A stretch of 64,000 nt of DNA, taken from NCBI GenBank assembly GCA_007121455.1, contig SKKN01000007.1:1-64000 (forward strand). The letters run 5' to 3'. Origin of the DNA: Gemmatimonadota bacterium. GTDB taxonomy: Bacteria; Gemmatimonadota; Gemmatimonadetes; Longimicrobiales; Gaopeijiaceae. A model generated the notes under the pieces. The model saw only the letters and a program-made list of their open reading frames with translations. It was not told the origin of the DNA and did no database searches. The position numbers and the translations under genes were made by a program. Shown piece by piece: positions 1-64,000 of the stretch (the first letter of the stretch is position 1; every line of letters begins with the position of its first letter).

Positions 1-10
1 CCCACCGGGG

Positions 11-42
11 CACACCCCCGGCCTGGGGGTGCTCTTTTTTTT
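11..42 (+). terminator. Rho-independent terminator
   Basis: The sequence shows a 7-bp GC stem (CACCCCC at 13-19 pairing with GGGGGTG at 25-31), a 5-base loop and then a run of T to position 42. This is the usual intrinsic terminator form for a plus-strand transcript whose gene lies left of the window. Confidence 0.75.
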
Positions 43-101
43 GTGCACGGTTCTTGCCCCCCATCCCCTCTCCCCCGATCCCCCCACCTCCATCCACACC
101 C

Positions 102-317
102 TCAGGGCTCGGGGTCGGGGGCGAGCTCTTCCCGAGCGGGACGTACCACAAAGGAGGAGGGTTCGGACCGGATGTGAACTTCCCCGTCCCGATCGACGAG
201 GAAAACAACCCGAACTTCGAGTCCTGCCTGAATCGGGACGCGTAACAGCGTACGACGGCGCGTCCGGGGTGCACCGTCCGGTGCATCACCTCTACGAAGC
301 GGGGGGGGGTAGCCCAA
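102..317 (-). CDS. Doubtful small ORF downstream of thiE
   Basis: The stretch of about 300 bases between the terminator and thiE has no recognised gene. A 71-codon minus-strand frame lies just beyond thiE and ends in a plausible segment (GLEVRVVFLVDRDGEV) that recalls a beta-hairpin, but I recognise no family. A plus-strand frame at 54-245 covers the same bases and is about equally plausible by composition. Neither has a convincing ribosome-binding site, and a run of G at 301-309 makes the frame uncertain. Treat it as possibly non-coding. Confidence 0.2.
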   Translation of the reverse strand: MGYPPPLRRGDAPDGAPRTRRRTLLRVPIQAGLEVRVVFLVDRDGEVHIRSEPSSFVVRPAREELAPDPEP

Positions 318-344
318 CTGCGGCGGCCCCCGGCTTCGGATTTC

Positions 345-995
345 TCAGTGCCTTCCCGGCTTCCTCGCGGATCGTTCGGCGAACGGAGCGAGACACGCGC
401 GGACCGCGGCACTGGGGTCGGAGGCGGCCATCACCGCACCGGAGACCGCAACTCCCGCCGCGCGGGTCGTTGCCACCTCGGCCGCAGTCGTAGGCCCGAT
501 CCCCCCGATCCCAACGACCGGGATGGAGACGGTTCGGGCGACTCGGTCGAGCCCCTCCACCCCGATCGACTCCCCGGCGTCCCTCTTCGTAACCGTCGGA
601 AAGACCGCTCCGCAGCCGATGTAGTCGGCTCCCGCGGCTGCTGCTCGCTCAGCCTCGGTCGGATCGTCCGTCGAGTATCCGATGAGGAGGCCCGGGGCGG
701 CTCGTCGCACGTCGGTGACCGAGAGGTCATGGGGGCCGAGGTGTACTCCGTCCGCGTCCGCGGACAGCGCGACGTCGAACCGGTCGTTCACGAAGAGGAG
801 TGCGCCGTGTCTCCGGGTGAGGGGGCGCAGGGTTCGAGCCGCAGTCAGGAGATCGCGTGCCGTGGCATTCTTGTCCCTGAGCTGGACCGCGGGGGCTCCT
901 GCCTTCAGAGCCAGCTCCGCCACCCCGATCACGTCGCGCGGTGCAGCGAGTAGGCGGTCCGTGATCACGATCAACCGGATCGCGTGGTCCAGCAT
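345..995 (-). CDS. thiE: Thiamine-phosphate synthase
   Basis: The 216-residue product matches ThiE, a cytosolic TIM-barrel enzyme that joins hydroxymethylpyrimidine diphosphate to thiazole phosphate to give thiamine phosphate. Visible family motifs are ITDR near the N-terminus, QLRDK, the phosphate/Mg segment VNDRFDVALSADADGVHLG and the glycine-rich VVGIGGI. I chose the ATG at 995, 15 bases after the mltG stop with GGAG upstream. A start at 1043 would add 16 residues and overlap mltG. It is the last gene of the V4R-ruvX-mltG-thiE run. No other thiamine genes or TPP riboswitch are seen here. Confidence 0.93.
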   Translation of the reverse strand: MLDHAIRLIVITDRLLAAPRDVIGVAELALKAGAPAVQLRDKNATARDLLTAARTLRPLTRRHGALLFVNDRFDVALSADADGVHLGPHDLSVTDVRRAAPGLLIGYSTDDPTEAERAAAAGADYIGCGAVFPTVTKRDAGESIGVEGLDRVARTVSIPVVGIGGIGPTTAAEVATTRAAGVAVSGAVMAASDPSAAVRACLAPFAERSARKPGRH

Positions 996-1009
996 CCTCC
1001 GGCGCTCCG

Positions 1010-2023
1010 TCACCCGCCGGGCGAGGAACCCATGCGGTCCCACTCTCGTCGGCTCTCCACGCGGGCCCGGTTGTGCTCTGCGAGCGTTCTGGAAAAGATA
1101 TGGGACCCGTCCGGTCGGGCCACGAAGTAGAGGTACTCCGTCTCCGCCGGATCCAGGGTGGCGTCGAGGGCCGCTTCTCCTGGCGCCCCGATCGGACCGG
1201 GGGGGAGCCCCGGGTGCGTGTAGGTATTGTAGGGGTGATCGGCCACGGAATCGATATGGGAGTAGAGCAGTCTTTGCTGCCGCTCCCCCAGCGCGTACTG
1301 GATCGTAGGGTCCGCCTGCAGGGGCATCCCGATCCGCAATCGATTGTGGAATACGGACGAGATGATCCTCATTTCCGTCCCCCGTCTCGCCTCCGCTTCG
1401 ATGATCGAGGCCAGGGTCACGACCTCGGCCTCCGACATCCCGAGCTCCTCCGCGCGAACTTCCCTCTCCTCGTTCCAGAGAAGCCGGTATCGTCCCACGA
1501 GAGTGGAGAGGACCGCATCGAGAGAGACGGAGGGGGCGAATCGGTACGTATCCGGGAAGAGATATCCCTCCAGGCTGGGACCAGGTACCCCCAAACGCTC
1601 GGCGGCGGACTCTTCGTGCAGGCGAGCGAGCACCACCTCCTCGTCCCCCTCCACGATGTGAGCGAGGCGAGGCGCCATCTGCTCCAGGGTGAATCCTTCG
1701 GGGATCGTCACGGCGAGGGTCTCGACGCGCCCTTCCACGAGCGTGTCGAGGAGCTCGAGCCAGTTGGAGCCTTCCTCGAACCGGTAGGTTCCGGCATGGA
1801 CTCTTCGGTCATCCCCCCGGACCCGCGCGAGGAGCCGAAAGAAGCGCGGGTAGGCGACGAGGCCCCGGGCCTCCAGGCTGTCGGTTACCTGTCGGAACGA
1901 TGCTGCGGGCGGCACCGTGACCTCCACCACCTCCGAATCCGGGCTCTCGGGCGTTCCGCAGGCGGACGGGCCGACGACGAGGAGAATCGGAAGGACAAAC
2001 AGAAGCTGGCGTAGTGTTCTCAT
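1010..2023 (-). CDS. mltG: Endolytic murein transglycosylase MltG (YceG family)
   Basis: The 337-residue protein is a membrane-anchored lytic transglycosylase that cleaves nascent glycan strands and is thought to set their length. The N-terminus has a hydrophobic signal or anchor (residues 1-21) ending in PSAC, a poor lipobox, so uncleaved anchoring is as likely as lipidation. The YceG catalytic block is clear: ASIIE with the expected catalytic Glu at about residue 209, followed by SVFHNRLRIGMPLQADPT. The ATG at 2023 overlaps the ruvX stop as ATGA, so the two are translationally coupled. The mltG-ruvX pairing is common in bacteria. Confidence 0.95.
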   Translation of the reverse strand: MRTLRQLLFVLPILLVVGPSACGTPESPDSEVVEVTVPPAASFRQVTDSLEARGLVAYPRFFRLLARVRGDDRRVHAGTYRFEEGSNWLELLDTLVEGRVETLAVTIPEGFTLEQMAPRLAHIVEGDEEVVLARLHEESAAERLGVPGPSLEGYLFPDTYRFAPSVSLDAVLSTLVGRYRLLWNEEREVRAEELGMSEAEVVTLASIIEAEARRGTEMRIISSVFHNRLRIGMPLQADPTIQYALGERQQRLLYSHIDSVADHPYNTYTHPGLPPGPIGAPGEAALDATLDPAETEYLYFVARPDGSHIFSRTLAEHNRARVESRREWDRMGSSPGG

Positions 2024-2448
2024 CGTGAGCCCTCTCGATCGAGCCACCCCTGGAGGATCAGGATCGCCGCTGCAGCGTCGACCCGGCCCCGCTCTTCGCG
2101 CTTGCCGCGAGGCAGCCCCAACTCCTTGCGAATCGTCCGCTCCGCCCGAACGGACGTCAATCGCTCGTCCACGAGATGCACGGGCACCTGGAGCCGGCGG
2201 CCCAACTCTTCGGCGACCGACCGGACTTCCCGGGTCCAATCGGACTCGTCCCCGGTGAGCTCCAGCGGAAGACCGACCACGAGAGCCTCCACCGCACGTT
2301 CCCGCGCGAGCTCTTCGAGCTTGCGAAGAGGAGCTCGCTTGCCGCGCCTCCGGGTGAGCGTGGGAAGAGGAGATGCGATCGTGCCCGATGGGTCGCTCAG
2401 CGCAAGACCGATACGCCGGTCCCCATAATCGATTCCCAGAACCCGCAA
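2020..2448 (-). CDS. ruvX: RuvX/YqgF-type putative pre-16S rRNA nuclease
   Basis: The 142-residue RNase H-fold protein begins with GIDYGDRRIGLALSD, the first acidic motif. It continues with VVGLPLEL, the VDERLTS motif and a C-terminal VDAAAAILILQ containing the last acidic residue. Length and motif order fit YqgF/RuvX, known for 16S rRNA 5'-end processing and proposed as a Holliday junction resolvase. It sits 15 bases after the V4R gene and overlaps mltG by four bases. Confidence 0.93.
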   Translation of the reverse strand: MRVLGIDYGDRRIGLALSDPSGTIASPLPTLTRRRGKRAPLRKLEELARERAVEALVVGLPLELTGDESDWTREVRSVAEELGRRLQVPVHLVDERLTSVRAERTIRKELGLPRGKREERGRVDAAAAILILQGWLDREGSR

Positions 2449-2463
2449 GTGGCAGAAACTCCG

Positions 2464-3003
2464 TCAGAGCTCGTCGAGAGCCTGGTTGAGGGTTCTGCCT
2501 TCGAGGAGCAGGCCGTACACTTCGTGAATCGCAGATTCGGAGCCGAAGGCGAAGTGGCACTCCTCATCGCCCCGACTGCGGCAGGCCACCTCGAGGACGG
2601 CGATCGGTCCATCGGCCGAGCGGGTCAGGACGTGCGCGAGAACGCCGGCCGTGTATGCACACCCGGGTTGCGTCTCGTCACCGGACGGATCCGCCTCGGG
2701 TGAAGCCGCGCTCCGGAGGAGCCCCAGGGCCGGATGGAGCCGGTCGTGGGCGAGTCTCCCCCAGCCTCGGGTCTCGAACTCCCGGCTTAGCCCTTTCCAG
2801 AAATCCCCTTCAGCAACAGCGTTGGGAGCTTCGGCAAAGTTGCGCGAGAGCCCTTCGTAGAACCCATCTCCGCTCACGTAGCCGGCGTCATGCAGAGCAT
2901 GGACCGTGGCGAGCGGACCCGCTTCCTTTCGAAGGGCCCTTCGGAGCGCGATCAAGGTCGCAGCGGGTAGGGACACTTCCGGTGCCCGGTCCTCTCGTTC
3001 CAT
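2464..3003 (-). CDS. V4R (4-vinyl reductase) domain protein
   Basis: The 179-residue protein ends in a V4R-like domain recognised by the segment CRSRGDEECHFAFGS, the cysteine-bearing C-terminal hallmark of that small-molecule or metal-binding fold. The N-terminal half has no motif I recognise. V4R domains occur in hydrocarbon-sensing regulators, bacteriochlorophyll BchJ and oligomeric adaptors; here there is no fused output domain, so the role is unknown. The ATG at 3003 follows GGGAGCGAGG. An upstream in-frame start at 3195 gives a low-complexity extension and was rejected. It leads the run into ruvX and mltG. Confidence 0.7.
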   Translation of the reverse strand: MEREDRAPEVSLPAATLIALRRALRKEAGPLATVHALHDAGYVSGDGFYEGLSRNFAEAPNAVAEGDFWKGLSREFETRGWGRLAHDRLHPALGLLRSAASPEADPSGDETQPGCAYTAGVLAHVLTRSADGPIAVLEVACRSRGDEECHFAFGSESAIHEVYGLLLEGRTLNQALDEL

Positions 3004-3206
3004 CCTCGCTCCCTGGCTTGTAGCCGGTCTTTCGTGGAATCCGCGGTCTTCATCTCCCACAATCGGAAGATAAGAGGGCCTTGAGGCTTCGACCATCCCA
3101 GATCCTCCCGGCGGGACGGATCCCTTAGGGGGGAGGAAGGTACTGGTAGACACGAGCCGGTCGAACGACGCCCGAAAGGCCGGCAAAGCACCCAAGGAGA
3201 GGACCC

Positions 3207-3473
3207 ATGGAATACGATCAGGACACGAACTTCATCAGCTTCTTTTCCGGAGTGGTCTGCGGAGCGGTCATCGGAGCGGGCGTGGCCGTCCTGCTCGCCC
3301 CCGAGAGCGGACGGAAGACGCGGAAGAAGCTGCACCGTGCCGCGGACGACCTCCGTGAGACGGCCTATGAGCGTTGGGACGACATCGCCGACGACGTGAA
3401 GGATCGAGTGGAAGAGGCGGTGCAGGGCGCGAAGAAAGGGGCGAAAAGGGGTGTCAAGCGGGCGCGGGGCTGA
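3207..3473 (+). CDS. YtxH-domain protein
   Basis: The 88-residue protein has an N-terminal hydrophobic glycine/alanine segment (about residues 12-31) followed by LLAPESGRKTRKKL, the hallmark of the YtxH family. A charged helical tail (DDLRETAYERWDDIADDVKDRVEEA) and a lysine/arginine-rich end follow. YtxH proteins are small membrane-associated proteins often linked to general stress; their biochemical role is unknown. An AAGGAGAGG site precedes the ATG. It ends two bases from the convergent DUF3343 gene. Confidence 0.85.
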   Translation: MEYDQDTNFISFFSGVVCGAVIGAGVAVLLAPESGRKTRKKLHRAADDLRETAYERWDDIADDVKDRVEEAVQGAKKGAKRGVKRARG

Positions 3474-3475
3474 CG

Positions 3476-3712
3476 TCAAGCTTCAGCGAGTCGAAATACG
3501 ATCCCCTGCTCGCCCAGCGCTTTCGCCAGCGTCTCCACCTGATCGGGCAGGGTCTTCAGGGCGAGGTCGCATTTGGCCTCGAGCTCGGGCGGCGCGGGAA
3601 TCACCTCGCATGGAATTCCCTCCTCCCCGGCGACCTCCTCTGCCCACAGCGCGTGGTGGGTCGTGTCGAAGGTAAAGACCGGATGGCCCGCTCCACCCGG
3701 GGCCGCACTCAT
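3476..3712 (-). CDS. DUF3343 family protein (putative Se/S carrier-like)
   Basis: The 78-residue protein matches the DUF3343 pattern: PVFTFDTTHHALWAEEV at the start, then GIPCEVIPAPPEL and a Cys-containing KCDLALK segment. The family is annotated as putative sulfur or selenium carrier-like on weak grounds, with conserved Cys residues. The start at 3712 overlaps the PBP1A stop as ATGA, so it is probably translated by coupling; a start at 3724 is also possible. No selenium or sulfur-transfer partner gene is adjacent, so the function here is open. Confidence 0.7.
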   Translation of the reverse strand: MSAAPGGAGHPVFTFDTTHHALWAEEVAGEEGIPCEVIPAPPELEAKCDLALKTLPDQVETLAKALGEQGIVFRLAEA

Positions 3713-5862
3713 CTCCGCGGCCACCCTGGGCCGGCTCGGTCACAAAGATCGGTCGGTTCCGTGCCGGGGATGAACACCTCCATGTAGCGTTGTTCAGGAG
3801 GGCACCAGCGCGAGGCCAGGAGTCCGGTCCGGTCATCCACTTCATGTGTAGCGAGGCCCTCGAGCGACCATGGTTCCGGCGTCGGTAGGATTGCGCCTTC
3901 CCCGCCTCCATTCGCTTCCTCGTCCCCCACGTAGACCCTCCGCATGAATTCGCCCCAGACCGGTGCGGCGTCTCCCCCTCCGGTCGCGTTGGGGTGAATC
4001 CGCTGGGGTCGGTCGAACCCAAACCAGACCGCCGCCTGCAGGGTCGGGGTGGATCCGACGAACCAGACGTCGGTCGAGTTGTTCGTGGTTCCCGTCTTTC
4101 CTGCAGCGGGAATCTCCCGTGGCAGTCCTCCGACGATTCTCACGCCGGTATGGGCCGTGCCGAAGCTCACCACGTCTTCCATCAGGTGGACGATGACCCG
4201 GGCCGAGAGGGAATCCATCACCGGGGTGCGCTCGGGTTCCGGCTCCCACAGCACCTCGCCGTCCGCACTTTCGACCCGGACGATGGGGGAGGGGCGAACC
4301 TTGGTGCCCATGTTGGCGAAGGTGGAGTAGGCTTCCGCCATCTGGATGGGGATTACGTCGGGAGCACCGATCGCGGTCGAGGGGACCCGGGGGATCTCCG
4401 TCCGGAGGCCCATGCGGCGCGCGGTCTGGGCTACCGTCTCCATTCCCACCTCGTCCTGGCCGAGCCGGATCGCGATCATGTTCACGGAGCGGCGATACGC
4501 CTCACGAAGCGTCATCGGACCGTGGAACTCGCCGCCGAAGTTCTGGGGTCGCCACTCCTCTCCGCTTCCGTCGTCCATGATCACCGGAGCATCGACGACG
4601 ATGTGGGACGCCGGAATTCCGCTCTCGATCGCGGATGCGAACACGAAGGTCTTGAAGGCCGAGCCGGGCTGCCGCCGAGCCTGTGTGGCACGGTTGAACC
4701 GCGAGTGGTTGAAATTCCTGCCGCCCATCATGGCCCGAACGGCCCCGTTTTGCGGGTCGAGAGCCACGAAGAGCCCCTGGAGATATGGCGTATTCAGGCC
4801 CTCGATCTGTCCGGTTTCGTCGATGAACTCCTCATACTGGGGATGGTTGAAGCCGGGTCGGCCCTCGATCCGTTCGAAACCCCGTTCCATGGCGGCCTCT
4901 GCGGCCCCTTGCATGCGCACGTCGAGCGTGGTGTAGATCTGGAGCCCGCCGGTATAGACCTGGCTGCCGAAACGAGCCTGTACGAGCTGTCGGACCCACT
5001 CCTGGAAGTAGGGCGCGGTTCCCTCTGCCGCCCGTGCACGTTCGGTGGGGAGCGGGTGGGCCTGCCACTCCTCGACCTCCTGCCTCGCCAGAAAGCCCTC
5101 CCGTCCCATGCGATCGAGCACGAGGTTCCGTCGCTGAAGGGCGTTATCCGGGCTCCGGAATGGAGAGTAGTGGCCGGGAAGGTTCGCGATCGCCGCCAGG
5201 AGGGCAGCTTCCGCTGGATTCAGCTCCGTGGCGGCCTTGCCGAAGTAGTTCCGGGACGCGGTCTGGATGCCCCACCACCCGGGGCCCAGGTTGATCTGGT
5301 TCATGTACGCTTCGAGGATCTGCTCCTTCGTGTACGCACGTTCGAGCTCGATCGCCACCTGAAGCTCTTTCAACTTGCGTTCGACCCTCTGCTCGAAGCC
5401 GATCGTCTCGAACATGTTCCGGGCGAGCTGCTGTGTGATGGTGCTGCCGCCACTCTCGCGAAACGGCCTCCGAAGGACGAACTGGAAGACGGGGCGCAAG
5501 GGTCCTCGCACAACGGCCGCGCGGGCGACTCCCATGGGATCGAATCCCCGGTGGTCGTGGAAGCGCCGATCCTCGATCGCGATGAACGCCTGGGGCACGT
5601 AGGGGGGGAGGTCATCGATGGCCACCGGAGTACGGCGCTCGATCCCGAGCTCGCCGATGAGTTCTCCCTGGTGGCCGAAGATCTTGCTCGTCTGCTGAGG
5701 TTCCCAGGTATGAATCTGTGCGATCGAGGGGCACTCCACGCACAGGTTCTTCCACGAGCCCCACGCCAGGCCGATCCCAGCCGCGAAGAGGAAGGCCAGG
5801 GGCACCCAGACGAAAGGTCGTCCGAGCGCTCCGACGGTCGACGTCAAGAGGTTTCGCAACAT
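3709..5862 (-). CDS. Class A penicillin-binding protein (PBP1A type)
   Basis: The 717-residue bifunctional peptidoglycan synthase acts at the periplasmic face of the inner membrane. A TM anchor spans about residues 15-35. The GT51 glycosyltransferase domain shows EDRRFHDHRGFDP (catalytic Glu near 97) and GGSTITQQLARN. The transpeptidase domain shows SAFK (S401, K404), SVN (S459-N461) and KTGTT (K589). All catalytic motifs are intact. A Cys-containing C-terminal extension with WCPP follows. The ATG at 5862 is chosen because the upstream extension is not PBP-like. The 3' end overlaps the DUF3343 gene. Confidence 0.95.
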   Translation of the reverse strand: MLRNLLTSTVGALGRPFVWVPLAFLFAAGIGLAWGSWKNLCVECPSIAQIHTWEPQQTSKIFGHQGELIGELGIERRTPVAIDDLPPYVPQAFIAIEDRRFHDHRGFDPMGVARAAVVRGPLRPVFQFVLRRPFRESGGSTITQQLARNMFETIGFEQRVERKLKELQVAIELERAYTKEQILEAYMNQINLGPGWWGIQTASRNYFGKAATELNPAEAALLAAIANLPGHYSPFRSPDNALQRRNLVLDRMGREGFLARQEVEEWQAHPLPTERARAAEGTAPYFQEWVRQLVQARFGSQVYTGGLQIYTTLDVRMQGAAEAAMERGFERIEGRPGFNHPQYEEFIDETGQIEGLNTPYLQGLFVALDPQNGAVRAMMGGRNFNHSRFNRATQARRQPGSAFKTFVFASAIESGIPASHIVVDAPVIMDDGSGEEWRPQNFGGEFHGPMTLREAYRRSVNMIAIRLGQDEVGMETVAQTARRMGLRTEIPRVPSTAIGAPDVIPIQMAEAYSTFANMGTKVRPSPIVRVESADGEVLWEPEPERTPVMDSLSARVIVHLMEDVVSFGTAHTGVRIVGGLPREIPAAGKTGTTNNSTDVWFVGSTPTLQAAVWFGFDRPQRIHPNATGGGDAAPVWGEFMRRVYVGDEEANGGGEGAILPTPEPWSLEGLATHEVDDRTGLLASRWCPPEQRYMEVFIPGTEPTDLCDRAGPGWPRR

Positions 5863-6078
5863 AGGGAGATCGGCCTCATCCTCAGGCTTGTTTCGGGAGT
5901 GAAGCCCAGAACCTTTTCCAGAGCCTCTTAGCGTACCCCCGGTCTTTAAGCGAGGTCCCGCACCCGCGCTCACCTGTCGAGCGGATCTGTCCGGGACGCA
6001 CAGGGGACCCTACTGTATTGCAGGGGTAAGGGAAAGTCGGCATCCTGGCGGACGGGCGAGCAGCCGGCCCGGGTGCAC

Positions 6079-6513
6079 TTACGAGTCGCTGATCAAGGTG
6101 CCGCATGCCAGGCGGAGGTCCTCGTTCGCTGAGTCCAAGAAGATCTCCACCGCATACCGCTGCGAGGTGCGGAGCCTCGTTCCGAAGGTGCCGGTCCCTG
6201 TCGCGGATCCTTCAGCACCCACTTCGAGGATCGGGAAGCCACCCGGAGACGCAACAGCGTCACCGTCCTGGCTGCAGTCGCCTTCGCGGACGTGCCACCG
6301 GAGCCTCGAGTCAGGATCCGCACCTCGGAGCGTCACGCTCACCTGGGAGAGGTCGGGCTGAGACAACCCGGTCGCCGACCCCGAGACCTCCGGATCCGGC
6401 CCCACCGGTTCGACTGTCGCTTCCCAGAACGAGGTTTCAGGTTCGACCTCCGACACGCCGCACCCAGCGAGGACCCAGAGCACCGACATCCAAACCAGGA
6501 GCACACGTACCAT
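6079..6513 (-). CDS. Putative lipoprotein, CHRD/SOD-like beta domain
   Basis: The 144-residue protein starts with a lipoprotein signal peptide ending in VLAGC (lipid Cys at residue 18). The mature part is beta-rich and includes LRWHVREGDCSQDG, a glycine-rich stretch and a closing LACGTLISDS. The WHVREGxC-type segment resembles CHRD or Cu/Zn-SOD-like beta-sandwich domains, but I see no full metal-ligand set. Two Cys (in GDC and LAC) could form a disulfide. It is divergent from the cupin gene, with a very short spacer if the cupin starts at 6540. Function unknown. Confidence 0.65.
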   Translation of the reverse strand: MVRVLLVWMSVLWVLAGCGVSEVEPETSFWEATVEPVGPDPEVSGSATGLSQPDLSQVSVTLRGADPDSRLRWHVREGDCSQDGDAVASPGGFPILEVGAEGSATGTGTFGTRLRTSQRYAVEIFLDSANEDLRLACGTLISDS

Positions 6514-6539
6514 GCTGAGAAAGGTAGTGGGTCATCCGG

Positions 6540-6989
6540 ATGGACGACAATGCGAGCGGCCCCGATCGAGCCGGACCCGGGAAGACGAGTCCTTCGAACG
6601 TGCTCGGCCCGATGGGTAGGGCACATCCGCGCCGGGTCGACAAGCCTTGGGGGTACGAGCTGATCTGGGCGGAAACGGGCCGGTACGTGGGTAAGATTCT
6701 CCATGTGCGAGCAGGGGAGATTCTCTCGCTCCAGTACCATGAAGAAAAGGATGAGACCCTCTTTCTCCTCGAAGGAGAGGTCCGCATGTGGGTCGGGGAC
6801 GATGTGGAGGGCCTGCGGGAAGTGGACCTCGGCCGCGGAGAGAGCTATCACATCGCTCCGGGGACCTTGCACCGGATGGAAGCGGTGCAGGATGCGGATA
6901 TCCTCGAAGCCTCCACGCCGGAGCTGGAAGATGTCGTCCGCCTCGAGGACCGGTATGGGCGAGCACCCAAGCCCAAGGTGGATGGGTGA
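6540..6989 (+). CDS. Cupin, mannose-6-phosphate isomerase-like
   Basis: The 149-residue single cupin domain resembles the C-terminal isomerase half of type II mannose-6-phosphate isomerases: RVDKPWGYELIWAET, then LSLQYHEEKDETLFLLEGEV and a second motif ESYHIAPGTLHRMEA. The metal-binding His/Glu pattern (HxxxxETxxxLxGE) is present. As a stand-alone cupin it could be a sugar-phosphate isomerase or sugar-binding protein. The start is uncertain; the conserved part begins at about 6612. Its stop overlaps the folK start by eight bases, and it leads the folK-peptidase-aroB run. Confidence 0.8.
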   Translation: MDDNASGPDRAGPGKTSPSNVLGPMGRAHPRRVDKPWGYELIWAETGRYVGKILHVRAGEILSLQYHEEKDETLFLLEGEVRMWVGDDVEGLREVDLGRGESYHIAPGTLHRMEAVQDADILEASTPELEDVVRLEDRYGRAPKPKVDG

Positions 6990-7536
6990 CGGGGGGAAGT
7001 CGCGGCGCGACGCCACCGCCGCGGGGGAGGAAGTGGTGCTCGCCCTGGGCTCGAACCTCGGCGATCGGTACGAGAACCTCGAGCGTGGGCTCTCGGGCCT
7101 CGCCCGTTTCGTGACGATTCTGCGCGTCTCCGCCGTCTACGAGAGCCCTCCCGCCGGCGGTCCGGAGCAAGGCGACTTTCTCAACCTGGTGCTCGTCGGG
7201 GCCACTTCGCGGTCGCCCAGCGAGCTGCTCGAGGGGATTCATGAGGTGGAGCGAGCGGCGGGGCGTGTTCGGGACGTCCCCGATGGGCCGCGGACCCTGG
7301 ACGTGGATATCATTTTCTTCGGATCGAAGGTCGTCCGTGAAGAGGATCTCACGATTCCGCATCCTCGTTGGAGGGAGAGACCCTTCGTCCGGGTCCCCCT
7401 CGAGGAGGTCGCCCCCGATTGGGTCGATCCCGAGTCGCCTCAGGGGTTGACGGTGTCGGAGCGGGTTCAGGACCGGGGGGAGGGGGACGCCCGCCTCCGC
7501 CTGTACGCCCCTCCACCTCGGCAGGCGTCGAAATGA
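6982..7536 (+). CDS. folK: 2-amino-4-hydroxy-6-hydroxymethyldihydropteridine pyrophosphokinase
   Basis: The 184-residue product is HPPK, which transfers pyrophosphate from ATP to the pterin in folate synthesis. Signature motifs are LALGSNLGDR near the N-terminus, SAVYES, the metal/ATP motif GPRTLDVDIIFFG and IPHPRWRERPFV. The ATG at 6982 is the first in-frame start that does not intrude far into the cupin gene. A short proline-rich tail (APPPRQASK) extends past the domain. Its stop overlaps the next ATG as ATGA. No folP or folB is adjacent. Confidence 0.93.
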   Translation: MGDGGKSRRDATAAGEEVVLALGSNLGDRYENLERGLSGLARFVTILRVSAVYESPPAGGPEQGDFLNLVLVGATSRSPSELLEGIHEVERAAGRVRDVPDGPRTLDVDIIFFGSKVVREEDLTIPHPRWRERPFVRVPLEEVAPDWVDPESPQGLTVSERVQDRGEGDARLRLYAPPPRQASK

Positions 7537-8816
7537 GTGCCTGCAGAGCTGGATCCGTTGCCGGGCTCATCGTGCTCCTGGCGGGACTCCTCGTCGGCAC
7601 GCATGGGTTGGTCGCACAGGTTCCGGAGTCCGGCGGGGAGACGGTGGTGCACGGAGACTCCGACCTGGTGGAGCGCACGGAGGGACTCCTTCCGATCCTC
7701 TCCGAGCGGACCGGCCTCCCGGTTCCCGACACGCTTCGCGTGGAGTGGAGCGCGCAGGAGGATGTGGATGAATTCCTCGACGAGCGCCTCCGGCAGGATT
7801 GGCCCGGGACCTCCGCGGTGGACCGAGTGCGAAGTTTCCACCACCTCGGACTCCTTCCTCCGGGAACGGATCTCATTGCTACGCTCCGGGAGGTCCATCT
7901 CGAGCAGGCGACGGGGTTCTTCGACTTCGACCGTGGCTCGATCCACCTCGTGCGGGGCCTGCCGTCGGACATCGCCGAGAGCACGCTGGTACACGAACTC
8001 GTTCACGCGCTGCAGGACGCCGCCCATCCCCTGCCATCCCTGATCGGGCCCGAGGTGGAGGAGGATCGCCGGGCTGCCGCCCGCGCTGCGCTGGAAGCGC
8101 ACGCCACCCTCATCTCCGTGGACTATATGGCGGGCTTTTTGCCCGGTGAGGGGGAGCTCGACCTCACTGAGCTCGGCGAACTCGGTGCACTGATCCGGGC
8201 GGGTATCCAGGCGATGGGCGAGGAATCGCCGGCGCTGAGGGGGGCGCCCCGCTTCCTTCAAGAGGTGTTGCTCTTTCCGTACCTCGACGGGGTGGAGTAC
8301 ATGGAGGCGTTGTGGAGCGAGGTGGGCGAAGTCGTGGCTCCGGTCGCCGATCGGTTGCCGCCTGCCACCCGCGATGTCATCCATCCTCGTCCATTCCTTG
8401 CGAGTACCGCTCCCCGGGCGCTCCCAGGCGTTCCTGCGGTGCGCCCCGGAGGCGCTCGGGATCACTCCGGTGTTCTGGGTGCCCTGGGCACGCGTACCTT
8501 TCTGAACTTCCTCGGATGGCCCGGAGGAGACGACTTGATCGCCGGTTGGGTTGGGGATCGCTTCGTCCTGGACGGGGAGGACGATGTCGTCCGCTGGCTC
8601 GTGCTCTGGCGAAGTGAAGAGGAGGAGGAGACGTTTCGGCGTGCGGTGGAGGACCGGCAGGACTCGCTCCCGGGACCCGCCACGGTCCGAGGGGCTGTAC
8701 CCGTCGAGTCGGTTGAAGGGTTCGGGACGATCCTCTGCGTGGGCCCGCCCGGCGAGGAGGCGCCCAGCTGCGATCCGGGCGAACACTTCGCACTCGACGG
8801 GGAGCCAGGCCGATGA
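7533..8816 (+). CDS. Secreted putative zinc metallopeptidase (HExxH)
   Basis: The 427-residue protein has a signal peptide (hydrophobic residues about 9-29, ending near AQV) and a HELVH zinc motif (H154, E155, H158) within ESTLVHELVHALQD. Downstream, the EAHATLISVDYMAG segment may supply the third ligand, as in gluzincin-like peptidases. The rest is not assigned. A late paired Cys (LCVGPPGEEAPSCDPG) may form a disulfide. It starts inside the folK stop (ATGA) and its own stop overlaps a possible early aroB start. Substrate unknown; periplasmic or secreted location is inferred. Confidence 0.75.
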   Translation: MSACRAGSVAGLIVLLAGLLVGTHGLVAQVPESGGETVVHGDSDLVERTEGLLPILSERTGLPVPDTLRVEWSAQEDVDEFLDERLRQDWPGTSAVDRVRSFHHLGLLPPGTDLIATLREVHLEQATGFFDFDRGSIHLVRGLPSDIAESTLVHELVHALQDAAHPLPSLIGPEVEEDRRAAARAALEAHATLISVDYMAGFLPGEGELDLTELGELGALIRAGIQAMGEESPALRGAPRFLQEVLLFPYLDGVEYMEALWSEVGEVVAPVADRLPPATRDVIHPRPFLASTAPRALPGVPAVRPGGARDHSGVLGALGTRTFLNFLGWPGGDDLIAGWVGDRFVLDGEDDVVRWLVLWRSEEEEETFRRAVEDRQDSLPGPATVRGAVPVESVEGFGTILCVGPPGEEAPSCDPGEHFALDGEPGR

Positions 8817-8893
8817 GCGGGGGTGATAGTAGAGAGGGCGGCGGGAGGGTGGCGGACGGCGGGCCGAGGAGCGGGAGCGATGAGGAGGGGCGA

Positions 8894-9994
8894 ATGAGGA
8901 TCACGGTCCGCTTCGGCTCCGACGCGCCGTCGGCATATGATGTGCTCGTGGGGGCGGGAATCGTGGAGGAGCTGCCGACCCTTCTGTCCGGTCTGCTCGA
9001 GGTCGACCGCATCGCGGTCATCTCGGACTCGACGGTCGGTCCACTCCACGGCGAGCGAGTCGCCGCCGGACTTCGGGCGGCCAGGCTCCGCACAGACCTC
9101 TTCACCTTCCCCGCGGGCGAGGAGCAGAAGACTCGCGAATGGTGGAGCCGGCTCACGGACGCCCTTCTTGCGGAAGGATTCGGGAGGGACGGTGCCGTGG
9201 TGGCGGTGGGTGGAGGGGTGGTGGGCGACATGGCGGGTTTCGTCGCTGCTACGTACATGCGAGGGATCCCCGTCGTGCAGGTCCCGACCAGCCTCGTGGC
9301 GATGATCGATTCCGCCGTCGGGGGAAAGACAGGGGTGGATCACCCGCAGGGCAAGAACCTCATCGGCGCATTCCACCCTCCACGCCTCGTCCTGATCGAC
9401 CCGGTGCTTATCGGGACGCTTCCCCGGCCCGAGCGGTCCCAGGGGCTCGCCGAGGCCCTGAAGCATGGTGCGATCCGGGACCGGGAGTACCTTTTCGCGC
9501 TCGACTCGGAGGCCGATGCGCTCCTCTCCGGGGAGGTGGTGGCGATCGAGCGCGCGGTGCGTCGCTCCGTCCGGATCAAGGCCGACGTCGTCAGCCGAGA
9601 CGAGCGCGAGTCGGGCCTTCGCCAGATTCTCAATTTCGGCCACACCCTCGGACATGCCCTCGAAGCCGCCACGGACTATCGACTCCCCCACGGATCGGCC
9701 GTCGCGGTGGGAATGGTCCTGGAAGCGCGCCTCGGAGAGCGTTTGGGGATCACCGAGGCAGGTGCCGCGGAACTCATCTCGACGAGCCTGCAACGGTTGG
9801 AGCTTCCCACGGAAATGCCCGTGCGCGTACCTCCCGAGCGGGTCACCCACTTCTTGGGGGCGGACAAGAAGGTGCGGGGCGGCCGCCCCGGATTCGTGCT
9901 TCTCGGTCGATTGGGGGAGGTGCACCCCGGCGAAGGGTGGGTGCACCGGGTTGCCGAGAAGGACGTGGCACTCCTTCTTTCCGAAGCGTTGTAG
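8894..9994 (+). CDS. aroB: 3-dehydroquinate synthase
   Basis: The 366-residue protein is AroB, which converts DAHP to dehydroquinate in the shikimate pathway using NAD and Zn. Visible motifs are GGGVVGDMAGFVAATYMRG, PTSLVAMIDSAVGGKTGVD, KNLIGAFHPP and the metal-ligand regions NFGHTLGHALE and PHGSAVAVGM. The ATG at 8894 has a strong AGGAGGGG site; an in-frame ATG at 8813 overlaps the preceding stop as ATGA but would add 27 low-complexity residues. It is last in the cupin-folK-peptidase-aroB run. Confidence 0.96.
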   Translation: MRITVRFGSDAPSAYDVLVGAGIVEELPTLLSGLLEVDRIAVISDSTVGPLHGERVAAGLRAARLRTDLFTFPAGEEQKTREWWSRLTDALLAEGFGRDGAVVAVGGGVVGDMAGFVAATYMRGIPVVQVPTSLVAMIDSAVGGKTGVDHPQGKNLIGAFHPPRLVLIDPVLIGTLPRPERSQGLAEALKHGAIRDREYLFALDSEADALLSGEVVAIERAVRRSVRIKADVVSRDERESGLRQILNFGHTLGHALEAATDYRLPHGSAVAVGMVLEARLGERLGITEAGAAELISTSLQRLELPTEMPVRVPPERVTHFLGADKKVRGGRPGFVLLGRLGEVHPGEGWVHRVAEKDVALLLSEAL

Positions 9995-10052
9995 GGCGGG
10001 GGGCCGGCTTCCGCGAGCGGAGATCCCTCCCGGCAGATCAGAGGTTTTTCGA

Positions 10053-10081
10053 TTGACGATCCTCGCTGCACCGGATATTCT
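10053..10081 (+). promoter_or_regulatory. Sigma-70-type promoter for the acyl-CoA ligase
   Basis: TTGACG (10053-10058) and TATTCT (10076-10081) are separated by exactly 17 bases in the 168-base gap after aroB. This matches the housekeeping consensus and would start transcription near 10088, about 75 bases before the ligase ATG. No alternative gene fits the gap. Confidence 0.6.
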
Positions 10082-10162
10082 CCGGGTCTCCCGCGTCCCG
10101 GGGCCGTGCCCGTGAGGGAGCCCGTCACCGGTAGTTCGACCTACCCCCCTGATGGAGGTGCC

Positions 10163-11764
10163 ATGGCGCTCGTCGAGCGCTCCCGCGAATTCACCGTCGC
10201 ACACGTTCTCGCGAGTCGAGCAACAGCCGACCCGGAACGCCCCTACCTCTTCCATGAGGACGCCACCGCCACGTTCGGTGAGATCGAAGGGCAGGCCGAA
10301 GCCCTCGCGGCTGGGCTCGGGAGCCTTGGAATCGAGGAGGGGGACCGAATCGCGATCCTCCTGCCCCCGTGCCCGGAATTCGTGGTCGGTGTCTTCGCGG
10401 CCGCGAAGCTGGGTGCGGTCATCGTGCCGCTCGATCCCAGCCTTTCAGAGACCGAGCTCCATTACATGTTGCGCCACTCGGAGGCTTCCGCGGCGCTGAC
10501 GATCGAAAGCTTCCGGGGCGTAGATTTTCTTCAGCTCTTCGAAGGTCTGTTCCCGCTCCTGCCGGACCTTCAGTACCTGGTGACGGTGGGGATCGAGGAC
10601 CTCTGGTACGACGACCGGATCTTCCCGTTCGGGGATCTGATCTCTGCGGGCACCGGCCGGGACTTCGAAGGTCCCCGGATCGATCCCGAAAAAGACCTCT
10701 TCGCGATCGCCTACACCTCGGGCACCACGGGCAAGCCCAAGGGCGTCGAACTGACGCACCGCAACCTCGTCTATGCGGGGAGTGCCACGGCCAAAGCCGT
10801 GGGGCTCGTTCCGGATGATCGGATCATCGGTGTCACGGCGCTCTTCCACGTCTTCGGGCTGGGTCCCGGAATCCTCGGTACAGCGCTCGCCGGGGCTTCG
10901 CTGGTCCTCCAGAGCGAATTCGACGGCGCAGATGCGTTGGATCTCGTCGAGCGGCACCGGGTGACCGTCCACTACGGTGTCCCGACAGTGTTCGCCACGG
11001 AGCTCCGCGAGCAGCGGGTCCGGTCGCGGGATCTGTCCTCCATCCGGAAGGGAGTGGTTGCGGGGGCTCCGGTGGGGGAGGGGCTTCTGAGCCGGATCCG
11101 GGACGAATTGTGCCCGGACATTCGAGTGGCTTACTCCCTTACGGAGACAGGTTCGACGGTGAGTATCACGGGGCCGGACGACGGCGCGGGAACGCGGGTC
11201 GCCACGGTCGGCAGACCCCTCCCCGAGACGGAGGTCCGGGTCCTCGAAAAAGACGGAACCCAGCTTCCGCTCGAAAGTCTGGGGGAGATCGCGATCCGCG
11301 GCCCCGGCGTCATGAGGGGATACTACCGCCAGCCGCGGGAGACGGCGGGCTCCTTCGATCCGGATGGATTCTTCCTCACCGGGGATCTCGGGATGGTGGA
11401 CGACGAGGGGTACGTCCATTTGGTCGGGCGCCGGAAGGAGGTTATCATTCGTGCTGGCTACAATGTGTATCCCCGGGAGGTGGAGGACCGACTCCACGCT
11501 CACCCGGCAGTCCGGGAGGCGGTGGTGGTGGGGATTCCCGACGAACTACTCGGGGAGATCATCTGTGCCGCGGTCGTCCATATCGAGGGTGCTATCGTAA
11601 CGGAAGAAGAAGTGCGGGACTGGTGCGGAACGACCCTCGCCGACCACAAAGTCCCCGATCGCGTCCGTTTCTTCGAGGAACTGCCCCTCACGGGCACTGG
11701 AAAGGTGCGCCGTGTCGAGCTCGCCCGCATGCTGCGGTCCGAGCTGGAAGGTGGTCGATCCTGA
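10163..11764 (+). CDS. Acyl-CoA synthetase (AMP-forming, long-chain type)
   Basis: The 533-residue member of the adenylate-forming family activates carboxylic acids, most likely fatty acids, to acyl-CoA through an acyl-AMP. Diagnostic motifs are [16 protein letters not shown] (ATP P-loop), the YSLTETGST region, TGDLG and the C-terminal hinge GRRKEVIIRAGYNVYPREVE, plus the catalytic Lys in LTGTGKVRR. The ATG at 10163 follows GGAGGTG. It has its own promoter. The downstream EtfBA genes could take electrons from acyl-CoA oxidation, but no dehydrogenase is in the window. Substrate chain length cannot be told. Confidence 0.9.
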   Translation: MALVERSREFTVAHVLASRATADPERPYLFHEDATATFGEIEGQAEALAAGLGSLGIEEGDRIAILLPPCPEFVVGVFAAAKLGAVIVPLDPSLSETELHYMLRHSEASAALTIESFRGVDFLQLFEGLFPLLPDLQYLVTVGIEDLWYDDRIFPFGDLISAGTGRDFEGPRIDPEKDLFAIAYTSGTTGKPKGVELTHRNLVYAGSATAKAVGLVPDDRIIGVTALFHVFGLGPGILGTALAGASLVLQSEFDGADALDLVERHRVTVHYGVPTVFATELREQRVRSRDLSSIRKGVVAGAPVGEGLLSRIRDELCPDIRVAYSLTETGSTVSITGPDDGAGTRVATVGRPLPETEVRVLEKDGTQLPLESLGEIAIRGPGVMRGYYRQPRETAGSFDPDGFFLTGDLGMVDDEGYVHLVGRRKEVIIRAGYNVYPREVEDRLHAHPAVREAVVVGIPDELLGEIICAAVVHIEGAIVTEEEVRDWCGTTLADHKVPDRVRFFEELPLTGTGKVRRVELARMLRSELEGGRS

Positions 11765-11840
11765 GAAGACACCGAGGCTTCCCCGACCCGTCCCACGTCC
11801 GTCCGGATCTTCCGGCTCGGAGTGGCGCAGGTGGGGAGGT

Positions 11841-11870
11841 CTCGCAGTGAGAAGATTCATCATCTGCGAG
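11841..11870 (+). promoter_or_regulatory. Inverted repeat in the NYN gene leader
   Basis: CTCGCAG (11841-11847) and CTGCGAG (11864-11870) are perfect 7-base inverted arms around a 16-base A/T-richer loop, ending 14 bases before the ATG of the NYN-LOTUS gene. It lacks a T-run, so it is not a normal terminator. It may fold in the mRNA leader or bind a protein as DNA. Confidence 0.4.
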
Positions 11871-11884
11871 AGAGTTGAAAAGAT

Positions 11885-13822
11885 ATGAGTGCCCCTTACA
11901 TCCGAGCCCCTCATCAGGAGGGCTCGTCGATCGACCCCGCATCCAGAGCCGCCCCAAACGCCGCCCTGCTCGTCGACTTCGACAATGTCACGATGGGGAT
12001 GAGAAGCGACCTTTCGAAGGAGCTGAAGAACCTCCTCGGTTCGGACATCATTCGAGGCAAGGTCACCGTGCAGCGGGCCTACGCGGATTGGCGCCGGTAT
12101 CCGCAGTACATCGTTCCGCTTTCGGAAGCGTCGATCGACCTCATCTTTGCGCCCGCATACGGGAGCAGTAAGAAAAACGCCACGGACATCCGAATGGCGA
12201 TCGACGGCATGGAGCTGGTCTTCACCCGGCCGGAAATCGGGACGTACATCCTGCTCACGGGAGATTCCGACTTCTCCTCGCTCGTGCTGAAGCTCAAGGA
12301 GTACGGGAAGTACGTGATCGGGGTCGGCATCCAGGAGTCGAGCTCCGACATCCTCGTCCAGAACTGCGACGAGTACTACTCCTACACCTCCCTGACGGGC
12401 CTCCGAAAGACGACGGAGGCGACGGGGGCGCCCATCGATCCCTGGGTTCTGGTGGAAAAGGCGGTGGAGCGGATGGTCGCGCGAAAGGACGTGATGCGGT
12501 CCGACCGTCTGAAGCAGGTCATGCTCGAGCTCGACTCGGGCTTCGACGAGGGTACGTTCGGGTTCAGCAAATTCAGCCGCTTTCTCTCGGAGGCGGCTTC
12601 TCGAGGCTTGCTCCGGCTCCGGAAGCTCGAAAACGGGCAGTACGAGATCTCCCCGTCGAAGGACGGCAAGAGCGCGGCGCCGCAGAGCTCTGCACCGAAG
12701 ACCTCTGGAGGGAGAGGGGCCGACGCCAAGCGCGGAGAGCCTCGCAGTCGTCCCTCCGAGTCGCGGACCCCATCCGCCCCGCAGGAGAAAGGGGGACGAT
12801 CCTCAGAGAAGAAGGATGTGGCGCCGGCGTACGATCTGCTTTGCCGCGCCGTCCGGGACCTCGCGGACGAGCATGGGGCCGGGGTCAGGGATTCCGACGT
12901 GAAGCGGCGCATGCTCGCGTTCGAGTCTTCCTTCGACGAGACCGAGTTCGGCTTCTCCAAGTTCAGTCGCTTCCTCCGGCAGGCTCACGACGACGAGGTG
13001 ATCGACCTGAAGAAGGGTGACGACGGCCACTACCAGGTCGCGGTTCGCGATGGCACCGCTGCCGAAGAGAAGCCCGCTGCAACCTCGTCTCCGGCCGCGA
13101 CCCGCACATCGCCGGCCGAGGAGAAAGCCGACAAGGGAGCGAAGGAGCCGAAGGGTCGGACTTCTGAGCCAGAGGGCTCGACTTCACCGGTGGCCGCAGC
13201 CGCGGGTGAAGCACCTCGACTGCGGCCGCGGACGAGCTCCCGTAGGTCCGGAAAGGGCGCTTCGGATCAGCCGCCGCCGCTCCTCGAGGGTCAGGTGGTG
13301 AGCCGCAGCCGGAAGGCCGCAGCTCCCTCCGGGACCACCGAGGCGACTCCCCCCGAAGGGAAACCGGCCGCGTCGGCCCCGGAAGCCTTCGATCCGCAGG
13401 CGCTCAAGCTCCCGACCGACGCTGATTCGGTCGCTCAGTATCTGAGCAACTCCTATAAGGGGGTGGGGAAGAAGACCGCAGAGTCGCTCGCGGAAGAGTT
13501 CGGCGTCGAGCTCTTCCAGGTGCTGCACGAGACACCGCAGCGGATCGACGATGTCATACCGGCACGACGGGCCGACAAGGTGCGAGAGGGGTGGGAAGCC
13601 GACTATGAGCGCCGGAAGGCCCGCCTCGATAGGGAAGGAGCCGGAAGCGAAGGTTTGGACGAGGAGAACGGGCCTGGCGGAGCTTCGGGCCGTGTCGCCG
13701 CTCGAGCACAGGCCGACCCCAGCGCATCGGATGAAGCGGACTCCGCTACGGCGAAGTCGAGCGGAGAGCCCTCGGCCAGCCGGCGTCGCACGAGGCCCGG
13801 GCGGCGGTCTGGCCGGAGCTGA
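11885..13822 (+). CDS. NYN-domain nuclease-like protein with two OST-HTH/LOTUS domains and an HhH tail
   Basis: The 645-residue protein starts with a NYN (LabA/limkain-type PIN-like) domain: LLVDFDNVTMG (D31, D33, N34), TDIRMAID (D101, D107) and LLTGDSDFSSLV (D127, D129). The acidic residues expected of a metal-dependent RNase fold are present. Two similar LOTUS repeats follow at about 190-255 and 320-390, each with FGFSKFSRFL. Then come a low-complexity Ala/Ser/Pro/Lys linker, a helix-hairpin-helix segment (YKGVGKKTAESLAEEFGVE, about 523-541) and a charged tail. NYN plus LOTUS implies RNA binding or cleavage; targets are unknown. A strong terminator follows. Confidence 0.85.
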   Translation: MSAPYIRAPHQEGSSIDPASRAAPNAALLVDFDNVTMGMRSDLSKELKNLLGSDIIRGKVTVQRAYADWRRYPQYIVPLSEASIDLIFAPAYGSSKKNATDIRMAIDGMELVFTRPEIGTYILLTGDSDFSSLVLKLKEYGKYVIGVGIQESSSDILVQNCDEYYSYTSLTGLRKTTEATGAPIDPWVLVEKAVERMVARKDVMRSDRLKQVMLELDSGFDEGTFGFSKFSRFLSEAASRGLLRLRKLENGQYEISPSKDGKSAAPQSSAPKTSGGRGADAKRGEPRSRPSESRTPSAPQEKGGRSSEKKDVAPAYDLLCRAVRDLADEHGAGVRDSDVKRRMLAFESSFDETEFGFSKFSRFLRQAHDDEVIDLKKGDDGHYQVAVRDGTAAEEKPAATSSPAATRTSPAEEKADKGAKEPKGRTSEPEGSTSPVAAAAGEAPRLRPRTSSRRSGKGASDQPPPLLEGQVVSRSRKAAAPSGTTEATPPEGKPAASAPEAFDPQALKLPTDADSVAQYLSNSYKGVGKKTAESLAEEFGVELFQVLHETPQRIDDVIPARRADKVREGWEADYERRKARLDREGAGSEGLDEENGPGGASGRVAARAQADPSASDEADSATAKSSGEPSASRRRTRPGRRSGRS

Positions 13823-13870
13823 GCCGCACTCCAACTCTTCCGAACGACCCGTGCCGAGGCGCAACCCTGA

Positions 13871-13907
13871 GAACGCCACGCTCACAGCGTGGCGTTCTCT
13901 TTTTTCC
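13871..13907 (+). terminator. Strong intrinsic terminator after the NYN gene
   Basis: A perfect 12-bp stem (GAACGCCACGCT, 13871-13882, with AGCGTGGCGTTC, 13886-13897) has a 3-base loop and is followed by TCTTTTTT. This is the clearest terminator in the window. It lies just before the methyladenine glycosylase coding region and so separates the two transcripts. Confidence 0.9.
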
Positions 13908-13919
13908 GTCCGTCCCCAC

Positions 13920-14495
13920 CTGGACCGAGAGGATCTCTCCGCGCCGGCGAAGGAGGTGGCTCGAATCCTACTCGGCTGCCAGATTGTCTCGACGATCGGC
14001 GGGGTTCGCACGTCCGGGCTCATCGTGGAGACGGAAGCGTATCTCGGCCCTCACGATCCAGCGTCCCACGCATCAGAGCGGATTGGGCGCACGAAGAGGA
14101 ACCGCAGCATGTTTGCGGCGGCGGGCACGGCCTATGTCTACTTCACCTATGGAATGCACTGGTGCCTCAACGTTTCGACGGGGGTCGAGGGGGTTCCCTC
14201 GGCGATCCTGATTCGGGCTCTCGATCCGGTGGAGGGCGTCGAAACGATGCAGGAGAGGCGAGGTGGGCGGCCGGAGATTGCCTCCGGGCCGGCACGGCTG
14301 TGCGAGTCCCTCGGAGTGGAAGGAGGCATCGACGGTCACGACCTCTTCCGGCCTCCGCTGTTCCTCGAACCGGGTTTCGTGGTCCCAGATGAGCGGATCG
14401 GAGTGTCTGGCAGGATCGGGATCAGGAAGGCCGCAGACTGGCCGCTCCGGTTTTATCTGCGTGGACATCCGGCCGTGGCTCGGCCAAGAGACTGA
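13920..14495 (+). CDS. 3-methyladenine DNA glycosylase (AAG/MPG family)
   Basis: The 191-residue product matches the MPG/AAG base-excision family: VETEAYLGPHDPASHA with the active-site Glu, then RNRSMFAAAGTAYVYFTYGMHWCLNV and the substrate loop GPARLCESLGV. The start is unresolved. The family fold begins near RPHLDRE, but there is no in-frame ATG, GTG or TTG between the upstream terminator and that point. I give CTG at 13920; GTG at 13956 would truncate the domain, and GTG at 13851 would have to read through the terminator hairpin. No ribosome-binding site is clear. Confidence 0.85.
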   Translation: MDREDLSAPAKEVARILLGCQIVSTIGGVRTSGLIVETEAYLGPHDPASHASERIGRTKRNRSMFAAAGTAYVYFTYGMHWCLNVSTGVEGVPSAILIRALDPVEGVETMQERRGGRPEIASGPARLCESLGVEGGIDGHDLFRPPLFLEPGFVVPDERIGVSGRIGIRKAADWPLRFYLRGHPAVARPRD

Positions 14496-14558
14496 GCGAT
14501 GCCCGGCACAAGCACAGGCACAACACCGCGGGCCCACGTGAGGGGGAGAGCGTGAGGG

Positions 14559-15971
14559 ATGAGTGATCCGACATGGGTGTCCGTGCTCCCGCCGGTGCTT
14601 GCGATCGTGCTCGCGATCTGGACGCGACAGGTCTACCTGTCCCTCGCCGCAGGGATCTGGCTCGGTTGGATGATCCTCGAGGGATGGGCTCCCTTCTCCG
14701 GCCTGGGCACGGCCATATCCGAGACCGTAGCAGTCCTTGGAGACACCTCGAGCGCCAAGGTGATTCTCTTCACTCTCGTGATCGGTGCCCTGATCAGCAC
14801 GATGGAGAGCTCCGGCGGGGTGCGGGGATTCGTCCGGTATCTCGAAAAGAAGGACTGGGTGACAAGCCCTCGTGGTGCTCAGGCGCTGGCCTGGATCATC
14901 GGGGTGATCATCTTCGTGGAATCCAACATCACGGTCCTCGTCGCAGGGGCCGTCTCGCGACCGCTTTTCGATCGGTTCCGGATCTCTCGAGAGAAGCTGG
15001 CATACCTGATCGATTCGACCTCCGCTGCCATTTGCATCCTCATTCCCCTCAATGCGTGGGGCGCGTACAATCTCGCGATCCTTACAGAACTGGGCGTCGA
15101 GCAGCCGCTCACCGTGTTCATCCAGTCGATCCCCCTGAACTTCTATGCCATCGCGGCGATCCTCCTGGCGGGAGCGACCGTGATCTGGCGGATCGACCTC
15201 GGACCGATGCGGAAGGCGGAGGAGCGAAGCCGGAACGGCTCGCTCCACTGGCCGGAGGCTCAACCGATGATCGATGAGGAGATCCTCTCACCCACCCCGA
15301 ACGATCGAATCCCCCCGAGGGCGCGCAACATGGTGCTGCCGATCCTGGCGATGGTCCTCATGATGCCGATCGGGCTCTACATCACGGGGGAGGGGGACCT
15401 GCGGGCGGGCTCGGGTGCCACGAGCGTCCTCTGGGCGGTTCTTGCTGCACTCGCTCTGGCATGGCTCCTGCTCCTGGCCCAGCGAGGGGCGAGTGTGGAT
15501 GACTTGACTCGCACTGGCCTGAAGGGAGCTGGAGGGCTGGTGCCTCTGGCGTTCATCCTTCTCCTCGCCCTCGCTCTCGGAGCCGTCGCCCGGGAGCTCG
15601 GCACGGGGATTTACGTGGCGCAGATCACGGCCGGCGTTCTGGCCCCCTGGATCTTCCTGCCGCTCGTCTTTCTGGTTTCGGCGGGGATCGCATTCGCCAC
15701 CGGTACCAGTTGGGGAACGTTCGCCATCATGATTCCGATCGTCGTTCCGGCAGCCGACACGATGGGGCTCGCGATCGCCCCATTTCTCGCCGCCGCGCTG
15801 TCGGGTGGGATCTTCGGCGACCACTCCTCTCCGATCAGCGACACGACGATCATCTCTTCGATGGCGGCGGCCACGGACCACATCGACCACGTGCGGACAC
15901 AGCTTCCGTACGCGTTGATCGCGGGTGGAACGGCAGTGGTGGGGTTTGCGCTGGTGGGGCTCGGGCTGTAG
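14559..15971 (+). CDS. nhaC: Na+/H+ antiporter, NhaC family
   Basis: The 470-residue polytopic inner-membrane protein has about 10-12 hydrophobic segments. The NhaC-type signature is near the C-terminus: FATGTSWGTFAIMIPI followed by GGIFGDHSSPISDTTIISS and ATDHIDHVRTQLPYA. FVESNITVLVAG is an earlier conserved membrane motif. It should exchange Na+ for protons; some NhaC relatives instead exchange organic ions such as malate and lactate, so the substrate is inferred. GGGGGAGAG precedes the ATG. Confidence 0.85.
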   Translation: MSDPTWVSVLPPVLAIVLAIWTRQVYLSLAAGIWLGWMILEGWAPFSGLGTAISETVAVLGDTSSAKVILFTLVIGALISTMESSGGVRGFVRYLEKKDWVTSPRGAQALAWIIGVIIFVESNITVLVAGAVSRPLFDRFRISREKLAYLIDSTSAAICILIPLNAWGAYNLAILTELGVEQPLTVFIQSIPLNFYAIAAILLAGATVIWRIDLGPMRKAEERSRNGSLHWPEAQPMIDEEILSPTPNDRIPPRARNMVLPILAMVLMMPIGLYITGEGDLRAGSGATSVLWAVLAALALAWLLLLAQRGASVDDLTRTGLKGAGGLVPLAFILLLALALGAVARELGTGIYVAQITAGVLAPWIFLPLVFLVSAGIAFATGTSWGTFAIMIPIVVPAADTMGLAIAPFLAAALSGGIFGDHSSPISDTTIISSMAAATDHIDHVRTQLPYALIAGGTAVVGFALVGLGL

Positions 15972-16112
15972 CGGCCGACGGCTCGAGTCAGGTTTTCGCA
16001 GGGTCCGGATCGAACCTCCGGATGAGGGGTAGCCGCGCCGGGTCCAATTCGCCTGGGCCCTGATCGGCAATGGTGGAATCACGGGAATCGTACGAGCAGG
16101 GAGGAATGGAAG

Positions 16113-16862
16113 GTGGAGATACTGGTCTGCGTCAAGCGGGTGCCCGATACGGAAACCAGAATTCGGATCGGCGACGGTGGCCGCTCCATCGACCCGAGCG
16201 GGGTCAAGTACGTTCTGAGTCCGTACGACGAGTTCGCCGTCGAAGCAGCACTTCGGACGAAGGAAGGTCTCGGGGAAGGGGAAGTCACGGTAACCACCTT
16301 CGGGGACGATGCGTCACAGGAAACGCTCCGCTCCGCGCTCGCGATGGGAGCGAACCGGGCCGTGCTCCTCGAGGGCGCCGCGACGATGGACGGCCTGACC
16401 ACCGCCAAGGTGCTCGCGACGGAGATCGAGGAAATGGATCCGCCTCTCGTCCTACTCGGCATGAAGGCCGCGGATGCGGACCAGCAGCAGGTGGGTCCGA
16501 TGCTCGCCACGCTCCTCGGCCGCCCGTGCGCCACAGCGGTTGCCGAGTTCGAGGTCGCCGACGGAAAGGTGGTGTGCCGCCGGGAAGTGGAAGGGGGGAC
16601 GGAGGTCCTCGAGCTGGACCTTCCGGCGGTCATCACCGTCACCAAGGGCGCGTACGAGCCGCGGTACGCTTCGCTCAAGGGAATCATGGCGGCGAAGCGG
16701 AAGCCCCTGGAGAAGAAGCCGGTCGATGTGCCCGAATCCGCACTCGTGGTGGAAGCCCTGGAGCCGCCTCCGGAGAAGGCGGCCGGACGCATCGTGGGTG
16801 AAGGCCCCGATGCGGTGGCCGAGTTGGTGCGACTCCTGAGAGAGGAAGCCAGGGTTCTCTGA
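16113..16862 (+). CDS. etfB: Electron transfer flavoprotein beta subunit
   Basis: The 249-residue protein matches EtfB: ILVCVKRVPDTE at the N-terminus, SPYDEFAVEAAL, and the AMP/FAD-associated segment LLGMKAADADQQQVGPMLA followed by LPAVITVTKGAYEPRY. The start is a GTG after a GGAGGAAT site. EtfB and EtfA form a soluble heterodimer that carries electrons from acyl-CoA and other dehydrogenases to the quinone pool through ETF:QO. It lies 85 bases before etfA and is presumably co-transcribed. The conserved RYASLKGIMAAKRKP is the recognition-loop region. Confidence 0.95.
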   Translation: MEILVCVKRVPDTETRIRIGDGGRSIDPSGVKYVLSPYDEFAVEAALRTKEGLGEGEVTVTTFGDDASQETLRSALAMGANRAVLLEGAATMDGLTTAKVLATEIEEMDPPLVLLGMKAADADQQQVGPMLATLLGRPCATAVAEFEVADGKVVCRREVEGGTEVLELDLPAVITVTKGAYEPRYASLKGIMAAKRKPLEKKPVDVPESALVVEALEPPPEKAAGRIVGEGPDAVAELVRLLREEARVL

Positions 16863-16947
16863 GAACCCGTGCATCGAGTCGAAGATGGGTGTCGGTCCTC
16901 GAAATCCGACACCGAAAAGCCCTAAATCGGATGGGAGACGGAGACGA

Positions 16948-17937
16948 ATGGGGAAGGTTCTGGCAGTGGTCGAACAGCGGGACGGGTCCGTGCGCTCCGG
17001 TGCCCGGGAAGTCATGTCTGCCGCGGCCCGTCTGGCCGAAGCGACCGGAGGGGAGGCCGACGCCCTCCTGATCGGCGGACCGGGCGTTGCCGGCTCGGCC
17101 GATCAACTCCGTGAATACGGAGCTGAGACGATTCGGGTGGTGGAGCACGAGGCGCTCGCAACCTACGCGGGCGAGGATCATGCTCGCGTCGTCGCAGACG
17201 AGGTCCGAGCGGGGGATTGGGCGGCCGTCCTCTTCTCAGCCACGATCCAGGGGAAGGACCTCGCGCCGCGAGTGGCAGCGCTCCTCGACGTGCCGCTGGC
17301 GCAGGATGCCACCGCGATCGAGGCGGAGGGAGACCGGTTCGAGGTCGTCCGGCCCGTGTATGCAGGCAAGGCGTTCGCCCGAGTCCGAATCGACGCGAGC
17401 CCAGTCCTGGCGTCTCTGCGGCCCAACGTCTTTCCGGCGGAGGAACGGCAGGGAGCGGGACGGGTGGAGAACGTATCCGTGGAAGTCGATCTCGCTGCCC
17501 GGAAGTCGCGGGTCGTGGAGTTCGAGGCCGCGGGTGGCGACATCCCCGACGTCGCGGAGGCGGCGATCGTCGTCTCCGGGGGGAGGGGGATGAAGGATCC
17601 GGAACACTGGCACCATCTCGAAACTCTTCGGGAGGCGCTCGGTCCCGAAGCCGGACTCGGGGCCTCTCGGGCCGTGGTCGATGCCGGATGGCGACCTCAT
17701 CCGGAGCAGGTGGGGCAGACCGGCAAGACCGTCGCCCCCAAGCTCTACTTCGCGATCGGCATCTCCGGGGCGATCCAGCACCTCGCAGGGATGCGAACGG
17801 CCGGGATCATCGTCGCGGTGAACAAGGATGCGGAGGCGCCCATCTTCAAGGTTGCGGACTATGGGGTGGTGGGGGATCTCTTCGAGGTCGTCCCCCGCCT
17901 CGCAGAGGAGATCCGCATGCTCCGGGCGGAGGGGTAG
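16948..17937 (+). CDS. etfA: Electron transfer flavoprotein alpha subunit
   Basis: The 329-residue partner of EtfB carries the FAD-binding C-terminal domain: [55 protein letters not shown] and [23 protein letters not shown]. The ATG at 16948 follows a GGAGACGGAGA site; an in-frame start at 16885 adds an unrelated 21-residue extension. It ends seven bases before the convergent LytM gene, with no clear terminator between them. Confidence 0.96.
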
Positions 17938-17944
17938 CCGCTCT

Positions 17945-18394
17945 TCAGGGTCGCGGGTGCCCGCCCAGAAGCGGCACCGGATCGACGGGTCGGCCACGGC
18001 GCCACACCTCGAAGTGGAGGTGTGGGGCCGTGGCCGACCCCGTCATCCCGCTCAGCCCAATCACCTCGCCTCCACGGACGTGCGCTCCGGTCTGTACGTG
18101 GATCTCGGAGAGATGGGCGTAGACCGTGAGCAGTTCGCGGCCATGGTCCAGCCACACCACATTTCCAAATCCCCGCATCGTACCGCTGAAGCGAACCTGC
18201 GCCCGGGCCATCGCCCGCACGGGAGTTCCCTCCGGTGCCCGCAGATCCACACCGCGATGGATCTCTGGGAGAAAGGCTCTCCAACGGAAACCGAACGGAG
18301 AGGTCAGCGGCCCCTCCACCGGCCAGCGGGGGATCGAGCAGGCTGTGGAGGTGAGGAGGATCACCGCCAGGACCGGAATGCACAGGCGTCTCAT
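17945..18394 (-). CDS. M23 (LytM) family metallopeptidase, secreted or lipoprotein
   Basis: The 149-residue protein has a signal sequence ending in STAC (possible lipid Cys at 19; the lipobox is weak) and a compact LytM domain. The zinc and catalytic residues are intact: HRGVD (H46, D50), YAHLS (H93) and HLHFEV (H125, H127). It is therefore a probable active peptidoglycan endopeptidase, unlike the EnvC-like protein elsewhere in this window. Its ATG overlaps the moeA stop as ATGA, an odd functional pairing that suggests operon chance rather than shared pathway. Confidence 0.9.
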   Translation of the reverse strand: MRRLCIPVLAVILLTSTACSIPRWPVEGPLTSPFGFRWRAFLPEIHRGVDLRAPEGTPVRAMARAQVRFSGTMRGFGNVVWLDHGRELLTVYAHLSEIHVQTGAHVRGGEVIGLSGMTGSATAPHLHFEVWRRGRPVDPVPLLGGHPRP

Positions 18395-19698
18395 CGATGA
18401 GGCCCGGGATCCCCATGCCATCCCGGGCCCTCACCCAGGAGAATCACTTCGACTGCCTCCCCCTGCTCCACCGCTTCTTCGCCTTCACGGATGACCGCGA
18501 GGCCGTCGGCGCGGCCGAGTGAGCTCACCAGCCCTGAGCCCTGCGGCCCGGTTCGCTTCGTCACCCAGACCCCGTCCTCTTCCCGTTCGAGCTGCACCCG
18601 GAGGAATTGACGAAACCTGGAAGGGGAGGAGAGCCGCGTGCCTGCTCGGGCGTATACCACCGGCCTCCCGATTCGCGAATGTCCTCCCAGAAGGAGGGCG
18701 AAGGGTCGCACGAGGACCTGGAAGGTGACGAATGCGGAGACGGGGTTTCCGGGTAGACCGAACACAGGAAGCGGCTTCTCTCCGGGCCGAGGGAGCATCC
18801 CGAACCCGAACGGAGTGCCGGGACGAGCCCGGATCCGCCAGAAGTCGAGACGGAACCCCATCCGGTCCAGAACTCGCTTTACCAGATCGCCCTCGCCCAT
18901 GGATGCTCCTCCCACGGTGATGAGAGCGTCGGCTTCCATCCCCGCCAGGATCGCCTGCTTCAGGGCTCCCTCGTCGTCCCGCGCGATGCCGAGGGAAAGG
19001 GGCTCGCATCCCGCCCCGCGGAGCCCGGCGACCAGGGCCGGACCGTTCGAGTCGGCGAGCGCGTCACCGCTCCAGACGCGCTCGCTCTCCGTCGCGTCGA
19101 TGAGCTCGTCGCCGGTTGTGAGCACCGCGATTCGGGGGGTCCGTCGCACCTCGATCCGAGGGATGCCCAGAGCTGCCAGGAGGGCGACCGTGCCACTCCC
19201 CACAGGAGTTCCGGCAGGAAGCACCTGCTCCCCCTTCTCGACATCCTCTCCCCGAGGCCGAACGTGACGGCCTCGGTCCCTGTCGTCCAGGATCATAACC
19301 CGTCCCGTTTCTCGCTCCCGGTCGGTGTCTTCCACGCGAACCACCCCGTCCGCTCCGGTGGGAACGGGTCCGCCGGTCATGATTCGAACCGCCTGGCCCC
19401 GGGCCACTCGGCCCGTCCATCCGCTTCCTGGACGGGATATCCCGACGACCGTAAGCGGTGTCGGCGCAGCTTCGGATGACCCCTCGACGTCCTCACCGCG
19501 CACCGCATAGCCATCCATCGCGCTGTTGTCGTGCCGGGGCAGGGTGAGGGGGCTGATCACGGGCCGGGCGAGGACCCGGCCGAGCGCGCTGGAAAGCGGG
19601 ATTTCCTCGACCGGAAGGGATGAAGCGGATCGAAGGATCCGCTCGAGCGCCTCGTCGTAGGAAAGCCAGTCTGCCGGACGGTCTTCGAATTCCGTCAT
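18391..19698 (-). CDS. moeA: Molybdopterin molybdenumtransferase MoeA
   Basis: The 435-residue protein matches MoeA, which inserts molybdate into adenylylated molybdopterin. Motifs are LPRHDNSAMDGYAVR, VRIMTGGPVPTGADGVVRVED, the RPRGEDV block, VLTTGDEL, the MPT-binding TVGGASMGEGD and FGLPGNPVSAFVTF. N-terminal domain, central MoCF domain and C-terminal domain IV are all present at normal length. It is coupled to the downstream LytM gene. MoaC is encoded separately at 33.5 kb, so the Moco genes are scattered. Confidence 0.95.
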   Translation of the reverse strand: MTEFEDRPADWLSYDEALERILRSASSLPVEEIPLSSALGRVLARPVISPLTLPRHDNSAMDGYAVRGEDVEGSSEAAPTPLTVVGISRPGSGWTGRVARGQAVRIMTGGPVPTGADGVVRVEDTDRERETGRVMILDDRDRGRHVRPRGEDVEKGEQVLPAGTPVGSGTVALLAALGIPRIEVRRTPRIAVLTTGDELIDATESERVWSGDALADSNGPALVAGLRGAGCEPLSLGIARDDEGALKQAILAGMEADALITVGGASMGEGDLVKRVLDRMGFRLDFWRIRARPGTPFGFGMLPRPGEKPLPVFGLPGNPVSAFVTFQVLVRPFALLLGGHSRIGRPVVYARAGTRLSSPSRFRQFLRVQLEREEDGVWVTKRTGPQGSGLVSSLGRADGLAVIREGEEAVEQGEAVEVILLGEGPGWHGDPGPHR

Positions 19699-19759
19699 CG
19701 CCCCGGAGTCTCCTTCGGTTCGTTGGAAGGGAGAAAGCTGTCCCCGGAGGGGCCGGAGA

Positions 19760-20458
19760 TCAGAGCCGGTACGTCAGCGCCAAAGTGAACATTGGGCTCG
19801 CCACCCATTCCTGTTCCGGAATGGGCCCGAGCTCGTCCTCGAGTCCAGCGAAGCCTCGGGGCGTTCCGAGCCTCCAGAAGTGAAGGGAGGTCTCCCCGCG
19901 AAGCCCGATCCGCTCAAAGGGCAGCCATCGAACACCCGCAGCCCCAACCCCCATGAACGCGGGTCCAAACCGGAAATCCAGCTCCGCCTCGATCGGCAGA
20001 TCTTCCACATCAACGGATCGCGCGTCGATCGCCGCACCGAGACCGACCGATCCGTAGGGGCTGAAATTCCTCCAGGTTCTGGGGCCGGTCAGGCTGAATC
20101 GAAGCCGCACGTCGGCTCCGAGGACGAACGAATCCACATCCTGGAGGACCTGGTCTGCTTCATCCTCCCGGGGGTCCACGATGTGACGGGTCGTCGGCAG
20201 GCCGAAGCCGATGGCCTCGAAGGCGAGCGGCCCTCCACCGAGCTTGATCGAGTAACGCGCCCCGTACGCAACGCCCGCGTCGGGACCGAGGGAGAACCGA
20301 CCTCGGTCCGACTCCATGTGTCCCGCGAAGATTCCGAACTCCTGCCGCGTGTCGATGAAATCGTACGGAGAGGGGATGACCTGAGCTTCCAGGGGGGACG
20401 TACCCCCAACGACGGTCAGGGAAAGGGCGACCAGGAGCGAACCGCGTATTCTGAGCAT
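19760..20458 (-). CDS. Outer-membrane beta-barrel protein, unknown function
   Basis: The 232-residue protein has a signal peptide (hydrophobic core about residues 6-20, cleavage near LEAQ) and alternating hydrophobic/polar strands rich in Gly, Phe and Tyr. It ends in TLALTYRL, an aromatic-containing amphipathic terminal strand typical of outer-membrane barrels. I recognise no specific family. The ATG at 20458 places the start just before the signal peptide. It is divergent from the triple-SH3 gene and upstream of moeA. Confidence 0.7.
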   Translation of the reverse strand: MLRIRGSLLVALSLTVVGGTSPLEAQVIPSPYDFIDTRQEFGIFAGHMESDRGRFSLGPDAGVAYGARYSIKLGGGPLAFEAIGFGLPTTRHIVDPREDEADQVLQDVDSFVLGADVRLRFSLTGPRTWRNFSPYGSVGLGAAIDARSVDVEDLPIEAELDFRFGPAFMGVGAAGVRWLPFERIGLRGETSLHFWRLGTPRGFAGLEDELGPIPEQEWVASPMFTLALTYRL

Positions 20459-20537
20459 ACTGTACCCTGTCTGGGGGTTGTGTCCCGCGACCTGAACCCG
20501 CCTGAATCGCTCAGAACGGAACTTTGATCTCTCTAAG

Positions 20538-20549
20538 CGCACGCGTGCG
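20538..20549. promoter_or_regulatory. 12-bp palindrome in a divergent intergenic region
   Basis: CGCACGCGTGCG is a perfect 12-base palindrome between the divergent outer-membrane protein and SH3-protein genes. It could be an operator for a dimeric regulator, but short GC palindromes also arise by chance in such a genome. No promoter elements are clear around it. Confidence 0.2.
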
Positions 20550-20721
20550 AGCCTCCGGCGGCATGATCGGCGTGCCGGAAGCTACGCGTGGGGGCAGAGA
20601 GCTTCAAGGCGAACGCGCCGTCCGCCGTGAAATCGAGCCGATTGACGACCACCGAGGGCATCCACACATTGAACCACTTCATCGGTCCATCGAACCCACC
20701 GCTCCCCGCACTCCGTTCACA

Positions 20722-21777
20722 GTGAGCCGCATCGAGATCTCTCCTCTTCGGATCCCCAGGTCCGCACTTTTCCTCGTATTGGGGACGATCCTCGTTCCGC
20801 TCGGGTTCCCCGCGCCGTCGCTCGATGCTCAGGACGCGGAGGTGAGGACCGAGGAGAACGTCCGGGCCGCCCCTAACGGGACGGTCCTCGGACAACTTCG
20901 CGAGGGCGCCCCGATGCACGTCTTCCAGGAACAGGGTGATTGGCTCCGGGCCGGCGTCGAAGGTTGGATCTGGATGCGGTCCCTGCAGGTGCACGGGGAG
21001 GGGGACTTCGATCTCATCGTCTCCGCCCAGGATGGCGAGAATCTGCGTCTGGAGCCGCAGGGGCGGATCATCGGGCGGTTCGAGCAGGGCAGCCTTCTGG
21101 AAGAGTTGGAGCGGATCCCCGGATGGGTACGGGTCCGGAGGGAGATATGGATCTGGCAGCCGTCGGTGGAGATGGGGGTGGCGGAAGCAGCGGAGGCAGA
21201 GAGCGAGCTCGCCGACGGCGGAGCCGAAGCCGAGGCCCTCGACGCGTCGGCTGACACGCCGCTTTCCGAGGATGACGGCGAGATCCCGATCCTTTCGAGC
21301 CCGGCCGGGGACAGCATCGGTCTGGCGAGGAGCGGAGCCGACCTCCAGATCCTCTCCCGGGAGGGGACCTGGGGGCGTGTCCGGCTCGAGGGGTGGGTTC
21401 AGCTCCCCGAATTCCAGGAAGAGGGGGTCGCAGCGGAGGCAGATGTTCAGCGGGTGTCCCCGGAGGCGATCTCCGAGGATCCCGACCGGTATCGCGCCCA
21501 GCTCGTCGACCTTCCTCTCCAGTACATTTCCGTGGAACAGGCCGAGCGCGCGCGCTCGGACGACTTCTACGAAGGGGAACCCTTCCTCTTGATGCGAGCC
21601 GTAGAGGGCGCGAGAATTTTCGTCTACGTGGCGATTCCCCCCGAACGGCTGGCCGAGGTCGACGGGCTCCTTCCACTCGAGGAGGTTCGGATCATCGGCA
21701 GGATACGGACGCCGGCCGCGTCTCTCACCGGAAGTCCGGTGCTGGACCTTCTGGAGTTGAGGCGCAGTCCGCGCTGA
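20722..21777 (+). CDS. Secreted protein with three SH3-like domains
   Basis: The 351-residue protein begins at a GTG (20722) with a signal peptide ending near SLDAQD. Three bacterial SH3-like units follow: about residues 38-84 (ENVRAAPNGTVLGQL to GWIWMRSLQ), about 92-140 (ENLRLEPQGRIIGRF to REIWIW) and about 192-240 (EIPILSSPAGDSIGLA to GWVQLPEF), with an acidic Ala/Glu linker before the third. The C-terminal 110 residues are beta-rich and unassigned. SH3b domains often bind peptidoglycan, which suggests a periplasmic or envelope role. The ribosome-binding site is weak. Confidence 0.7.
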   Translation: MSRIEISPLRIPRSALFLVLGTILVPLGFPAPSLDAQDAEVRTEENVRAAPNGTVLGQLREGAPMHVFQEQGDWLRAGVEGWIWMRSLQVHGEGDFDLIVSAQDGENLRLEPQGRIIGRFEQGSLLEELERIPGWVRVRREIWIWQPSVEMGVAEAAEAESELADGGAEAEALDASADTPLSEDDGEIPILSSPAGDSIGLARSGADLQILSREGTWGRVRLEGWVQLPEFQEEGVAAEADVQRVSPEAISEDPDRYRAQLVDLPLQYISVEQAERARSDDFYEGEPFLLMRAVEGARIFVYVAIPPERLAEVDGLLPLEEVRIIGRIRTPAASLTGSPVLDLLELRRSPR

Positions 21778-21882
21778 CTCCGGCGACGGGCCGCCACCCC
21801 CGCCGGATCTGAATCTTTCGCAGCCGTGCGTCGTAGGGATCAGGGACGGGTGTCCCACTCACAGTCCCATTCGGACGAGGCG

Positions 21883-22707
21883 ATGTACTGTAGATTCTGT
21901 GGGCAGGAGAACGACGATCCGGGGCGGCCGTGCCCATCCTGCGGCCGCGCGGATTCGGAGATGCCGACGGGGCGCTCTGTGCCTCGTGAGCCCGCTCCTC
22001 CGGTACGTCCGCTTGCCCGCTGCCCTGCGTGTGGCTTCCATGGGCAGGGTGTTCCGTATTTCCGCCGCACCTCACACGTCTTCCTTCTGATCGGTGCGAC
22101 CGTCTTCACCTATGGGGTCGGTGGGCTTCTCTACTGGCTGGTGAAGCGTCGGGCGCGCGTCTGCCCCAACTGTGGGCTCGACTGGGACCGCGCATCCCGT
22201 GCACCTTCAGCGCCCTTCGAGCTCAGCTCCGGGGAGCCGGTGGTGGAAGGAGAGGGGCTGCCGAGCCCCGGGGGCACCCGGCGCGTCGTGGGGGTCGGCA
22301 CGCTCCTGGTGGCCATGCTGCTGGCACTGATCGGGATCGTCGATGGCGTCGATGCGGTCCTGCTCGCCGTCGGTGGAACGCTGGCCGGCGCGGGAGCGGT
22401 CACCTTTTGGTGGGGGTGGAACTCGATGCAGGCGCGCCGGGAAGAGTTGATGTCTCGCCTGCAGAGTCAGGCGCTTCGGCTCGCTGCACGGCAGGGAGGA
22501 AGGCTGACCGTCACGGAGGTCGCGCACGAGCTCGACCTCTCCCTTCCCGCGGCTGAACGGATCCTCGTCTCGATGGAGGATGGGTTCCGGGTGCGATCTG
22601 AGGTGACGAAACAAGGTCTTCTCCTCTTCGAATTTCCGGAGCTCCTCCATCCGGGAGGAGCCCCGTCCCCGGGTGGGGAGGAAGCGGGGAGGGAGTTGCC
22701 TCGATGA
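21883..22707 (+). CDS. Zinc-ribbon membrane protein with C-terminal winged helix
   Basis: The 274-residue protein starts with a zinc ribbon (YCRFCG and CPSCG, Cys 3, 6, 17, 20). A second split ribbon is interrupted by a membrane segment: CPACG, then a TM helix (SHVFLLIGATVFTYGVGGLLYW), then CPNCG. Two more TM helices follow (VGTLLVAMLLALIGIV; AVLLAVGGTLAGAGAVTFWW). The C-terminus is helix-turn-helix-like (GRLTVTEVAHELDLSLPAAERILVSM). The arrangement suggests a membrane-tethered sensor or regulator, but no named family is recognised. The start at MYCRFCG (21883) is preferred over an upstream one. Two small paralogues follow. Confidence 0.6.
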   Translation: MYCRFCGQENDDPGRPCPSCGRADSEMPTGRSVPREPAPPVRPLARCPACGFHGQGVPYFRRTSHVFLLIGATVFTYGVGGLLYWLVKRRARVCPNCGLDWDRASRAPSAPFELSSGEPVVEGEGLPSPGGTRRVVGVGTLLVAMLLALIGIVDGVDAVLLAVGGTLAGAGAVTFWWGWNSMQARREELMSRLQSQALRLAARQGGRLTVTEVAHELDLSLPAAERILVSMEDGFRVRSEVTKQGLLLFEFPELLHPGGAPSPGGEEAGRELPR

Positions 22708-22728
22708 GCAGAAACTCGGATCGTATGC

Positions 22729-22959
22729 ATGCGTAAGTTCGTGGACGAGCGGGGATGGCGGTGGGATGTGATCGTGGGCCGCGAGTCGTGGGGGAGCTTG
22801 TATGCACTGTTCATTCCCGGGGCGGGAGTGACAGCCCAGCCGAGACAGGCCCTTCTGGATGCGGTGAGCCTTCAGGCCGCGAACGAGGCGATTGACACCA
22901 TGCACATGCAGGAGCTCCGCCGGCTCTTCGAACGTTCCGAGCCCAAGGAAACAGGATGA
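22729..22959 (+). CDS. Small conserved-looking protein, paralogue of the next gene
   Basis: The 76-residue cytosolic-looking protein begins MRKFVDERGWRWDVIV and ends in a helix, TMHMQELRRLFERSEP. It resembles the next small protein in layout: MRxF, GxRW, a beta segment and a C-terminal helix ending in M..ELRR. No known family is recognised. It starts 21 bases after the zinc-ribbon gene, so it is likely co-transcribed. Confidence 0.55.
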   Translation: MRKFVDERGWRWDVIVGRESWGSLYALFIPGAGVTAQPRQALLDAVSLQAANEAIDTMHMQELRRLFERSEPKETG

Positions 22960-23029
22960 CCGGCTTTGCAAGCCGCTCCTGCGACGAAGACTGCCGGAGC
23001 ATCACGAAAGAACTTAGGAGAAATAGGAA

Positions 23030-23281
23030 ATGAGAGAGTTCGAGAGCCACGACGGCAGCAGGTGGAAGGCTTCCGTCCGTCAGCATGAAGGGCCTGACTA
23101 CAAGGGCCGGTATCACTTTTCCGTGTGGCCGGCGGGGGGGTCGGAGGAGGAAGCAGTTCCACTCCCCGAGATTCGATGGAACAGCGAGAAGACGGCCCGT
23201 CGCACTCTGGAAAGCATGTCCGACGTGGAGCTGCGCCGGCGCCTTCGGTCCGCGCTCGGCCGGAGACCGGCGGCCTTTTAG
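23030..23281 (+). CDS. Small protein, second tandem paralogue
   Basis: The 83-residue protein begins MREFESHDGSRWKASV and ends MSDVELRRRLRSALGRR, matching the preceding small protein at both ends. The middle differs, with a YHFSVWP strand and an acidic stretch. AGGAGAAATAGGAA lies just upstream. The pair looks like an old tandem duplication; function unknown. The 180 bases beyond it, up to the dacB stop, show only imperfect ACGACGAGG repeats and no gene. Confidence 0.6.
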   Translation: MREFESHDGSRWKASVRQHEGPDYKGRYHFSVWPAGGSEEEAVPLPEIRWNSEKTARRTLESMSDVELRRRLRSALGRRPAAF

Positions 23282-23460
23282 TGGAGTGTCGCAGAAGTCA
23301 CGTGAGCACCGAGAGTGTCAAAGCCCGCTCCAGGTAGGCGCGACGACGAGGCATAGCACCGCTACGACGAGGAGTATAGTAGCTCCCTCTTCGTTCCTGC
23401 GACGGGGAGTGGACGGCGCTCACCACACCCTCCAAGCGGAAGCCGGGACCCGCTCGGCCC

Positions 23461-25170
23461 TCACCGAGGGGCCGGCAGCGGCATTCCAACGGGTGGAGAC
23501 GATCGGCGAAACCCGGCGAGCTCGGCTCCGATCTCGTCCTCGATTCTCTTGAATGCCCACGGGGATGGCACCTCGTTCCCGATGATGCTGAAGAGCACCG
23601 GCTCCCCCGATCGGGTCTGCACGATTCCGCTCAGAGCAGACGCCCTCCGGATCGTGCCTGTCTTGGCGCGGAGGTTGCCGGCGGCGGCGGTCTGATACAT
23701 CCGCCGAAGCTCACGCGGGTTTCCGGCCTCCGGCAGGGTCGACCAGAATGCCTCTCCATGGGGCGACGTCTCCATGAAGTCGAGGACCGCTACGAGGTGG
23801 CGGGCCGATACCCGATTCTCCCGGGACAGCCCGGATCCATCCTCGATCTGGATTTCGGAGACGTCCAGCCCTACGACTCTTTCCAGGAAGCGCTGCACCG
23901 TCGCCCTGCCGCCGTCGAATGTGCCGTCCGCGAGAACGGCCTGGCCCAGCGCGAGAAAAATGAGTTCCGCATACAGGTTGTTGCTGCGCTTATTGACCAC
24001 CTCGAGGAGGTCGAGGAGTGGAGGAGAGCGATGGACCGCGAGCACACGCGGTGCCTGCACCTCGGAACGGAAGCGAGGGGCCCACAGGTGGGGCTCGGTG
24101 GTCCCTCCCTCCGTGTCGTCGCGCAGGCCGCGGGAGCGGCCCGAAACCACGATTCCCTCCTCGAAGAGGACATTGCGAAAGACCGAGGCCGCGAACGCGG
24201 TGGGGTCGCCCACCGGGATCACCCGCCACGCCTCGGGAGCGCCGACCCGGAGGTTTCCGCTGATCTGGATCGAGTCTTCGAACCGGCCACGATCCACGAT
24301 GAGCGGCCTTCCGGGTGGGCCGTCGACCGTGGTGGCATCGTTCACGATCGGAAGGTCGACCTCCTCCGGGATGGTCTGAACGCGCGCCGGAGTCCCTGGG
24401 ACCAGCCCGGGCCCGACCCGCAGGGTGACCACGTTCTCGTTGAAAGAGAGCGCGGAAACCGGTGCGGAATAGGCGTTGTTGAAGTTGTTGGGATCCCATG
24501 ATCCGGGAACCCCTGCTTCCTGAAAGAAGCTTCCGTCTCCGACCACGTCCCCCTCGATCCGGTGGATTCCCTGGTTGCGGAGCTCCTGTGCCAGTGCCTC
24601 CAGAGCCTCCGTGCGGCGGGAGTGAAATCGGTCGGAGAGGGCAGGGTCTCCCGTACCATACAGAACGAGATCGCCGGTCAAGACCCCGTCCTGCACCGCT
24701 CCCTCGGTGATCACGTATGTGGGAAAGCGGAAGTCGGATCCGAGGTAGTGGAGCGCGGCGGCGGAGGTCAGGACCTTCATGTTCGACGCGGGTGCGAGCG
24801 GGAGGTCCGCGTTTCGCGCGAACAGGGTATCGCCATGTTGCAGAGAAACCGCGAGGACGGCCCATTCGCTTCCGGGGAAGCGGGTGGTGGGGAGGGTCCG
24901 CTCGATTCGGCTGCGGAGGGCATCGTCACTGGATCGCACCCGGGCGTCCGCTTCGGCGTCCCGTCGGACGGTGGTGGCTGGGAGTGGAAGGCCCTCGGGA
25001 GAGGTGCCCGTGGAGGGCTCGGTCGGAGTGGCTTCGGCGAGGGGAGGAGTCGGATCGGCGAGGAAGGGCGCCAGGAGGGGCTCGCCGCCATAGGATCCCG
25101 GGAGAAGCGTTGCAGCAGTGATCAGCCCTGCTACTGCGAGGCCCGCGCTCCCCCAGAATCTGGCTCCCAC
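23461..25170 (-). CDS. dacB: D-alanyl-D-alanine carboxypeptidase/endopeptidase (PBP4 type)
   Basis: The 569-residue periplasmic protein matches class C PBPs (DacB/PBP4). A signal or anchor segment lies at about residues 9-26, then a Pro/Thr-rich spacer. The active-site motifs are SNMK within APASNMKVLT, SNN within VNKRSNNLYAELIF, and KTGT within LRAKTGTIRRASALSG. The inserted domain between the first two motifs is also present. It trims or cleaves peptidoglycan cross-links. The start is GTG; the second of two GTG codons (25170) has correct spacing from GGGAGG. It follows the perR-like gene on the same strand. Confidence 0.93.
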   Translation of the reverse strand: MGARFWGSAGLAVAGLITAATLLPGSYGGEPLLAPFLADPTPPLAEATPTEPSTGTSPEGLPLPATTVRRDAEADARVRSSDDALRSRIERTLPTTRFPGSEWAVLAVSLQHGDTLFARNADLPLAPASNMKVLTSAAALHYLGSDFRFPTYVITEGAVQDGVLTGDLVLYGTGDPALSDRFHSRRTEALEALAQELRNQGIHRIEGDVVGDGSFFQEAGVPGSWDPNNFNNAYSAPVSALSFNENVVTLRVGPGLVPGTPARVQTIPEEVDLPIVNDATTVDGPPGRPLIVDRGRFEDSIQISGNLRVGAPEAWRVIPVGDPTAFAASVFRNVLFEEGIVVSGRSRGLRDDTEGGTTEPHLWAPRFRSEVQAPRVLAVHRSPPLLDLLEVVNKRSNNLYAELIFLALGQAVLADGTFDGGRATVQRFLERVVGLDVSEIQIEDGSGLSRENRVSARHLVAVLDFMETSPHGEAFWSTLPEAGNPRELRRMYQTAAAGNLRAKTGTIRRASALSGIVQTRSGEPVLFSIIGNEVPSPWAFKRIEDEIGAELAGFRRSSPPVGMPLPAPR

Positions 25171-25262
25171 GCTCACACCTCCCGCTGCTCTTCGGTTTCT
25201 TCCGGCTTCTCAGGGACCTGCGATCAAGGGGAACCTACCGGTCCTGCCTGTGCCCGACGAGG

Positions 25263-25730
25263 TCAACTCCAGGCCATGACGCTCGCCCCGTCATCCTCCC
25301 GGCAACCACTGCAGTAGCCCGTGAACTCCAGGCGATAGCCGGTGACCGTGAACCCGTCGGTCTCCTGGTCCAGTTCCCGGACATCCTCCGGGGGGAGGGA
25401 GCCGGGCACATCGACGATGCGCTCGCAGGAGAGGCATCGAGCATGGTGATGGGGATCCGTTCTGCCGTCGTATCGGGCACACCCTTCGCCGAAGGTCAGC
25501 TTCTGGGCGAGCCCGCAGGAGACGAGCGTCTCGAGGCTCTTGTAGACCGTTGCGAGCGAGATCACCGGTACCTGGTTGCGCACGGTGAGGAACACCTCGT
25601 CCGCGGTCGGGTGCATGTCCGTGGAGGAGAGAAAGCGGTAAACGGCCGCACGTTGCTCGGTGAAGCGGTGACCGTGCTCCTCCAAGGCGTCCCGAAGAAC
25701 GTCGTCGCTGGAGAGGTCCTGCTGGTCCAT
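25263..25730 (-). CDS. perR: Fur-family regulator, PerR type
   Basis: The 155-residue protein has the Fur-family winged helix (HPTADEVF through ISLATVYKSLETL) and dimerisation domain. The structural zinc site has two pairs, C99-C102 and C140-C143. Residues H40, D88, H94, H96 and D107 align with B. subtilis PerR H37, D85, H91, H93 and D104 at a constant offset of three. That Asp at the last position, rather than the Glu of Fur, is the known mark of peroxide-sensing PerR. It would repress peroxide-stress genes through Fe/Mn-dependent DNA binding. The ATG at 25730 follows GGGAGCG. Confidence 0.88.
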   Translation of the reverse strand: MDQQDLSSDDVLRDALEEHGHRFTEQRAAVYRFLSSTDMHPTADEVFLTVRNQVPVISLATVYKSLETLVSCGLAQKLTFGEGCARYDGRTDPHHHARCLSCERIVDVPGSLPPEDVRELDQETDGFTVTGYRLEFTGYCSGCREDDGASVMAWS

Positions 25731-25837
25731 GGGCGCTCCCTGTGCGCTCTCGGGATTCCTCGAACTCCCGCTTCGGCACCCGGTGCGGGGTCCGAGCCAC
25801 ATCCCGACGAGCTTCCCACGCGTTGAATAGAAATGCC

Positions 25838-25878
25838 GTTAATATAAGAAGTTAAAGGTTTCCAAAAAGCCGTGTCAA
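25838..25878 (-). promoter_or_regulatory. Promoter and Per-box-like site upstream of perR
   Basis: On the minus strand TTGACA (25878-25873) and TTAACT (25855-25850) are separated by 17 bases, pointing at perR. The core overlaps TTAATATAAGAAGTTAA, an imperfect inverted repeat (5 of 7 arm positions match) resembling a Per box. This is the most A/T-rich stretch in the window. Autoregulation is inferred. Confidence 0.5.
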
Positions 25879-25983
25879 CATGGATTCCCCGGGAGATGAA
25901 AGCTTGGTGGACGTGGAGCTGCGGGAGATGGCCGGAGGGAGCGCGACCGGGTTCGGTGGATCCGCGCGTCCCGGAGTCGAGAC

Positions 25984-26556
25984 ATGAGCGAAGAACGACC
26001 CAGTGGGGCGCCGCTTCTCACTTTGGAGCCCCTCGTGGAATCGGTTCGCGACGGGTTGGAACGAACCGGATGGGAGCTTTCCGGACTGCAGAAGACCACG
26101 AGTCATCAGTTCGAGGGACGCTGGGAGGGTGAGGAGACGCGAAGCGCCTACCTCTTCTTTCATCGGGAAGGCCTCCCCGACGAAGTGAGCGTCGACGCCT
26201 ACCTCGACGAAACCTCCCGGGGTCTCCGGGGGAATCTGGCGCTCGTCGTCGATGCACCCCCCCTCTCCCGCTTCTCCGACGTCCCGGCGGCTCTCGCCAT
26301 GCTCGCAGCCGCGGCTTCCGAGGCCCTTCCGGACGGTTACCGGACCCCCCTCTCATTCCGGGCACATCTCCGGAACGGAGTTGACGACCCGGGAGACGCC
26401 GAGGTTGAGATCAGGTTCAAGTTGCATCTCCCCCGCTCGGTCTTCCAGGCCGGTGCCTCCGCCGTGTCGGTGCTCGCTTCCACGACGGCGAGCTCCTTCG
26501 AGCGTCTTCTTGCTCGACTCGAGATCCGGGATCTTCTGCCTCCCGGAGGCGGATGA
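25984..26556 (+). CDS. Hypothetical protein
   Basis: The 190-residue protein has no family I recognise. It has an N-terminal region with WELSGLQKTTSHQFEGRWEGEETRS split by charged residues, a middle beta/alpha part (SAYLFFHREGLPDEVSVDAYL) and a moderately hydrophobic C-terminal helix (SVFQAGASAVSVLASTTASS). There is no signal peptide. Length, composition and codon use fit a real gene. It is divergent from perR and upstream of acs, so peroxide-responsive control from the shared intergenic region is possible but not shown. Confidence 0.6.
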   Translation: MSEERPSGAPLLTLEPLVESVRDGLERTGWELSGLQKTTSHQFEGRWEGEETRSAYLFFHREGLPDEVSVDAYLDETSRGLRGNLALVVDAPPLSRFSDVPAALAMLAAAASEALPDGYRTPLSFRAHLRNGVDDPGDAEVEIRFKLHLPRSVFQAGASAVSVLASTTASSFERLLARLEIRDLLPPGGG

Positions 26557-26573
26557 GGAATGGATCGAGCCAG

Positions 26574-26601
26574 TTGCCCTGCTCCTTTCAGGGCGTTTAC
26601 T
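26574..26601 (+). promoter_or_regulatory. Ambiguous hairpin/promoter before acs
   Basis: GCCCTG (26576-26581) and CAGGGC (26589-26594) form a 6-bp stem followed by GTTTACTCT, which may be a weak terminator for the preceding gene. The same bases also read as TTGCCC, 16 bases, TTTACT, a plausible acs promoter. The sequence alone does not decide between these. Confidence 0.35.
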
Positions 26602-26678
26602 CTGATCTTGGGTCCTGCACCCTTGCCCCGGTCCGCGGATCGGCTCGGGCGTCGTGAACACCACCCCGGAGGTCATGC

Positions 26679-28637
26679 ATGAGCGAGCAGCGCGGAGCCC
26701 TCGACGATCTTCTTCGTGAAGACCGGACCTTCGAGCCCTCGGACGAATTTCGCGCACACGCTCACGTCTCCGACCCGGAGGTCCACAGTCGGGCGCAGGC
26801 GGATCCGGAGGCCTACTGGGAGGGATGGGCGGAGGAGTTGCACTGGTTTCGCCGATGGGACCGGGTGCTGGAGTGGCACCCGCCGCATGCGAAGTGGTTC
26901 GACGGCGGACGGCTCAACGCGGCCTACAACTGCCTCGATCGACACCTCCAGGGTGCCCGCCGGAACAAGGCGGCGCTGATCTGGGAAGGGGAGCCCGGCG
27001 ACACCCGCACCTTCACCTATCAGCAGCTGCATCGGGAGGTCTCCCTCTTTGCCAATGCCCTGAAGGGGCTCGGCGTGAAAAAGGGGGATCGAGTCGCAAT
27101 CTATCTCCCGATGATTCCGGAGGCGGCGGTCGCGATGCTCGCCTGCGCGCGTATCGGCGCCCCCCACTCGGTCGTCTTCGGGGGGTTCAGCCCAGACTCC
27201 CTCGCGGACCGGATCAACGACGCTCAGGCCAGGGTGCTCATCACGGCAGACGGCGGCTTCCGCCGGGGAGATGTCGTCGCCCTCAAGGCCAACTCCGACC
27301 GTGCGCTTGACGCGTGCCCTTCCATCGAGCACGTCGTGGTCGTGGCCCGGGGATTCGGCGTCTCCCGAACGACCCGTACCCGGATGACTCCGGGGCGGGA
27401 CCTCTGGTACCACGATCTCATGGCGGGTGCCGACCCTGTGTGCTCGGCCGAACCGATGGAATCGGAAGACCTTCTCTACATCCTCTACACCTCGGGGACG
27501 ACCGGGAAGCCGAAGGGCGTCGTTCACACCACGGGCGGCTACATGACGCAGGTGTACGCCACCACGAAGTGGGTGTTCGACCTGAAAGAAGAGGACGTGT
27601 ACTGGTGTACGGCCGATGTCGGATGGGTGACGGGCCACAGTTACATCGTCTATGGACCGCTGGCGAACGGAGCGACCATCCTCATGTATGAAGGAGCGCC
27701 GAACCATCCAGACCGCGGACGGTTCTGGGAGCTCTGTGAGAAGTACGGCGTCACCGTCTTCTACACCGCCCCCACGGCGATCCGCGCGTTCATGAAATGG
27801 GGCGAGGACTGGCCGGGTCGGTACGACCTCTCGGCCCTGCGGCTTCTGGGAACCGTCGGGGAGCCGATCAATCCCGAGGCATGGGTCTGGTACCACCGCT
27901 TCATCGGCGGTGAACGGTGCCCGGTCGTGGACACATGGTGGCAAACGGAGACGGGGGCGATCATGATCACGCCCCTTCCGGGCGTGACGCGTACCCGACC
28001 CGGAAGCGCGACGCGGCCTTTTCCTGGGATCGAAGCGACGGTTCTGGACGACGACGGAACGGAGGTCGGCGCGGGTTACCTGGCGATCCCACGTCCCTGG
28101 CCGGCAATGCTCCGGACCATCTACGGGGACGATGAACGGTTTCGTGAGACGTATTGGTCCAAATGGGATGGGCTCTACTTTCCCGGTGACGGAGCGAAGC
28201 GCGGTGCGGACGGGTACTTCTGGGTGCTGGGCCGGGTCGATGACGTCCTGAACGTCGCGGGCCACCGGATCGGCACGATGGAAGTGGAAAGCGCGCTCGT
28301 GGACCACGTCGCCGTATCCGAATCGGCTGTGGTCGGGAAGGCGCACGATGTGAAGGGACAGGCGATTGCGGCCTTCGTCACGCTTCGCGATGGCATGGAG
28401 CCTTCGGAGGAGCTGGCGGAGGAGCTTCGCGCGCATGTCGCAGAGAAGATCGGACCCATCGCCCGGCCTGAAGCGGTCCTGTTCTCGGCTGATCTGCCCA
28501 AGACCCGCTCGGGCAAGATCATGCGGCGGCTTCTGAGAGACATCGCGGAAGGGAAGGCGCTCGGCGACACCACGACGCTGGCGGACCCGGACGTGGTGGA
28601 GAGTCTTAAAAAGCGGTACGAGGAGGGGGAGGCGTAG
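26679..28637 (+). CDS. acs: Acetyl-CoA synthetase
   Basis: The 652-residue AMP-forming acetyl-CoA synthetase has normal length for Acs. It shows the N-terminal ACAS domain ([18 protein letters not shown]), the P-loop [15 protein letters not shown], the acetate-pocket region [27 protein letters not shown] and the C-terminal [16 protein letters not shown], whose Lys is the known acetylation-controlled catalytic residue. It makes acetyl-CoA from acetate, ATP and CoA in the cytosol. GGAGG lies about seven bases before the ATG at 26679; a second ATG sits four bases upstream in another frame. Confidence 0.97.
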
Positions 28638-28695
28638 CGGCCGCTGCCCGAGTCGGATCCGTCCTCAGGTTGCCGTTGTGGACGATCGTCCGCAA

Positions 28696-29511
28696 TCAGC
28701 CGTCCGCGAGGGGGTCCGGGGGTGAGGGGGCGCGTTCCCGATCGGGCTTTCTCTTCACCGGCCTCGCAGGGATCCCGAGATGCAGGTGGTGAGGCTCCGT
28801 ATCCCGGGTCGTCACGGCCATCGCGCCGATCATCGAATTCTCCGCCACGTGCACACCCGCGAGAACGGTTGCGTGATAGGTGATGCGGACCCGCTCGTCG
28901 ATTCGCGTCGCAGGAGTGTCGATGTCGTGGGCATCGACGATGTCGTGCGTATGCGAATAGATGTTCGCAAAGTCCGCAACGCTGGCGCCGTCGCCGATCA
29001 GGATCTCGCCACGGTCGTCGAGCAGCACGTGGCGGTGGATGACCACATTGTCTCCCACTTCGAGATTGTAGCCGAAGGACAGCTTCACGAAGTGGAATGC
29101 CTTGAAGTTCTTCCCGCACTTCTTGAAGATTCGCTTGGCGAGGACCCGGCGAAACTTGACGCCCAGGTGCACGTTTTCGCCCAGCGGGCTCTTGTCGAAC
29201 ATCTCCCATAGCCAGATGAGTGGCTTGACCCGCGCATACCGCTCCACATCGATCTCCGAATAGTACTCGGGCTCCAGCGTGATATTTCGCGGGTCCATTT
29301 GCAGGAGGGCGATCCGTCCGGCCTCCGGAAGGCTCTCGGGAGACCGTCCGGCGAGTTCGGGGTAGTAGATCTCCGTGAGAATCCTTCGGCATAGCTCGTT
29401 GCGGTCGCAGTCGGGCCGATCGAGCTCCCGTTCGATGGATTCGAGCCATCCGTCGTACGAGGCAGCGGCGCGATCGGGAAGTGGGACGGGCCGGAGGGGC
29501 AGGAAAGCCAT
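28696..29511 (-). CDS. Left-handed beta-helix acyltransferase
   Basis: The 271-residue protein has a C-terminal hexapeptide-repeat (LbH) acyltransferase domain. Its repeats run from VVIHRHVLLDDRGEILIGDG through ASVADFANIYSHTHDIVD, with the His-rich active-site region, to NSMIGAMAVTTRD and the closing LGIPARPVKRK, as in maltose/galactoside O-acetyltransferases. The N-terminal 100 residues are charged, with an LIWLWEMFDKSPLG segment, and have no match I know. The substrate could be a sugar, lipid or amino group. The ATG at 29511 has GAGG upstream. It faces acs convergently. Confidence 0.75.
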   Translation of the reverse strand: MAFLPLRPVPLPDRAAASYDGWLESIERELDRPDCDRNELCRRILTEIYYPELAGRSPESLPEAGRIALLQMDPRNITLEPEYYSEIDVERYARVKPLIWLWEMFDKSPLGENVHLGVKFRRVLAKRIFKKCGKNFKAFHFVKLSFGYNLEVGDNVVIHRHVLLDDRGEILIGDGASVADFANIYSHTHDIVDAHDIDTPATRIDERVRITYHATVLAGVHVAENSMIGAMAVTTRDTEPHHLHLGIPARPVKRKPDRERAPSPPDPLADG

Positions 29512-29632
29512 GAGCCTCGAAGTTAATGGGAGACGGAACGGGCCCCGCGCAGGGGCCCATCTCCTACGCAAGCACTCACTACCGTTCAAGTGCGGATGGG
29601 TTCCTGCACGGAACCTCGCCCGGGAGGGATAA

Positions 29633-30022
29633 ATGCACGATGCGCTGAGGAACCGCCTCCTGCGGAGGATCGAAGGACTTCCGGAGGAGCAGCTCTACCA
29701 GGTGCTCGACTTCATCGAGTTCCTCGATGCGAAATACAGTGCCGCGGAGCCGCCCGAGGTGTCCGGCCTCCAGCGCTTCGCGGAGCGACTGGAAGACCGG
29801 CTCCGAAGTCGGACGGTGAGTCCGACACGACTTCGGGAGGCCTTCCAGCTCATCTCGGCGGCAGATCGGGTTCTGGGCGGCGTCTCCGAGACCGGTCGGA
29901 AGTTCCTCGAAGAACTCCAGGAGCCGTCGAAGCCTCCGGGGGACCGGGGTGGGGAGCGGACCTCCGAAAGGCCGGGCCAGGGCGATCTCTCGGGGTTGAC
30001 ACCCGAATCGCGAGCGGGATAA
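29633..30022 (+). CDS. Hypothetical protein with DUF2281-like N-terminus
   Basis: The 129-residue protein starts with IEGLPEEQLYQVLDFIEFLDAKY, a helix resembling the short DUF2281/antitoxin-like motif. The middle is helical (LQRFAERLEDRLRS, AFQLISAADRVLGGV) and the C-terminus is a disordered Gly/Pro/Arg-rich tail. There is no partner toxin gene nearby. A GGGAGGG site precedes the ATG. The end of the reading frame contains the guaB promoter. Confidence 0.55.
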   Translation: MHDALRNRLLRRIEGLPEEQLYQVLDFIEFLDAKYSAAEPPEVSGLQRFAERLEDRLRSRTVSPTRLREAFQLISAADRVLGGVSETGRKFLEELQEPSKPPGDRGGERTSERPGQGDLSGLTPESRAG

Positions 30023-30023
30023 C
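29996..30023 (+). promoter_or_regulatory. Sigma-70-type promoter for guaB
   Basis: TTGACA (29996-30001) is followed after 16 bases by GATAAC (30018-30023), overlapping the last codons of the preceding gene. It would give a leader of about 115 bases before the guaB ATG, which is long enough for leader control, though I see no known riboswitch in it. Confidence 0.55.
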
Positions 30024-30143
30024 CTTCCCGATGAATCGAGGTCGGCTCCGCATCCAAGCGGGTTGGACGCCCGCTCGTCGAGGCGCATGAAGGCGCGTAC
30101 GACGGGGGGGCGTACCCATATCCGGATCCTGTAGGGAGGACCC

Positions 30144-31622
30144 ATGTCCGAGGCAGCTCGCAGTGGACCGAGGATGGACAGGGAAGGGCTCACATTCGAT
30201 GACGTCCTTCTCGCTCCCGGTCACTCAAGCATCCATCCGAGCGATACCCAGATCCGCACCCGCCTCACGCGAGGGATCGGGTTGAGAATCCCTCTCCTCT
30301 CGGCAGCGATGGATACGGTGACGGAGTCGCGCATGGCGATCGCCCTCGCGAGGGAGGGCGGCCTGGGCGTGATCCACAAGAACATGACGATCGAACGGCA
30401 GGCGGAGGAAGTGGATCGGGTGAAGCGCTCGGAGAGCGGGATGATCCTCAAGCCGATCACCCTGGGGCCGGCGCATACGCTCCGAGATGCACATGGCCTG
30501 ATGGCGCGGTTTTCGATCTCCGGCGTTCCCATCGTCCGGGATGGCGGGAGGCTCGTCGGGATCCTGACCAACCGGGATCTGCAGTTCGAGACCGAGCTCG
30601 ACCGACCGATTGCGGATGTCATGACCAGGGAGAAGCTGATCACGGCGCCTGAGGGGACTACACTCGAGGAGGCGGAACGCACCCTGCACGAGCACCGGAT
30701 CGAGAAGCTCCCGGTCGTAGATGACGATGGAAGGTTGAAGGGATTGATCACGGTGAAGGACATCGTGAAGCGCCGGCAGTTCCCGAATGCGTCGAAAGAC
30801 GAGCGAGGGCGGCTGCGCGTCGGAGGAGCGGTCGGTGCGTCTCGTTCCGACCTCGACCGGGCGCGAGCCTTGATCGAGTCCGGGGTCGACGTCCTGGTGA
30901 TCGATACGGCGCACGGCCATTCGGAGGGGGTGCTCCGAGCCGTAGCCCGGATGCGTGACCTGCTACCGGATGTGCAGCTCGTGGCGGGCAACGTGGCGAC
31001 GAGCGCAGGGGCCGCGGCCCTCGTCGAGAGAGGCGCGGACGCGATCAAAGTCGGTGTCGGACCCGGCTCGATCTGCACGACTCGGGTCGTGACTGGAGTG
31101 GGAGTTCCCCAGCTGACCGCCGTGCTCGACGCCGTTCGGGGAACGGAGGGGCGGGTGCCCGTCATCGCCGATGGCGGGATTCGGTACTCGGGGGACCTCG
31201 TGAAGGCGCTCGCAGCCGGGGCCGATTCGGTGATGATGGGGTCGATGTTCGCCGGCACGGAGGAGTCGCCGGGCGAGAGTTTCCTCCTCGAGGGCCGGCG
31301 GTTCAAGCTCGTCCGGGGGATGGGCTCGCTGTCCGCGATGGAGGAGGGATCTGCCGATCGCTACTTCCAGGAGGGGGAGACGGACGTGCGGAAGCTCGTT
31401 CCCGAAGGAATCGAGGCGCGGGTGCCGTACAAGGGGCCGGTCGGCGATACGGTGTTCCAGCTCGTCGGGGGGCTCCAGAGCGGGATGGGGTACTGCGGAG
31501 CGGCGGATCTAAAGGAGTTGAAAGAAAAGGCGGTGTTCCTGCGCGTGACCTCAGTGGGCTTGAGGGAGTCTCACCCGCACGACGTGACGATCACGCGCGA
31601 GGCTCCCAACTACCGACTTTGA
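30144..31622 (+). CDS. guaB: IMP dehydrogenase
   Basis: The 492-residue enzyme makes XMP from IMP with NAD, the committed step of GMP synthesis. The TIM-barrel core starts [14 protein letters not shown]. Two CBS domains interrupt it at about residues 100-225 ([22 protein letters not shown] and [22 protein letters not shown]). The catalytic loop [15 protein letters not shown] carries the active-site Cys. The flap region has the expected RGMGS and the C-terminal [11 protein letters not shown]. The site GTAGGGAGGAC precedes the ATG. No guaA is adjacent. Confidence 0.97.
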
Positions 31623-31650
31623 TCGGCTGAGCGCTCGTGGAGTCGGGTTG

Positions 31651-31678
31651 TTGACCGGGCCGGGTGCCCGGCTTTATC
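31651..31678 (+). promoter_or_regulatory. Promoter or terminator between guaB and the lytic transglycosylase
   Basis: TTGACC (31651-31656), 16 bases, then TTTATC (31673-31678) reads as a promoter for the downstream lipoprotein gene. The spacer is GC inverted repeat (GCCGGG and CCCGGC) followed by TTTA, so it could also act as a weak guaB terminator. Confidence 0.4.
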
Positions 31679-31814
31679 GTGCGTCTCGTGGCAGCCGTCC
31701 GTTCGGGGCCCGACTCCGGAACGGCTTTTTGGGAGGGCGAACCATGGTCCATGTGGCGCGAGGCCGCCCGGAGTGGTTTCATCTCGGGTATCCTGTCGAC
31801 TTTCGGGGGAGCAA

Positions 31815-33398
31815 GTGAGGAGACGGCTTCGGCGATCCAGCGCTCTGTTCGCTCTGCTCCTTCTCGTGGCGGGGTGCCGGATGATGGCACCCGAGCCGGT
31901 CCCGCCTCCACCGACCTCCCCCCTCGCCCCGGACGTCGAAGAGGATCTCGCGAGAGCCCTCGCGGGCCAGGCCCACGACGAGACGGACACCTTCCTGCCT
32001 CCTCCCCCGATCCCGGATGGGGACCCGATTCTCGATTCCGGTTGGGCGGGGCATCCGGAGTTCGAGAGCCGGGTCGAGTTCTGGGTGGAGTTCTGGACGA
32101 GTCGCGGATCGGAGCATTTCCACCGGTACCTCGAGCGGATGCATCGGTACGAAGAAGTGGTGGACCGTGCGCTCGACCAGCGGGACCTCCCCTCGAGCCT
32201 GCGCTACCTTCCGATCGTCGAAAGCGGGTACAACCCGGTCGCCGTCAGTAGGGTGGGGGCGACCGGCCTCTGGCAGTTGATGGGCCCCACCGCCCTGTAC
32301 CTGGGGGTGACCGTCGACCGGATTCTGGACGAACGGCGGGACCCGGTCGTGTCCACTGAGGCTGCGCTGGACTACCTGGAGCAACTCCATCGCCAATTCG
32401 GCTCGTGGTTCCTCGCCCTCGCCGCGTACAATGCGGGGCAGGGGCGAGTAGGGCGCGCGCTGGCCGCCCACATCGATGCCGATGCCTTCGACGATGGAAC
32501 GTTCATCGAGTTGCGAAGAAACCTGCCGGCCGAGACGCGCGAATTCGTGCCGCGCTTCTTCGCGGCCGCCCGTATCGCTCAGGATCCCGAAGGCCATGGA
32601 TTCACCGGAATCCGTCCTCTCCTGCGTTTCGCCTACGAGGTGACCACCGTTCCGGACGCGACTTCGCTCGACGTGGTAGCTCGATCGGCCGGCGTCCCGC
32701 AGGAAGCCGTCGAGGTGTTGAACCCACAGCTCCTCCGGGGCTTCACCCCGGCGGGTCGGGAGACCCTGATCCGACTTCCCGAAGGCTCCGGAACCCGGTT
32801 CGCACAGGCCTATGCGGAGCTTCCCCCCGCCGAGCGCGTTTCGTTCATGGAGCACTCCGTGGCGTCCGGGGAGACGCTGAGTCATGTGGCCCGAAGCTAC
32901 GGGGTCTCACTCGCCGACCTCCGCGCGGCCAACGCGGGCGTGAACCCGCGCGGACTTCAGATTGGACAGCGACTGGTGATCCCGCAGGGCGCGACGCCGG
33001 CAAACTCCGCGGGGTCGGCCGTCGTCGCGGTTGCCGAGAGCGATGGATCCGCGACGGGAGGAGCCGGTGGCGGCGAGCGGGAGGTCAATCACCGCGTGAG
33101 TGCGGGCGAAAGTCTCTGGGGGATCGCGCGGAGTTACGACGTGACCCTGGCCGAGCTGCGGAGGTGGAACGGACTTGGCGACGGGGCGGCGATCCACCCC
33201 GGGGATGAGCTCACGGTCCGGACCTCGGCGAGCACGGTGGTGCATCGGGTATCCCGAGGAGACACGTTGAGCGGCATCGCCTCCCGCTACGGAGTTTCTC
33301 CTCGGGAGCTCGCCCAGGCAAATGGCATCGGCCTCACGGATCTGATTCGGCCGGGAGAAGAGTTGACCGTGCCTTCGTGCGAGACTACCGCCTGTTAG
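31815..33398 (+). CDS. Membrane-bound lytic murein transglycosylase with LysM repeats (MltD-like)
   Basis: The 527-residue lipoprotein has a lipobox VAGC (Cys 21). A family-1 SLT lysozyme-like domain follows, with the catalytic Glu in PIVESGYNPVAVSRVGATGLWQLM split as E136, and the LALAAYNAGQGRV motif. The C-terminal half has three clear LysM repeats (starting HSVASGETLSHVARSYGV, NHRVSAGESLWGIARSYDV and VHRVSRGDTLSGIASRYGV), preceded by a degenerate one (SLDVVARSAGVPQEAVEVLN). LysM binds glycan strands. The GTG at 31815 with GGGAG upstream fits the signal peptide. It faces moaC convergently. Confidence 0.92.
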   Translation: MRRRLRRSSALFALLLLVAGCRMMAPEPVPPPPTSPLAPDVEEDLARALAGQAHDETDTFLPPPPIPDGDPILDSGWAGHPEFESRVEFWVEFWTSRGSEHFHRYLERMHRYEEVVDRALDQRDLPSSLRYLPIVESGYNPVAVSRVGATGLWQLMGPTALYLGVTVDRILDERRDPVVSTEAALDYLEQLHRQFGSWFLALAAYNAGQGRVGRALAAHIDADAFDDGTFIELRRNLPAETREFVPRFFAAARIAQDPEGHGFTGIRPLLRFAYEVTTVPDATSLDVVARSAGVPQEAVEVLNPQLLRGFTPAGRETLIRLPEGSGTRFAQAYAELPPAERVSFMEHSVASGETLSHVARSYGVSLADLRAANAGVNPRGLQIGQRLVIPQGATPANSAGSAVVAVAESDGSATGGAGGGEREVNHRVSAGESLWGIARSYDVTLAELRRWNGLGDGAAIHPGDELTVRTSASTVVHRVSRGDTLSGIASRYGVSPRELAQANGIGLTDLIRPGEELTVPSCETTAC

Positions 33399-33479
33399 AG
33401 GAAGTCTCCCGCCCCCCTCACCGATCGGCGGGAATGGACGATTCAGCCGCGCCTACCGTAGCGGAGGCGGATCCGCGCC

Positions 33480-33980
33480 TCATTTCGAATCGTCGGTGTC
33501 GGCGGCCTTCCAGTGACCGCTTCGGCCTCCTCGCTTCTCGAGGAGCCGGATCCCCTCGATCGACAATCCCCGGTCCCCCGACTTCAGCATGTCGTACACC
33601 GTGAGGAGGGCGACGGACACGGCTGTGAGCGCTTCCATCTCCACCCCGGTCGAGCCCCGGACCGTGGCGGTGGCGTGAGCGCGGACGCCCGGAAGTGAGG
33701 GTTCCCCGTCGAGAGTCACCTCGACAGAGACCGCCGGAAGAAGATGGCAGAGGGGGATCAGCTCTGAGGTGCGTTTCGCCGCTTGGATCCCGGCCAGTTC
33801 GCCCACGCGGAGCACGTCGCCCTTCGGCGAGCCCTCCTCCTCCAGGCTCCTGAAGGTTCGCGGAAGCATGCGGATGACTCCTTCCGCGTGCGCGACCCGG
33901 CTCGTCTCTTCCTTCGAGGTGACGTCGACCATCCTGGGCCGTCCCTCGTCGCTCAGGTGCGTGAAGCGATCGTCTGTCAT
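33480..33980 (-). CDS. moaC: Cyclic pyranopterin monophosphate synthase MoaC
   Basis: The 166-residue protein matches MoaC, which forms cyclic pyranopterin monophosphate from the MoaA product. Motifs are MVDVTSKEETSRVAHAEG, GDVLRVGELAGIQAAKRTSELIPLCH split across the Lys/Cys active-site region, TGVEMEALTAVSVALLTVYDM and the C-terminal Lys-containing KSGDRG. The N-terminus is standard. Its ATG overlaps the holB stop as ATGA. MoaA is not in the window. Confidence 0.95.
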   Translation of the reverse strand: MTDDRFTHLSDEGRPRMVDVTSKEETSRVAHAEGVIRMLPRTFRSLEEEGSPKGDVLRVGELAGIQAAKRTSELIPLCHLLPAVSVEVTLDGEPSLPGVRAHATATVRGSTGVEMEALTAVSVALLTVYDMLKSGDRGLSIEGIRLLEKRGGRSGHWKAADTDDSK

Positions 33981-35131
33981 GGCGCCTCCACCGTCAGGCT
34001 CCGCGCAAGATCGTGGAGGAGGCCATGGACGATGAGTTGAGGATTCACATTGCCCGCAGCCAACATGCGGGCTCGATCGACCGCATGGAGGCTTTCGGGT
34101 ATCAGCTCCGGTCGGATCCGGCCGCGCGTCACGAGCTCTTCCAGGCCTGCCCGAGCGTCGCTGTTCAGGACGGAATCCGGATCGCCCAGCGCGACCACGG
34201 CCAGGTCGCGGAGCCAGCTCTCGACGAAGGAGAGGGTTTCTCCGAGGCCGCGCCCCCCGGCGGGTGGGAAGTCCAGGGAGCGGAGGAACCGCTCTCCCGG
34301 GCGAGGGGCGATGGCCGCACGTACCAGACGAAATGCCTTGCGCCTGAGATCGTCGAGCGGGGCCTCCTGTCCTGATTCACCGGGCACGAATCCCATGGCT
34401 CTGCCGATGGACCCCTGGGCGAGGGATGCGGCTTTCTTCGCGGTCTCCTCCTCCACCTCGGCGACGGTAGTGAGGAAATGTTCCACCTCCTCTCCGGTGA
34501 GGCCGGCGATGTGCACCTGGACGGAGCGGGAGCGAATTGTGGGGAGGAGCCGTTCCGGCTCGTTCGACGTCAGGATGAAGGAGGTTCCCTCCGGTGGCTC
34601 CTCCAGGCTTTTCAGAAGCGCATTCCCTGCTTCCGCGCTCGATTCCTGGGCCGCCAGCAACTCGGCTTCGGCGACGAGGAAAACCTGCCGTGTGCCCGTA
34701 GAGGGTCGCCGCTGGACCCTCCGTCGAAGGTTGCGAACCGTCCCGAGGTAGAGCCCTCTCGGCTCCTCGTGCACGGAGGCGTGGAGCGGAGAGGCCCGGA
34801 TTTCCTCGAGTCGCTCCCAGCGGGCTTCCTCCAGGGCGTCGTCCAGACGCTCCGACCCTCCGGTGACGGACGGGCGCTTGAGGGGCAGGAACCAGTGAAA
34901 GTCCGGATGCTCCAGGCGAAGTTGGAGGCGACACGACTTGCACGCATCACAGGGCCCGGCCTCCCCCCGAGCTTCGCAGAGCAGGAGCTGGCCGATCCAG
35001 AGGGCCAGCCGCTGCTTCCCGACACCCGGAGGTCCATGGAGGAGGAGGGCGGTGGGCAGCTCTTCTCGATGATGCGATGCGGCAAGGGCGCGCCGTATCG
35101 CTTCATGGCCGGAGAGCGGATGCAGGTTCAT
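33977..35131 (-). CDS. holB: DNA polymerase III delta-prime-like subunit (clamp loader)
   Basis: The 384-residue AAA+ protein shows Walker A GPPGVGKQR, a clamp-loader zinc finger (CEARGEAGPCDACKSC), a DExx-like segment VFLVAEAELL, the AEAGNALLKSLEEPPEGT block and SFILTSNEPERLLPTIRSRS, all in order for HolB/DnaX-type subunits. The zinc finger and the LLKSLEEPP motif are diagnostic. The Walker B motif is degenerate, as is usual for delta-prime. The ATG at 35131 shares one base with the envC stop (TGATG). A GTP-like or tmk partner is not adjacent. Confidence 0.92.
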   Translation of the reverse strand: MNLHPLSGHEAIRRALAASHHREELPTALLLHGPPGVGKQRLALWIGQLLLCEARGEAGPCDACKSCRLQLRLEHPDFHWFLPLKRPSVTGGSERLDDALEEARWERLEEIRASPLHASVHEEPRGLYLGTVRNLRRRVQRRPSTGTRQVFLVAEAELLAAQESSAEAGNALLKSLEEPPEGTSFILTSNEPERLLPTIRSRSVQVHIAGLTGEEVEHFLTTVAEVEEETAKKAASLAQGSIGRAMGFVPGESGQEAPLDDLRRKAFRLVRAAIAPRPGERFLRSLDFPPAGGRGLGETLSFVESWLRDLAVVALGDPDSVLNSDARAGLEELVTRGRIRPELIPESLHAVDRARMLAAGNVNPQLIVHGLLHDLARSLTVEAP

Positions 35132-36381
35132 CAATTCCCCCTCGGCCGGAGCCATTGGAGGGGATCCAGTGCCTGCGGGGTGCTGCCGGACAGCGGGGCT
35201 CGGACCTGGAATTCGATGTGCGGACCTTCCGGAGTGGAGCTGCCTCCCACGGTTCCCACCACCTGCCCCGTCTGCACGGGCCGTCCCTCTATCACACCGA
35301 TGTCCTCGAGGTGGAGATAGAGCGTATAGAACCCTTCCCCATGGTGGACGATCACGGTGGGCCCGTACCCTTCGAAGGGGCCGGCGAGCACGACACGTCC
35401 CTTCCGAACCGCCTCTACCGGGGTACCTCGCGCCGCCGCGATCCCGATCCCGTTCCACCGAAGGGCCGTGCCGTCCGGACCTTCGTTCCGTCCGAACCGA
35501 TAGATCAGCTCCCCCGTCACGGGCCAGTCCAACGTCCCCATGTCGTCTGTGGAGAGGGTGCTCGGCGCCTCCCGGCTCGTTCCCGCCAACTCTCGCCTCC
35601 GCTCTTCCTCGATTCGTCGGCGGTCCAGGTCCCCCACCAGATCCTCCAACCGGACCTCGTCTTCCTCGAGTTGCTCGAGTCGGGTCGTGGCCTCCCGCTC
35701 CCGGCTGCGGAAGGAGGCGAGCGTTCGCTGATGCTCCTCCTCCACATGGCGGAGCTCCGCGACCTCCCCGATCTGAAACTCGCGGAGGCGATCGAGCTCG
35801 GCCAGATTCGCTTGCAGCTCACGATCCTGCTCGACGAGCTCCCATTCGAGCTGGCTCACGTTGCGAACCAGGACCTGGTCGTTGGAGGCGACCAGCTCGA
35901 GGTAGCGATACCGATTAAGAAGGTCCGTGAAGGAGTCGGCCCCGAGCAGCACCCGCACGGTGTGAAGGGGGCCTCGCTTGTAGATGTCCCTGAGGCGGCG
36001 GCTCAAGATCGCGTTGCGCTCGCGAAGCTGCTCGCGGGCTCGGACCAGATCCGCGGTATTCTGCTCGGTTTGTGCCGTGATCGCCTCGATCTGGAACTGG
36101 ATCTCCTCGAGCACCGACCGTGACGTACTGAGCTGCCGCTCGATGTTCCGGAGTTCATCCGAGACGTTGCGCACTCGAGATCGGAGGGCGGCCATCTCCT
36201 CCTGAAGGCGCGAGCGTTCCGTTCGGATCTCCTCGAGGCGACGCTGGCTGTCCAGGATTTCCCGCTGGACGTCGACCGTGGGCTCCTGCCCCCGGAGCTC
36301 GACAGGGGAGAGCGGAAGGAGTGAGAGCAGCGCGAGCAGCAGGAGCCGGGGAGCGGTTTCGCGGAGCTTCCACACCCTCAC
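35131..36381 (-). CDS. envC: EnvC-like murein hydrolase activator (degenerate LytM)
   Basis: The 416-residue protein has a signal peptide (to about residue 31, near RGQEP) and a long coiled coil (about residues 35-280, rich in Glu, Arg and Leu), then a C-terminal LytM domain. The LytM zinc ligands are lost: HxxxD is replaced by NGIGI, and the closing HxH becomes HIE. In EnvC the same loss makes the domain a non-catalytic activator of amidases. It lies directly after FtsEX, matching the FtsEX-EnvC pathway in division. The GTG at 36381 overlaps the ftsX stop as GTGA. Confidence 0.85.
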   Translation of the reverse strand: MRVWKLRETAPRLLLLALLSLLPLSPVELRGQEPTVDVQREILDSQRRLEEIRTERSRLQEEMAALRSRVRNVSDELRNIERQLSTSRSVLEEIQFQIEAITAQTEQNTADLVRAREQLRERNAILSRRLRDIYKRGPLHTVRVLLGADSFTDLLNRYRYLELVASNDQVLVRNVSQLEWELVEQDRELQANLAELDRLREFQIGEVAELRHVEEEHQRTLASFRSREREATTRLEQLEEDEVRLEDLVGDLDRRRIEEERRRELAGTSREAPSTLSTDDMGTLDWPVTGELIYRFGRNEGPDGTALRWNGIGIAAARGTPVEAVRKGRVVLAGPFEGYGPTVIVHHGEGFYTLYLHLEDIGVIEGRPVQTGQVVGTVGGSSTPEGPHIEFQVRAPLSGSTPQALDPLQWLRPRGN

Positions 36382-37232
36382 ACCTCCCGCAGGTACCGAC
36401 GGACAGCGAACGTGCTCGCGACGAGGCCAAATCCGCCCCCGACGAGAACTCCGAAAAGCACCCACTCGGGAGGCAGCCATTCGAGCGGAAAGATCAGGCT
36501 GTAGACGGCGGCGTAGGCAGAATACGTGAGAAGGACCGCGAAGAGGCCTCCGACCAGACCGGTGAAGAGCCCTTCGAGGAGGAAGGGGCGACGGATGAAT
36601 CCGTCCTTGGCGCCGACGAGGCGCATGACGAAGATCTCCTCCCTCCGTGCAAAGATTGCGATCCGGATCGCAGTGGCAATGATGAGCGCGGCCACGAGCG
36701 CGAATCCGGCGCCCAGGACGCCCGCCGTGATCCCCGCCATGTGCCGGAGGAGGAAGAGGCGCTCGACCCATTCCTCTCCATAGCGAACGTCCTCCACGAA
36801 GGGGTAGAGGCCGACCTGCTCGGAGATGCGCGCGACCGTTTCCGGGTCCCGGTTTCCCGGCACCAGAGCGAGTTCGAGTGAGGCGGGAAGGGGATTGAAC
36901 TCGAGGTCGGCGAAGAGCTCCTGGAACTCGGACATTTCCTGCCGTGCCTGGATCAGCGCGTCGTCCTTGGAGACGTAGCGTACCCGGTCCACCTCGGGGA
37001 GCGCGGTCAACTCCTGCTCGGTGATGGCAAGCTCTTCGGACCGGACGTCGTCCCGGAGATAGGCGACGACCTCCACGCGGTCCTCGATCCGGTCGAGCGT
37101 CAGGTGGAGGTTGTGTGCGACGAGTCCGAAGAGGCCGACGACGAAGAGGGCGAGCGCCACCATCGCCGCCGAGAGAGCGGTGAGCAGAGGGGCGCGCCGG
37201 ACGGCTGCGAATGCCTCACGCAGGGCGTGCAT
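36378..37232 (-). CDS. ftsX: Cell division protein FtsX
   Basis: The 284-residue inner-membrane protein has the FtsX layout: a short cytosolic N-terminus, TM1 (about residues 17-40), a periplasmic extracellular domain (about 48-168), then three TM helices (about 170-190, 213-235 and 251-275) in the FtsX/MacB-type permease fold. FARREEIFVMRLVGAKDGFIRRPFLLEG is the conserved segment between TM2 and TM3. The periplasmic loop is where FtsX binds EnvC or other hydrolases. It overlaps ftsE by one base. Confidence 0.93.
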   Translation of the reverse strand: MHALREAFAAVRRAPLLTALSAAMVALALFVVGLFGLVAHNLHLTLDRIEDRVEVVAYLRDDVRSEELAITEQELTALPEVDRVRYVSKDDALIQARQEMSEFQELFADLEFNPLPASLELALVPGNRDPETVARISEQVGLYPFVEDVRYGEEWVERLFLLRHMAGITAGVLGAGFALVAALIIATAIRIAIFARREEIFVMRLVGAKDGFIRRPFLLEGLFTGLVGGLFAVLLTYSAYAAVYSLIFPLEWLPPEWVLFGVLVGGGFGLVASTFAVRRYLREV

Positions 37233-37909
37233 CAGGACACCGCCCCCGAGTCGTAGGCGAGCCGACCTTCGTTCAACTCGAGGACCCGTGCCCCCGGAAA
37301 GCGTCGCACGAGGTCAAGGTCGTGCGTGGCCATCAGGACGCACATGCCGCTCGCATTGAGCTCGTGGAAGAGCTCGAGGACTCCGCGGGTCGCTCGCTCG
37401 TCCAGGTTGCCTGATGGCTCGTCCGCCAGGAGCACCAGCGGCTCCGTGGCGAGGGCGCGGGCGATCGCCACCCTCTGCTGCTCCCCTCCCGAAAGCTCGT
37501 GCGCACGGGACCCGGCCTTGGACGAGAGCCCCACCTTCGAGAGAAGCCGTTGCGCGCGGGGGATGAGCTGGGGTCGTGGCGTGCCCGTCACCTCGAGCGC
37601 GAAGGTGATGTTTTCCAGCGCGGTGCGGGAGGGGAGAAGTCGGAAGTCCTGGAACACCATCCCCACCCTCCTTCGCAGCTTCCAGACCTCTCGCTCGGAA
37701 GTGAGGGCGGAGGAGAAGCCGCTGACCCGGACCTCACCTCCAGTAGGACGGTGCGCCATGTGGATGAGTCGCAGGGTCGTGCTCTTTCCCGAGCCCGAGT
37801 GACCCGTCAGAAAAGCGAACTCCCCCTTCCGGATGTGGAAGGTGACCTTTTGAAGGGCGGGCGGACCGCGCTTCGGAAAGTCCTTGGTGACGTCAGCGAG
37901 CTTGATCAC
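37232..37909 (-). CDS. ftsE: Cell division ATP-binding protein FtsE
   Basis: The 225-residue ABC ATPase has Walker A GHSGSGKSTT, Q-loop VFQDFRLLP, the signature LSGGEQQRVAIARAL, Walker B LLADEPSGNLD and the His-loop MATHDLD. The length and the divisome gene order mark it as FtsE. It powers conformational change in FtsX to control peptidoglycan hydrolases at the septum. It lies 54 bases downstream of pdxA and overlaps ftsX (TGATG). Confidence 0.95.
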   Translation of the reverse strand: MIKLADVTKDFPKRGPPALQKVTFHIRKGEFAFLTGHSGSGKSTTLRLIHMAHRPTGGEVRVSGFSSALTSEREVWKLRRRVGMVFQDFRLLPSRTALENITFALEVTGTPRPQLIPRAQRLLSKVGLSSKAGSRAHELSGGEQQRVAIARALATEPLVLLADEPSGNLDERATRGVLELFHELNASGMCVLMATHDLDLVRRFPGARVLELNEGRLAYDSGAVS

Positions 37910-37963
37910 GGGCAGGTAGGGCGCCGGGGAAGGGGTCCGGGAAAGACCTCCGACGGCGGAAAT

Positions 37964-38947
37964 CTACCTCGGGGTCCTCGCCCTGTCAAAGCGGGATCGA
38001 GCGAGTCGAGCCGCGAGCTCGATCGCCTCGAGCGTCGAGGTCGGGTTCGCCTTTCCCGTGCCGGCCAGGTCGAACGCGGTGCCGTGATCGGGCGAGGTGC
38101 GGGGAAGGGGAAGCCCGAGTGTCGTGTTGACCCCTCCCCCGAAGCAGACGGTCTTGAACGCGGCCATGCCCACGTCATGGTAGGGGGCGATCGCGGCATC
38201 GAACTCCCCGTTGATCGTTCGGCGGAATACGGTATCCGCCGGGATCGGGCCTGCCACGTCGAGACCTTCCGCGCGAGCTCGCTTCACCGTAGGCTCCAGG
38301 ATCCGCTCCTCCTCGTCGCCGAAGAGCCCCCCGTCCGAGGCGTGTGGGTTCATCGCGCAGAGACCGATCCGAGGGGTATCGATCCCCCAGCCCCGGCGCA
38401 ACTCTCCGTCGAGAAGGTGCATCTGGTCCAGGAGGAGGTCGAGGCTCATCACGCCGAAGAGATCGCGGAGCGGGAGGTGGGTGGTCGCGAGGAGGACTCG
38501 AAGCGGAGGTCCGAGATCGGTCTTCTCGGCACACATGAGCATGCCCACCGTGCGGGTCCCGGTCAGGTCCTGCAGCAGTTCGGTTTGGCCGGGGAAATCG
38601 AAGCCGGCAGCGTGGAGCGCGGGTTTGTGGGCGGGACCCGTCACGATCGCATGGATCCGTCCTTCCTTCCCCAGTGAGACAGCGGCCCGGATCGCTTCGA
38701 CGGTGACGGCTCCCGCGCCTCGCTCCGTGCCGTCCCAGGGCCCGACGTCAAGAAAGGGAAGGCCTTTCGCTTCCGTGCCGAGGGGACCGACGATCAGAAG
38801 CTCCCCAGCCTCTCTCCCGCTTCGGTCGAGATACATGTGCGCCGCCGTCGCAGTGACCTCCGGTCCGATACCACGCGGGTCTCCGACGGTGAGGGCGAGG
38901 CGCGGGAGCCGGGTACTGGAGGGATCGACCTCGCCCGGCGAGGTCAG
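37964..38947 (-). CDS. pdxA: 4-hydroxythreonine-4-phosphate dehydrogenase PdxA
   Basis: The enzyme belongs to vitamin B6 synthesis and oxidises 4-phosphohydroxy-L-threonine with NAD. From the first ATG (38836) the protein would be 290 residues and lack the N-terminal LALTVGDPRGIGPE motif. That motif is encoded in frame upstream, so the true start must be earlier. No ATG, GTG or TTG exists there; a CTG at 38947 overlaps the surA stop as CTGA and gives 327 residues, the normal length. Other motifs present: VTGPAHKPALHAAG, SLDLLLDQMHLLDG, NPHASDGGLFGDEE and DTVFRR, AAIAPYHD (metal His), and a GTAFDLAGTGKAN end. Confidence 0.9.
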   Translation of the reverse strand: MTSPGEVDPSSTRLPRLALTVGDPRGIGPEVTATAAHMYLDRSGREAGELLIVGPLGTEAKGLPFLDVGPWDGTERGAGAVTVEAIRAAVSLGKEGRIHAIVTGPAHKPALHAAGFDFPGQTELLQDLTGTRTVGMLMCAEKTDLGPPLRVLLATTHLPLRDLFGVMSLDLLLDQMHLLDGELRRGWGIDTPRIGLCAMNPHASDGGLFGDEEERILEPTVKRARAEGLDVAGPIPADTVFRRTINGEFDAAIAPYHDVGMAAFKTVCFGGGVNTTLGLPLPRTSPDHGTAFDLAGTGKANPTSTLEAIELAARLARSRFDRARTPR

Positions 38948-40281
38948 AACCGGATCTCCACGTACGTACGATTCCGGAGGTCCTCGAGGATCCGGTCCTC
39001 CAGCTTCTCCATCCTCAGTCGTTCCCGCACCTGCTCCCGCACGTCCTCGTAGCTGAACGTGCCTTCGTCCCGGACCTCCACGACCTCAATCACCGACAGC
39101 GCGAGCTGGCCCTGAAGCTGGAACTCCACCGGTCCCAGCAGCTCACCCGCGGATGCACCCCGAAGCGCCGAGGCCAGCCCTTGCGGAAGCTCATCGAGTT
39201 GATCCACCGGGACGGAAAGAGAATCCGGAATGCCGCTGCCTCCGTGTCCCCGTGCGAGCTCGCGCATCGACTCTCCTGCGTCGGCACGCTCGCGTACCTC
39301 TTCAGCCAAACGCTGTGCCCGCGTGACATCCTCATCCACCGCATCAGCGCTGATCAGGATGTGGTGGATCTTCCGTTCCGGCCCCCGGACCCGCTCCACC
39401 TTGATGATGTGCGCACCGAACGCGGTTTCGACCACCTGGCTGATCTGCCCCTCACCCAACGCGAAGGCGGCGTCCTCGAATTCCGGGACGAGCCCATCTC
39501 CCCGTCGGTGCCAGCCGAGATCTCCTCCCTGTGGCCGTGAACCCGGGTCCATGGAATGCTGGCGCGCGAGGTTCGCGAAGTCCTCTCCCCCCCTCAGGAG
39601 GTCGAGGATCCGCTCGGCTTCTTCCCTCGCTTCGGCTCGGGCGGACTCGGATGCCTCCGGCTGAACGATCACCTGACGGAAGGAAATCGTCGCCGGCCTC
39701 TCACCGAACCGCTCGCGGTTCTCCTCGTAGAACGCGCGAACCTCGTCCTCATCCACCGCGATCTGGCGAGCGCGGTTCTGCTGGCGCTCGAAGTAGCTCT
39801 GGAAGAGCATCTGCTGGCGGATCTGGTTCCGGATCTGGGAGCGGAACGCCACGAGCCCCAGCCCCTGCTCCTCGAGCGCGGAGCGAAAGGCCGCCTCCCC
39901 ACCGAATGCCTGAATCCGCTCCTGGACCGTCTGGTCCACGGCATCCTCGAGACGCTCCTCCGGGATCACGATCGTCGTGTCCTGGATCGCGGCGTGGAGG
40001 ATGAGCTGCTGGTCGACCAGGTCGTCGAGGATCGAGCGCCTCATGCTTTCGAGTTGCCGGGGGTCCGACGGCACCTGGAACCCGCTGGCCTGCATCTGAA
40101 GGATTTGCTCATCGATCTGTGTGGCCAGGATCGCGGAGTCTCCAACGACTGCCACGACACGGTCGACGAGCTCTCCACGCGCGTCTGCCATGGCCAGACC
40201 CGGCTCCTGGGCCGAGACGGAGCCGGCGGTGCCGAGGACGGCGAAGAGGAGGAATGAGGTGGCTCGCCTGAGAGGCTTCAC
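38944..40281 (-). CDS. surA: Periplasmic chaperone/peptidyl-prolyl isomerase SurA
   Basis: The 445-residue protein has a signal peptide (ending near SVSAQEP), a SurA N-terminal domain (VDRVVAVVGDSAILATQID, then SILDDLVDQQLILHAA) and two parvulin domains: the first with TISFRQVIVQPE and GGDLGWHRRGDGLVPEFEDAAF, the second with KIHHILISADAVDEDV, which is more degenerate. It chaperones outer-membrane proteins through the periplasm. GTG at 40281 is preferred because it puts the signal peptide at the N-terminus; GTG at 40317 is possible. It overlaps pdxA by four bases. Confidence 0.88.
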   Translation of the reverse strand: MKPLRRATSFLLFAVLGTAGSVSAQEPGLAMADARGELVDRVVAVVGDSAILATQIDEQILQMQASGFQVPSDPRQLESMRRSILDDLVDQQLILHAAIQDTTIVIPEERLEDAVDQTVQERIQAFGGEAAFRSALEEQGLGLVAFRSQIRNQIRQQMLFQSYFERQQNRARQIAVDEDEVRAFYEENRERFGERPATISFRQVIVQPEASESARAEAREEAERILDLLRGGEDFANLARQHSMDPGSRPQGGDLGWHRRGDGLVPEFEDAAFALGEGQISQVVETAFGAHIIKVERVRGPERKIHHILISADAVDEDVTRAQRLAEEVRERADAGESMRELARGHGGSGIPDSLSVPVDQLDELPQGLASALRGASAGELLGPVEFQLQGQLALSVIEVVEVRDEGTFSYEDVREQVRERLRMEKLEDRILEDLRNRTYVEIRF

Positions 40282-40436
40282 GATTTCCAGGGGTGCGAGT
40301 GGAACAGGGCCCTCCACCGACGATCGTATGCAGGGCTCGCGTTAGGTGTAAACCTCCTCGGGAAGAGGGGTTCCCGACCGAATGGCCGGGCAGGAAACCC
40401 CTCTCGCCCTTCCGAAGGGCGGCTCCGAGTGGAGGG

Positions 40437-41939
40437 TCAGCTACCTTCGGGCACCTCCGGCGCAGGAGCTTCCTCCGGCACACCGGATCCGGGGGGAGGA
40501 ACGATGTCGCCCGGCGCCGCTCCCGGCGCTCCGGCGTTGCCTCGGATCTCGGCGAGTCGCGCCACGACGTCGGAGATCGATTCCTCTCGCATCTCCGCGC
40601 CGAATTGACGGCGGAGGGGCACGCTCAGTTCGGCCATCGGGATCACATTCCGTTCCCCGGCGAGGATTCCTTCCATCAGCTCGCGGACACTTCGTGCCAC
40701 AGCCTCCCGGTCGGATTCTCCATCTCGAACCTCGATCTGGTCCAACCCCAGGAGCTGGGCAGCCTCGATATAGTTCTGCACGAGCTCGCTTCGGATCTGT
40801 TGCCGCTCCTCGTCGGGAACGGTGAGACCGAGACGTTCCGCCTCGGCCTTCAGAAGCTGCACCCGCGTGAGATTCCTGAGCATGGCCTCCAGTTGAGCGT
40901 CGGGAGCCGCCGCGATCTGTTCCAGGATCCCTTCGGGCTGGCCGGCGACGAACCCCCGGAAATCCGCGGCCGTGAAGCTTCCGGTCTCGTAGGTGGCGAG
41001 GGCTTGGCGGGCGGCACGACCGGACAGACGGCTGTCGGGCCGCTCTGCGAGTTCGCGTACCACGTCGAAGGCATCATCGGCGACCTGAATGTTCGCCGGC
41101 TCTTCGAGTTCCGCCACATAGATGGATTCCGCTCGCATGAGGCGGGTCATCCGGAGCTCCTCCTCGAGCTCGCCCCGTACGTCTTCGAAGTCGGGAGTGC
41201 GTCGCTCCTCCACCCGGATGATGTGGAGACCGAAGGGTGATTCCACGATCTCGCTGATTTCACCGGGCTCGAGGGAGAATGCCGCCTCCTCGAACGGGGG
41301 CACCATCATCCCCCGGCCGAAGAAGCCGAGGTCTCCCCCGTCTTGGGCGCTCCCCGGATCGTCACTGTGCTCCTGAGCGAGAGACGCGAAGCTCTCACCG
41401 CCCATGATCCTCTGTCGAAGCGACTCCGCCGCCTCCCGGGTGCGTTCACGCTCCGCCGGATCCGCTCCCTCCGAGATCCCGAGGAGAATGTGGCGTGCCC
41501 GGACCTCCTCCCCCGGTCCGTCTTCCTCGAATGCCTGCCTGAGATCGTCCTCCGAGATCGCGGTATCCGCCTGAATCACCTCGTCACGGAGCCGGAAGAC
41601 CAGCTCCTGGTCGAGCTGCTGACTCATCAACGGACCGAGTTCGATCTGACCCAGGGTAGGATCCCGAACGAGCGCGACTCCGAGAAGCGTATAGTCCATC
41701 CAGAGCTCACCCAGGGCCGTGACCACTTCGGGGGAGTTCGGGAGGTCCTCCGCGGAAGCGAGGAGCTGAGCAGCTTCATCCACGGTCAGGTGGAGATCGC
41801 CGGCCGTGGCCAGTACGTCCCCATCCGGGCGGTGGGTGTCGCCGCACCCCCCCGCGCCGACGACGAAGGCGAGCGCGACGAGCCCGATCACGGTGCGGAC
41901 CGACAGCATCTTCCTCAAGACGACTCTCCTATGGTTCAT
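40437..41939 (-). CDS. Parvulin-type peptidyl-prolyl isomerase lipoprotein
   Basis: The 500-residue protein has a lipoprotein signal with lipobox GAGGC, a SurA-N-like helical region and one parvulin domain: [39 protein letters not shown] and the closing [13 protein letters not shown] long helical C-terminal half follows and ends in a Pro/Gly/Glu-rich tail. It resembles PrsA and PpiD-like folding factors and probably sits at a periplasmic membrane face. The start is uncertain: TTG at 41948 overlaps the mfd stop as TTGA, and ATG at 41939 or 41909 also fits. Confidence 0.8.
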
Positions 41940-41944
41940 GCTTT

Positions 41945-44900
41945 TCAAGCTGCCTCTCGGCGCTTCTCCGCAAGAGCGGAGAGCGCACGGATCAGTGTGG
42001 CGGTCAGGGGCTCGGGTCCCGCCTGCTGAAGCCCGAGCGAAAGCGGCTCCATGCGGCGGATCGTCACCTCCACCTGTCGGTCGCGGAAGGGCCGGTCGAG
42101 CGCCGAGATCCGCGGGATCGCTCCAGGGCGGAAGGTGATTCGGCCTTCGCGCTTTCGCACGAAAACCCGCTCGACCCCGAGGGCCTTCCCCACGATCCGG
42201 AGCTGGTGAGCCTCGAGGAGTCGCTCGGCCTCCTCCGGAAGGGGCCCGTAACGATCTTCCAGCTCTTCCGCGAGGTGGAGGATCTCGGTTCGGTCTTCGA
42301 TCTTCGAGAGCCGACGGTAAAGATGCAACTTCTGGCTGGAGTCGGAAACATAGGTGTCCGGAAGGTAGGCCGATCCCGCGAGGGAGATCTCCGGTTCCGG
42401 GAAGCTCTCGATGCCGGCCCTCCCTTCCTTCAACTTTCGGATCGTGTCCTCCAGCAGCCGGATGTACGTGTCGAGCCCGACCGCATGGGCGAATCCCGAT
42501 TGGCTCGCACCCAGGAGGTTCCCGGCGCCCCTGAGCTCGAGATCCTTCAGCGCGACATGGTATCCGCTGCCGAGCTCCGTGTACTGCTCCAGGATTCGGA
42601 TCCGCTGCTTGGCCTCTTCGGTTACATCCTCCGGGACGATCAGGTAACAGTAGGCCCGACGGTCAGAACGCCCTACCCGCCCGCGGATCTGGTAGAGCTG
42701 AGACAGGCCGAAGCGGTCCGCCCTGTCGACGATCAAGGTGTTCGCATTGGGCACGTCCAGCCCATTTTCGATGATCGCCGAGCAGACGAGCACGTCGATT
42801 TCTCCCTCTACGAACGCGCGCATGGCGAAGTCCAGCTCCCGTCCGGACATCTGACCGTGCGCCACCTCCACGGTGGCGTCGGGGGCGATGCGTCTGATCC
42901 GCTCCGCGACGGTGTGGATCGTCTCTACACGGTTGTGCAGGAAGAAGACCTGACCCCCACGATCCATCTCCCGTCCGATCGCTTCCTGGAGGAAGTGATC
43001 GCTCCAGGGAATGGCTTCGGTGAGCACGGGAAGCCGGTCCCGGGGTGGGGTCTGGATCAGGGAGAGGTTTCGGATTCCAGCGAGCGAGAGCTGAAGCGTC
43101 CTGGGGATCGGCGTCGCAGTCAGGGTGAGGACATCCACGGAGGTCCTCATCTTCTTCAGACGTTCCTTGTGTTGAACGCCGAAGCGTTGCTCCTCATCCA
43201 CGACGAGCATGCCGAGATTCTGAAAGCGCACATCGTCCGAGAGGAGACGGTGGGTTCCGACTGCGATGTCGACCGCACCCTCCGCGATCCCGAGGAGGAT
43301 CTCCTCCTGCTCGGCGGCTGTTCGGAACCGGCTGATTCCCTCGACCCGGACCGGGAAGTCCGCCAGCCTCTCCTCGAAGGTCCTCCGGTGCTGCTCGACG
43401 AGCACGGTGGTGGGAGCGAGGACCGCCACCTGTCTTCCGTCTTGGACCGCTTTGAACGCGGCGCGGACCGCCACCTCGGTCTTGCCGTACCCGACGTCGC
43501 CGCAGATGAGTCGGTCCATGGGGCGGGACGCCTCCATGTCGCGCTTCACATCCTCGGTCGCAGTCCGCTGGTCGGGCGTGTCCTCGAAGAGGAATGCCGC
43601 CTCCATTTCCCTCTGCCAGCGGGTATCGCGAGAAAACGCGTGACCCTCGGCCATCTGCCGGTCGGCGTAGAGCTCGAGAAGCTCGGTGGCCATCACCTCG
43701 ATCGCCTTTTCCGTCTTCTGGCGCAGGTTCTTCCACCGCTTCCCCCCGATTCGATGGACCGCGGGAGGCTCGGTATCCTCGCTTTCTCCCACCCACCGCT
43801 CCACCAGGTCGAGCCTGTGGACGGGGACCCTCAGGATCTCGCCTCCGGCGTACTCCACCGCGAGAGCCTCCAGCTCCTCTCCTACGACTTCGATCCGCTG
43901 GAGGCCGAGGAACTTGCCGATCCCGTGATCCATGTGGACGACGTAGTCACCGGGCGTAAGCTGCGCGAGGCTCTCCAGGGAGACCGCTCCCTGGAAGCGA
44001 CGGCGGTTTCCGAGCCGGCGGGATCTCCGGAAGATCTCGTGGTCCGTGAAGACACGGATCGGCGGATCCGCTTCCGGCAGGGTGAAGCCCTCCGCGAGGG
44101 ACCCAATCGCGAGGGTGGTTGCCGAGCCGAGGTCTCCTGCCTCCTGGAGGATCTCCTCGAGTCGCTCGAGTTGGCCGTCGTTGTCACAGAGGATGAGGGT
44201 CGACGCGCCCTCACCCGCACCCTCCCGCAACACCGCCCCGAGCCGGTCCATCTTCCGGTCGATGGCGGGGGGGAGCGATCCGTGCAGGTCGACGGCTCCG
44301 CCGGACCCGGATCGAAGAAGGACACGAGGGAACGCCATGAGCCGATCGTGCGCCTCGGCCGGGGGAAGGGATACCGTCTCCGGTTCCGGCACCTCCTCAC
44401 CCCGGTCCCGGCGCTCGCCGTGGAGGCGAGTCACCTGGCTCCAGGCGCGCTCGAAGACCTCCTTCCAATCGACAGGCCCCAACTCGACCAGAAGGGTGTC
44501 GCGGGGGAGGAGCTCGGCGACCGACAATGGGGTGCTTCCCTCTCGGCCACCACTTCCACGGAGATCGGTCGGCAGGATCTCCACACCGGAAAGCTCCTCG
44601 GTGGAGCGCTGGTCGAGCACGTCGAAGAGCCGAATGGAGCTGATTTCATCGCCCCAGAACTCGATTCGCACGGGATCGGGAAGCCCGAGCGAAAAGATGT
44701 CGACCAGCCCTCCGCGCACCGCGAACTGGCCGACTTCCTCCACCATCGCGACCCGGTCGTACCCCCGGGCCTCCAGTTCGGAGAGAAGGTCCTGGAAGGG
44801 GATCTGCATCGCCACATCGAGGGAAAGCTGCATGTGGTCGATGGCCTCGGAGAGGAGGAACCGCTCCTGGAGGGCTCTCGGCGTCGTCACGAGGAGGCGT

Positions 44901-45262
44901 GATTTGCCGGAAAGCATCCCCTCGAGTGCCTCCACGCGAAGCCCTCGCACCTGAAGGTGATCGTCTTCGGAGTCGAACGGGAGAGATTCCCGTTGAGGGA
45001 AGATTCGCGATCCTCCGTTGCCGAGCGCTGTGGCCAAATCGCCTTCGACGGCGCCGATCCGCTCCGGCTCCGGAACGACGACGGTGATCACCCGCCCGGG
45101 AAGACTCTCGTGGAGAGCGGCCGCGAGCACCTGGGGGAGGGATCCCGGAGCCCCGCCGACCTCCATGCACTGGCCACGCCCGGGCACACGTTCCCGAATC
45201 TCGCGAAAGGCCGGGAGAGAAAGGAGTGAACGTACGATCAGGTGTTGGTTGGTATGCGACAC
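41945..45262 (-). CDS. mfd: Transcription-repair coupling factor Mfd
   Basis: The 1105-residue protein has normal Mfd length and domain order: UvrB-homologous N-terminal region ([28 protein letters not shown]), CarD-like RNA-polymerase interaction domain ([22 protein letters not shown]), and RecG-like translocase with Walker [19 protein letters not shown] in [17 protein letters not shown] and [17 protein letters not shown]. The TRG/TRCF C-terminal domain closes the protein. It removes stalled RNA polymerase at lesions and recruits UvrA. It leads the long minus-strand run. Confidence 0.97.
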
Positions 45263-45341
45263 GTGGCTTCGATGGGTTTCGGATCGATTTCCGGGTCCTC
45301 AGGCGCACGGGCGCCCGCCCTCGTACGCCCCTCTCGCCGAA

Positions 45342-47270
45342 TCAGTCCGCCGAGATACCCCCGGCATCCCGAGTCCGGTCCCCCGCGCCGGAAGCGGCCA
45401 CTCGCCCCTCGATCAGGAGGAGAAGGAGAGCTGCGACCAGGAGAACCTTCCACGGCTCACTCGCTGTGCCCGTGCCGAAGGCGGCTCGCTCCCACGCGTC
45501 GGGCTCATCGAGGACGTAGAGGTCTGGAGTCAGGCGCTCGGAAAGCTGCTGGGGGTCGAGGGGGGAGAGGCGGGATTCCTCGGGAGGAGCGTTGACGGCT
45601 GCAAGCGCCACGATCGAATCTCCCTCGAGGATGGTGTGGATGCCCACGTGCGCGGTTTCGACGAAGCGGTGGGTGTCGTCGATCGCCCGCTCCGCGCCGC
45701 TCGGGAGGTAGAGGTGGGTTGCGCCACTCGGGGTGGCGAGGGGGTCGCCGGCGTGGAGCATCGATACCGTTCCACCCCCGGCCCATCGGGCAGTGACCCA
45801 GTCGACGAAGGGGATGAGGACCGCCCGAACCGGAAGGTCCGATGCCTCCTCTGAGAGGGGCGATGCCAAGAGGAGGTAGGGGCCCGCCTCGGTCTCCCCC
45901 GTCACGAGCCAGGGGCTCCCGTCGGACAACGCCACGAGCGTCTCACGTGGATGGGCCTCCCCCCTCGGCTCCATCCGGTAGCGCCTGCGGACCTCGAGAC
46001 CTTCGATCGCGACAGGAATGCCGACATCGGCGACGGACCAGACGCTCTCACTTGCTTCCACTCCGAGCGTCCACGGGATGCCGGCGGCGGAGAGGGCCCG
46101 GTTGAATGCCGGGAGCCGGGCCGGGTCGGAGGGGGGGAGGAGGAGGAGGGGGGCTTCGTGGGTCCACTCTTCCTGCGCCGCGGCGCCCGCGAGGACCACG
46201 AGATTCGGCTCCTCCGCGCTCGTGTGGCGGACTCGACCCGCACCGTCCAGGACATCGAATGCCTGTTCGAGGAAATACATGTCCTCGCCCTCCGCCGTGA
46301 CGACCGGTGGCTCCCTCACCCGGAAGACGAAAAAGGATCGATCATCCTCCGGGAGTGCATCGGGATCCATTTCGAGATGCCCCGACACCCAGCCCGTCTG
46401 GAAGGGCCCGAGCGGCAAGGTCACGGACCCATCGGACTCCGATTCCGTGGCGGCCCGCACCTCTCCATCCACCACGAGCCGGACCTCGATCGCTCCCACG
46501 GGGTCCGTGCCGGACGTCGCGACCCGGGCCGTGATCTGGGTTCTCTCACCGGCGATGGGCGGAAGGCCCCCGCCCACGAGGACGTCGGAGAAAAAACGGT
46601 TCTCCGGAGCGTGCTCCGCCGGCTCGGATGCGAGAACCCTGGTCCCGGGCGGCAGATCCAGCGCCGTCCCCTCCGAGAGTGCGCCCGTTTGATAATCGGA
46701 GAGGACGTGGAGCTCCCGCGCCGGCTGGCTCGCATCGGTCAGGAGCCGGCTCGCTCGTAGAAGCACCTCGTCGAGGGAGCTCCGGGCATGGCTCACCTCG
46801 GTCTCGTCGATCCGGATTCGCGCTGCAGCGGGCTGGAGGGGGAGAGCGAGGTCCCAGGGCTCTCCGGCCCGGAGGACCCAGATCAGATCGTCCTCGGTCG
46901 CACGATCGACTACACGCCGGGCCGTCTCCTTCATCCAATCAAGCCGGCGTCGATCGTCCTCGATCACTCCCGAACTCAGGGAGTTGTCGAGGACGAGGGC
47001 GACGGCCGTCGGCTCGTGGACTCCTCCGGGCAGGGGGAGGAGCAGACGTGCGGCGGCCAGGGTCACGGCCGCGACGATTCCGATCCGGAGAAAGAGGAGG
47101 AGGAGCTGCTGGGCCCGGATCTGCCGTGCGTGCTCACGTGTGGCTCGGTGGAGGTAGCGAAGCGCCGGAAAGACGACCCGGCGGTCCCGGTCTCGCTTCA
47201 ACAGGTGCAGGACGAGGGGAATGGCGGCTGCCGCCCCGAGCAGGAGGAGGAGGGGGCTCAGGAATCCCAT
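45342..47270 (-). CDS. BatA-like membrane protein with a von Willebrand A domain
   Basis: The 642-residue protein has a BatA-type N-terminus (MGFLSPLLLLLGAAAAIPLVLHLLKR), a second TM helix (about residues 60-80) and a vWA-like domain with a MIDAS motif DNSLSSG. A large extracytoplasmic middle follows and a C-terminal TM segment (KVLLVAALLLLLIEG). The ATG at 47270 shares one base with the DUF58 stop, so they are coupled. In other genomes such genes sit with MoxR ATPases and DUF58 proteins; here MoxR is missing locally. Role in envelope stress or complex assembly is inferred from the family. Confidence 0.75.
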   Translation of the reverse strand: MGFLSPLLLLLGAAAAIPLVLHLLKRDRDRRVVFPALRYLHRATREHARQIRAQQLLLLFLRIGIVAAVTLAAARLLLPLPGGVHEPTAVALVLDNSLSSGVIEDDRRRLDWMKETARRVVDRATEDDLIWVLRAGEPWDLALPLQPAAARIRIDETEVSHARSSLDEVLLRASRLLTDASQPARELHVLSDYQTGALSEGTALDLPPGTRVLASEPAEHAPENRFFSDVLVGGGLPPIAGERTQITARVATSGTDPVGAIEVRLVVDGEVRAATESESDGSVTLPLGPFQTGWVSGHLEMDPDALPEDDRSFFVFRVREPPVVTAEGEDMYFLEQAFDVLDGAGRVRHTSAEEPNLVVLAGAAAQEEWTHEAPLLLLPPSDPARLPAFNRALSAAGIPWTLGVEASESVWSVADVGIPVAIEGLEVRRRYRMEPRGEAHPRETLVALSDGSPWLVTGETEAGPYLLLASPLSEEASDLPVRAVLIPFVDWVTARWAGGGTVSMLHAGDPLATPSGATHLYLPSGAERAIDDTHRFVETAHVGIHTILEGDSIVALAAVNAPPEESRLSPLDPQQLSERLTPDLYVLDEPDAWERAAFGTGTASEPWKVLLVAALLLLLIEGRVAASGAGDRTRDAGGISAD

Positions 47271-48205
47271 CAACCCAGCCGTTGTCGCTTCTGGAGGTAT
47301 CGCCGGAGTGCGGAGGCCAGCGGCTGCTCGGTGCCGATCACTCCGTACTCGATGCCGTGCGGGCGCAAGGCCCCTCGCCATTCTGCGACGGCCTCGTTCA
47401 CGGCCGACCGGTATTCGGAGCGGACGTCGGGCACGTTCACACCCATCTCGTCCCCCGTTTCGGGGTCGAAGAAGCGTACATCTCCTCCGGACGGAAGATC
47501 CCGCTCTCCCGGATCCAGGAGGTGGAGGACGATCACCTCATGTCCCCGGTGGCGAAGGAAGTGCAGTGCCTGCCGGGTCGGCTCCGCCTCCAGGAGCAGG
47601 TCCGAGAGGAGAATCACGAGACCGCGCCTGCGCAGGCGCAGCGCCGCCTCTCGGAGGGCACCCTCCGCCGCGGTGCGACCCCCCGATTCTGCAGAGGTCA
47701 GCGTGAGCAGGAGCTCGCGAAGCTGCCGGGGTCCACCTCGGGGCCGGACATGATGACGGATCTCTTCGTCGAAGGCGACGAGCCCGACTTGATCGCCTTG
47801 CCGGATCAGGGTGTGGGCCAGGGCCGCCGCCAGATGGCTCGCATACCATGACTTCGTGGGCAGCTCGCCGGGGTTGGAGCTCCAATCCATCGATCCGCTC
47901 AGATCGAGGAGGAGGTAGGCCCTGAGGTTCGTCTCCTCCTGGAACCGCTTCACGTAATATCGGTTGGAGCGCCCGAACATCCTCCAATCGATGTAGCGGA
48001 GGTCGTCGCCTGGACGGTACGCGTGAAGCTCCGCGAACTCTGCGGAAAAGCCCCTGTGCGGCGAGCGATGGAGCCCGAGAAGGAAGCCCTCCACGACGCG
48101 CCGTGCGATGAGCTCCATGTCGCCCAGCTTTGCGAGGGAGCCCGGGTCGAGGAGGTCGGCGCGCCCCGGGTTTGCTGTCGGGGCTCGGGCGTATGGGTCG
48201 CTCAT
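47270..48205 (-). CDS. DUF58 family von Willebrand A protein
   Basis: The 311-residue cytosolic protein matches DUF58: GFLLGLHRSPHRGFSAEFAELHAYRPGDDLRYIDW split into the conserved block, and a vWA MIDAS motif LDLSGSMDW. YYVKRFQEETNLRAYLLL precedes the MIDAS. DUF58 proteins usually work with MoxR AAA+ ATPases as a chaperone pair and with BatA-like partners such as the next gene. No MoxR gene lies in the adjacent upstream region, which is a divergent intergenic gap of about 260 bases with nothing recognisable. Confidence 0.88.
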   Translation of the reverse strand: MSDPYARAPTANPGRADLLDPGSLAKLGDMELIARRVVEGFLLGLHRSPHRGFSAEFAELHAYRPGDDLRYIDWRMFGRSNRYYVKRFQEETNLRAYLLLDLSGSMDWSSNPGELPTKSWYASHLAAALAHTLIRQGDQVGLVAFDEEIRHHVRPRGGPRQLRELLLTLTSAESGGRTAAEGALREAALRLRRRGLVILLSDLLLEAEPTRQALHFLRHRGHEVIVLHLLDPGERDLPSGGDVRFFDPETGDEMGVNVPDVRSEYRSAVNEAVAEWRGALRPHGIEYGVIGTEQPLASALRRYLQKRQRLG

Positions 48206-48468
48206 CGATGAAGGTTAGCCCGGGGCCTGGAGGGGAGCAACGGCGCGCTCCCTGTCCCATCCGTAAGGAGGGCCCTGTCCCTCGCAGAGGACGCTTCCGA
48301 CGGATGAGCCGCTTGCGGAGAGGGAAGGGAGCGGAAGAGCTCGGGCCCTCCATGGACCGAACCACGGCTTCGGAGTAGGAGCGGGGCGCCACCGCCCGAC
48401 CGGTGCCGACTTCGGGCACGGTCTCTGCAAAGCCAAGAGAGTTTTTCAACCGTTGCAGGAGGTTCTGG

Positions 48469-49536
48469 ATGCTCGGTCGACCAGGACGCTTGATCGTGGT
48501 CCTCGTCGTGACGGGACTCACGTCCCCGTGCGTAGCCTCGGCGCAGACGGACCCGGCCGGCATCCTGGAAGCGCGAATCTGGATCGACCGCGGGATGGAG
48601 CCCGTCCTCCAGGAAGGCGAAGGGGTCCGCGTCTACTTCCGTGTTTCGCATGCGGCCTATCTGACGGTCTTCCATATCGACACCTCCGGCCGGGTTCGGC
48701 TCGTGCTGCCTCATGGCCGGGAGCAGGAGCGCCCTGCCCGCGCGAAAGCGGACTACCGCCTCCTCTTCCCCGACGGAGCACATTGGGTCGTCAGAGACGA
48801 GCCGGGCGTGGGGTACTTCTTCGTCGTCGCGTCGAACGTGCCCTTCGATCTCGGAGCCTTCGAGTTCCGGGATCGGGTCGGATGGGACCTCTCGACCGTA
48901 CAGCAGCGAGTGCGTCAGGATCCGTTCGTGGCGATGGAAGGTCTGATCGAGGCCGTTCGGCCCGCGGGTGAGCATGTGGAGCGTGCCCTCGATTTCGTGC
49001 AGTACCGCGTCGGGAACAGATACTCCTACCCCAGATTCCTGTGCTACGACTGCCACGTCCCGGAATCTCGCGCGGTCCAGAACCCGTATCACGACCTCTG
49101 CCCATCGGTGCGTGTCGTAATCAACAACGATCCGTATTTCTATCCCGCCACCCGCTACAGGGGCGAGCGGGTCGTGCAGCCTCGCATGCCGGACCGGGGG
49201 CAGTTCAAGTACTCAATCAGGGAGCGGGGCAGGGGAGAACCGGGGACCCCGGTCGTGCAGGCGCGGGAAGGTGCGGGTTTCTCCCCTCCGGCGGGTGGCG
49301 AGCAACCAGACCGCTCCACGGCTGGGGAGCGGCGAATCGAGCTCCCCTCGGCGATCAGTCCGGGTGATGCCAGCGCGCTCGGCAACAGGGGGGACTCGGC
49401 CGGCGACCCGATGGATTCCACCATGGTTCCACTTCGCGAGCAGCGACCGGACTCGGGGTCGGACCGTCCCCGGCCGACCCTGGAGCGTCGCCGTCCGCCA
49501 CCTCTGCGGCCGGGGACGCTCCAGGGTGGTGGGTGA
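48469..49536 (+). CDS. Secreted DUF4384-domain protein
   Basis: The 355-residue protein has a signal peptide (hydrophobic residues about 8-26, ending SAQTD) and a DUF4384-like domain with VRVYFRVSHAAYLTVFHID, GRVRLVLPHG and FFVVASNVPFDLG. A Cys pair (LCYDCHVPES) and a later Cys in HDLCPSV may form a disulfide or metal site. The C-terminal 100 residues are disordered and Pro/Arg-rich. DUF4384 occurs in secreted or surface-linked proteins of unknown role. The ATG at 48469 has AGGAGG upstream. Confidence 0.75.
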   Translation: MLGRPGRLIVVLVVTGLTSPCVASAQTDPAGILEARIWIDRGMEPVLQEGEGVRVYFRVSHAAYLTVFHIDTSGRVRLVLPHGREQERPARAKADYRLLFPDGAHWVVRDEPGVGYFFVVASNVPFDLGAFEFRDRVGWDLSTVQQRVRQDPFVAMEGLIEAVRPAGEHVERALDFVQYRVGNRYSYPRFLCYDCHVPESRAVQNPYHDLCPSVRVVINNDPYFYPATRYRGERVVQPRMPDRGQFKYSIRERGRGEPGTPVVQAREGAGFSPPAGGEQPDRSTAGERRIELPSAISPGDASALGNRGDSAGDPMDSTMVPLREQRPDSGSDRPRPTLERRRPPPLRPGTLQGGG

Positions 49537-49588
49537 CCGGGTCGGGCCCGCCGAAAGCAACCCGCCTTCGCAGTCGACCCGTTCGTGG

Positions 49589-50578
49589 TCAGGGCATTCC
49601 GACGCCTACCCGGATCGAAGCCGTGTTGTACTCCGACGTCGCGAACTGGCCCGAGACGCTGAAGAACGCGAGCTGGAGGTGAGCACCCGCTGCAATCCTT
49701 CCCTTCGAGCCCAGGTCCGACGACAGACGGACGCGCGGCTCCGTCTCCAGGTGAGGGCTGGAGACCTCGTAGTCCAGGTCCATGCTCGAGGTCAACACCG
49801 CCCCTTTCGCAAAGAGGGTGATCGCCCCGAGCGTGCGGCTCACGGCAAGTCCGAGGCTCCGGCCGGAGACCTCGAGGAAGTCGCCCGCCGAGAGGCTCTG
49901 CATCCCGGCGCTGACCGACACGTCCACCGGAGGCGGAACGAGGAGCCAGTTCGTGAGCGAGTGCTGGACCCCGATTCCGAACGCGGAGACGGAGCCGATC
50001 TCATCCGAGAGCTCCACGCCCGGAACGACTCGAAGGTTCACCTGTGTGCCCATTCCCACCCCCACTGTCCCCTCGATCGTTGCGAACGGGACCGCAGGAA
50101 TGTCGAGCCCCTCGGGAAAGACGAGGTTGTAGTTGTCGGGGTTCAGGTTCGCATCCAGAAGGGCCTGCCGGAACGGCGGGTTCGGCTCCACGATCAGCCC
50201 CGGTCCTGCGCCCGTGGCGGTGGGGGAGGTTCCCGTGGTGGTGTATGGGTTCGGGTACGGCTCCCCCTCCACCATGACGGTTGCGGGTAGTATGGGTGTG
50301 AACGTCTTCAACTCCTCGGGCGGAATTGCGGCCATGATCCGTACGCCGAGGTTGAATCGGAGGAGTCCCCTGGGGCGGGCACCGTCGAAGAAGGCGAAGG
50401 TCATCGCGTGGCCGAAGCCGTCCGTGATGGGCTCGACGTAGAGGGCCGCGTTCTCACCGGCGAGCGTGGAGATCGTTTCGTCGAGAGTTTGTCCGTCGAC
50501 AGGAGCAGCCCGGAAGAGCAGGCACCCGGCCAGGAAAGCCAGGGCGAAGCTCGATCGGAGGCAGATTCGGGGAAGCAT
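49589..50578 (-). CDS. Outer-membrane protein, DUF6588-like
   Basis: The 329-residue protein has a signal peptide (to about residue 29, VDGQTL) and a beta-strand-rich body. It contains FNLGVRIMAAIPPEEL, LPATVMVEGEPYPNP with a Gly/Thr/Pro loop, TIEGTVGVGMGTQVNLRV and a C-terminal IRVGVGMP. Alternating-residue strands point to an outer-membrane barrel. The overall pattern is reminiscent of DUF6588 family proteins, but this assignment is tentative. It faces the DUF4384 gene convergently and is divergent from lepA. Confidence 0.65.
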   Translation of the reverse strand: MLPRICLRSSFALAFLAGCLLFRAAPVDGQTLDETISTLAGENAALYVEPITDGFGHAMTFAFFDGARPRGLLRFNLGVRIMAAIPPEELKTFTPILPATVMVEGEPYPNPYTTTGTSPTATGAGPGLIVEPNPPFRQALLDANLNPDNYNLVFPEGLDIPAVPFATIEGTVGVGMGTQVNLRVVPGVELSDEIGSVSAFGIGVQHSLTNWLLVPPPVDVSVSAGMQSLSAGDFLEVSGRSLGLAVSRTLGAITLFAKGAVLTSSMDLDYEVSSPHLETEPRVRLSSDLGSKGRIAAGAHLQLAFFSVSGQFATSEYNTASIRVGVGMP

Positions 50579-50720
50579 CGTCTCGTCCTTCGGGAGAGTC
50601 CGGTTCCGTCTCGGTCACGGGGTACGGTGGGGCCGAGGGCAGTCTATCACCCGCGGGTCGGCGTCGCCAGGCCAGTTGGCGCGAAGCAGCTGAAAAGCCC
50701 CGTCAGGTGGGGAACTTCGA

Positions 50721-50749
50721 TTGATCCGCCGCAAGCCCGCGGTTATCTT
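50721..50749 (+). promoter_or_regulatory. Sigma-70-type promoter for lepA
   Basis: TTGATC (50721-50726) and TATCTT (50744-50749) are spaced by 17 bases in the gap before lepA, giving a transcription start near 50756, about 40 bases before the GTG start. This is one of the best promoter matches in the window and probably drives the long plus-strand run. Confidence 0.6.
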
Positions 50750-50795
50750 GATTCCCGTTCGACCCACCCGTACCGAGAGGCGAGGTCCACCCTTC

Positions 50796-52595
50796 GTGCG
50801 CATCGACCATATCCGCAATTTCTGCATCGTCGCCCATATCGACCACGGGAAATCCACCCTGGCCGATCGGTTGCTCGAGGCGACCGGCGCGCTCGACTCT
50901 CGCGCGATGAGGGAACAGGTCCTCGATTCGAACGAGCTCGAGCGGGAGCGCGGAATCACGATCAAGCTCCACGCCGTTCGGATGGACTATGTCACGAGGG
51001 AGGGGGCGAACTACGAGCTCAACCTCATCGACACCCCCGGGCACGTGGATTTCACGTACGAGGTGTCGCGCTCCCTGGCCGCCTGCGAGGGGGCCCTCCT
51101 CATCGTGGATGCGAGTCAGGGAATCGAGGCTCAAACGCTCTCCAACCTCTTTCTCGCGATGGAGGCCGACCTCGAGATCATCCCGGTGTTGAACAAAATC
51201 GACCTTCCGGCGGCAGAGCCGGACAAGAGGCGGGAGGAGCTTTCGGATCTCCTTGGGGTCGATCCCGAGGAGATCCTCGCGGTGAGCGCGAAGGAGGGGA
51301 CGGGCATCGACGCGATCCTCGAGGCCGTCGTCTCCCGCATTCCACCCCCGGAAGGTGATCCCGAAGCTCCCCTCCGGGCGCTCATCTTCGACTCGGAATA
51401 TGACAAATACCTCGGAGCGGTACCGAGCGTGCGGGTCGTGGATGGGCGACTGCGGCGGGGAATGCATATCTCGTTCGGGGCTGCGGATGAGGAGTACGAG
51501 GTGTCGGAGGTCGGGTTCCAGCGGCTCAAGCGTGTGCCGCAGGACGAACTCGGGCCAGGGGACGTGGGATACGTGGTGGCTGGGATCAAGGAGGTGTCCC
51601 ACACTCGCGTGGGGGATACCGTACTCGACGTCGAGAACCCGTCCCCGGACCTCCTCCCAGGCTACCAGGAGGTCCGACCGATGGTCTTCGCCGGCCTCTA
51701 TCCCACCCAGTCGGACGACTTCGAGGAGCTCCGCGAAGCGCTGGACCGCCTGAGCCTGAATGACGCGGCCCTGCGCTTCGAGCCCGAGAGCTCTGCAGCG
51801 CTTGGGTTCGGTTTTCGATGTGGCTTCCTGGGGCTGCTCCACATGGAGATCGTCCAGGAACGTATGGCCCGAGAGTTCGGCGTGGAGCTCATCACGACCG
51901 TTCCGAACGTGGAGTACCATGTACGGCTCACGTCCGGGGAGCACGTCACAGTGGAGAACCCGACGACGCTCCCGGACCGCGGTCGGATCGATTCGATTTC
52001 CGAGCCGGTCGTTCGGGCACGGATCCTTTGTCCCGCGGACTACATCGGAAACGTCCAGAAGCTCTGCCACGACCGGCGCGGGATCTTCCGCGGGATGCAG
52101 TACCTCGATCTTCGGCGCGTCGAGCTCGACTACGAGTTGCCGCTCGCCGAGATCGTGCTCGACTTCTATGACAAGCTCAAGAGTGGGACGCGGGGATATG
52201 CGGCGCTCGACTACGAGTTCCTGGAGTACCGGGCGGATGACCTCGTCCGATTGGACATCCTCCTCAACGGGGAGGCCGTGGACGCCTTCTCCATCATTCT
52301 TCATCGGGAGAAGGCGGAGGAGTATGGTCGAAGCCTGGTCAAGCGGCTGCGTGAGCTGATCCCTCGCCAGCAGTTCGAGGTGGCTCTACAGGCCACGATC
52401 GGGAGCAGGATCGTGGCCCGTGAATCCGTGCGCCCGTACCGTAAACAGGTGACTGCGAAGTGCTACGGCGGAGATGTCTCGAGGAAGAGGAAGCTGCTCG
52501 AGAGGCAGAAGGAAGGTAAGCGGCGGATGAAGCAGGTCGGTGCGGTCGAGATCCCGCAGGAGGCGTTCCTCGCCGTGCTGTCCCTCGGAGACTGA
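50796..52595 (+). CDS. lepA: Elongation factor 4 (LepA)
   Basis: The 599-residue GTPase has exactly the usual LepA length. G motifs are AHIDHGKST (P-loop), RGITIK (switch), DTPGHVDF and NKIDLP. Diagnostic LepA features are [19 protein letters not shown] and the C-terminal [22 protein letters not shown] tRNA-tip region. It acts on ribosomes, affecting translocation and assembly. GTG at 50796 is chosen because it aligns with [13 protein letters not shown]; an upstream ATG gives an unrelated extension. Confidence 0.96.
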
Positions 52596-52597
52596 CA

Positions 52598-53590
52598 TTG
52601 GATCTCCCCGAGCGCTGGATCGTGGGGGTCGACATCGGAGGGACGAATCTCGTCGTCGGCCTCGTGCCTGCCCGGGGAGGTAATCCGTTCGGTCTGCGTA
52701 CGCAACGAACGCTTTCGGCGGAGGGACCGGAGGCCGTCGTTGCCCGCGTGGTGGATATGGTGGTGGGGGTGCTGGCGGACTTCGAGGCCGAGGGGGGCTC
52801 GAAAGGTGTTGTGGATGGGCTCGGGATTGGATGTCCCGGGCCGCTCGACCGCACCTCCGGGGTCGTGGTCACGACCCCCAACCTCGGATGGACCCGGTTT
52901 CCGGTGCGGGATCGTATCGCAGAGGCGGTCGATCTTCCCGCAGCCCTCGATAACGATGCGAACTGTGCGGTGCTCGGAGAGTGGTGGCAGGGAGCCGGGA
53001 AGGGGAGCCGGGTCCTCGTGGGACTCACCCTGGGGACGGGGGTCGGGGGGGGAATCGTAATCGACGGGCGGATCTTCCATGGGGTAGGGGACGTCGCCGG
53101 AGAGATCGGTCACATGACGGTGGATCTCGATGGACGTCCCTGTAAGTGTGGGAATCTGGGGTGCCTGGAAGCGTATGCTTCCGGCCCGAACATCGCTGCC
53201 CGAGCGGTGGAGGGTCTGGAGTTCGGCGCGAGCTCCATCCTTCCGGACCTGGTGGAGGGAATGCTGAGCGACGTGACGGCCGAGACGATCTCCAGAGCCG
53301 CGGTTCAGGGCGATGCCTATGCGCTCTCGGTGATGCGGGAGACGGCGGAGTATCTCGGGGCGGGTATCGCGAACGTGATGAACCTCCTCAATCCCGACAC
53401 GGTCGTCATCGCCGGGGGTGTCACGCAGGCAGGCGAGCATCTCTTCGCGCCCCTCCAGGAGGTCGTTCGGAAGAGAGCCTTCGCGTCGGCCGTCGACCGC
53501 TGTCGAATCGTCCCGGCCGCGCTACCCGGGACGGCAGGTGTGGTAGGGGCTGCTGCCGTGTTCAAGCAACAAGACACGGGAGGCCTTTGA
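52598..53590 (+). CDS. ROK-family sugar kinase (glucokinase type)
   Basis: The 330-residue ROK protein has the ATP-binding DIGGTNLVVG, NDANCAVLGEWW with the sugar-binding and catalytic Asp, LTLGTGVGGGIVIDG and EIGHMTVD, plus the ROK zinc motif CKCGNLGCLE. It has no DNA-binding domain, so it is a kinase rather than a repressor. Glucose is the likeliest substrate, but N-acetylmannosamine or other sugars cannot be excluded. TTG at 52598 lies three bases after the lepA stop with GGAG upstream. Confidence 0.88.
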   Translation: MDLPERWIVGVDIGGTNLVVGLVPARGGNPFGLRTQRTLSAEGPEAVVARVVDMVVGVLADFEAEGGSKGVVDGLGIGCPGPLDRTSGVVVTTPNLGWTRFPVRDRIAEAVDLPAALDNDANCAVLGEWWQGAGKGSRVLVGLTLGTGVGGGIVIDGRIFHGVGDVAGEIGHMTVDLDGRPCKCGNLGCLEAYASGPNIAARAVEGLEFGASSILPDLVEGMLSDVTAETISRAAVQGDAYALSVMRETAEYLGAGIANVMNLLNPDTVVIAGGVTQAGEHLFAPLQEVVRKRAFASAVDRCRIVPAALPGTAGVVGAAAVFKQQDTGGL

Positions 53591-53597
53591 TCCTGTG

Positions 53598-54623
53598 ATG
53601 GAGCCCGTCTCCCCGGCGGTTGGTGGTGGGCCTGGCCCTCGTCGTCTCGGCGTCGTGGGGACCATGGTATGGGACACCATTCACGCTCGCGACGTTCGGG
53701 ACGGGCCGGTCGAGGAGTGGGGAGGGATTGGATACGCACTGGAAGCTCTCAGCGTCACGCTCCCTCCGTCCTGGGAGATCGCTCCGATCGTGAAGGTGGG
53801 GGAGGATCTCGCGGAGCCCGCGTTCCATTATCTCCGGACCCTGCCCCGGATCAGACTCGAACCAGGGGTCCGGGTCGTGGCGGAGCCGAACAACCGGGTG
53901 GAGCTTCGCTATCGCAACGAGGAGCGAAGGACCGAGCGGCTCACGGGCGGCGTCTCCTCTTGGGCCTGGCCCGAGCTTGCCCCGCTGGTCCGCGAGTGTG
54001 ACGCCCTCTATGTGAACTTCATCTCGGGCAGGGAGATGGAGCTCGAGACGGCCAGGAGCGTGCGGGCGAGCTTCCGGGGCCCCATGTACGCCGACCTCCA
54101 CTCGCTCTTCCTGGGGGTGACTTCGCATGGGGATCGATTCCCACGACCGCTTCCCTTCTGGTCCGAGTGGCTCCGCTCTTTCGATGCAGTCCAGATGAAC
54201 GAGGACGAGTTCCATCTCCTCGGTCGGGCTCGCGGGGATCCGTGGCGCCTCGCTGCCGAGGAGGTGGGCCCCGAGCTCAAGCTGATCGCCGTCACGCTCG
54301 GCGCCGAGGGGGCCGCATACGTGGCGGGGCCCGGTTTCTGCCCCGACCCCTTCTCCTGGCCCGAACTGCGAGACCGGATCGCGATGCCCGGAGCGAGTCG
54401 AAGTGGAAAGGTGTCGTCGGAGGCGGGCCCGGAGGAAGGCGACCCCACCGGTTGCGGTGACGTGTGGGGGGCCACCTTCTTCAGTATGCTACTGGCCGGC
54501 AGCGATTTGGAGAAGGCGATGAGTCGAGCGAACGAGATTGCCCAGCGCAACGTGCAGCATCGGGGGGCGCGCGGGCTCCGCTACCATCTGCAAAACCGAC
54601 TCCCCGGCGAGACGGGAGGATGA
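53598..54623 (+). CDS. PfkB-family carbohydrate kinase-like protein
   Basis: The 341-residue protein has the ribokinase-type fold: an N-terminal LGVVGTMVWDTIH and GGIGYALEALS, a central VQMNEDEFHLLG, IAVTLGAEGAAYV, and a C-terminal active-site DPTGCGDVWGATFF. The last is a variant of the usual DTxGAGD, with the catalytic Asp retained and Cys replacing Ala. Substrate unknown. It starts just after the ROK gene (GTG at 53595 or ATG at 53598) and its stop overlaps the HATPase gene as ATGA. Confidence 0.8.
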   Translation: MEPVSPAVGGGPGPRRLGVVGTMVWDTIHARDVRDGPVEEWGGIGYALEALSVTLPPSWEIAPIVKVGEDLAEPAFHYLRTLPRIRLEPGVRVVAEPNNRVELRYRNEERRTERLTGGVSSWAWPELAPLVRECDALYVNFISGREMELETARSVRASFRGPMYADLHSLFLGVTSHGDRFPRPLPFWSEWLRSFDAVQMNEDEFHLLGRARGDPWRLAAEEVGPELKLIAVTLGAEGAAYVAGPGFCPDPFSWPELRDRIAMPGASRSGKVSSEAGPEEGDPTGCGDVWGATFFSMLLAGSDLEKAMSRANEIAQRNVQHRGARGLRYHLQNRLPGETGG

Positions 54624-55513
54624 AGGTCGTCTCCGTGCCTCCTACGCTGGACGGCCGTACGTTCGACCGACTCGTCGAAGCGCTGCCCGAGGGAGATGCT
54701 TCGAAGGTTCTCTTCGACGCACGGCGGCTCCGCTGGGTGGATCCCATGGGCCTCGTCGGGCTCCTCAGCGCGGGTGCGGTCGTGCAAGCGCGGACGGGCG
54801 AGGCTCCACTCCTTGGGCTTCCGGAAGGAGGAGAGGTTCCCGGATACCTCTCCCGGATGGGGTTCTTTCGGGAGGCCAGCGCGGTCTTCCGGTCGGACTC
54901 CAAGCCTCCGTCGCGGGGCAGCGGCCCCTCGGACGTGCTTCTCGAGATCACCCCGATCAAGGAAAACGGAGACATCCACGATCTGGTGGACCGGGTACAG
55001 GGTCGCGCAGGGGCGATTCTGTCCAGGTCCCTTCATTATCCGGCTACCGCCGTGGTTCAGTTCTCGGTGATTCTCTCCGAGGTCTGCCAGAACATCCTGG
55101 AGCATGCCGAGGCGCCCGGCTGGGTAGCCGCCCAGGTGTACAACTGGACTCAGCGTCTGGGCCGTCCTGTCCTCGTGATCGGTGTCTCCGATCTCGGGCG
55201 AGGCTTCCGCCGCTCCCTGGAAAGCGAGCACGCCGCGCGGTTCGGTGATCGGTGGAGCGACCCCTCGGCCCTGGAGGCGGCCTTCATCCATGGACTCACC
55301 CGGTTCCCGGACTCCGGGCGGGGCCAGGGCATCCAGCAGATCCGGAAGCAGGTTCGCCGCTGGGAAGGGGCGATCTCCATTCGGAGCGGAACGGCCCGGA
55401 TCGCCGACGTTCCGGATTGGGACGACCAGGAACCGCTCGGATCCGATCTCCACCCCTTTCCCGGCGCCCAGATTCACATCGTCCTCCCTGCCCGTTCGGA
55501 CGATGGGGCTTGA
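54620..55513 (+). CDS. STAS-like and histidine-kinase-type ATPase fusion
   Basis: The 297-residue cytosolic protein has an N-terminal STAS-like region (about 1-95; VLFDARRLRWVDPMGLVGLL resembles the STAS loop) and a C-terminal GHKL ATPase. The N-box is SEVCQNILEHA (E154, N158, H162), the G1 box is VSDLGRGF (D191) and the G2 box is GRGQGI (233-238). There is no His phosphoacceptor or membrane segment. This is the build of an anti-sigma-type kinase fused to an STAS element. The ATG at 54620 overlaps the kinase gene stop. Confidence 0.7.
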   Translation: MKVVSVPPTLDGRTFDRLVEALPEGDASKVLFDARRLRWVDPMGLVGLLSAGAVVQARTGEAPLLGLPEGGEVPGYLSRMGFFREASAVFRSDSKPPSRGSGPSDVLLEITPIKENGDIHDLVDRVQGRAGAILSRSLHYPATAVVQFSVILSEVCQNILEHAEAPGWVAAQVYNWTQRLGRPVLVIGVSDLGRGFRRSLESEHAARFGDRWSDPSALEAAFIHGLTRFPDSGRGQGIQQIRKQVRRWEGAISIRSGTARIADVPDWDDQEPLGSDLHPFPGAQIHIVLPARSDDGA

Positions 55514-56114
55514 GTTCATGGATGCCCGTTCGATCGATGTGAGCCGGTTGGTGGAGCGGAAGGTCGCAAGCCTCTACTCCCATCTCGTTACGCGCCCTAC
55601 CGGCAGGGCCGTCCGGATGGCGATCGAGGCTCGCCTGGGCGGCGTTTCGAGACCGTCGGTTTCACTGATCGACCTCTCGGAGGTGACCGTGCTCGACTTC
55701 TCGTGCGCGGACGAAGTGGTGGCGAAGCTCCTCCTCCGGTACCGCGAAACCCGGTCCGGGTCCGAGACCTTCTTCATCTTTCGCGGCGTCGCCGAGGCCC
55801 ACCGGGAGCCGATCGAAGCAGTGCTCGATCGCCAGAACCTCGCGGCCGTCGCCGAGACAAAGCCTGAGAGGTTCGAGCTTCTCGGAACCCGTTCGGCCGT
55901 CGAGCATGCGGTCTGGGATGCGTTGGAACGAAAAGGTGTGCTGACGTTCGAGGAATCCAGGTCCCTCTTCCCCCGGGAGGTCGAACGCAGCGTGCTGGAC
56001 CGGCTCACGGAGCGGCGCGTCGCGCTACGAAGCGGGAACTCCGGCGCCTACCATGCGCTGAGCGGCTTCGTATCGGGGGAGGGGGGGCCACGGGATGGAG
56101 GGGGGGATGGCTAA
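55503..56114 (+). CDS. STAS-like (DUF4325-type) protein with winged-helix-like tail
   Basis: The 203-residue protein has a middle STAS-like segment, VSLIDLSEVTVLDFSCADEVVAKLL, resembling DUF4325 or STAS cores. The C-terminus looks like a winged helix (AVWDALERKGVLTFEESRSLF through LTERRVALRSG). There is no catalytic domain. Its start overlaps the preceding ATPase stop by 11 bases; an ATG at 55518 is an alternative. The coupling suggests it is the substrate or partner of that ATPase. It overlaps the next PLP-enzyme gene. Confidence 0.65.
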   Translation: MGLEFMDARSIDVSRLVERKVASLYSHLVTRPTGRAVRMAIEARLGGVSRPSVSLIDLSEVTVLDFSCADEVVAKLLLRYRETRSGSETFFIFRGVAEAHREPIEAVLDRQNLAAVAETKPERFELLGTRSAVEHAVWDALERKGVLTFEESRSLFPREVERSVLDRLTERRVALRSGNSGAYHALSGFVSGEGGPRDGGGDG

Positions 56115-57294
56115 ACGCGGCGGGTCCGCGAGGAATGCGCGCACCGCAGCCATCCATCCGAAGGGTGCCGAGCGGGTCGAGGGCTCACCGGTCGTGGCCC
56201 CGCTCGTCCAGAGCGCGACCTTCTACGGAGGTGGCAGGGAAGGGCTCCGCGAGCCTCTGTACTCACGGTATGGGAACAACCCGACGCAGCGGGCGGTGGC
56301 CGACAAGGTCGCCGAGCTGGAGGGCATGGAGGCGGGGGTCGTCCTGGGGAGCGGGATGGCGGCTGTCGCGATGACGGTGCTCGCACTGACCCGGAAGGGT
56401 GACCATATCGTCTCTTCCGCCTCCTTGTACGGCGCGACGGAACTTCTCTTCAGGGAGGAGCTTCCCCGCCGCGGCGTGGAGGCCTCCTTTGTGGAGCTCG
56501 ATCGGCCCCGGGGCTGGGAGGAGGCGCTGCGAGCCAACACCCGGATCATGTACCTCGAGCTCCCGACGAACCCGGGTCTCCGGATTCCCGATCCCCGCCC
56601 CGTCGCCGAACTCGCTCACGCGAACGGCATCGTGCTTGTAGCCGACACCACCTTCGCGACACCGTTCAACCTTCGCGCCCGCGACCACGGCGTGGACGTC
56701 GTGGTTCAAAGCGCGACGAAGTATCTCGGAGGGCATTCGGATCTGGTGGCCGGTGTGGTGACGGGTCCCGAGGTGGTCCTGGCCAGGGTGGAGGCCATGC
56801 TCCGACTCTACGGGCCGGCGCTCGATCCCCATGCGGCGTGGCTTCTCGACCGGGGTCTTCGCACCCTTCCTCTTCGGGTCCAGACCCAGAACCGGACCGC
56901 GCGGGTTCTCGCTCAATGGCTGGAAGGCCGTGCCGAGGTCGAGCGCGTCCTCTATCCGGGACTCCCCGGACATCCCGATCACCATCTCGCTCGGGAGATG
57001 TTCCGGGGCCACGGTGGGGTACTCGCCGTGGTGCTCCGTGGCGGAGCCCCTGCTGCCGACGCATTTTGCTCCGCCCTGGAGGTCGCGGCGCCGGCCCCCA
57101 GCTTCGGAGGACCGGAGACGCTCGTCTCTCAACCGCGCTTCACCTCCCATCGCGGTGTGTCACAAGGGGAGCTGGACGCCCAGGGCATCGTAGAGGGATT
57201 CGTGAGGATTGCAGTCGGCCTGGAGGATCCGGATGACCTTCAGCGGGATCTGGAGGGTGGGCTGGCGGCGGCCACGCTCCGTGGATCGGTTTGA
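56095..57294 (+). CDS. Cys/Met metabolism PLP-dependent enzyme (cystathionine gamma-synthase/lyase family)
   Basis: The 399-residue enzyme is a member of the Cys/Met PLP family. PLP and substrate motifs are YSRYGNNPTQ, GSGMAAVAMTVLAL, SLYGATELLF, LELPTNPGLRIPD, ADTTFATPFN and the PLP Lys in QSATKYLGGHSDLVAG, then RVLYPGLPGHPDH and a C-terminal GPETLVSQP. The family includes synthase, beta/gamma-lyase and methionine gamma-lyase, which cannot be told apart safely here. It may start at 56095 or 56107 and overlaps the STAS-like gene. Confidence 0.88.
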   Translation: MEGGMAKRGGSARNARTAAIHPKGAERVEGSPVVAPLVQSATFYGGGREGLREPLYSRYGNNPTQRAVADKVAELEGMEAGVVLGSGMAAVAMTVLALTRKGDHIVSSASLYGATELLFREELPRRGVEASFVELDRPRGWEEALRANTRIMYLELPTNPGLRIPDPRPVAELAHANGIVLVADTTFATPFNLRARDHGVDVVVQSATKYLGGHSDLVAGVVTGPEVVLARVEAMLRLYGPALDPHAAWLLDRGLRTLPLRVQTQNRTARVLAQWLEGRAEVERVLYPGLPGHPDHHLAREMFRGHGGVLAVVLRGGAPAADAFCSALEVAAPAPSFGGPETLVSQPRFTSHRGVSQGELDAQGIVEGFVRIAVGLEDPDDLQRDLEGGLAAATLRGSV

Positions 57295-57341
57295 GTCCTG
57301 TGTCGACCCGCTTCGGTGAACCAGCGAGGCGCTACCGTCGG

Positions 57342-57371
57342 TTGACGGTCTGGCCGAAGAATCGGTAACTT
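57342..57371 (+). promoter_or_regulatory. Sigma-70-type promoter for the NifU-like gene
   Basis: TTGACG (57342-57347) and TAACTT (57366-57371) are 18 bases apart in the gap after the PLP-enzyme gene. It would start transcription about 55 bases before the NifU-like ATG. Confidence 0.5.
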
Positions 57372-57433
57372 GCTTGTACTTTCGTGGAGTACGTCCCCGA
57401 AGTCATCGAAACTCCGATCGGAGCTGTCTCGCC

Positions 57434-57664
57434 ATGTCGAAGCAGGAGAAGATCCAGGAGGTCCTGGAGGCGATTCGGCCCGCCTTGCACGCAGATGGGG
57501 GCGACGTAGAGTTCGTCAGCTTCGACGAGGGAGACGGGGTCGTCCACCTCCGTCTGATGGGTGCCTGCGAATCCTGCCCGATCTCGATGATGACCTTGAA
57601 GGAGGGCATCGAGAAGCGTTTGAAGAGCACGATTCCCGAGGTGACGGAGGTCACCACCGTCTGA
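57434..57664 (+). CDS. NifU-like Fe-S scaffold domain protein
   Basis: The 76-residue protein is a stand-alone NifU C-terminal domain. It carries VLEAIRPALHADGGDVEFV, VHLRLMGACESCPISMMTLKEGIEKRL with the CxxC cluster ligands, and a PEVTEV end. It binds or delivers an Fe-S cluster in the cytosol. The ATG at 57434 follows GGAG. It is next to mrp, another Fe-S assembly factor, which supports the role. A terminator follows, so the two may be separate transcripts. Confidence 0.93.
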   Translation: MSKQEKIQEVLEAIRPALHADGGDVEFVSFDEGDGVVHLRLMGACESCPISMMTLKEGIEKRLKSTIPEVTEVTTV

Positions 57665-57708
57665 CGGGTGTCGTTCGGCTGCGGAGCCAGTCTCCGGTTC
57701 CGGGACGG

Positions 57709-57738
57709 CGCTCCCCCATCTCGGGGGAGCGTTTTTTC
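57709..57738 (+). terminator. Intrinsic terminator after the NifU-like gene
   Basis: A 9-bp stem, CGCTCCCCC (57709-57717) pairing with GGGGGAGCG (57723-57731), has a 5-base loop and is followed by TTTTTT. This is a strong terminator separating the NifU-like gene from mrp. Confidence 0.9.
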
Positions 57739-57794
57739 GTTCGGATTGCGGGTTCCGGATGAAGAGCAATTGAATTCAACGGGATAGAGAGGAT

Positions 57795-58943
57795 ATGGAC
57801 GAGGAACAGCTGAAGCGCTCCGTCATTCAGGCGCTCTCCGCGGTCGTGCATCCGGAAAGCGGCGAGGATGTGGTCTCCTCGGGGCATGTGCAGGCTCTGG
57901 AAGTCGACGGTGCGGGTCAGGTCCGGTTTTCATTTCAGCTTCGCCCGGACGACCCCGGCTCACTGGTGAAGGCGGCACGGGCTGCCGCCGAATCCGTCGA
58001 GGGGGGCGGGGAAGTGAAGATCAACGTTCAGCTTCCCCGGATGGGAGGAGCCACCCCCGCGGCGCCCGGAGGAGGCGACGGAGCGGAGGGGGGTGGAGGA
58101 CAGCAAGGCGGCCTCAAGCCAGGCTCCGTTCCGGCCCCGACTCCGATGCCCGGGCTTCTCTCCGAGGTGGACCACGTGGTCGCCGTGAGCTCCGGCAAGG
58201 GAGGGGTCGGCAAATCGATGGTCGCGGCGAACCTCGCGGCCGCGCTCAGTGAGGCCGGGCTTCGGGTCGGGCTGTTGGATGCAGACATCTACGGGCCGAA
58301 CATCCCGCGGATGTTCGGCGAAACCCGGAAGCCCCGGGTCACGGGAGAGAAGGGGCGGGAAATGATCGAGCCTCTCGAGCAACACGGGGTTCGTCTCATG
58401 AGCCTGGGCTTTCTGCTCGAGGCCGAGCAGCCGGCGATCATGCGCGGCCCCCTCATCGCGGGGATCCTCAAGCAGTTTCTGGAGCAGGTCGAGTGGGGTC
58501 CGCTCGACGTCATGATCGTGGACATGCCCCCGGGAACCGGGGATGCTCAGCTCTCGCTCGTGCAGACCATCGACCTCGATGGAGCGGTGATGGTCACGAC
58601 GCCGCAACAGGTCTCGATCGGCGATGTGCGTCGCGGGATCAAGATGTTCGAGCGGGTGAACACACGCGTCCTCGGCATCGTCGAGAACATGAGCGGGTTC
58701 GCATGTCCGGGCTGTGGCGAAGAGGTCGACATCTTCGGGCATGGAGGGGGAGAGGCGTTGGCGACCGAGGCGGAGGTGCCGTTCCTCGGCAAGATTCCGC
58801 TGGATCGCGCGGTGAGGGAATCCGGGGACGCCGGAACCCCGACCGTGCTCTCCGCTCCGGATTCTCCCGCCGCACAGGCTCTCTCCCGGATCGCCGAGAC
58901 GGTACTCACGGCGGTTCGGAGCGCCCCCCGGGTGGGCGGATGA
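57795..58943 (+). CDS. mrp: Mrp/ApbC Fe-S cluster carrier
   Basis: The 382-residue protein has an N-terminal MIP18-like domain (about 1-80; LKRSVIQALSAVVHPES), a Gly/Pro-rich linker and a P-loop NTPase: SGKGGVGKSMVAANLA (deviant Walker A), DADIYGPNIPRMFG, IVDMPPGTGDAQLS and the conserved CPGC pair for cluster binding. It loads Fe-S clusters onto apoproteins. GAGAGG lies just before the ATG at 57795. TTGAATTCAA (57770-57779) is a perfect palindrome 15 bases upstream, possibly an operator. Confidence 0.94.
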   Translation: MDEEQLKRSVIQALSAVVHPESGEDVVSSGHVQALEVDGAGQVRFSFQLRPDDPGSLVKAARAAAESVEGGGEVKINVQLPRMGGATPAAPGGGDGAEGGGGQQGGLKPGSVPAPTPMPGLLSEVDHVVAVSSGKGGVGKSMVAANLAAALSEAGLRVGLLDADIYGPNIPRMFGETRKPRVTGEKGREMIEPLEQHGVRLMSLGFLLEAEQPAIMRGPLIAGILKQFLEQVEWGPLDVMIVDMPPGTGDAQLSLVQTIDLDGAVMVTTPQQVSIGDVRRGIKMFERVNTRVLGIVENMSGFACPGCGEEVDIFGHGGGEALATEAEVPFLGKIPLDRAVRESGDAGTPTVLSAPDSPAAQALSRIAETVLTAVRSAPRVGG

Positions 58944-59233
58944 CCGATTCACGACCTGCGTCGGGGAGCGGCAGACGGCCTTCGCTCGGCAGGAAGCAGG
59001 CACTTCCGGCGATCCCCCTGCCCGCGATGGTGGCGACACCGGTTCACGTGATCGTCGCGGATTATCCCGAGAGCCTCCACCTGCTGGTGACGTGGGGTGT
59101 CGACACGAGGGAACGGGGGGATGCGCGCCTGGGAGAGGTCGTCGACGAGGCTCACCTGGAGGAGCTCCACGACGTTCTCTCGTGGCGAGGTGAAGACGCG
59201 GGCGCCGTCTGCTCGGCGGCTCCACGGAGCTGA
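58940..59233 (+). CDS. Small hypothetical protein between mrp and the SAM hydrolase
   Basis: The 97-residue protein has a low-complexity start (about 25 residues) followed by a conserved-looking alpha/beta segment, VHVIVADYPESLHLLVTWGVD and LEELHDVLSW, each as a short stretch. No family is recognised. Its ATG overlaps the mrp stop as ATGA and it ends five bases before the SAM hydrolase gene, so it is translationally coupled. Its retention between the two genes suggests a real role. Confidence 0.55.
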   Translation: MTDSRPASGSGRRPSLGRKQALPAIPLPAMVATPVHVIVADYPESLHLLVTWGVDTRERGDARLGEVVDEAHLEELHDVLSWRGEDAGAVCSAAPRS

Positions 59234-59238
59234 ATCCG

Positions 59239-60048
59239 ATGCCGAGAATCACGCTGCTCACCGACTTCGGAACCGCGGACGGGTACGTTGGCGCGATGAA
59301 GGGTGTGATCGCCTCTCTCTATCCGGGGGTGATCATCGACGACGTGTCTCACGAGACTCCCCGCGGCAAGGTGGCGGACGCCTCGCTCACTCTGGCTCGC
59401 TACTGGAAGCGGTATCCCCCCGGCACCGTCCACCTCGCGGTGGTGGATCCCGGCGTCGGAACCAATCGCCGCGGTCTCTGTGTCGAAGCGGATCGTCGGT
59501 ACATCGTCGCTCCCGACAATGGACTCGTCTCCTCCGTCCTCCGCGAAGCAGTCACGTGGAGAGCGGTCGATCTCAGCAACGAGCGATACTTCCTTCCCGG
59601 GCGCAGCAGCACCTTCCACGGGAGGGACTTGTTCGCACCCATAGCAGCCCATCTCGCGCAGGGGCTCCATCTGTCTCGATTGGGCCTGCCCGTCGTCGAT
59701 CCCGTCCTCCTCACGGAACCGGAGCCCGCCCGGACCGACGAGGGGATGGAAGGGGAGGTCATCGATGTGGACCGGTTCGGCAACCTCGTGACGAACCTTC
59801 CGGCTGACCTGCTCCTGGATGTTGCGTCGGGGCGGGAGGGCTCGGTGCGGGTCGAGCTCGAGGGCCGGGAGATCCCGGTGGCTCCGACCTATGGAGCAGT
59901 GAATTCCGGCAGCGCACTCGTCCTGGCGAACTCGGACGGGCGAGTCGAGGTGGCGATACGGGACGGCTCCGCGCAGAAGGAGACCGGGAAAGGGCCCGGA
60001 GCGAAGGTCCGAGTGTCGTGGGCGGAAGGTTCTCCCCGAGGCGTCTGA
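59239..60048 (+). CDS. SAM hydrolase (adenosine-forming), DUF62 family
   Basis: The 269-residue protein matches the SAM hydroxide adenosyltransferase family related to fluorinase and chlorinase. Motifs are LLTDFGTADGYVGAMKGVI, VVDPGVGTNRRG, APDNGLVSS, FHGRDLFAPIA and DRFGNLVTN. The conserved Asp/Arg/His set of water-activating DUF62 enzymes appears, so hydrolysis of SAM to adenosine and methionine is more likely than halogenation. It is downstream of mrp and the small unknown gene. Confidence 0.9.
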   Translation: MPRITLLTDFGTADGYVGAMKGVIASLYPGVIIDDVSHETPRGKVADASLTLARYWKRYPPGTVHLAVVDPGVGTNRRGLCVEADRRYIVAPDNGLVSSVLREAVTWRAVDLSNERYFLPGRSSTFHGRDLFAPIAAHLAQGLHLSRLGLPVVDPVLLTEPEPARTDEGMEGEVIDVDRFGNLVTNLPADLLLDVASGREGSVRVELEGREIPVAPTYGAVNSGSALVLANSDGRVEVAIRDGSAQKETGKGPGAKVRVSWAEGSPRGV

Positions 60049-60058
60049 TCCGTTCCGG

Positions 60059-60087
60059 CGCCGCCCCGTTCCGAAGACGGGCCGGCG
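60059..60087. other. Hairpin between convergent genes
   Basis: An 11-base stem with one mismatch (60059-60069 with 60077-60087, loop of 7) sits between the convergent SAM hydrolase and small membrane protein genes. It has no T-run, so it is at best a weak bidirectional transcription barrier. Confidence 0.3.
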
Positions 60088-60097
60088 AGCGCAGGGA

Positions 60098-60337
60098 TCA
60101 GGGGCCTTCCTCGAGCCAACGCCGGTCCGCAGCGGACAATTCCCCCGAACGCTTCTTTCGGTCGAAGAGCTTGAGCACCAGCCACCCCACGAGAAGGATC
60201 GGAGCGACCTTGAACAGAAGGAAGGTCGCGGCGCCGAATGCCAGTGAGAAAACGGTCCCGACGACCGCGAGCACGAGACCCAGCGCGATCAACGTGACGA
60301 ATCCGACGAAAAAGAGAGTGAGAAAGGTTCCCAACAT
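60098..60337 (-). CDS. Small membrane protein
   Basis: The 79-residue protein is almost all hydrophobic from residue 3 to 58 (MLGTFLTLFFVGFVTLIALG, then a second span LLFKVAPILLVGWLVLKLF), with a charged C-terminus (DRKKRSGELSAADRRWLEEGP). Two TM helices are likely. No family is recognised. It is the last gene of the anti-sigma/bactofilin-like cluster and may be an accessory to it; it resembles phage-shock or envelope-stress small proteins only in general form. Confidence 0.6.
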   Translation of the reverse strand: MLGTFLTLFFVGFVTLIALGLVLAVVGTVFSLAFGAATFLLFKVAPILLVGWLVLKLFDRKKRSGELSAADRRWLEEGP

Positions 60338-60432
60338 GGTATCCTCCGTGGTCAGGACCGCTCCCTCGAGGAGTGGTCGCGTTGGCTTCTAACCCGCACT
60401 ACGAATCGGGTAGGAAGAAAGGTTCAAGCCGT

Positions 60433-61272
60433 TCATGGGACCCTCATGATGCGTACGCTTCCGAGCGCTGCGCTCACATGGAGGTCGAGGCGGTGCTCGG
60501 CTTCTTCCCAGTTGGGCGAAAGAAGTTCGTCCCCCCTCCTCTCCAGGCCCGGAGCATCGATCGAGGTGAGGAAGGTACTTCGTGAGAGCCGGATTCCGAC
60601 CGTCTCGGGAACGCTGATTTCGAGCGATCCCATCCCGATCTTCACCTCGGCCCGCGTGTTCCCGCTCCAGGTCCCCGAGAAATCCAGGTGGAGGCTGCCG
60701 ACTCCCGCATCGATCTCCAGTCGTTCGGCGTTCAGATTCGCCATCTCACGGGCCTCGAAGCTCGCCGCTCCAACCTTCATCCGGGCGCTGGAGAGTCGGA
60801 TCGGATTGGGTGCGGAGACCCGCAGGTCCGCATCGGACGCTCCCGTCGAGAGGTCGAGGGAGTGGAGCTGGAGGCCCCCGAGATCCATGGTGGCGCGCAC
60901 GGCTCCGAACTCCATTCTGAGGCCCACCGGCACATCACGGCTGACCCGGAGATTCATGCTGCCACGTGACTCATTGCGACCAAAACGCATACGCGACCCG
61001 GTGCCCTCGACCCCGATGCTCAGGCTTCCGTTCCGGTATTCGGAAATCGGACGGAAGGACTCCTCGTCGTACTCCAACTCCATCTGATAGAGGATCCCCG
61101 TGTCCGCTCCGGTCATCTGGAATTGTCCGGAACCGTACCGGACCTGAACGTCGAGCACGTCCTCGCTTCCGACCTGTCGAGAGGAGTGGACCGTGCTCCA
61201 ACTCTGTCCCGCTGCGCCGCCGGCGGTGAGCAGGAGGAGGCCAAGTGCCAGCACCATCCCGCGCCTATCCAC
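60433..61272 (-). CDS. Secreted beta-rich protein, toast-rack/LiaF-like pattern
   Basis: The 279-residue protein has a signal peptide (GMVLALGLLLLTAGGAAGQ) and a repetitive beta structure with many short strands: LSIGVEGTGSRMRFG, MNLRVSRDVPVGLRMEFG, LDLSTGASDADLRV, MKVGAASFEAREMANL and AEVKIGMGSLEISVPE. Such repeats of adhesin-like or LiaF/DUF4097-type folds form right-handed beta stacks. The function is unknown; periplasmic location is inferred. GTG at 61272 overlaps the preceding stop by eight bases and gives the signal peptide a charged N-region. Confidence 0.6.
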   Translation of the reverse strand: MDRRGMVLALGLLLLTAGGAAGQSWSTVHSSRQVGSEDVLDVQVRYGSGQFQMTGADTGILYQMELEYDEESFRPISEYRNGSLSIGVEGTGSRMRFGRNESRGSMNLRVSRDVPVGLRMEFGAVRATMDLGGLQLHSLDLSTGASDADLRVSAPNPIRLSSARMKVGAASFEAREMANLNAERLEIDAGVGSLHLDFSGTWSGNTRAEVKIGMGSLEISVPETVGIRLSRSTFLTSIDAPGLERRGDELLSPNWEEAEHRLDLHVSAALGSVRIMRVP

Positions 61273-63034
61273 GCTGCGAGCCCTCGTCTCCACTCCCGGA
61301 CCCGCGATCTGGAGGACCGTCCCCCTCGGGCTTCTCCGGAGGATCGGATTCCTCCGCGGCTCCCTCCGGGCGCGTTTCGGTGGCGGTGCCCCCCCCGGAG
61401 CCGTGCGTCTCTCCGGATTCCTCCCTGGCGCTCCGCCGACGCCGGAGCTCCCGCTCCCACTCCTGCACCTCGTCGTCGAAGGGAGGGGCGGGTTCGTTCG
61501 GGGGAGGGGGGCCCCCGGGATCATGCGGACGAGGCCGACCCGCCGAGCCCGTCCAGGGAGCCGGCGGGTGGTTTCGCCCCGCTCGCGAGAGGAGGACGGC
61601 GCCGAAGCCGATGGTCACCGCGGCCAGCACACCGAGGACACCCGCGAACAGGAGGAGTCCTCGCAGGAAGCCCAGCCAGGGTCCGGCCATCTGGACCACG
61701 CTGGCGCCCGCGAATGCGATCAGGAACACGCCGATCCCGAGTGCCATCTGGTGCAGGGCATTTGCTTCGTCCACCCACTCCAGGCCGCGAAGCCCTCGCT
61801 CCGAAAGCGATTCCCCGGCGGCGAATGCGATAGCGAGGAAGCCCAGGACGCATGAGAGCGCGATGGCGACCGGGAAGAACGGAATCCATCCCAGGAGGAG
61901 CGGTATACCGATGATCGAGATCGCCAGTGCGACCATCCCCACGATCCAGACGGGGAAGAAGAGAACGAACCCGGCGATCCCCACGAGCGCCGATCTCCCC
62001 GGCTCGTTTCGCACGGTGTCCCCGATCACCTTTAGGTTCCGGGGGAAGAGGTAGAGGATCGCTCCGCCGAGGAGGAGGAGGACCGCGAACGTTACCACGG
62101 TCTGGAGGAGGCCGAGAAAGCCGCTTACGAGATTCCGGACCGGCCGCGCAACCGTCATCCGCTCCCACGGCGACGAGGTTGCTTCCCGTGTCGCGGCCTC
62201 GCGGGGCAGCTCCCGCCGCAACTCTTCCCGGAGCTCGGCTTCGAAGCGGGCACGCGGGTCCTCGACCTCCGCGATCGTCCCTGCGACCACTCCCCGGTCG
62301 CCCTGGAGCTCACCGTTTCGCCAGCGCAGGTCGCCATCGACCCGCCCTCCTTCTTCGAGGTCGATCGTGCCCCCGAGGGTGACCACATGGCCCTGCACGG
62401 TGCCGGCGATCGTGAGGTTGCCGTCTACGACCACGAGGGTCGCAGGCACGACCTCTCCTTCTCCCACTCTCACATTCTGGCCCACTCTGAGATCCAGCTC
62501 ATCGATCTCCATGCCGTCGAGGACCGCACTGAGCTGCTGGAGTCGCTCCGGGCGGCGCAGCAGGGCCCGAAGAACGTCGTCCGTCTGTCCCTCGAGGAGC
62601 GACGGGTCGGGGCCCGCCGCCGGCGTAGTCGCCTGCGCGAGGCGGCGGTCGAACTCCGAGGTGAGCGCCCGGGCGACCTCCTCGGAGGCGCTCTCGAGAT
62701 CCGAGGGAGGAGCCCATTCGGTCAGGTGGCGCCCGACCTCTTCCGGGCCCATCTGGACCGTTTCACCGATCAGCCCACGCCAGGAGGATTCGAGTGCGTC
62801 GCCCGGCATGTATCTGCCGACTTCGCTCCCGTCGATCACGGTCCGTCCCTCACGGAAGCCAACCTCCAGATCCGTTCCGTCGTGGAACTCGAGGCGCAGC
62901 GTTGCGGCATCTCGAGAGACGGAGACCTCGCTGGCGACGACCTGTGCGGTCAGAGCTTCGCCGGCCATGGGCAGGGTGAGGGCGAGGCCTGCGAGAACGA
63001 GGAGAGGGATCGATGCCCGACTATGCATGAACAT
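61265..63034 (-). CDS. Bactofilin-like membrane protein
   Basis: The 589-residue protein has a signal peptide (MFMHSRASIPLLVLAGLAL) and a periplasmic N-terminal region with a polymer-forming, bactofilin-like beta stretch (VVVDGNLTIAGTVQGHVVTL and VDGDLRWRNG). Four to six TM helices follow from about residue 320 to 500, then a long Pro/Gly/Glu-rich cytosolic tail. Membrane-bound bactofilin-like proteins are otherwise known mostly as soluble cytoskeletal scaffolds, so this arrangement is unusual. ATG at 63034 or 63028 overlaps the anti-sigma stop. Confidence 0.65.
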   Translation of the reverse strand: MFMHSRASIPLLVLAGLALTLPMAGEALTAQVVASEVSVSRDAATLRLEFHDGTDLEVGFREGRTVIDGSEVGRYMPGDALESSWRGLIGETVQMGPEEVGRHLTEWAPPSDLESASEEVARALTSEFDRRLAQATTPAAGPDPSLLEGQTDDVLRALLRRPERLQQLSAVLDGMEIDELDLRVGQNVRVGEGEVVPATLVVVDGNLTIAGTVQGHVVTLGGTIDLEEGGRVDGDLRWRNGELQGDRGVVAGTIAEVEDPRARFEAELREELRRELPREAATREATSSPWERMTVARPVRNLVSGFLGLLQTVVTFAVLLLLGGAILYLFPRNLKVIGDTVRNEPGRSALVGIAGFVLFFPVWIVGMVALAISIIGIPLLLGWIPFFPVAIALSCVLGFLAIAFAAGESLSERGLRGLEWVDEANALHQMALGIGVFLIAFAGASVVQMAGPWLGFLRGLLLFAGVLGVLAAVTIGFGAVLLSRAGRNHPPAPWTGSAGRPRPHDPGGPPPPNEPAPPFDDEVQEWERELRRRRSAREESGETHGSGGGTATETRPEGAAEESDPPEKPEGDGPPDRGSGSGDEGSQRG

Positions 63035-63974
63035 GGCTCGCTGCCGTGTCAGAAGGTCGATAGAGGTTCCGGTAGAGAACCCAGAGGGCACCCGCCGTGA
63101 GCGCCCACGCCGCGACCAGTGTCGCGGCGGCTGCCCCCGGTGCGTTGAGCGCGAGTTGTCCGACTCCGAGGAGGTGATGTGTGACCGCCTGGTCGAGAGC
63201 CCAGCCACCGGCCCACGCAAACCCGCCGGAAAGGAGCTCTGCTCCTCGCCACCAGACGAATGCCGTGAGGTCGGTCACGGTGAGGAGCGGGTGGGTGAGA
63301 AGGAATGCCACCGCAGCGACGATCGCCGTCGCGGGAACTGCTGCGAATGCACCTGCGAGCGTCCAGCCTCGAGATGTGCTCGGCAGGAGTCCTGCTGCGG
63401 CCTCCAGGGCCCTCGTCCACACAGGTGCCTCCGTCGCAGCAGGTGCGACCGCGGGCAGTCGGACCCGGGCCATCACCTCGTCGGTGAACGAGGAGGAGGG
63501 CGCCAGACGGGGAAGGGAGGAGAGACCGAGGAAGATCGCGTCCCACTCCTCCGTTTCGTCGCGGCAGGCATCGCACGCGGCCAGGTGCGCCTCGACGCGG
63601 GCCCGCCGTCGGCCGGAGACGAATCCCTCCACGTACTCCTGGAGGATGGCCGGACCCGGGTGGCGGCCGGCCGCCGTCGTGCCGGAGGCTGTTCGTCTCC
63701 CTTCTCTCAGTCGACTCCACGTCCGGGAGAGAAGGGATTTCTTGACTGGAGCCTGAGCCATCACCCGCTCTGCGAACAACTCGGAAGGCGCGAGAGCCGG
63801 AAGCTCGTTGAGCTCCTCCATGAGGGTCTGCCATGCCTGGACCTCGGAGGCACAACGGGCACACGCGTCCACATGGGCGCGGATGGCTCCCTGCTCCCGA
63901 TCTGGGAGCCGGCCTTCCAGGAGCGCCTGGACTTCCTCCGCGCTCAGGTGTGGCCTGCCGTGTTCTTCCGTCAT
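63021..63974 (-). CDS. Anti-sigma factor with two zinc-binding (ZAS) modules
   Basis: The 317-residue protein has two tandem zf-HC2-like anti-sigma modules: HVDACARC (about residues 34-41) and HLAACDAC (about 128-135), each with the H-x3-C-x2-C zinc motif. A TM helix (AGAFAAVPATAIVAAVAFLL, about 207-226) and a second hydrophobic segment near the C-terminus (ATLVAAWALTAGALWVLY) suggest a membrane anchor. ZAS proteins hold ECF sigma factors inactive. Its ATG overlaps the end of an upstream gene that is likely the sigma factor. Confidence 0.85.
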   Translation of the reverse strand: MTEEHGRPHLSAEEVQALLEGRLPDREQGAIRAHVDACARCASEVQAWQTLMEELNELPALAPSELFAERVMAQAPVKKSLLSRTWSRLREGRRTASGTTAAGRHPGPAILQEYVEGFVSGRRRARVEAHLAACDACRDETEEWDAIFLGLSSLPRLAPSSSFTDEVMARVRLPAVAPAATEAPVWTRALEAAAGLLPSTSRGWTLAGAFAAVPATAIVAAVAFLLTHPLLTVTDLTAFVWWRGAELLSGGFAWAGGWALDQAVTHHLLGVGQLALNAPGAAAATLVAAWALTAGALWVLYRNLYRPSDTAASHVHA

Positions 63975-64000
63975 GATCTCCGTCTCCGAGTCAAATCCAT
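63971..64000 (-). CDS. 3' end of an upstream gene, possibly a sigma factor (partial)
   Basis: Only the last nine codons and the stop (LTRRRRS at the C-terminus) are inside the window. The stop overlaps the anti-sigma ATG as ATGA, so this gene is upstream and coupled. ECF sigma genes usually precede their anti-sigma gene, which is the only basis for the call. Confidence 0.35.
   Translation of the reverse strand: MDLTRRRRS

Follow-up and report, generated by a model that had tools for sequence, protein, structure and literature searches.

A core gene pair of Gemmatimonadetes encoding a STAS–GHKL protein and its STAS-like partner as a probable switch of the CapK/CapS kind

Two coupled genes (gene 1 and gene 2, Table 1) lie in the 64-kb window, that is, the whole stretch of Gemmatimonadota DNA analysed here. 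The host operon is tightly packed, its genes overlapping or standing a few bases apart, and no intergenic space for local operator sites was found around the pair in the window. A first-pass annotation, made from the letters of the same DNA, had described the two reading frames as overlapping and had placed them among metabolic kinase genes. Both observations hold: the frames share 11 nt (an overlap that disappears if the in-frame ATG at 55518 is taken as the gene 2 start), and genes for a ROK and a PfkB kinase stand upstream in what is a conserved operon. Likewise, no sigma factor was found within the window, where the annotation had seen none to fit the pair, nor in the conserved operon; the genome has 14 Sigma70_r2 matches, of which the nearest lies 359 bp past the window end on the opposite strand.

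Table 1. Positions of the gene pair, its conserved motifs and the host operon in the window; residue numbers refer to the respective protein.
Feature	Position	Strand	Remark
Host operon: lepA / ROK-family kinase / pfkB-family kinase / gene 1 / gene 2 / cystathionine-synthase-like PLP enzyme	50721..57294	+	
Gene 1, CapK-like, STAS + GHKL ATPase	54620..55513	+	297 aa
Gene 1 domains			N-terminal STAS about 1-95; C-terminal GHKL/SpoIIAB-type kinase domain about 103-294
Gene 1 STAS D41-P42-M43-G44	54740..54751	+	P42 68/68, G44 68/68
Gene 1 N box E154-x3-N158-x3-H162	55079..55105	+	spacing as in CapK E214-N218-H222
Gene 1 hairpin Q172-x-Y174-x-W176-xx-R179-xx-R182	55133..55165	+	all five residues invariant
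Gene 1 G1 box D191-x-G193-x-G195	55190..55204	+	conserved in homologues
Gene 1 G2 box G233-R-G235-Q-G237	55316..55330	+	3' of conserved ATP-lid segment
Gene 2, CapS-like, STAS-like + winged-helix-fold tail	55503..56114	+	203 aa
Gene 2 domains			STAS-like (DUF4325-related) about 7-128; winged-helix-fold about 130-190
Gene 2 segment LVTRPTGRAVR (28-38)	55584..55616	+	L28, T30, R31, T33, G34, V37, R38 invariant, n=79
Gene 2 D65-[FY]-S67-C-A-D-E-V-V-A-K-L76	55695..55730	+	Ser67 aligns with phosphorylated CapS Ser54
Gene 2 winged-helix-fold tail (130-190)	55890..56072	+	fast-evolving, mean net charge about -1

The residues of the GHKL N, G1 and G2 boxes, already recognized in the gene 1 product from the single sequence, are invariant in 68 homologues with the exception of G233 (66/68). 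Pfam returned only HATPase_c, HATPase_c_2 and STAS_2 for the protein in the window, all below cut-off, and the same three families matched 43/45, 44/45 and 33/45 of the family members, respectively; no HisKA/DHp domain was found by Pfam, in agreement with the earlier remark that a phosphoacceptor His is missing. The AlphaFold model (pLDDT 89.5) has its closest fold in SpoIIAB (Z 13.7, 2.5 Å over 135 residues), and its N-terminus matches the STAS anti-anti-sigma homologue TM1442 (Z 10.2), which bears out the STAS-like character ascribed to this part. The genome's own RsbV reads YIDSSGLG, with Asp-Ser-Ser-Gly where the STAS loop of gene 1 has D-P-x-G; as the Pro and Gly of this loop are invariant, the STAS domain of gene 1 appears unlikely to act as a phosphoacceptor.

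The model of gene 2 has a pLDDT of 90.2. Structure alignment of its STAS core gave SLC26A9 (Z 8.2), RsbS (Z 7.5) and SpoIIAA (Z 7.1), STAS proteins ranking top only in a second look by VIA-align, and residues 130–190 were matched to winged-helix folds with Z 4.1–4.6, e.g. that of MecI. The STAS-like core and winged-helix-like tail proposed in the first-pass annotation are thus both recovered in the model; lack of a DNA-binding fold in the C-terminal part had been named as an argument against that reading. Foldseek with the model gave no match below E 0.001, and PDB sequences searched with a profile of gene 2 gave nothing up to E 10; it took a true CapS as query to arrive at the CapS structures present in the PDB (9z71–9z73). 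No Pfam family matches gene 2, the curated cut-off of DUF4325 (PF14213) not being passed and this family being touched by 1/65 gene 2 relatives (E 0.099); NCBIfam holds no family for either protein. Among 79 gene 2 sequences, conservation is strongest in LxTRxTGxxVR (28–38) and DxSCADEVVAKL (65–76). The annotation had suggested looking for a conserved Ser or Thr in the STAS part, and such a residue is present in the second of these stretches: Ser67, in a STAS helix, is invariant (79/79), and D65-x-S67-C68 aligns with D52-x-S54-F55 of CapS (WP_001567865.1), whose Ser54 is the phosphosite. The position of Ser67, one residue off the usual anti-anti-sigma site, at first appeared discrepant; this was resolved by CapS, in which S54 is also found at D-x-S. 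Mean pairwise identity is 35% in the tail versus 56% in the STAS part.

Both genes occur together in 237 of 249 Gemmatimonadota genomes, 11 genomes have neither and one has gene 1 alone, so the co-occurrence that had been proposed as a check is extensive. Six of the genomes with neither gene belong to a family outside the class (f10), and two to another family (f8). Of 39 relatives, all have gene 2 and 38 have gene 1, in almost every case as a single good copy. Gene 1 lies directly upstream of gene 2 in 80/80 fetched loci, and the two overlap by 1–11 nt, most commonly by 4 nt, in 53/68. The neighbourhood is similarly retained: of the 80 loci, many of which are truncated at contig ends, 70 include PfkB, 66 the PLP enzyme, 62 LepA and 56 ROK. 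The PfkB–gene 1 spacing is -4 in 33/62 loci, and in many genomes the pair overlaps its neighbours on both sides; consequently, any target promoter is more likely to lie upstream of the operon or elsewhere. A gene inserted between gene 1 and gene 2 in one family (f3) was considered as a phosphatase and rejected, as it encodes a cyclophilin-type peptidyl-prolyl isomerase and not a PP2C. Protein distances correlate with those of LepA, r being 0.88 for gene 1 and 0.81 for gene 2, compared with 0.88 for Mrp; this indicates vertical inheritance, and the pair is hence a vertically inherited core gene pair of Gemmatimonadetes, the main class of the phylum. A role of the pair as a simple substitute for LexA was also considered and discarded, LexA DNA-binding domains being present in 119/121 genomes, including most of the searched genomes that lack the pair. 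A literature search for this pair in Gemmatimonadota found no paper.

Relatives outside the phylum were reached through gene 1 and a pair from Nostoc, a tblastn search of plasmids with gene 2 giving no match. This pair, which was itself found via gene 1 and has the same layout, is encoded on a plasmid of Nostoc NIES-25, next to genes for an E2-ThiF fusion and for a protein of the MBL fold. Its partner protein led to Vibrio plasmid pairs with the layout of the CapK/CapS pairs (PMC13373217). Together with these, a copy on an Enterobacter plasmid was recovered; its CapS, WP_001567865.1, is the one used in that study. Further pairs were found on a Cytobacillus plasmid and in Marinitoga phage MPV1, the latter being the one, distant, pair in the phage collection. 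In profile comparisons, gene 1 matched the Nostoc protein with 99.6% probability, the CapK family with 98.7%, Marinitoga with 97.9% and Cytobacillus with 96.9%, versus 4.9% for the genome's own RsbW. The corresponding values for gene 2 are 88.4% for Cytobacillus, 63.7% for Nostoc and 41.9% for the CapS family, versus 3.7% for the RsbV of the genome. As these comparisons were one-to-one, the contrast with the RsbW/RsbV controls counts more than the absolute values, and the match of gene 2 to CapS is modest when taken alone. In a kinase tree, CapK (100/99) and the Gemmatimonadota proteins (95/99) form separate supported groups, so that the latter fall outside the CapK clade, with Nostoc and Cytobacillus nearer the Gemmatimonadota side on long branches with weak support.

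The DUF4325 domain was found in 13 of 150 Gemmatimonadota searched, mostly fused with STAS and GHKL in a single protein. These proteins resemble the pair in both functional halves and read SFADE where gene 2 has SCADE, but differ in being single chains of sporadic occurrence that have no winged helix; the natural fusion argues that the two halves interact physically. The Nostoc, Cytobacillus and Marinitoga pairs similarly consist of a STAS(-P-x-G)-GHKL protein followed by a STAS-like partner, which carries a wHTH in Nostoc and Cytobacillus. They differ in being mobile and only about 18–29% identical, in adjoining ThiF genes (Nostoc, with E2-ThiF plus MBL, and Cytobacillus) or in having a partner without a winged helix (Marinitoga phage). 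VapKSC, in which the VapC toxin is bound by the STAS domain and the C-terminus of VapS (PMC13373217), also has a STAS-GHKL kinase without an HTH and a STAS partner with a conserved Ser/Thr. In the Gemmatimonadota, however, a PLP-enzyme gene follows gene 2, no VapC/PIN toxin gene is present in the operon and gene 2 carries a winged-helix-fold tail. On sequence grounds, the pair is placed in a broad CapK/VapK–CapS/VapS–DUF4325 superfamily, comprising a STAS-GHKL kinase and a STAS-like partner with an x-x-S-[FC] site.

CapK/CapS is the closest characterized relative. It consists of a kinase that phosphorylates a DNA-binding repressor, normally controlling anti-phage genes (Chambers et al., EMBO J 2026, PMC13373217), and it is situated upstream of an immune operon in 348/443 cases; Gemmatimonadota are not named in the main text of that paper. 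Single-stranded DNA activates CapK, CapS is then phosphorylated on S54, and the CapS dimer dissociates and leaves the DNA (PMC13373217). Phosphorylation is strongly reduced in CapK N218A, Trp68 is required for activation by ssDNA, K237 and K239 were modelled in contact with the ssDNA, and the N-terminal HTH of CapK is dispensable; in CapS, DNA is contacted by N145 and G169-G170 (PMC13373217). The Gemmatimonadota pair shares with this system the adjacent genes with the kinase first, the combination of a STAS-GHKL kinase with a STAS-wHTH partner, and independence of a sigma factor. Every CapK kinase motif is kept in gene 1, the E/N/H spacing of the N box being identical, and the D-x-S site is invariant, with Ser67 at the position of CapS S54.

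The differences are concentrated in the putative sensor, in the output residues and in the genomic setting. With the STAS domain at its very start, gene 1 lacks the N-terminal HTH of the HTH-STAS-GHKL layout. Trp68 is invariant in six CapK proteins, whereas gene 1, in a low-identity alignment, has no invariant aromatic residue in that loop. A further difference is the invariant Pro in the STAS loop of gene 1. The gene 1 hairpin 172–182 occupies the place where K237 and K239 of CapK were modelled touching ssDNA; since Y174, W176, R179 and R182 of this hairpin are invariant, the groove may sense with other residues or bind another ligand. Neither N145 nor GG169-170 of CapS is found in gene 2. 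Furthermore, the pair is located in a lepA-ROK-pfkB-PLP-enzyme housekeeping operon rather than beside immune genes, and is part of the vertically inherited core, its overlapping genes leaving no room for a local promoter.

The pair can probably be understood as a switch made of a kinase and its substrate that works without a sigma factor, belongs to the CapK/CapS superfamily and has become fixed in the core genome of the class, away from immune operons. Gene 1 would be a Ser kinase that binds gene 2 as its substrate, as SpoIIAB, RsbW and CapK bind their STAS partners, and would sense a signal, for which the groove separating its STAS domain from its GHKL domain is the probable site. Upon this signal it would phosphorylate Ser67 of gene 2, a phosphotransfer that we infer from the alignment of Ser67 with CapS S54, the recurrence of this Ser in related partners and the shared N-box spacing. 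By analogy with CapS, where the system operates by phosphorylation-driven dimer dissociation (PMC13373217), phosphorylation would then break the gene 2 dimer, and the winged-helix tail would release its cargo, most likely DNA. Dissociation with release of DNA is accordingly modelled on CapS, and binding of DNA by the tail is suggested by its predicted fold. Of the earlier proposal of a sigma-independent ATPase/STAS partner-switching module, the central part, a sigma-independent STAS/GHKL switch, can be retained, given the joint conservation of the genes, the invariant Ser and the kinship with CapK/CapS; for partner switching in the strict sense, a third partner or dedicated phosphatase was not identified, and no PP2C phosphatase is encoded in the conserved operon of the pair.

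The same kinase-substrate switch could alternatively have protein binding as its output, the gene 2 tail holding another protein that is released when Ser67 is phosphorylated. This would fit a tail that lacks the DNA contacts of CapS, evolves fast and is net acidic, as well as the absence of operator space near the genes and the existence of related systems, the Marinitoga phage pair without a winged helix and VapKSC. However, charge is weak evidence, as some true CapS tails are likewise zero or negative in net charge, and the winged-helix fold is confidently predicted in the gene 2 model. Moreover, related plasmid proteins of the same layout have been annotated or shown as DNA-binding regulators (PMC13373217), and housekeeping enzymes are the only candidate partners conserved beside the pair. 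An output through protein binding is therefore regarded as unlikely, while deserving consideration.

Considerably less probable is a canonical module of the RsbW/RsbV type, in which gene 1 would sequester a sigma factor encoded elsewhere, with gene 2 as the anti-anti-sigma factor. The kinase fold and the STAS substrate fold are indeed those of SpoIIAB/SpoIIAA and RsbW/RsbV, SpoIIAB being the nearest fold of gene 1, and the genome offers sigma factor candidates in its Sigma70_r2 matches, including the one just beyond the window. Still, RsbW and RsbV of this genome are practically unmatched in the profile comparisons, and the same genome has a separate canonical RsbV-RsbW-PP2C cluster (at C28) with a strong PP2C match. 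Both proteins also have an extra domain, STAS in gene 1 and a winged helix in gene 2, and the operon is conserved without a sigma factor. Similarly improbable is a gene 1 product that serves as an ATPase or an ATP-binding scaffold rather than as a kinase, nucleotide binding driving the switch and Ser67 being kept for structure. The whole DxSCADEVVAKL stretch is invariant, so that the conservation of Ser67 alone is no proof of phosphorylation, but gene 1 retains all CapK kinase motifs, the Glu and Asn of the N box among them, and the Ser is shared by the CapS, DUF4325, Nostoc and phage partners, although the rest of the stretch varies among them.

The pair is thus a new, core-genome variant of the CapK/CapS kind, with differing sensor and output residues. 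More tentatively, a circuit of Ser kinase and repressor of the CapK/CapS type may have become fixed throughout the class as a core regulator that has no part in immunity and whose sensor has changed. In this view, the role of the ssDNA-sensing Trp has passed to the Y174/W176/R179/R182 hairpin and a STAS domain locked by Pro, so that a different ligand is read and chromosomal housekeeping genes are controlled; this possibility is put forward with due reserve. If true, it would point to a common ancestry of the core switch and immune CapK/CapS in a one-step Ser-kinase signalling module that needed no sigma factor. The 2026 description of CapK/CapS concerned a regulator located beside mobile immune operons (PMC13373217). 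A relative that is inherited vertically across a whole class, mostly in single copy, and lies outside immunity would show this kinase-repressor chemistry to be a more general mode of signalling. The more than 200 paired sequences constitute a natural set for dissecting kinase-substrate recognition, and for the Gemmatimonadota, a poorly studied phylum, the pair would be a core regulator specific to them and open to direct testing.

The genome that carries the core pair also encodes a canonical RsbV–RsbW–PP2C phosphatase cluster, located apart from the pair, in which RsbV displays the motif YIDSSGLG and a Rex-like gene follows downstream. The nearby Sigma70_r2 match lies in a 218-aa frame of ECF-like size, approximately 8 kb from gene 1 and gene 2 and on the opposite strand.

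Coordinates of features by genome and contig (G000, the genome of the window)
Feature	Location	Strand	Remark
RsbV–RsbW–PP2C cluster (L128)	G000:C28:124127-126521
Sigma70_r2 match	G000:C51:64359-64553	-	359 bp past window end
Second STAS-GHKL protein (L153)	G024:C35:16952-17356

In family f3, a gene for a cyclophilin-type peptidyl-prolyl isomerase separates gene 1 from gene 2 (loci L132, L133, L134, L135, L138 and L139). The second STAS-GHKL protein of G024 is an orphan with no recognisable partner, and a formyltransferase-like gene is found in its vicinity. Some Gemmatimonadota combine STAS, GHKL and DUF4325 in one chain (loci L115-L126). One of these, L121, matched the N-terminal part of the PADLOC DrmA (DISARM) model with an E-value of 6.8e-40, the corresponding value for gene 1 of the window being 1.3e-11.

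On plasmid2 of Nostoc NIES-25 (L113), the genes downstream of a CapK/CapS-like pair encode a protein with an MBL fold as well as a Prok-E2_A/ThiF fusion; they constitute a ubiquitin-like operon whose role is probably immune. Within Gemmatimonadota, a DUF4325 match adjoins a CapK-like GHKL match in one f10 genome (G044:C20, L120/L155), from the class without the core pair, and possibly represents an independent member of the superfamily.
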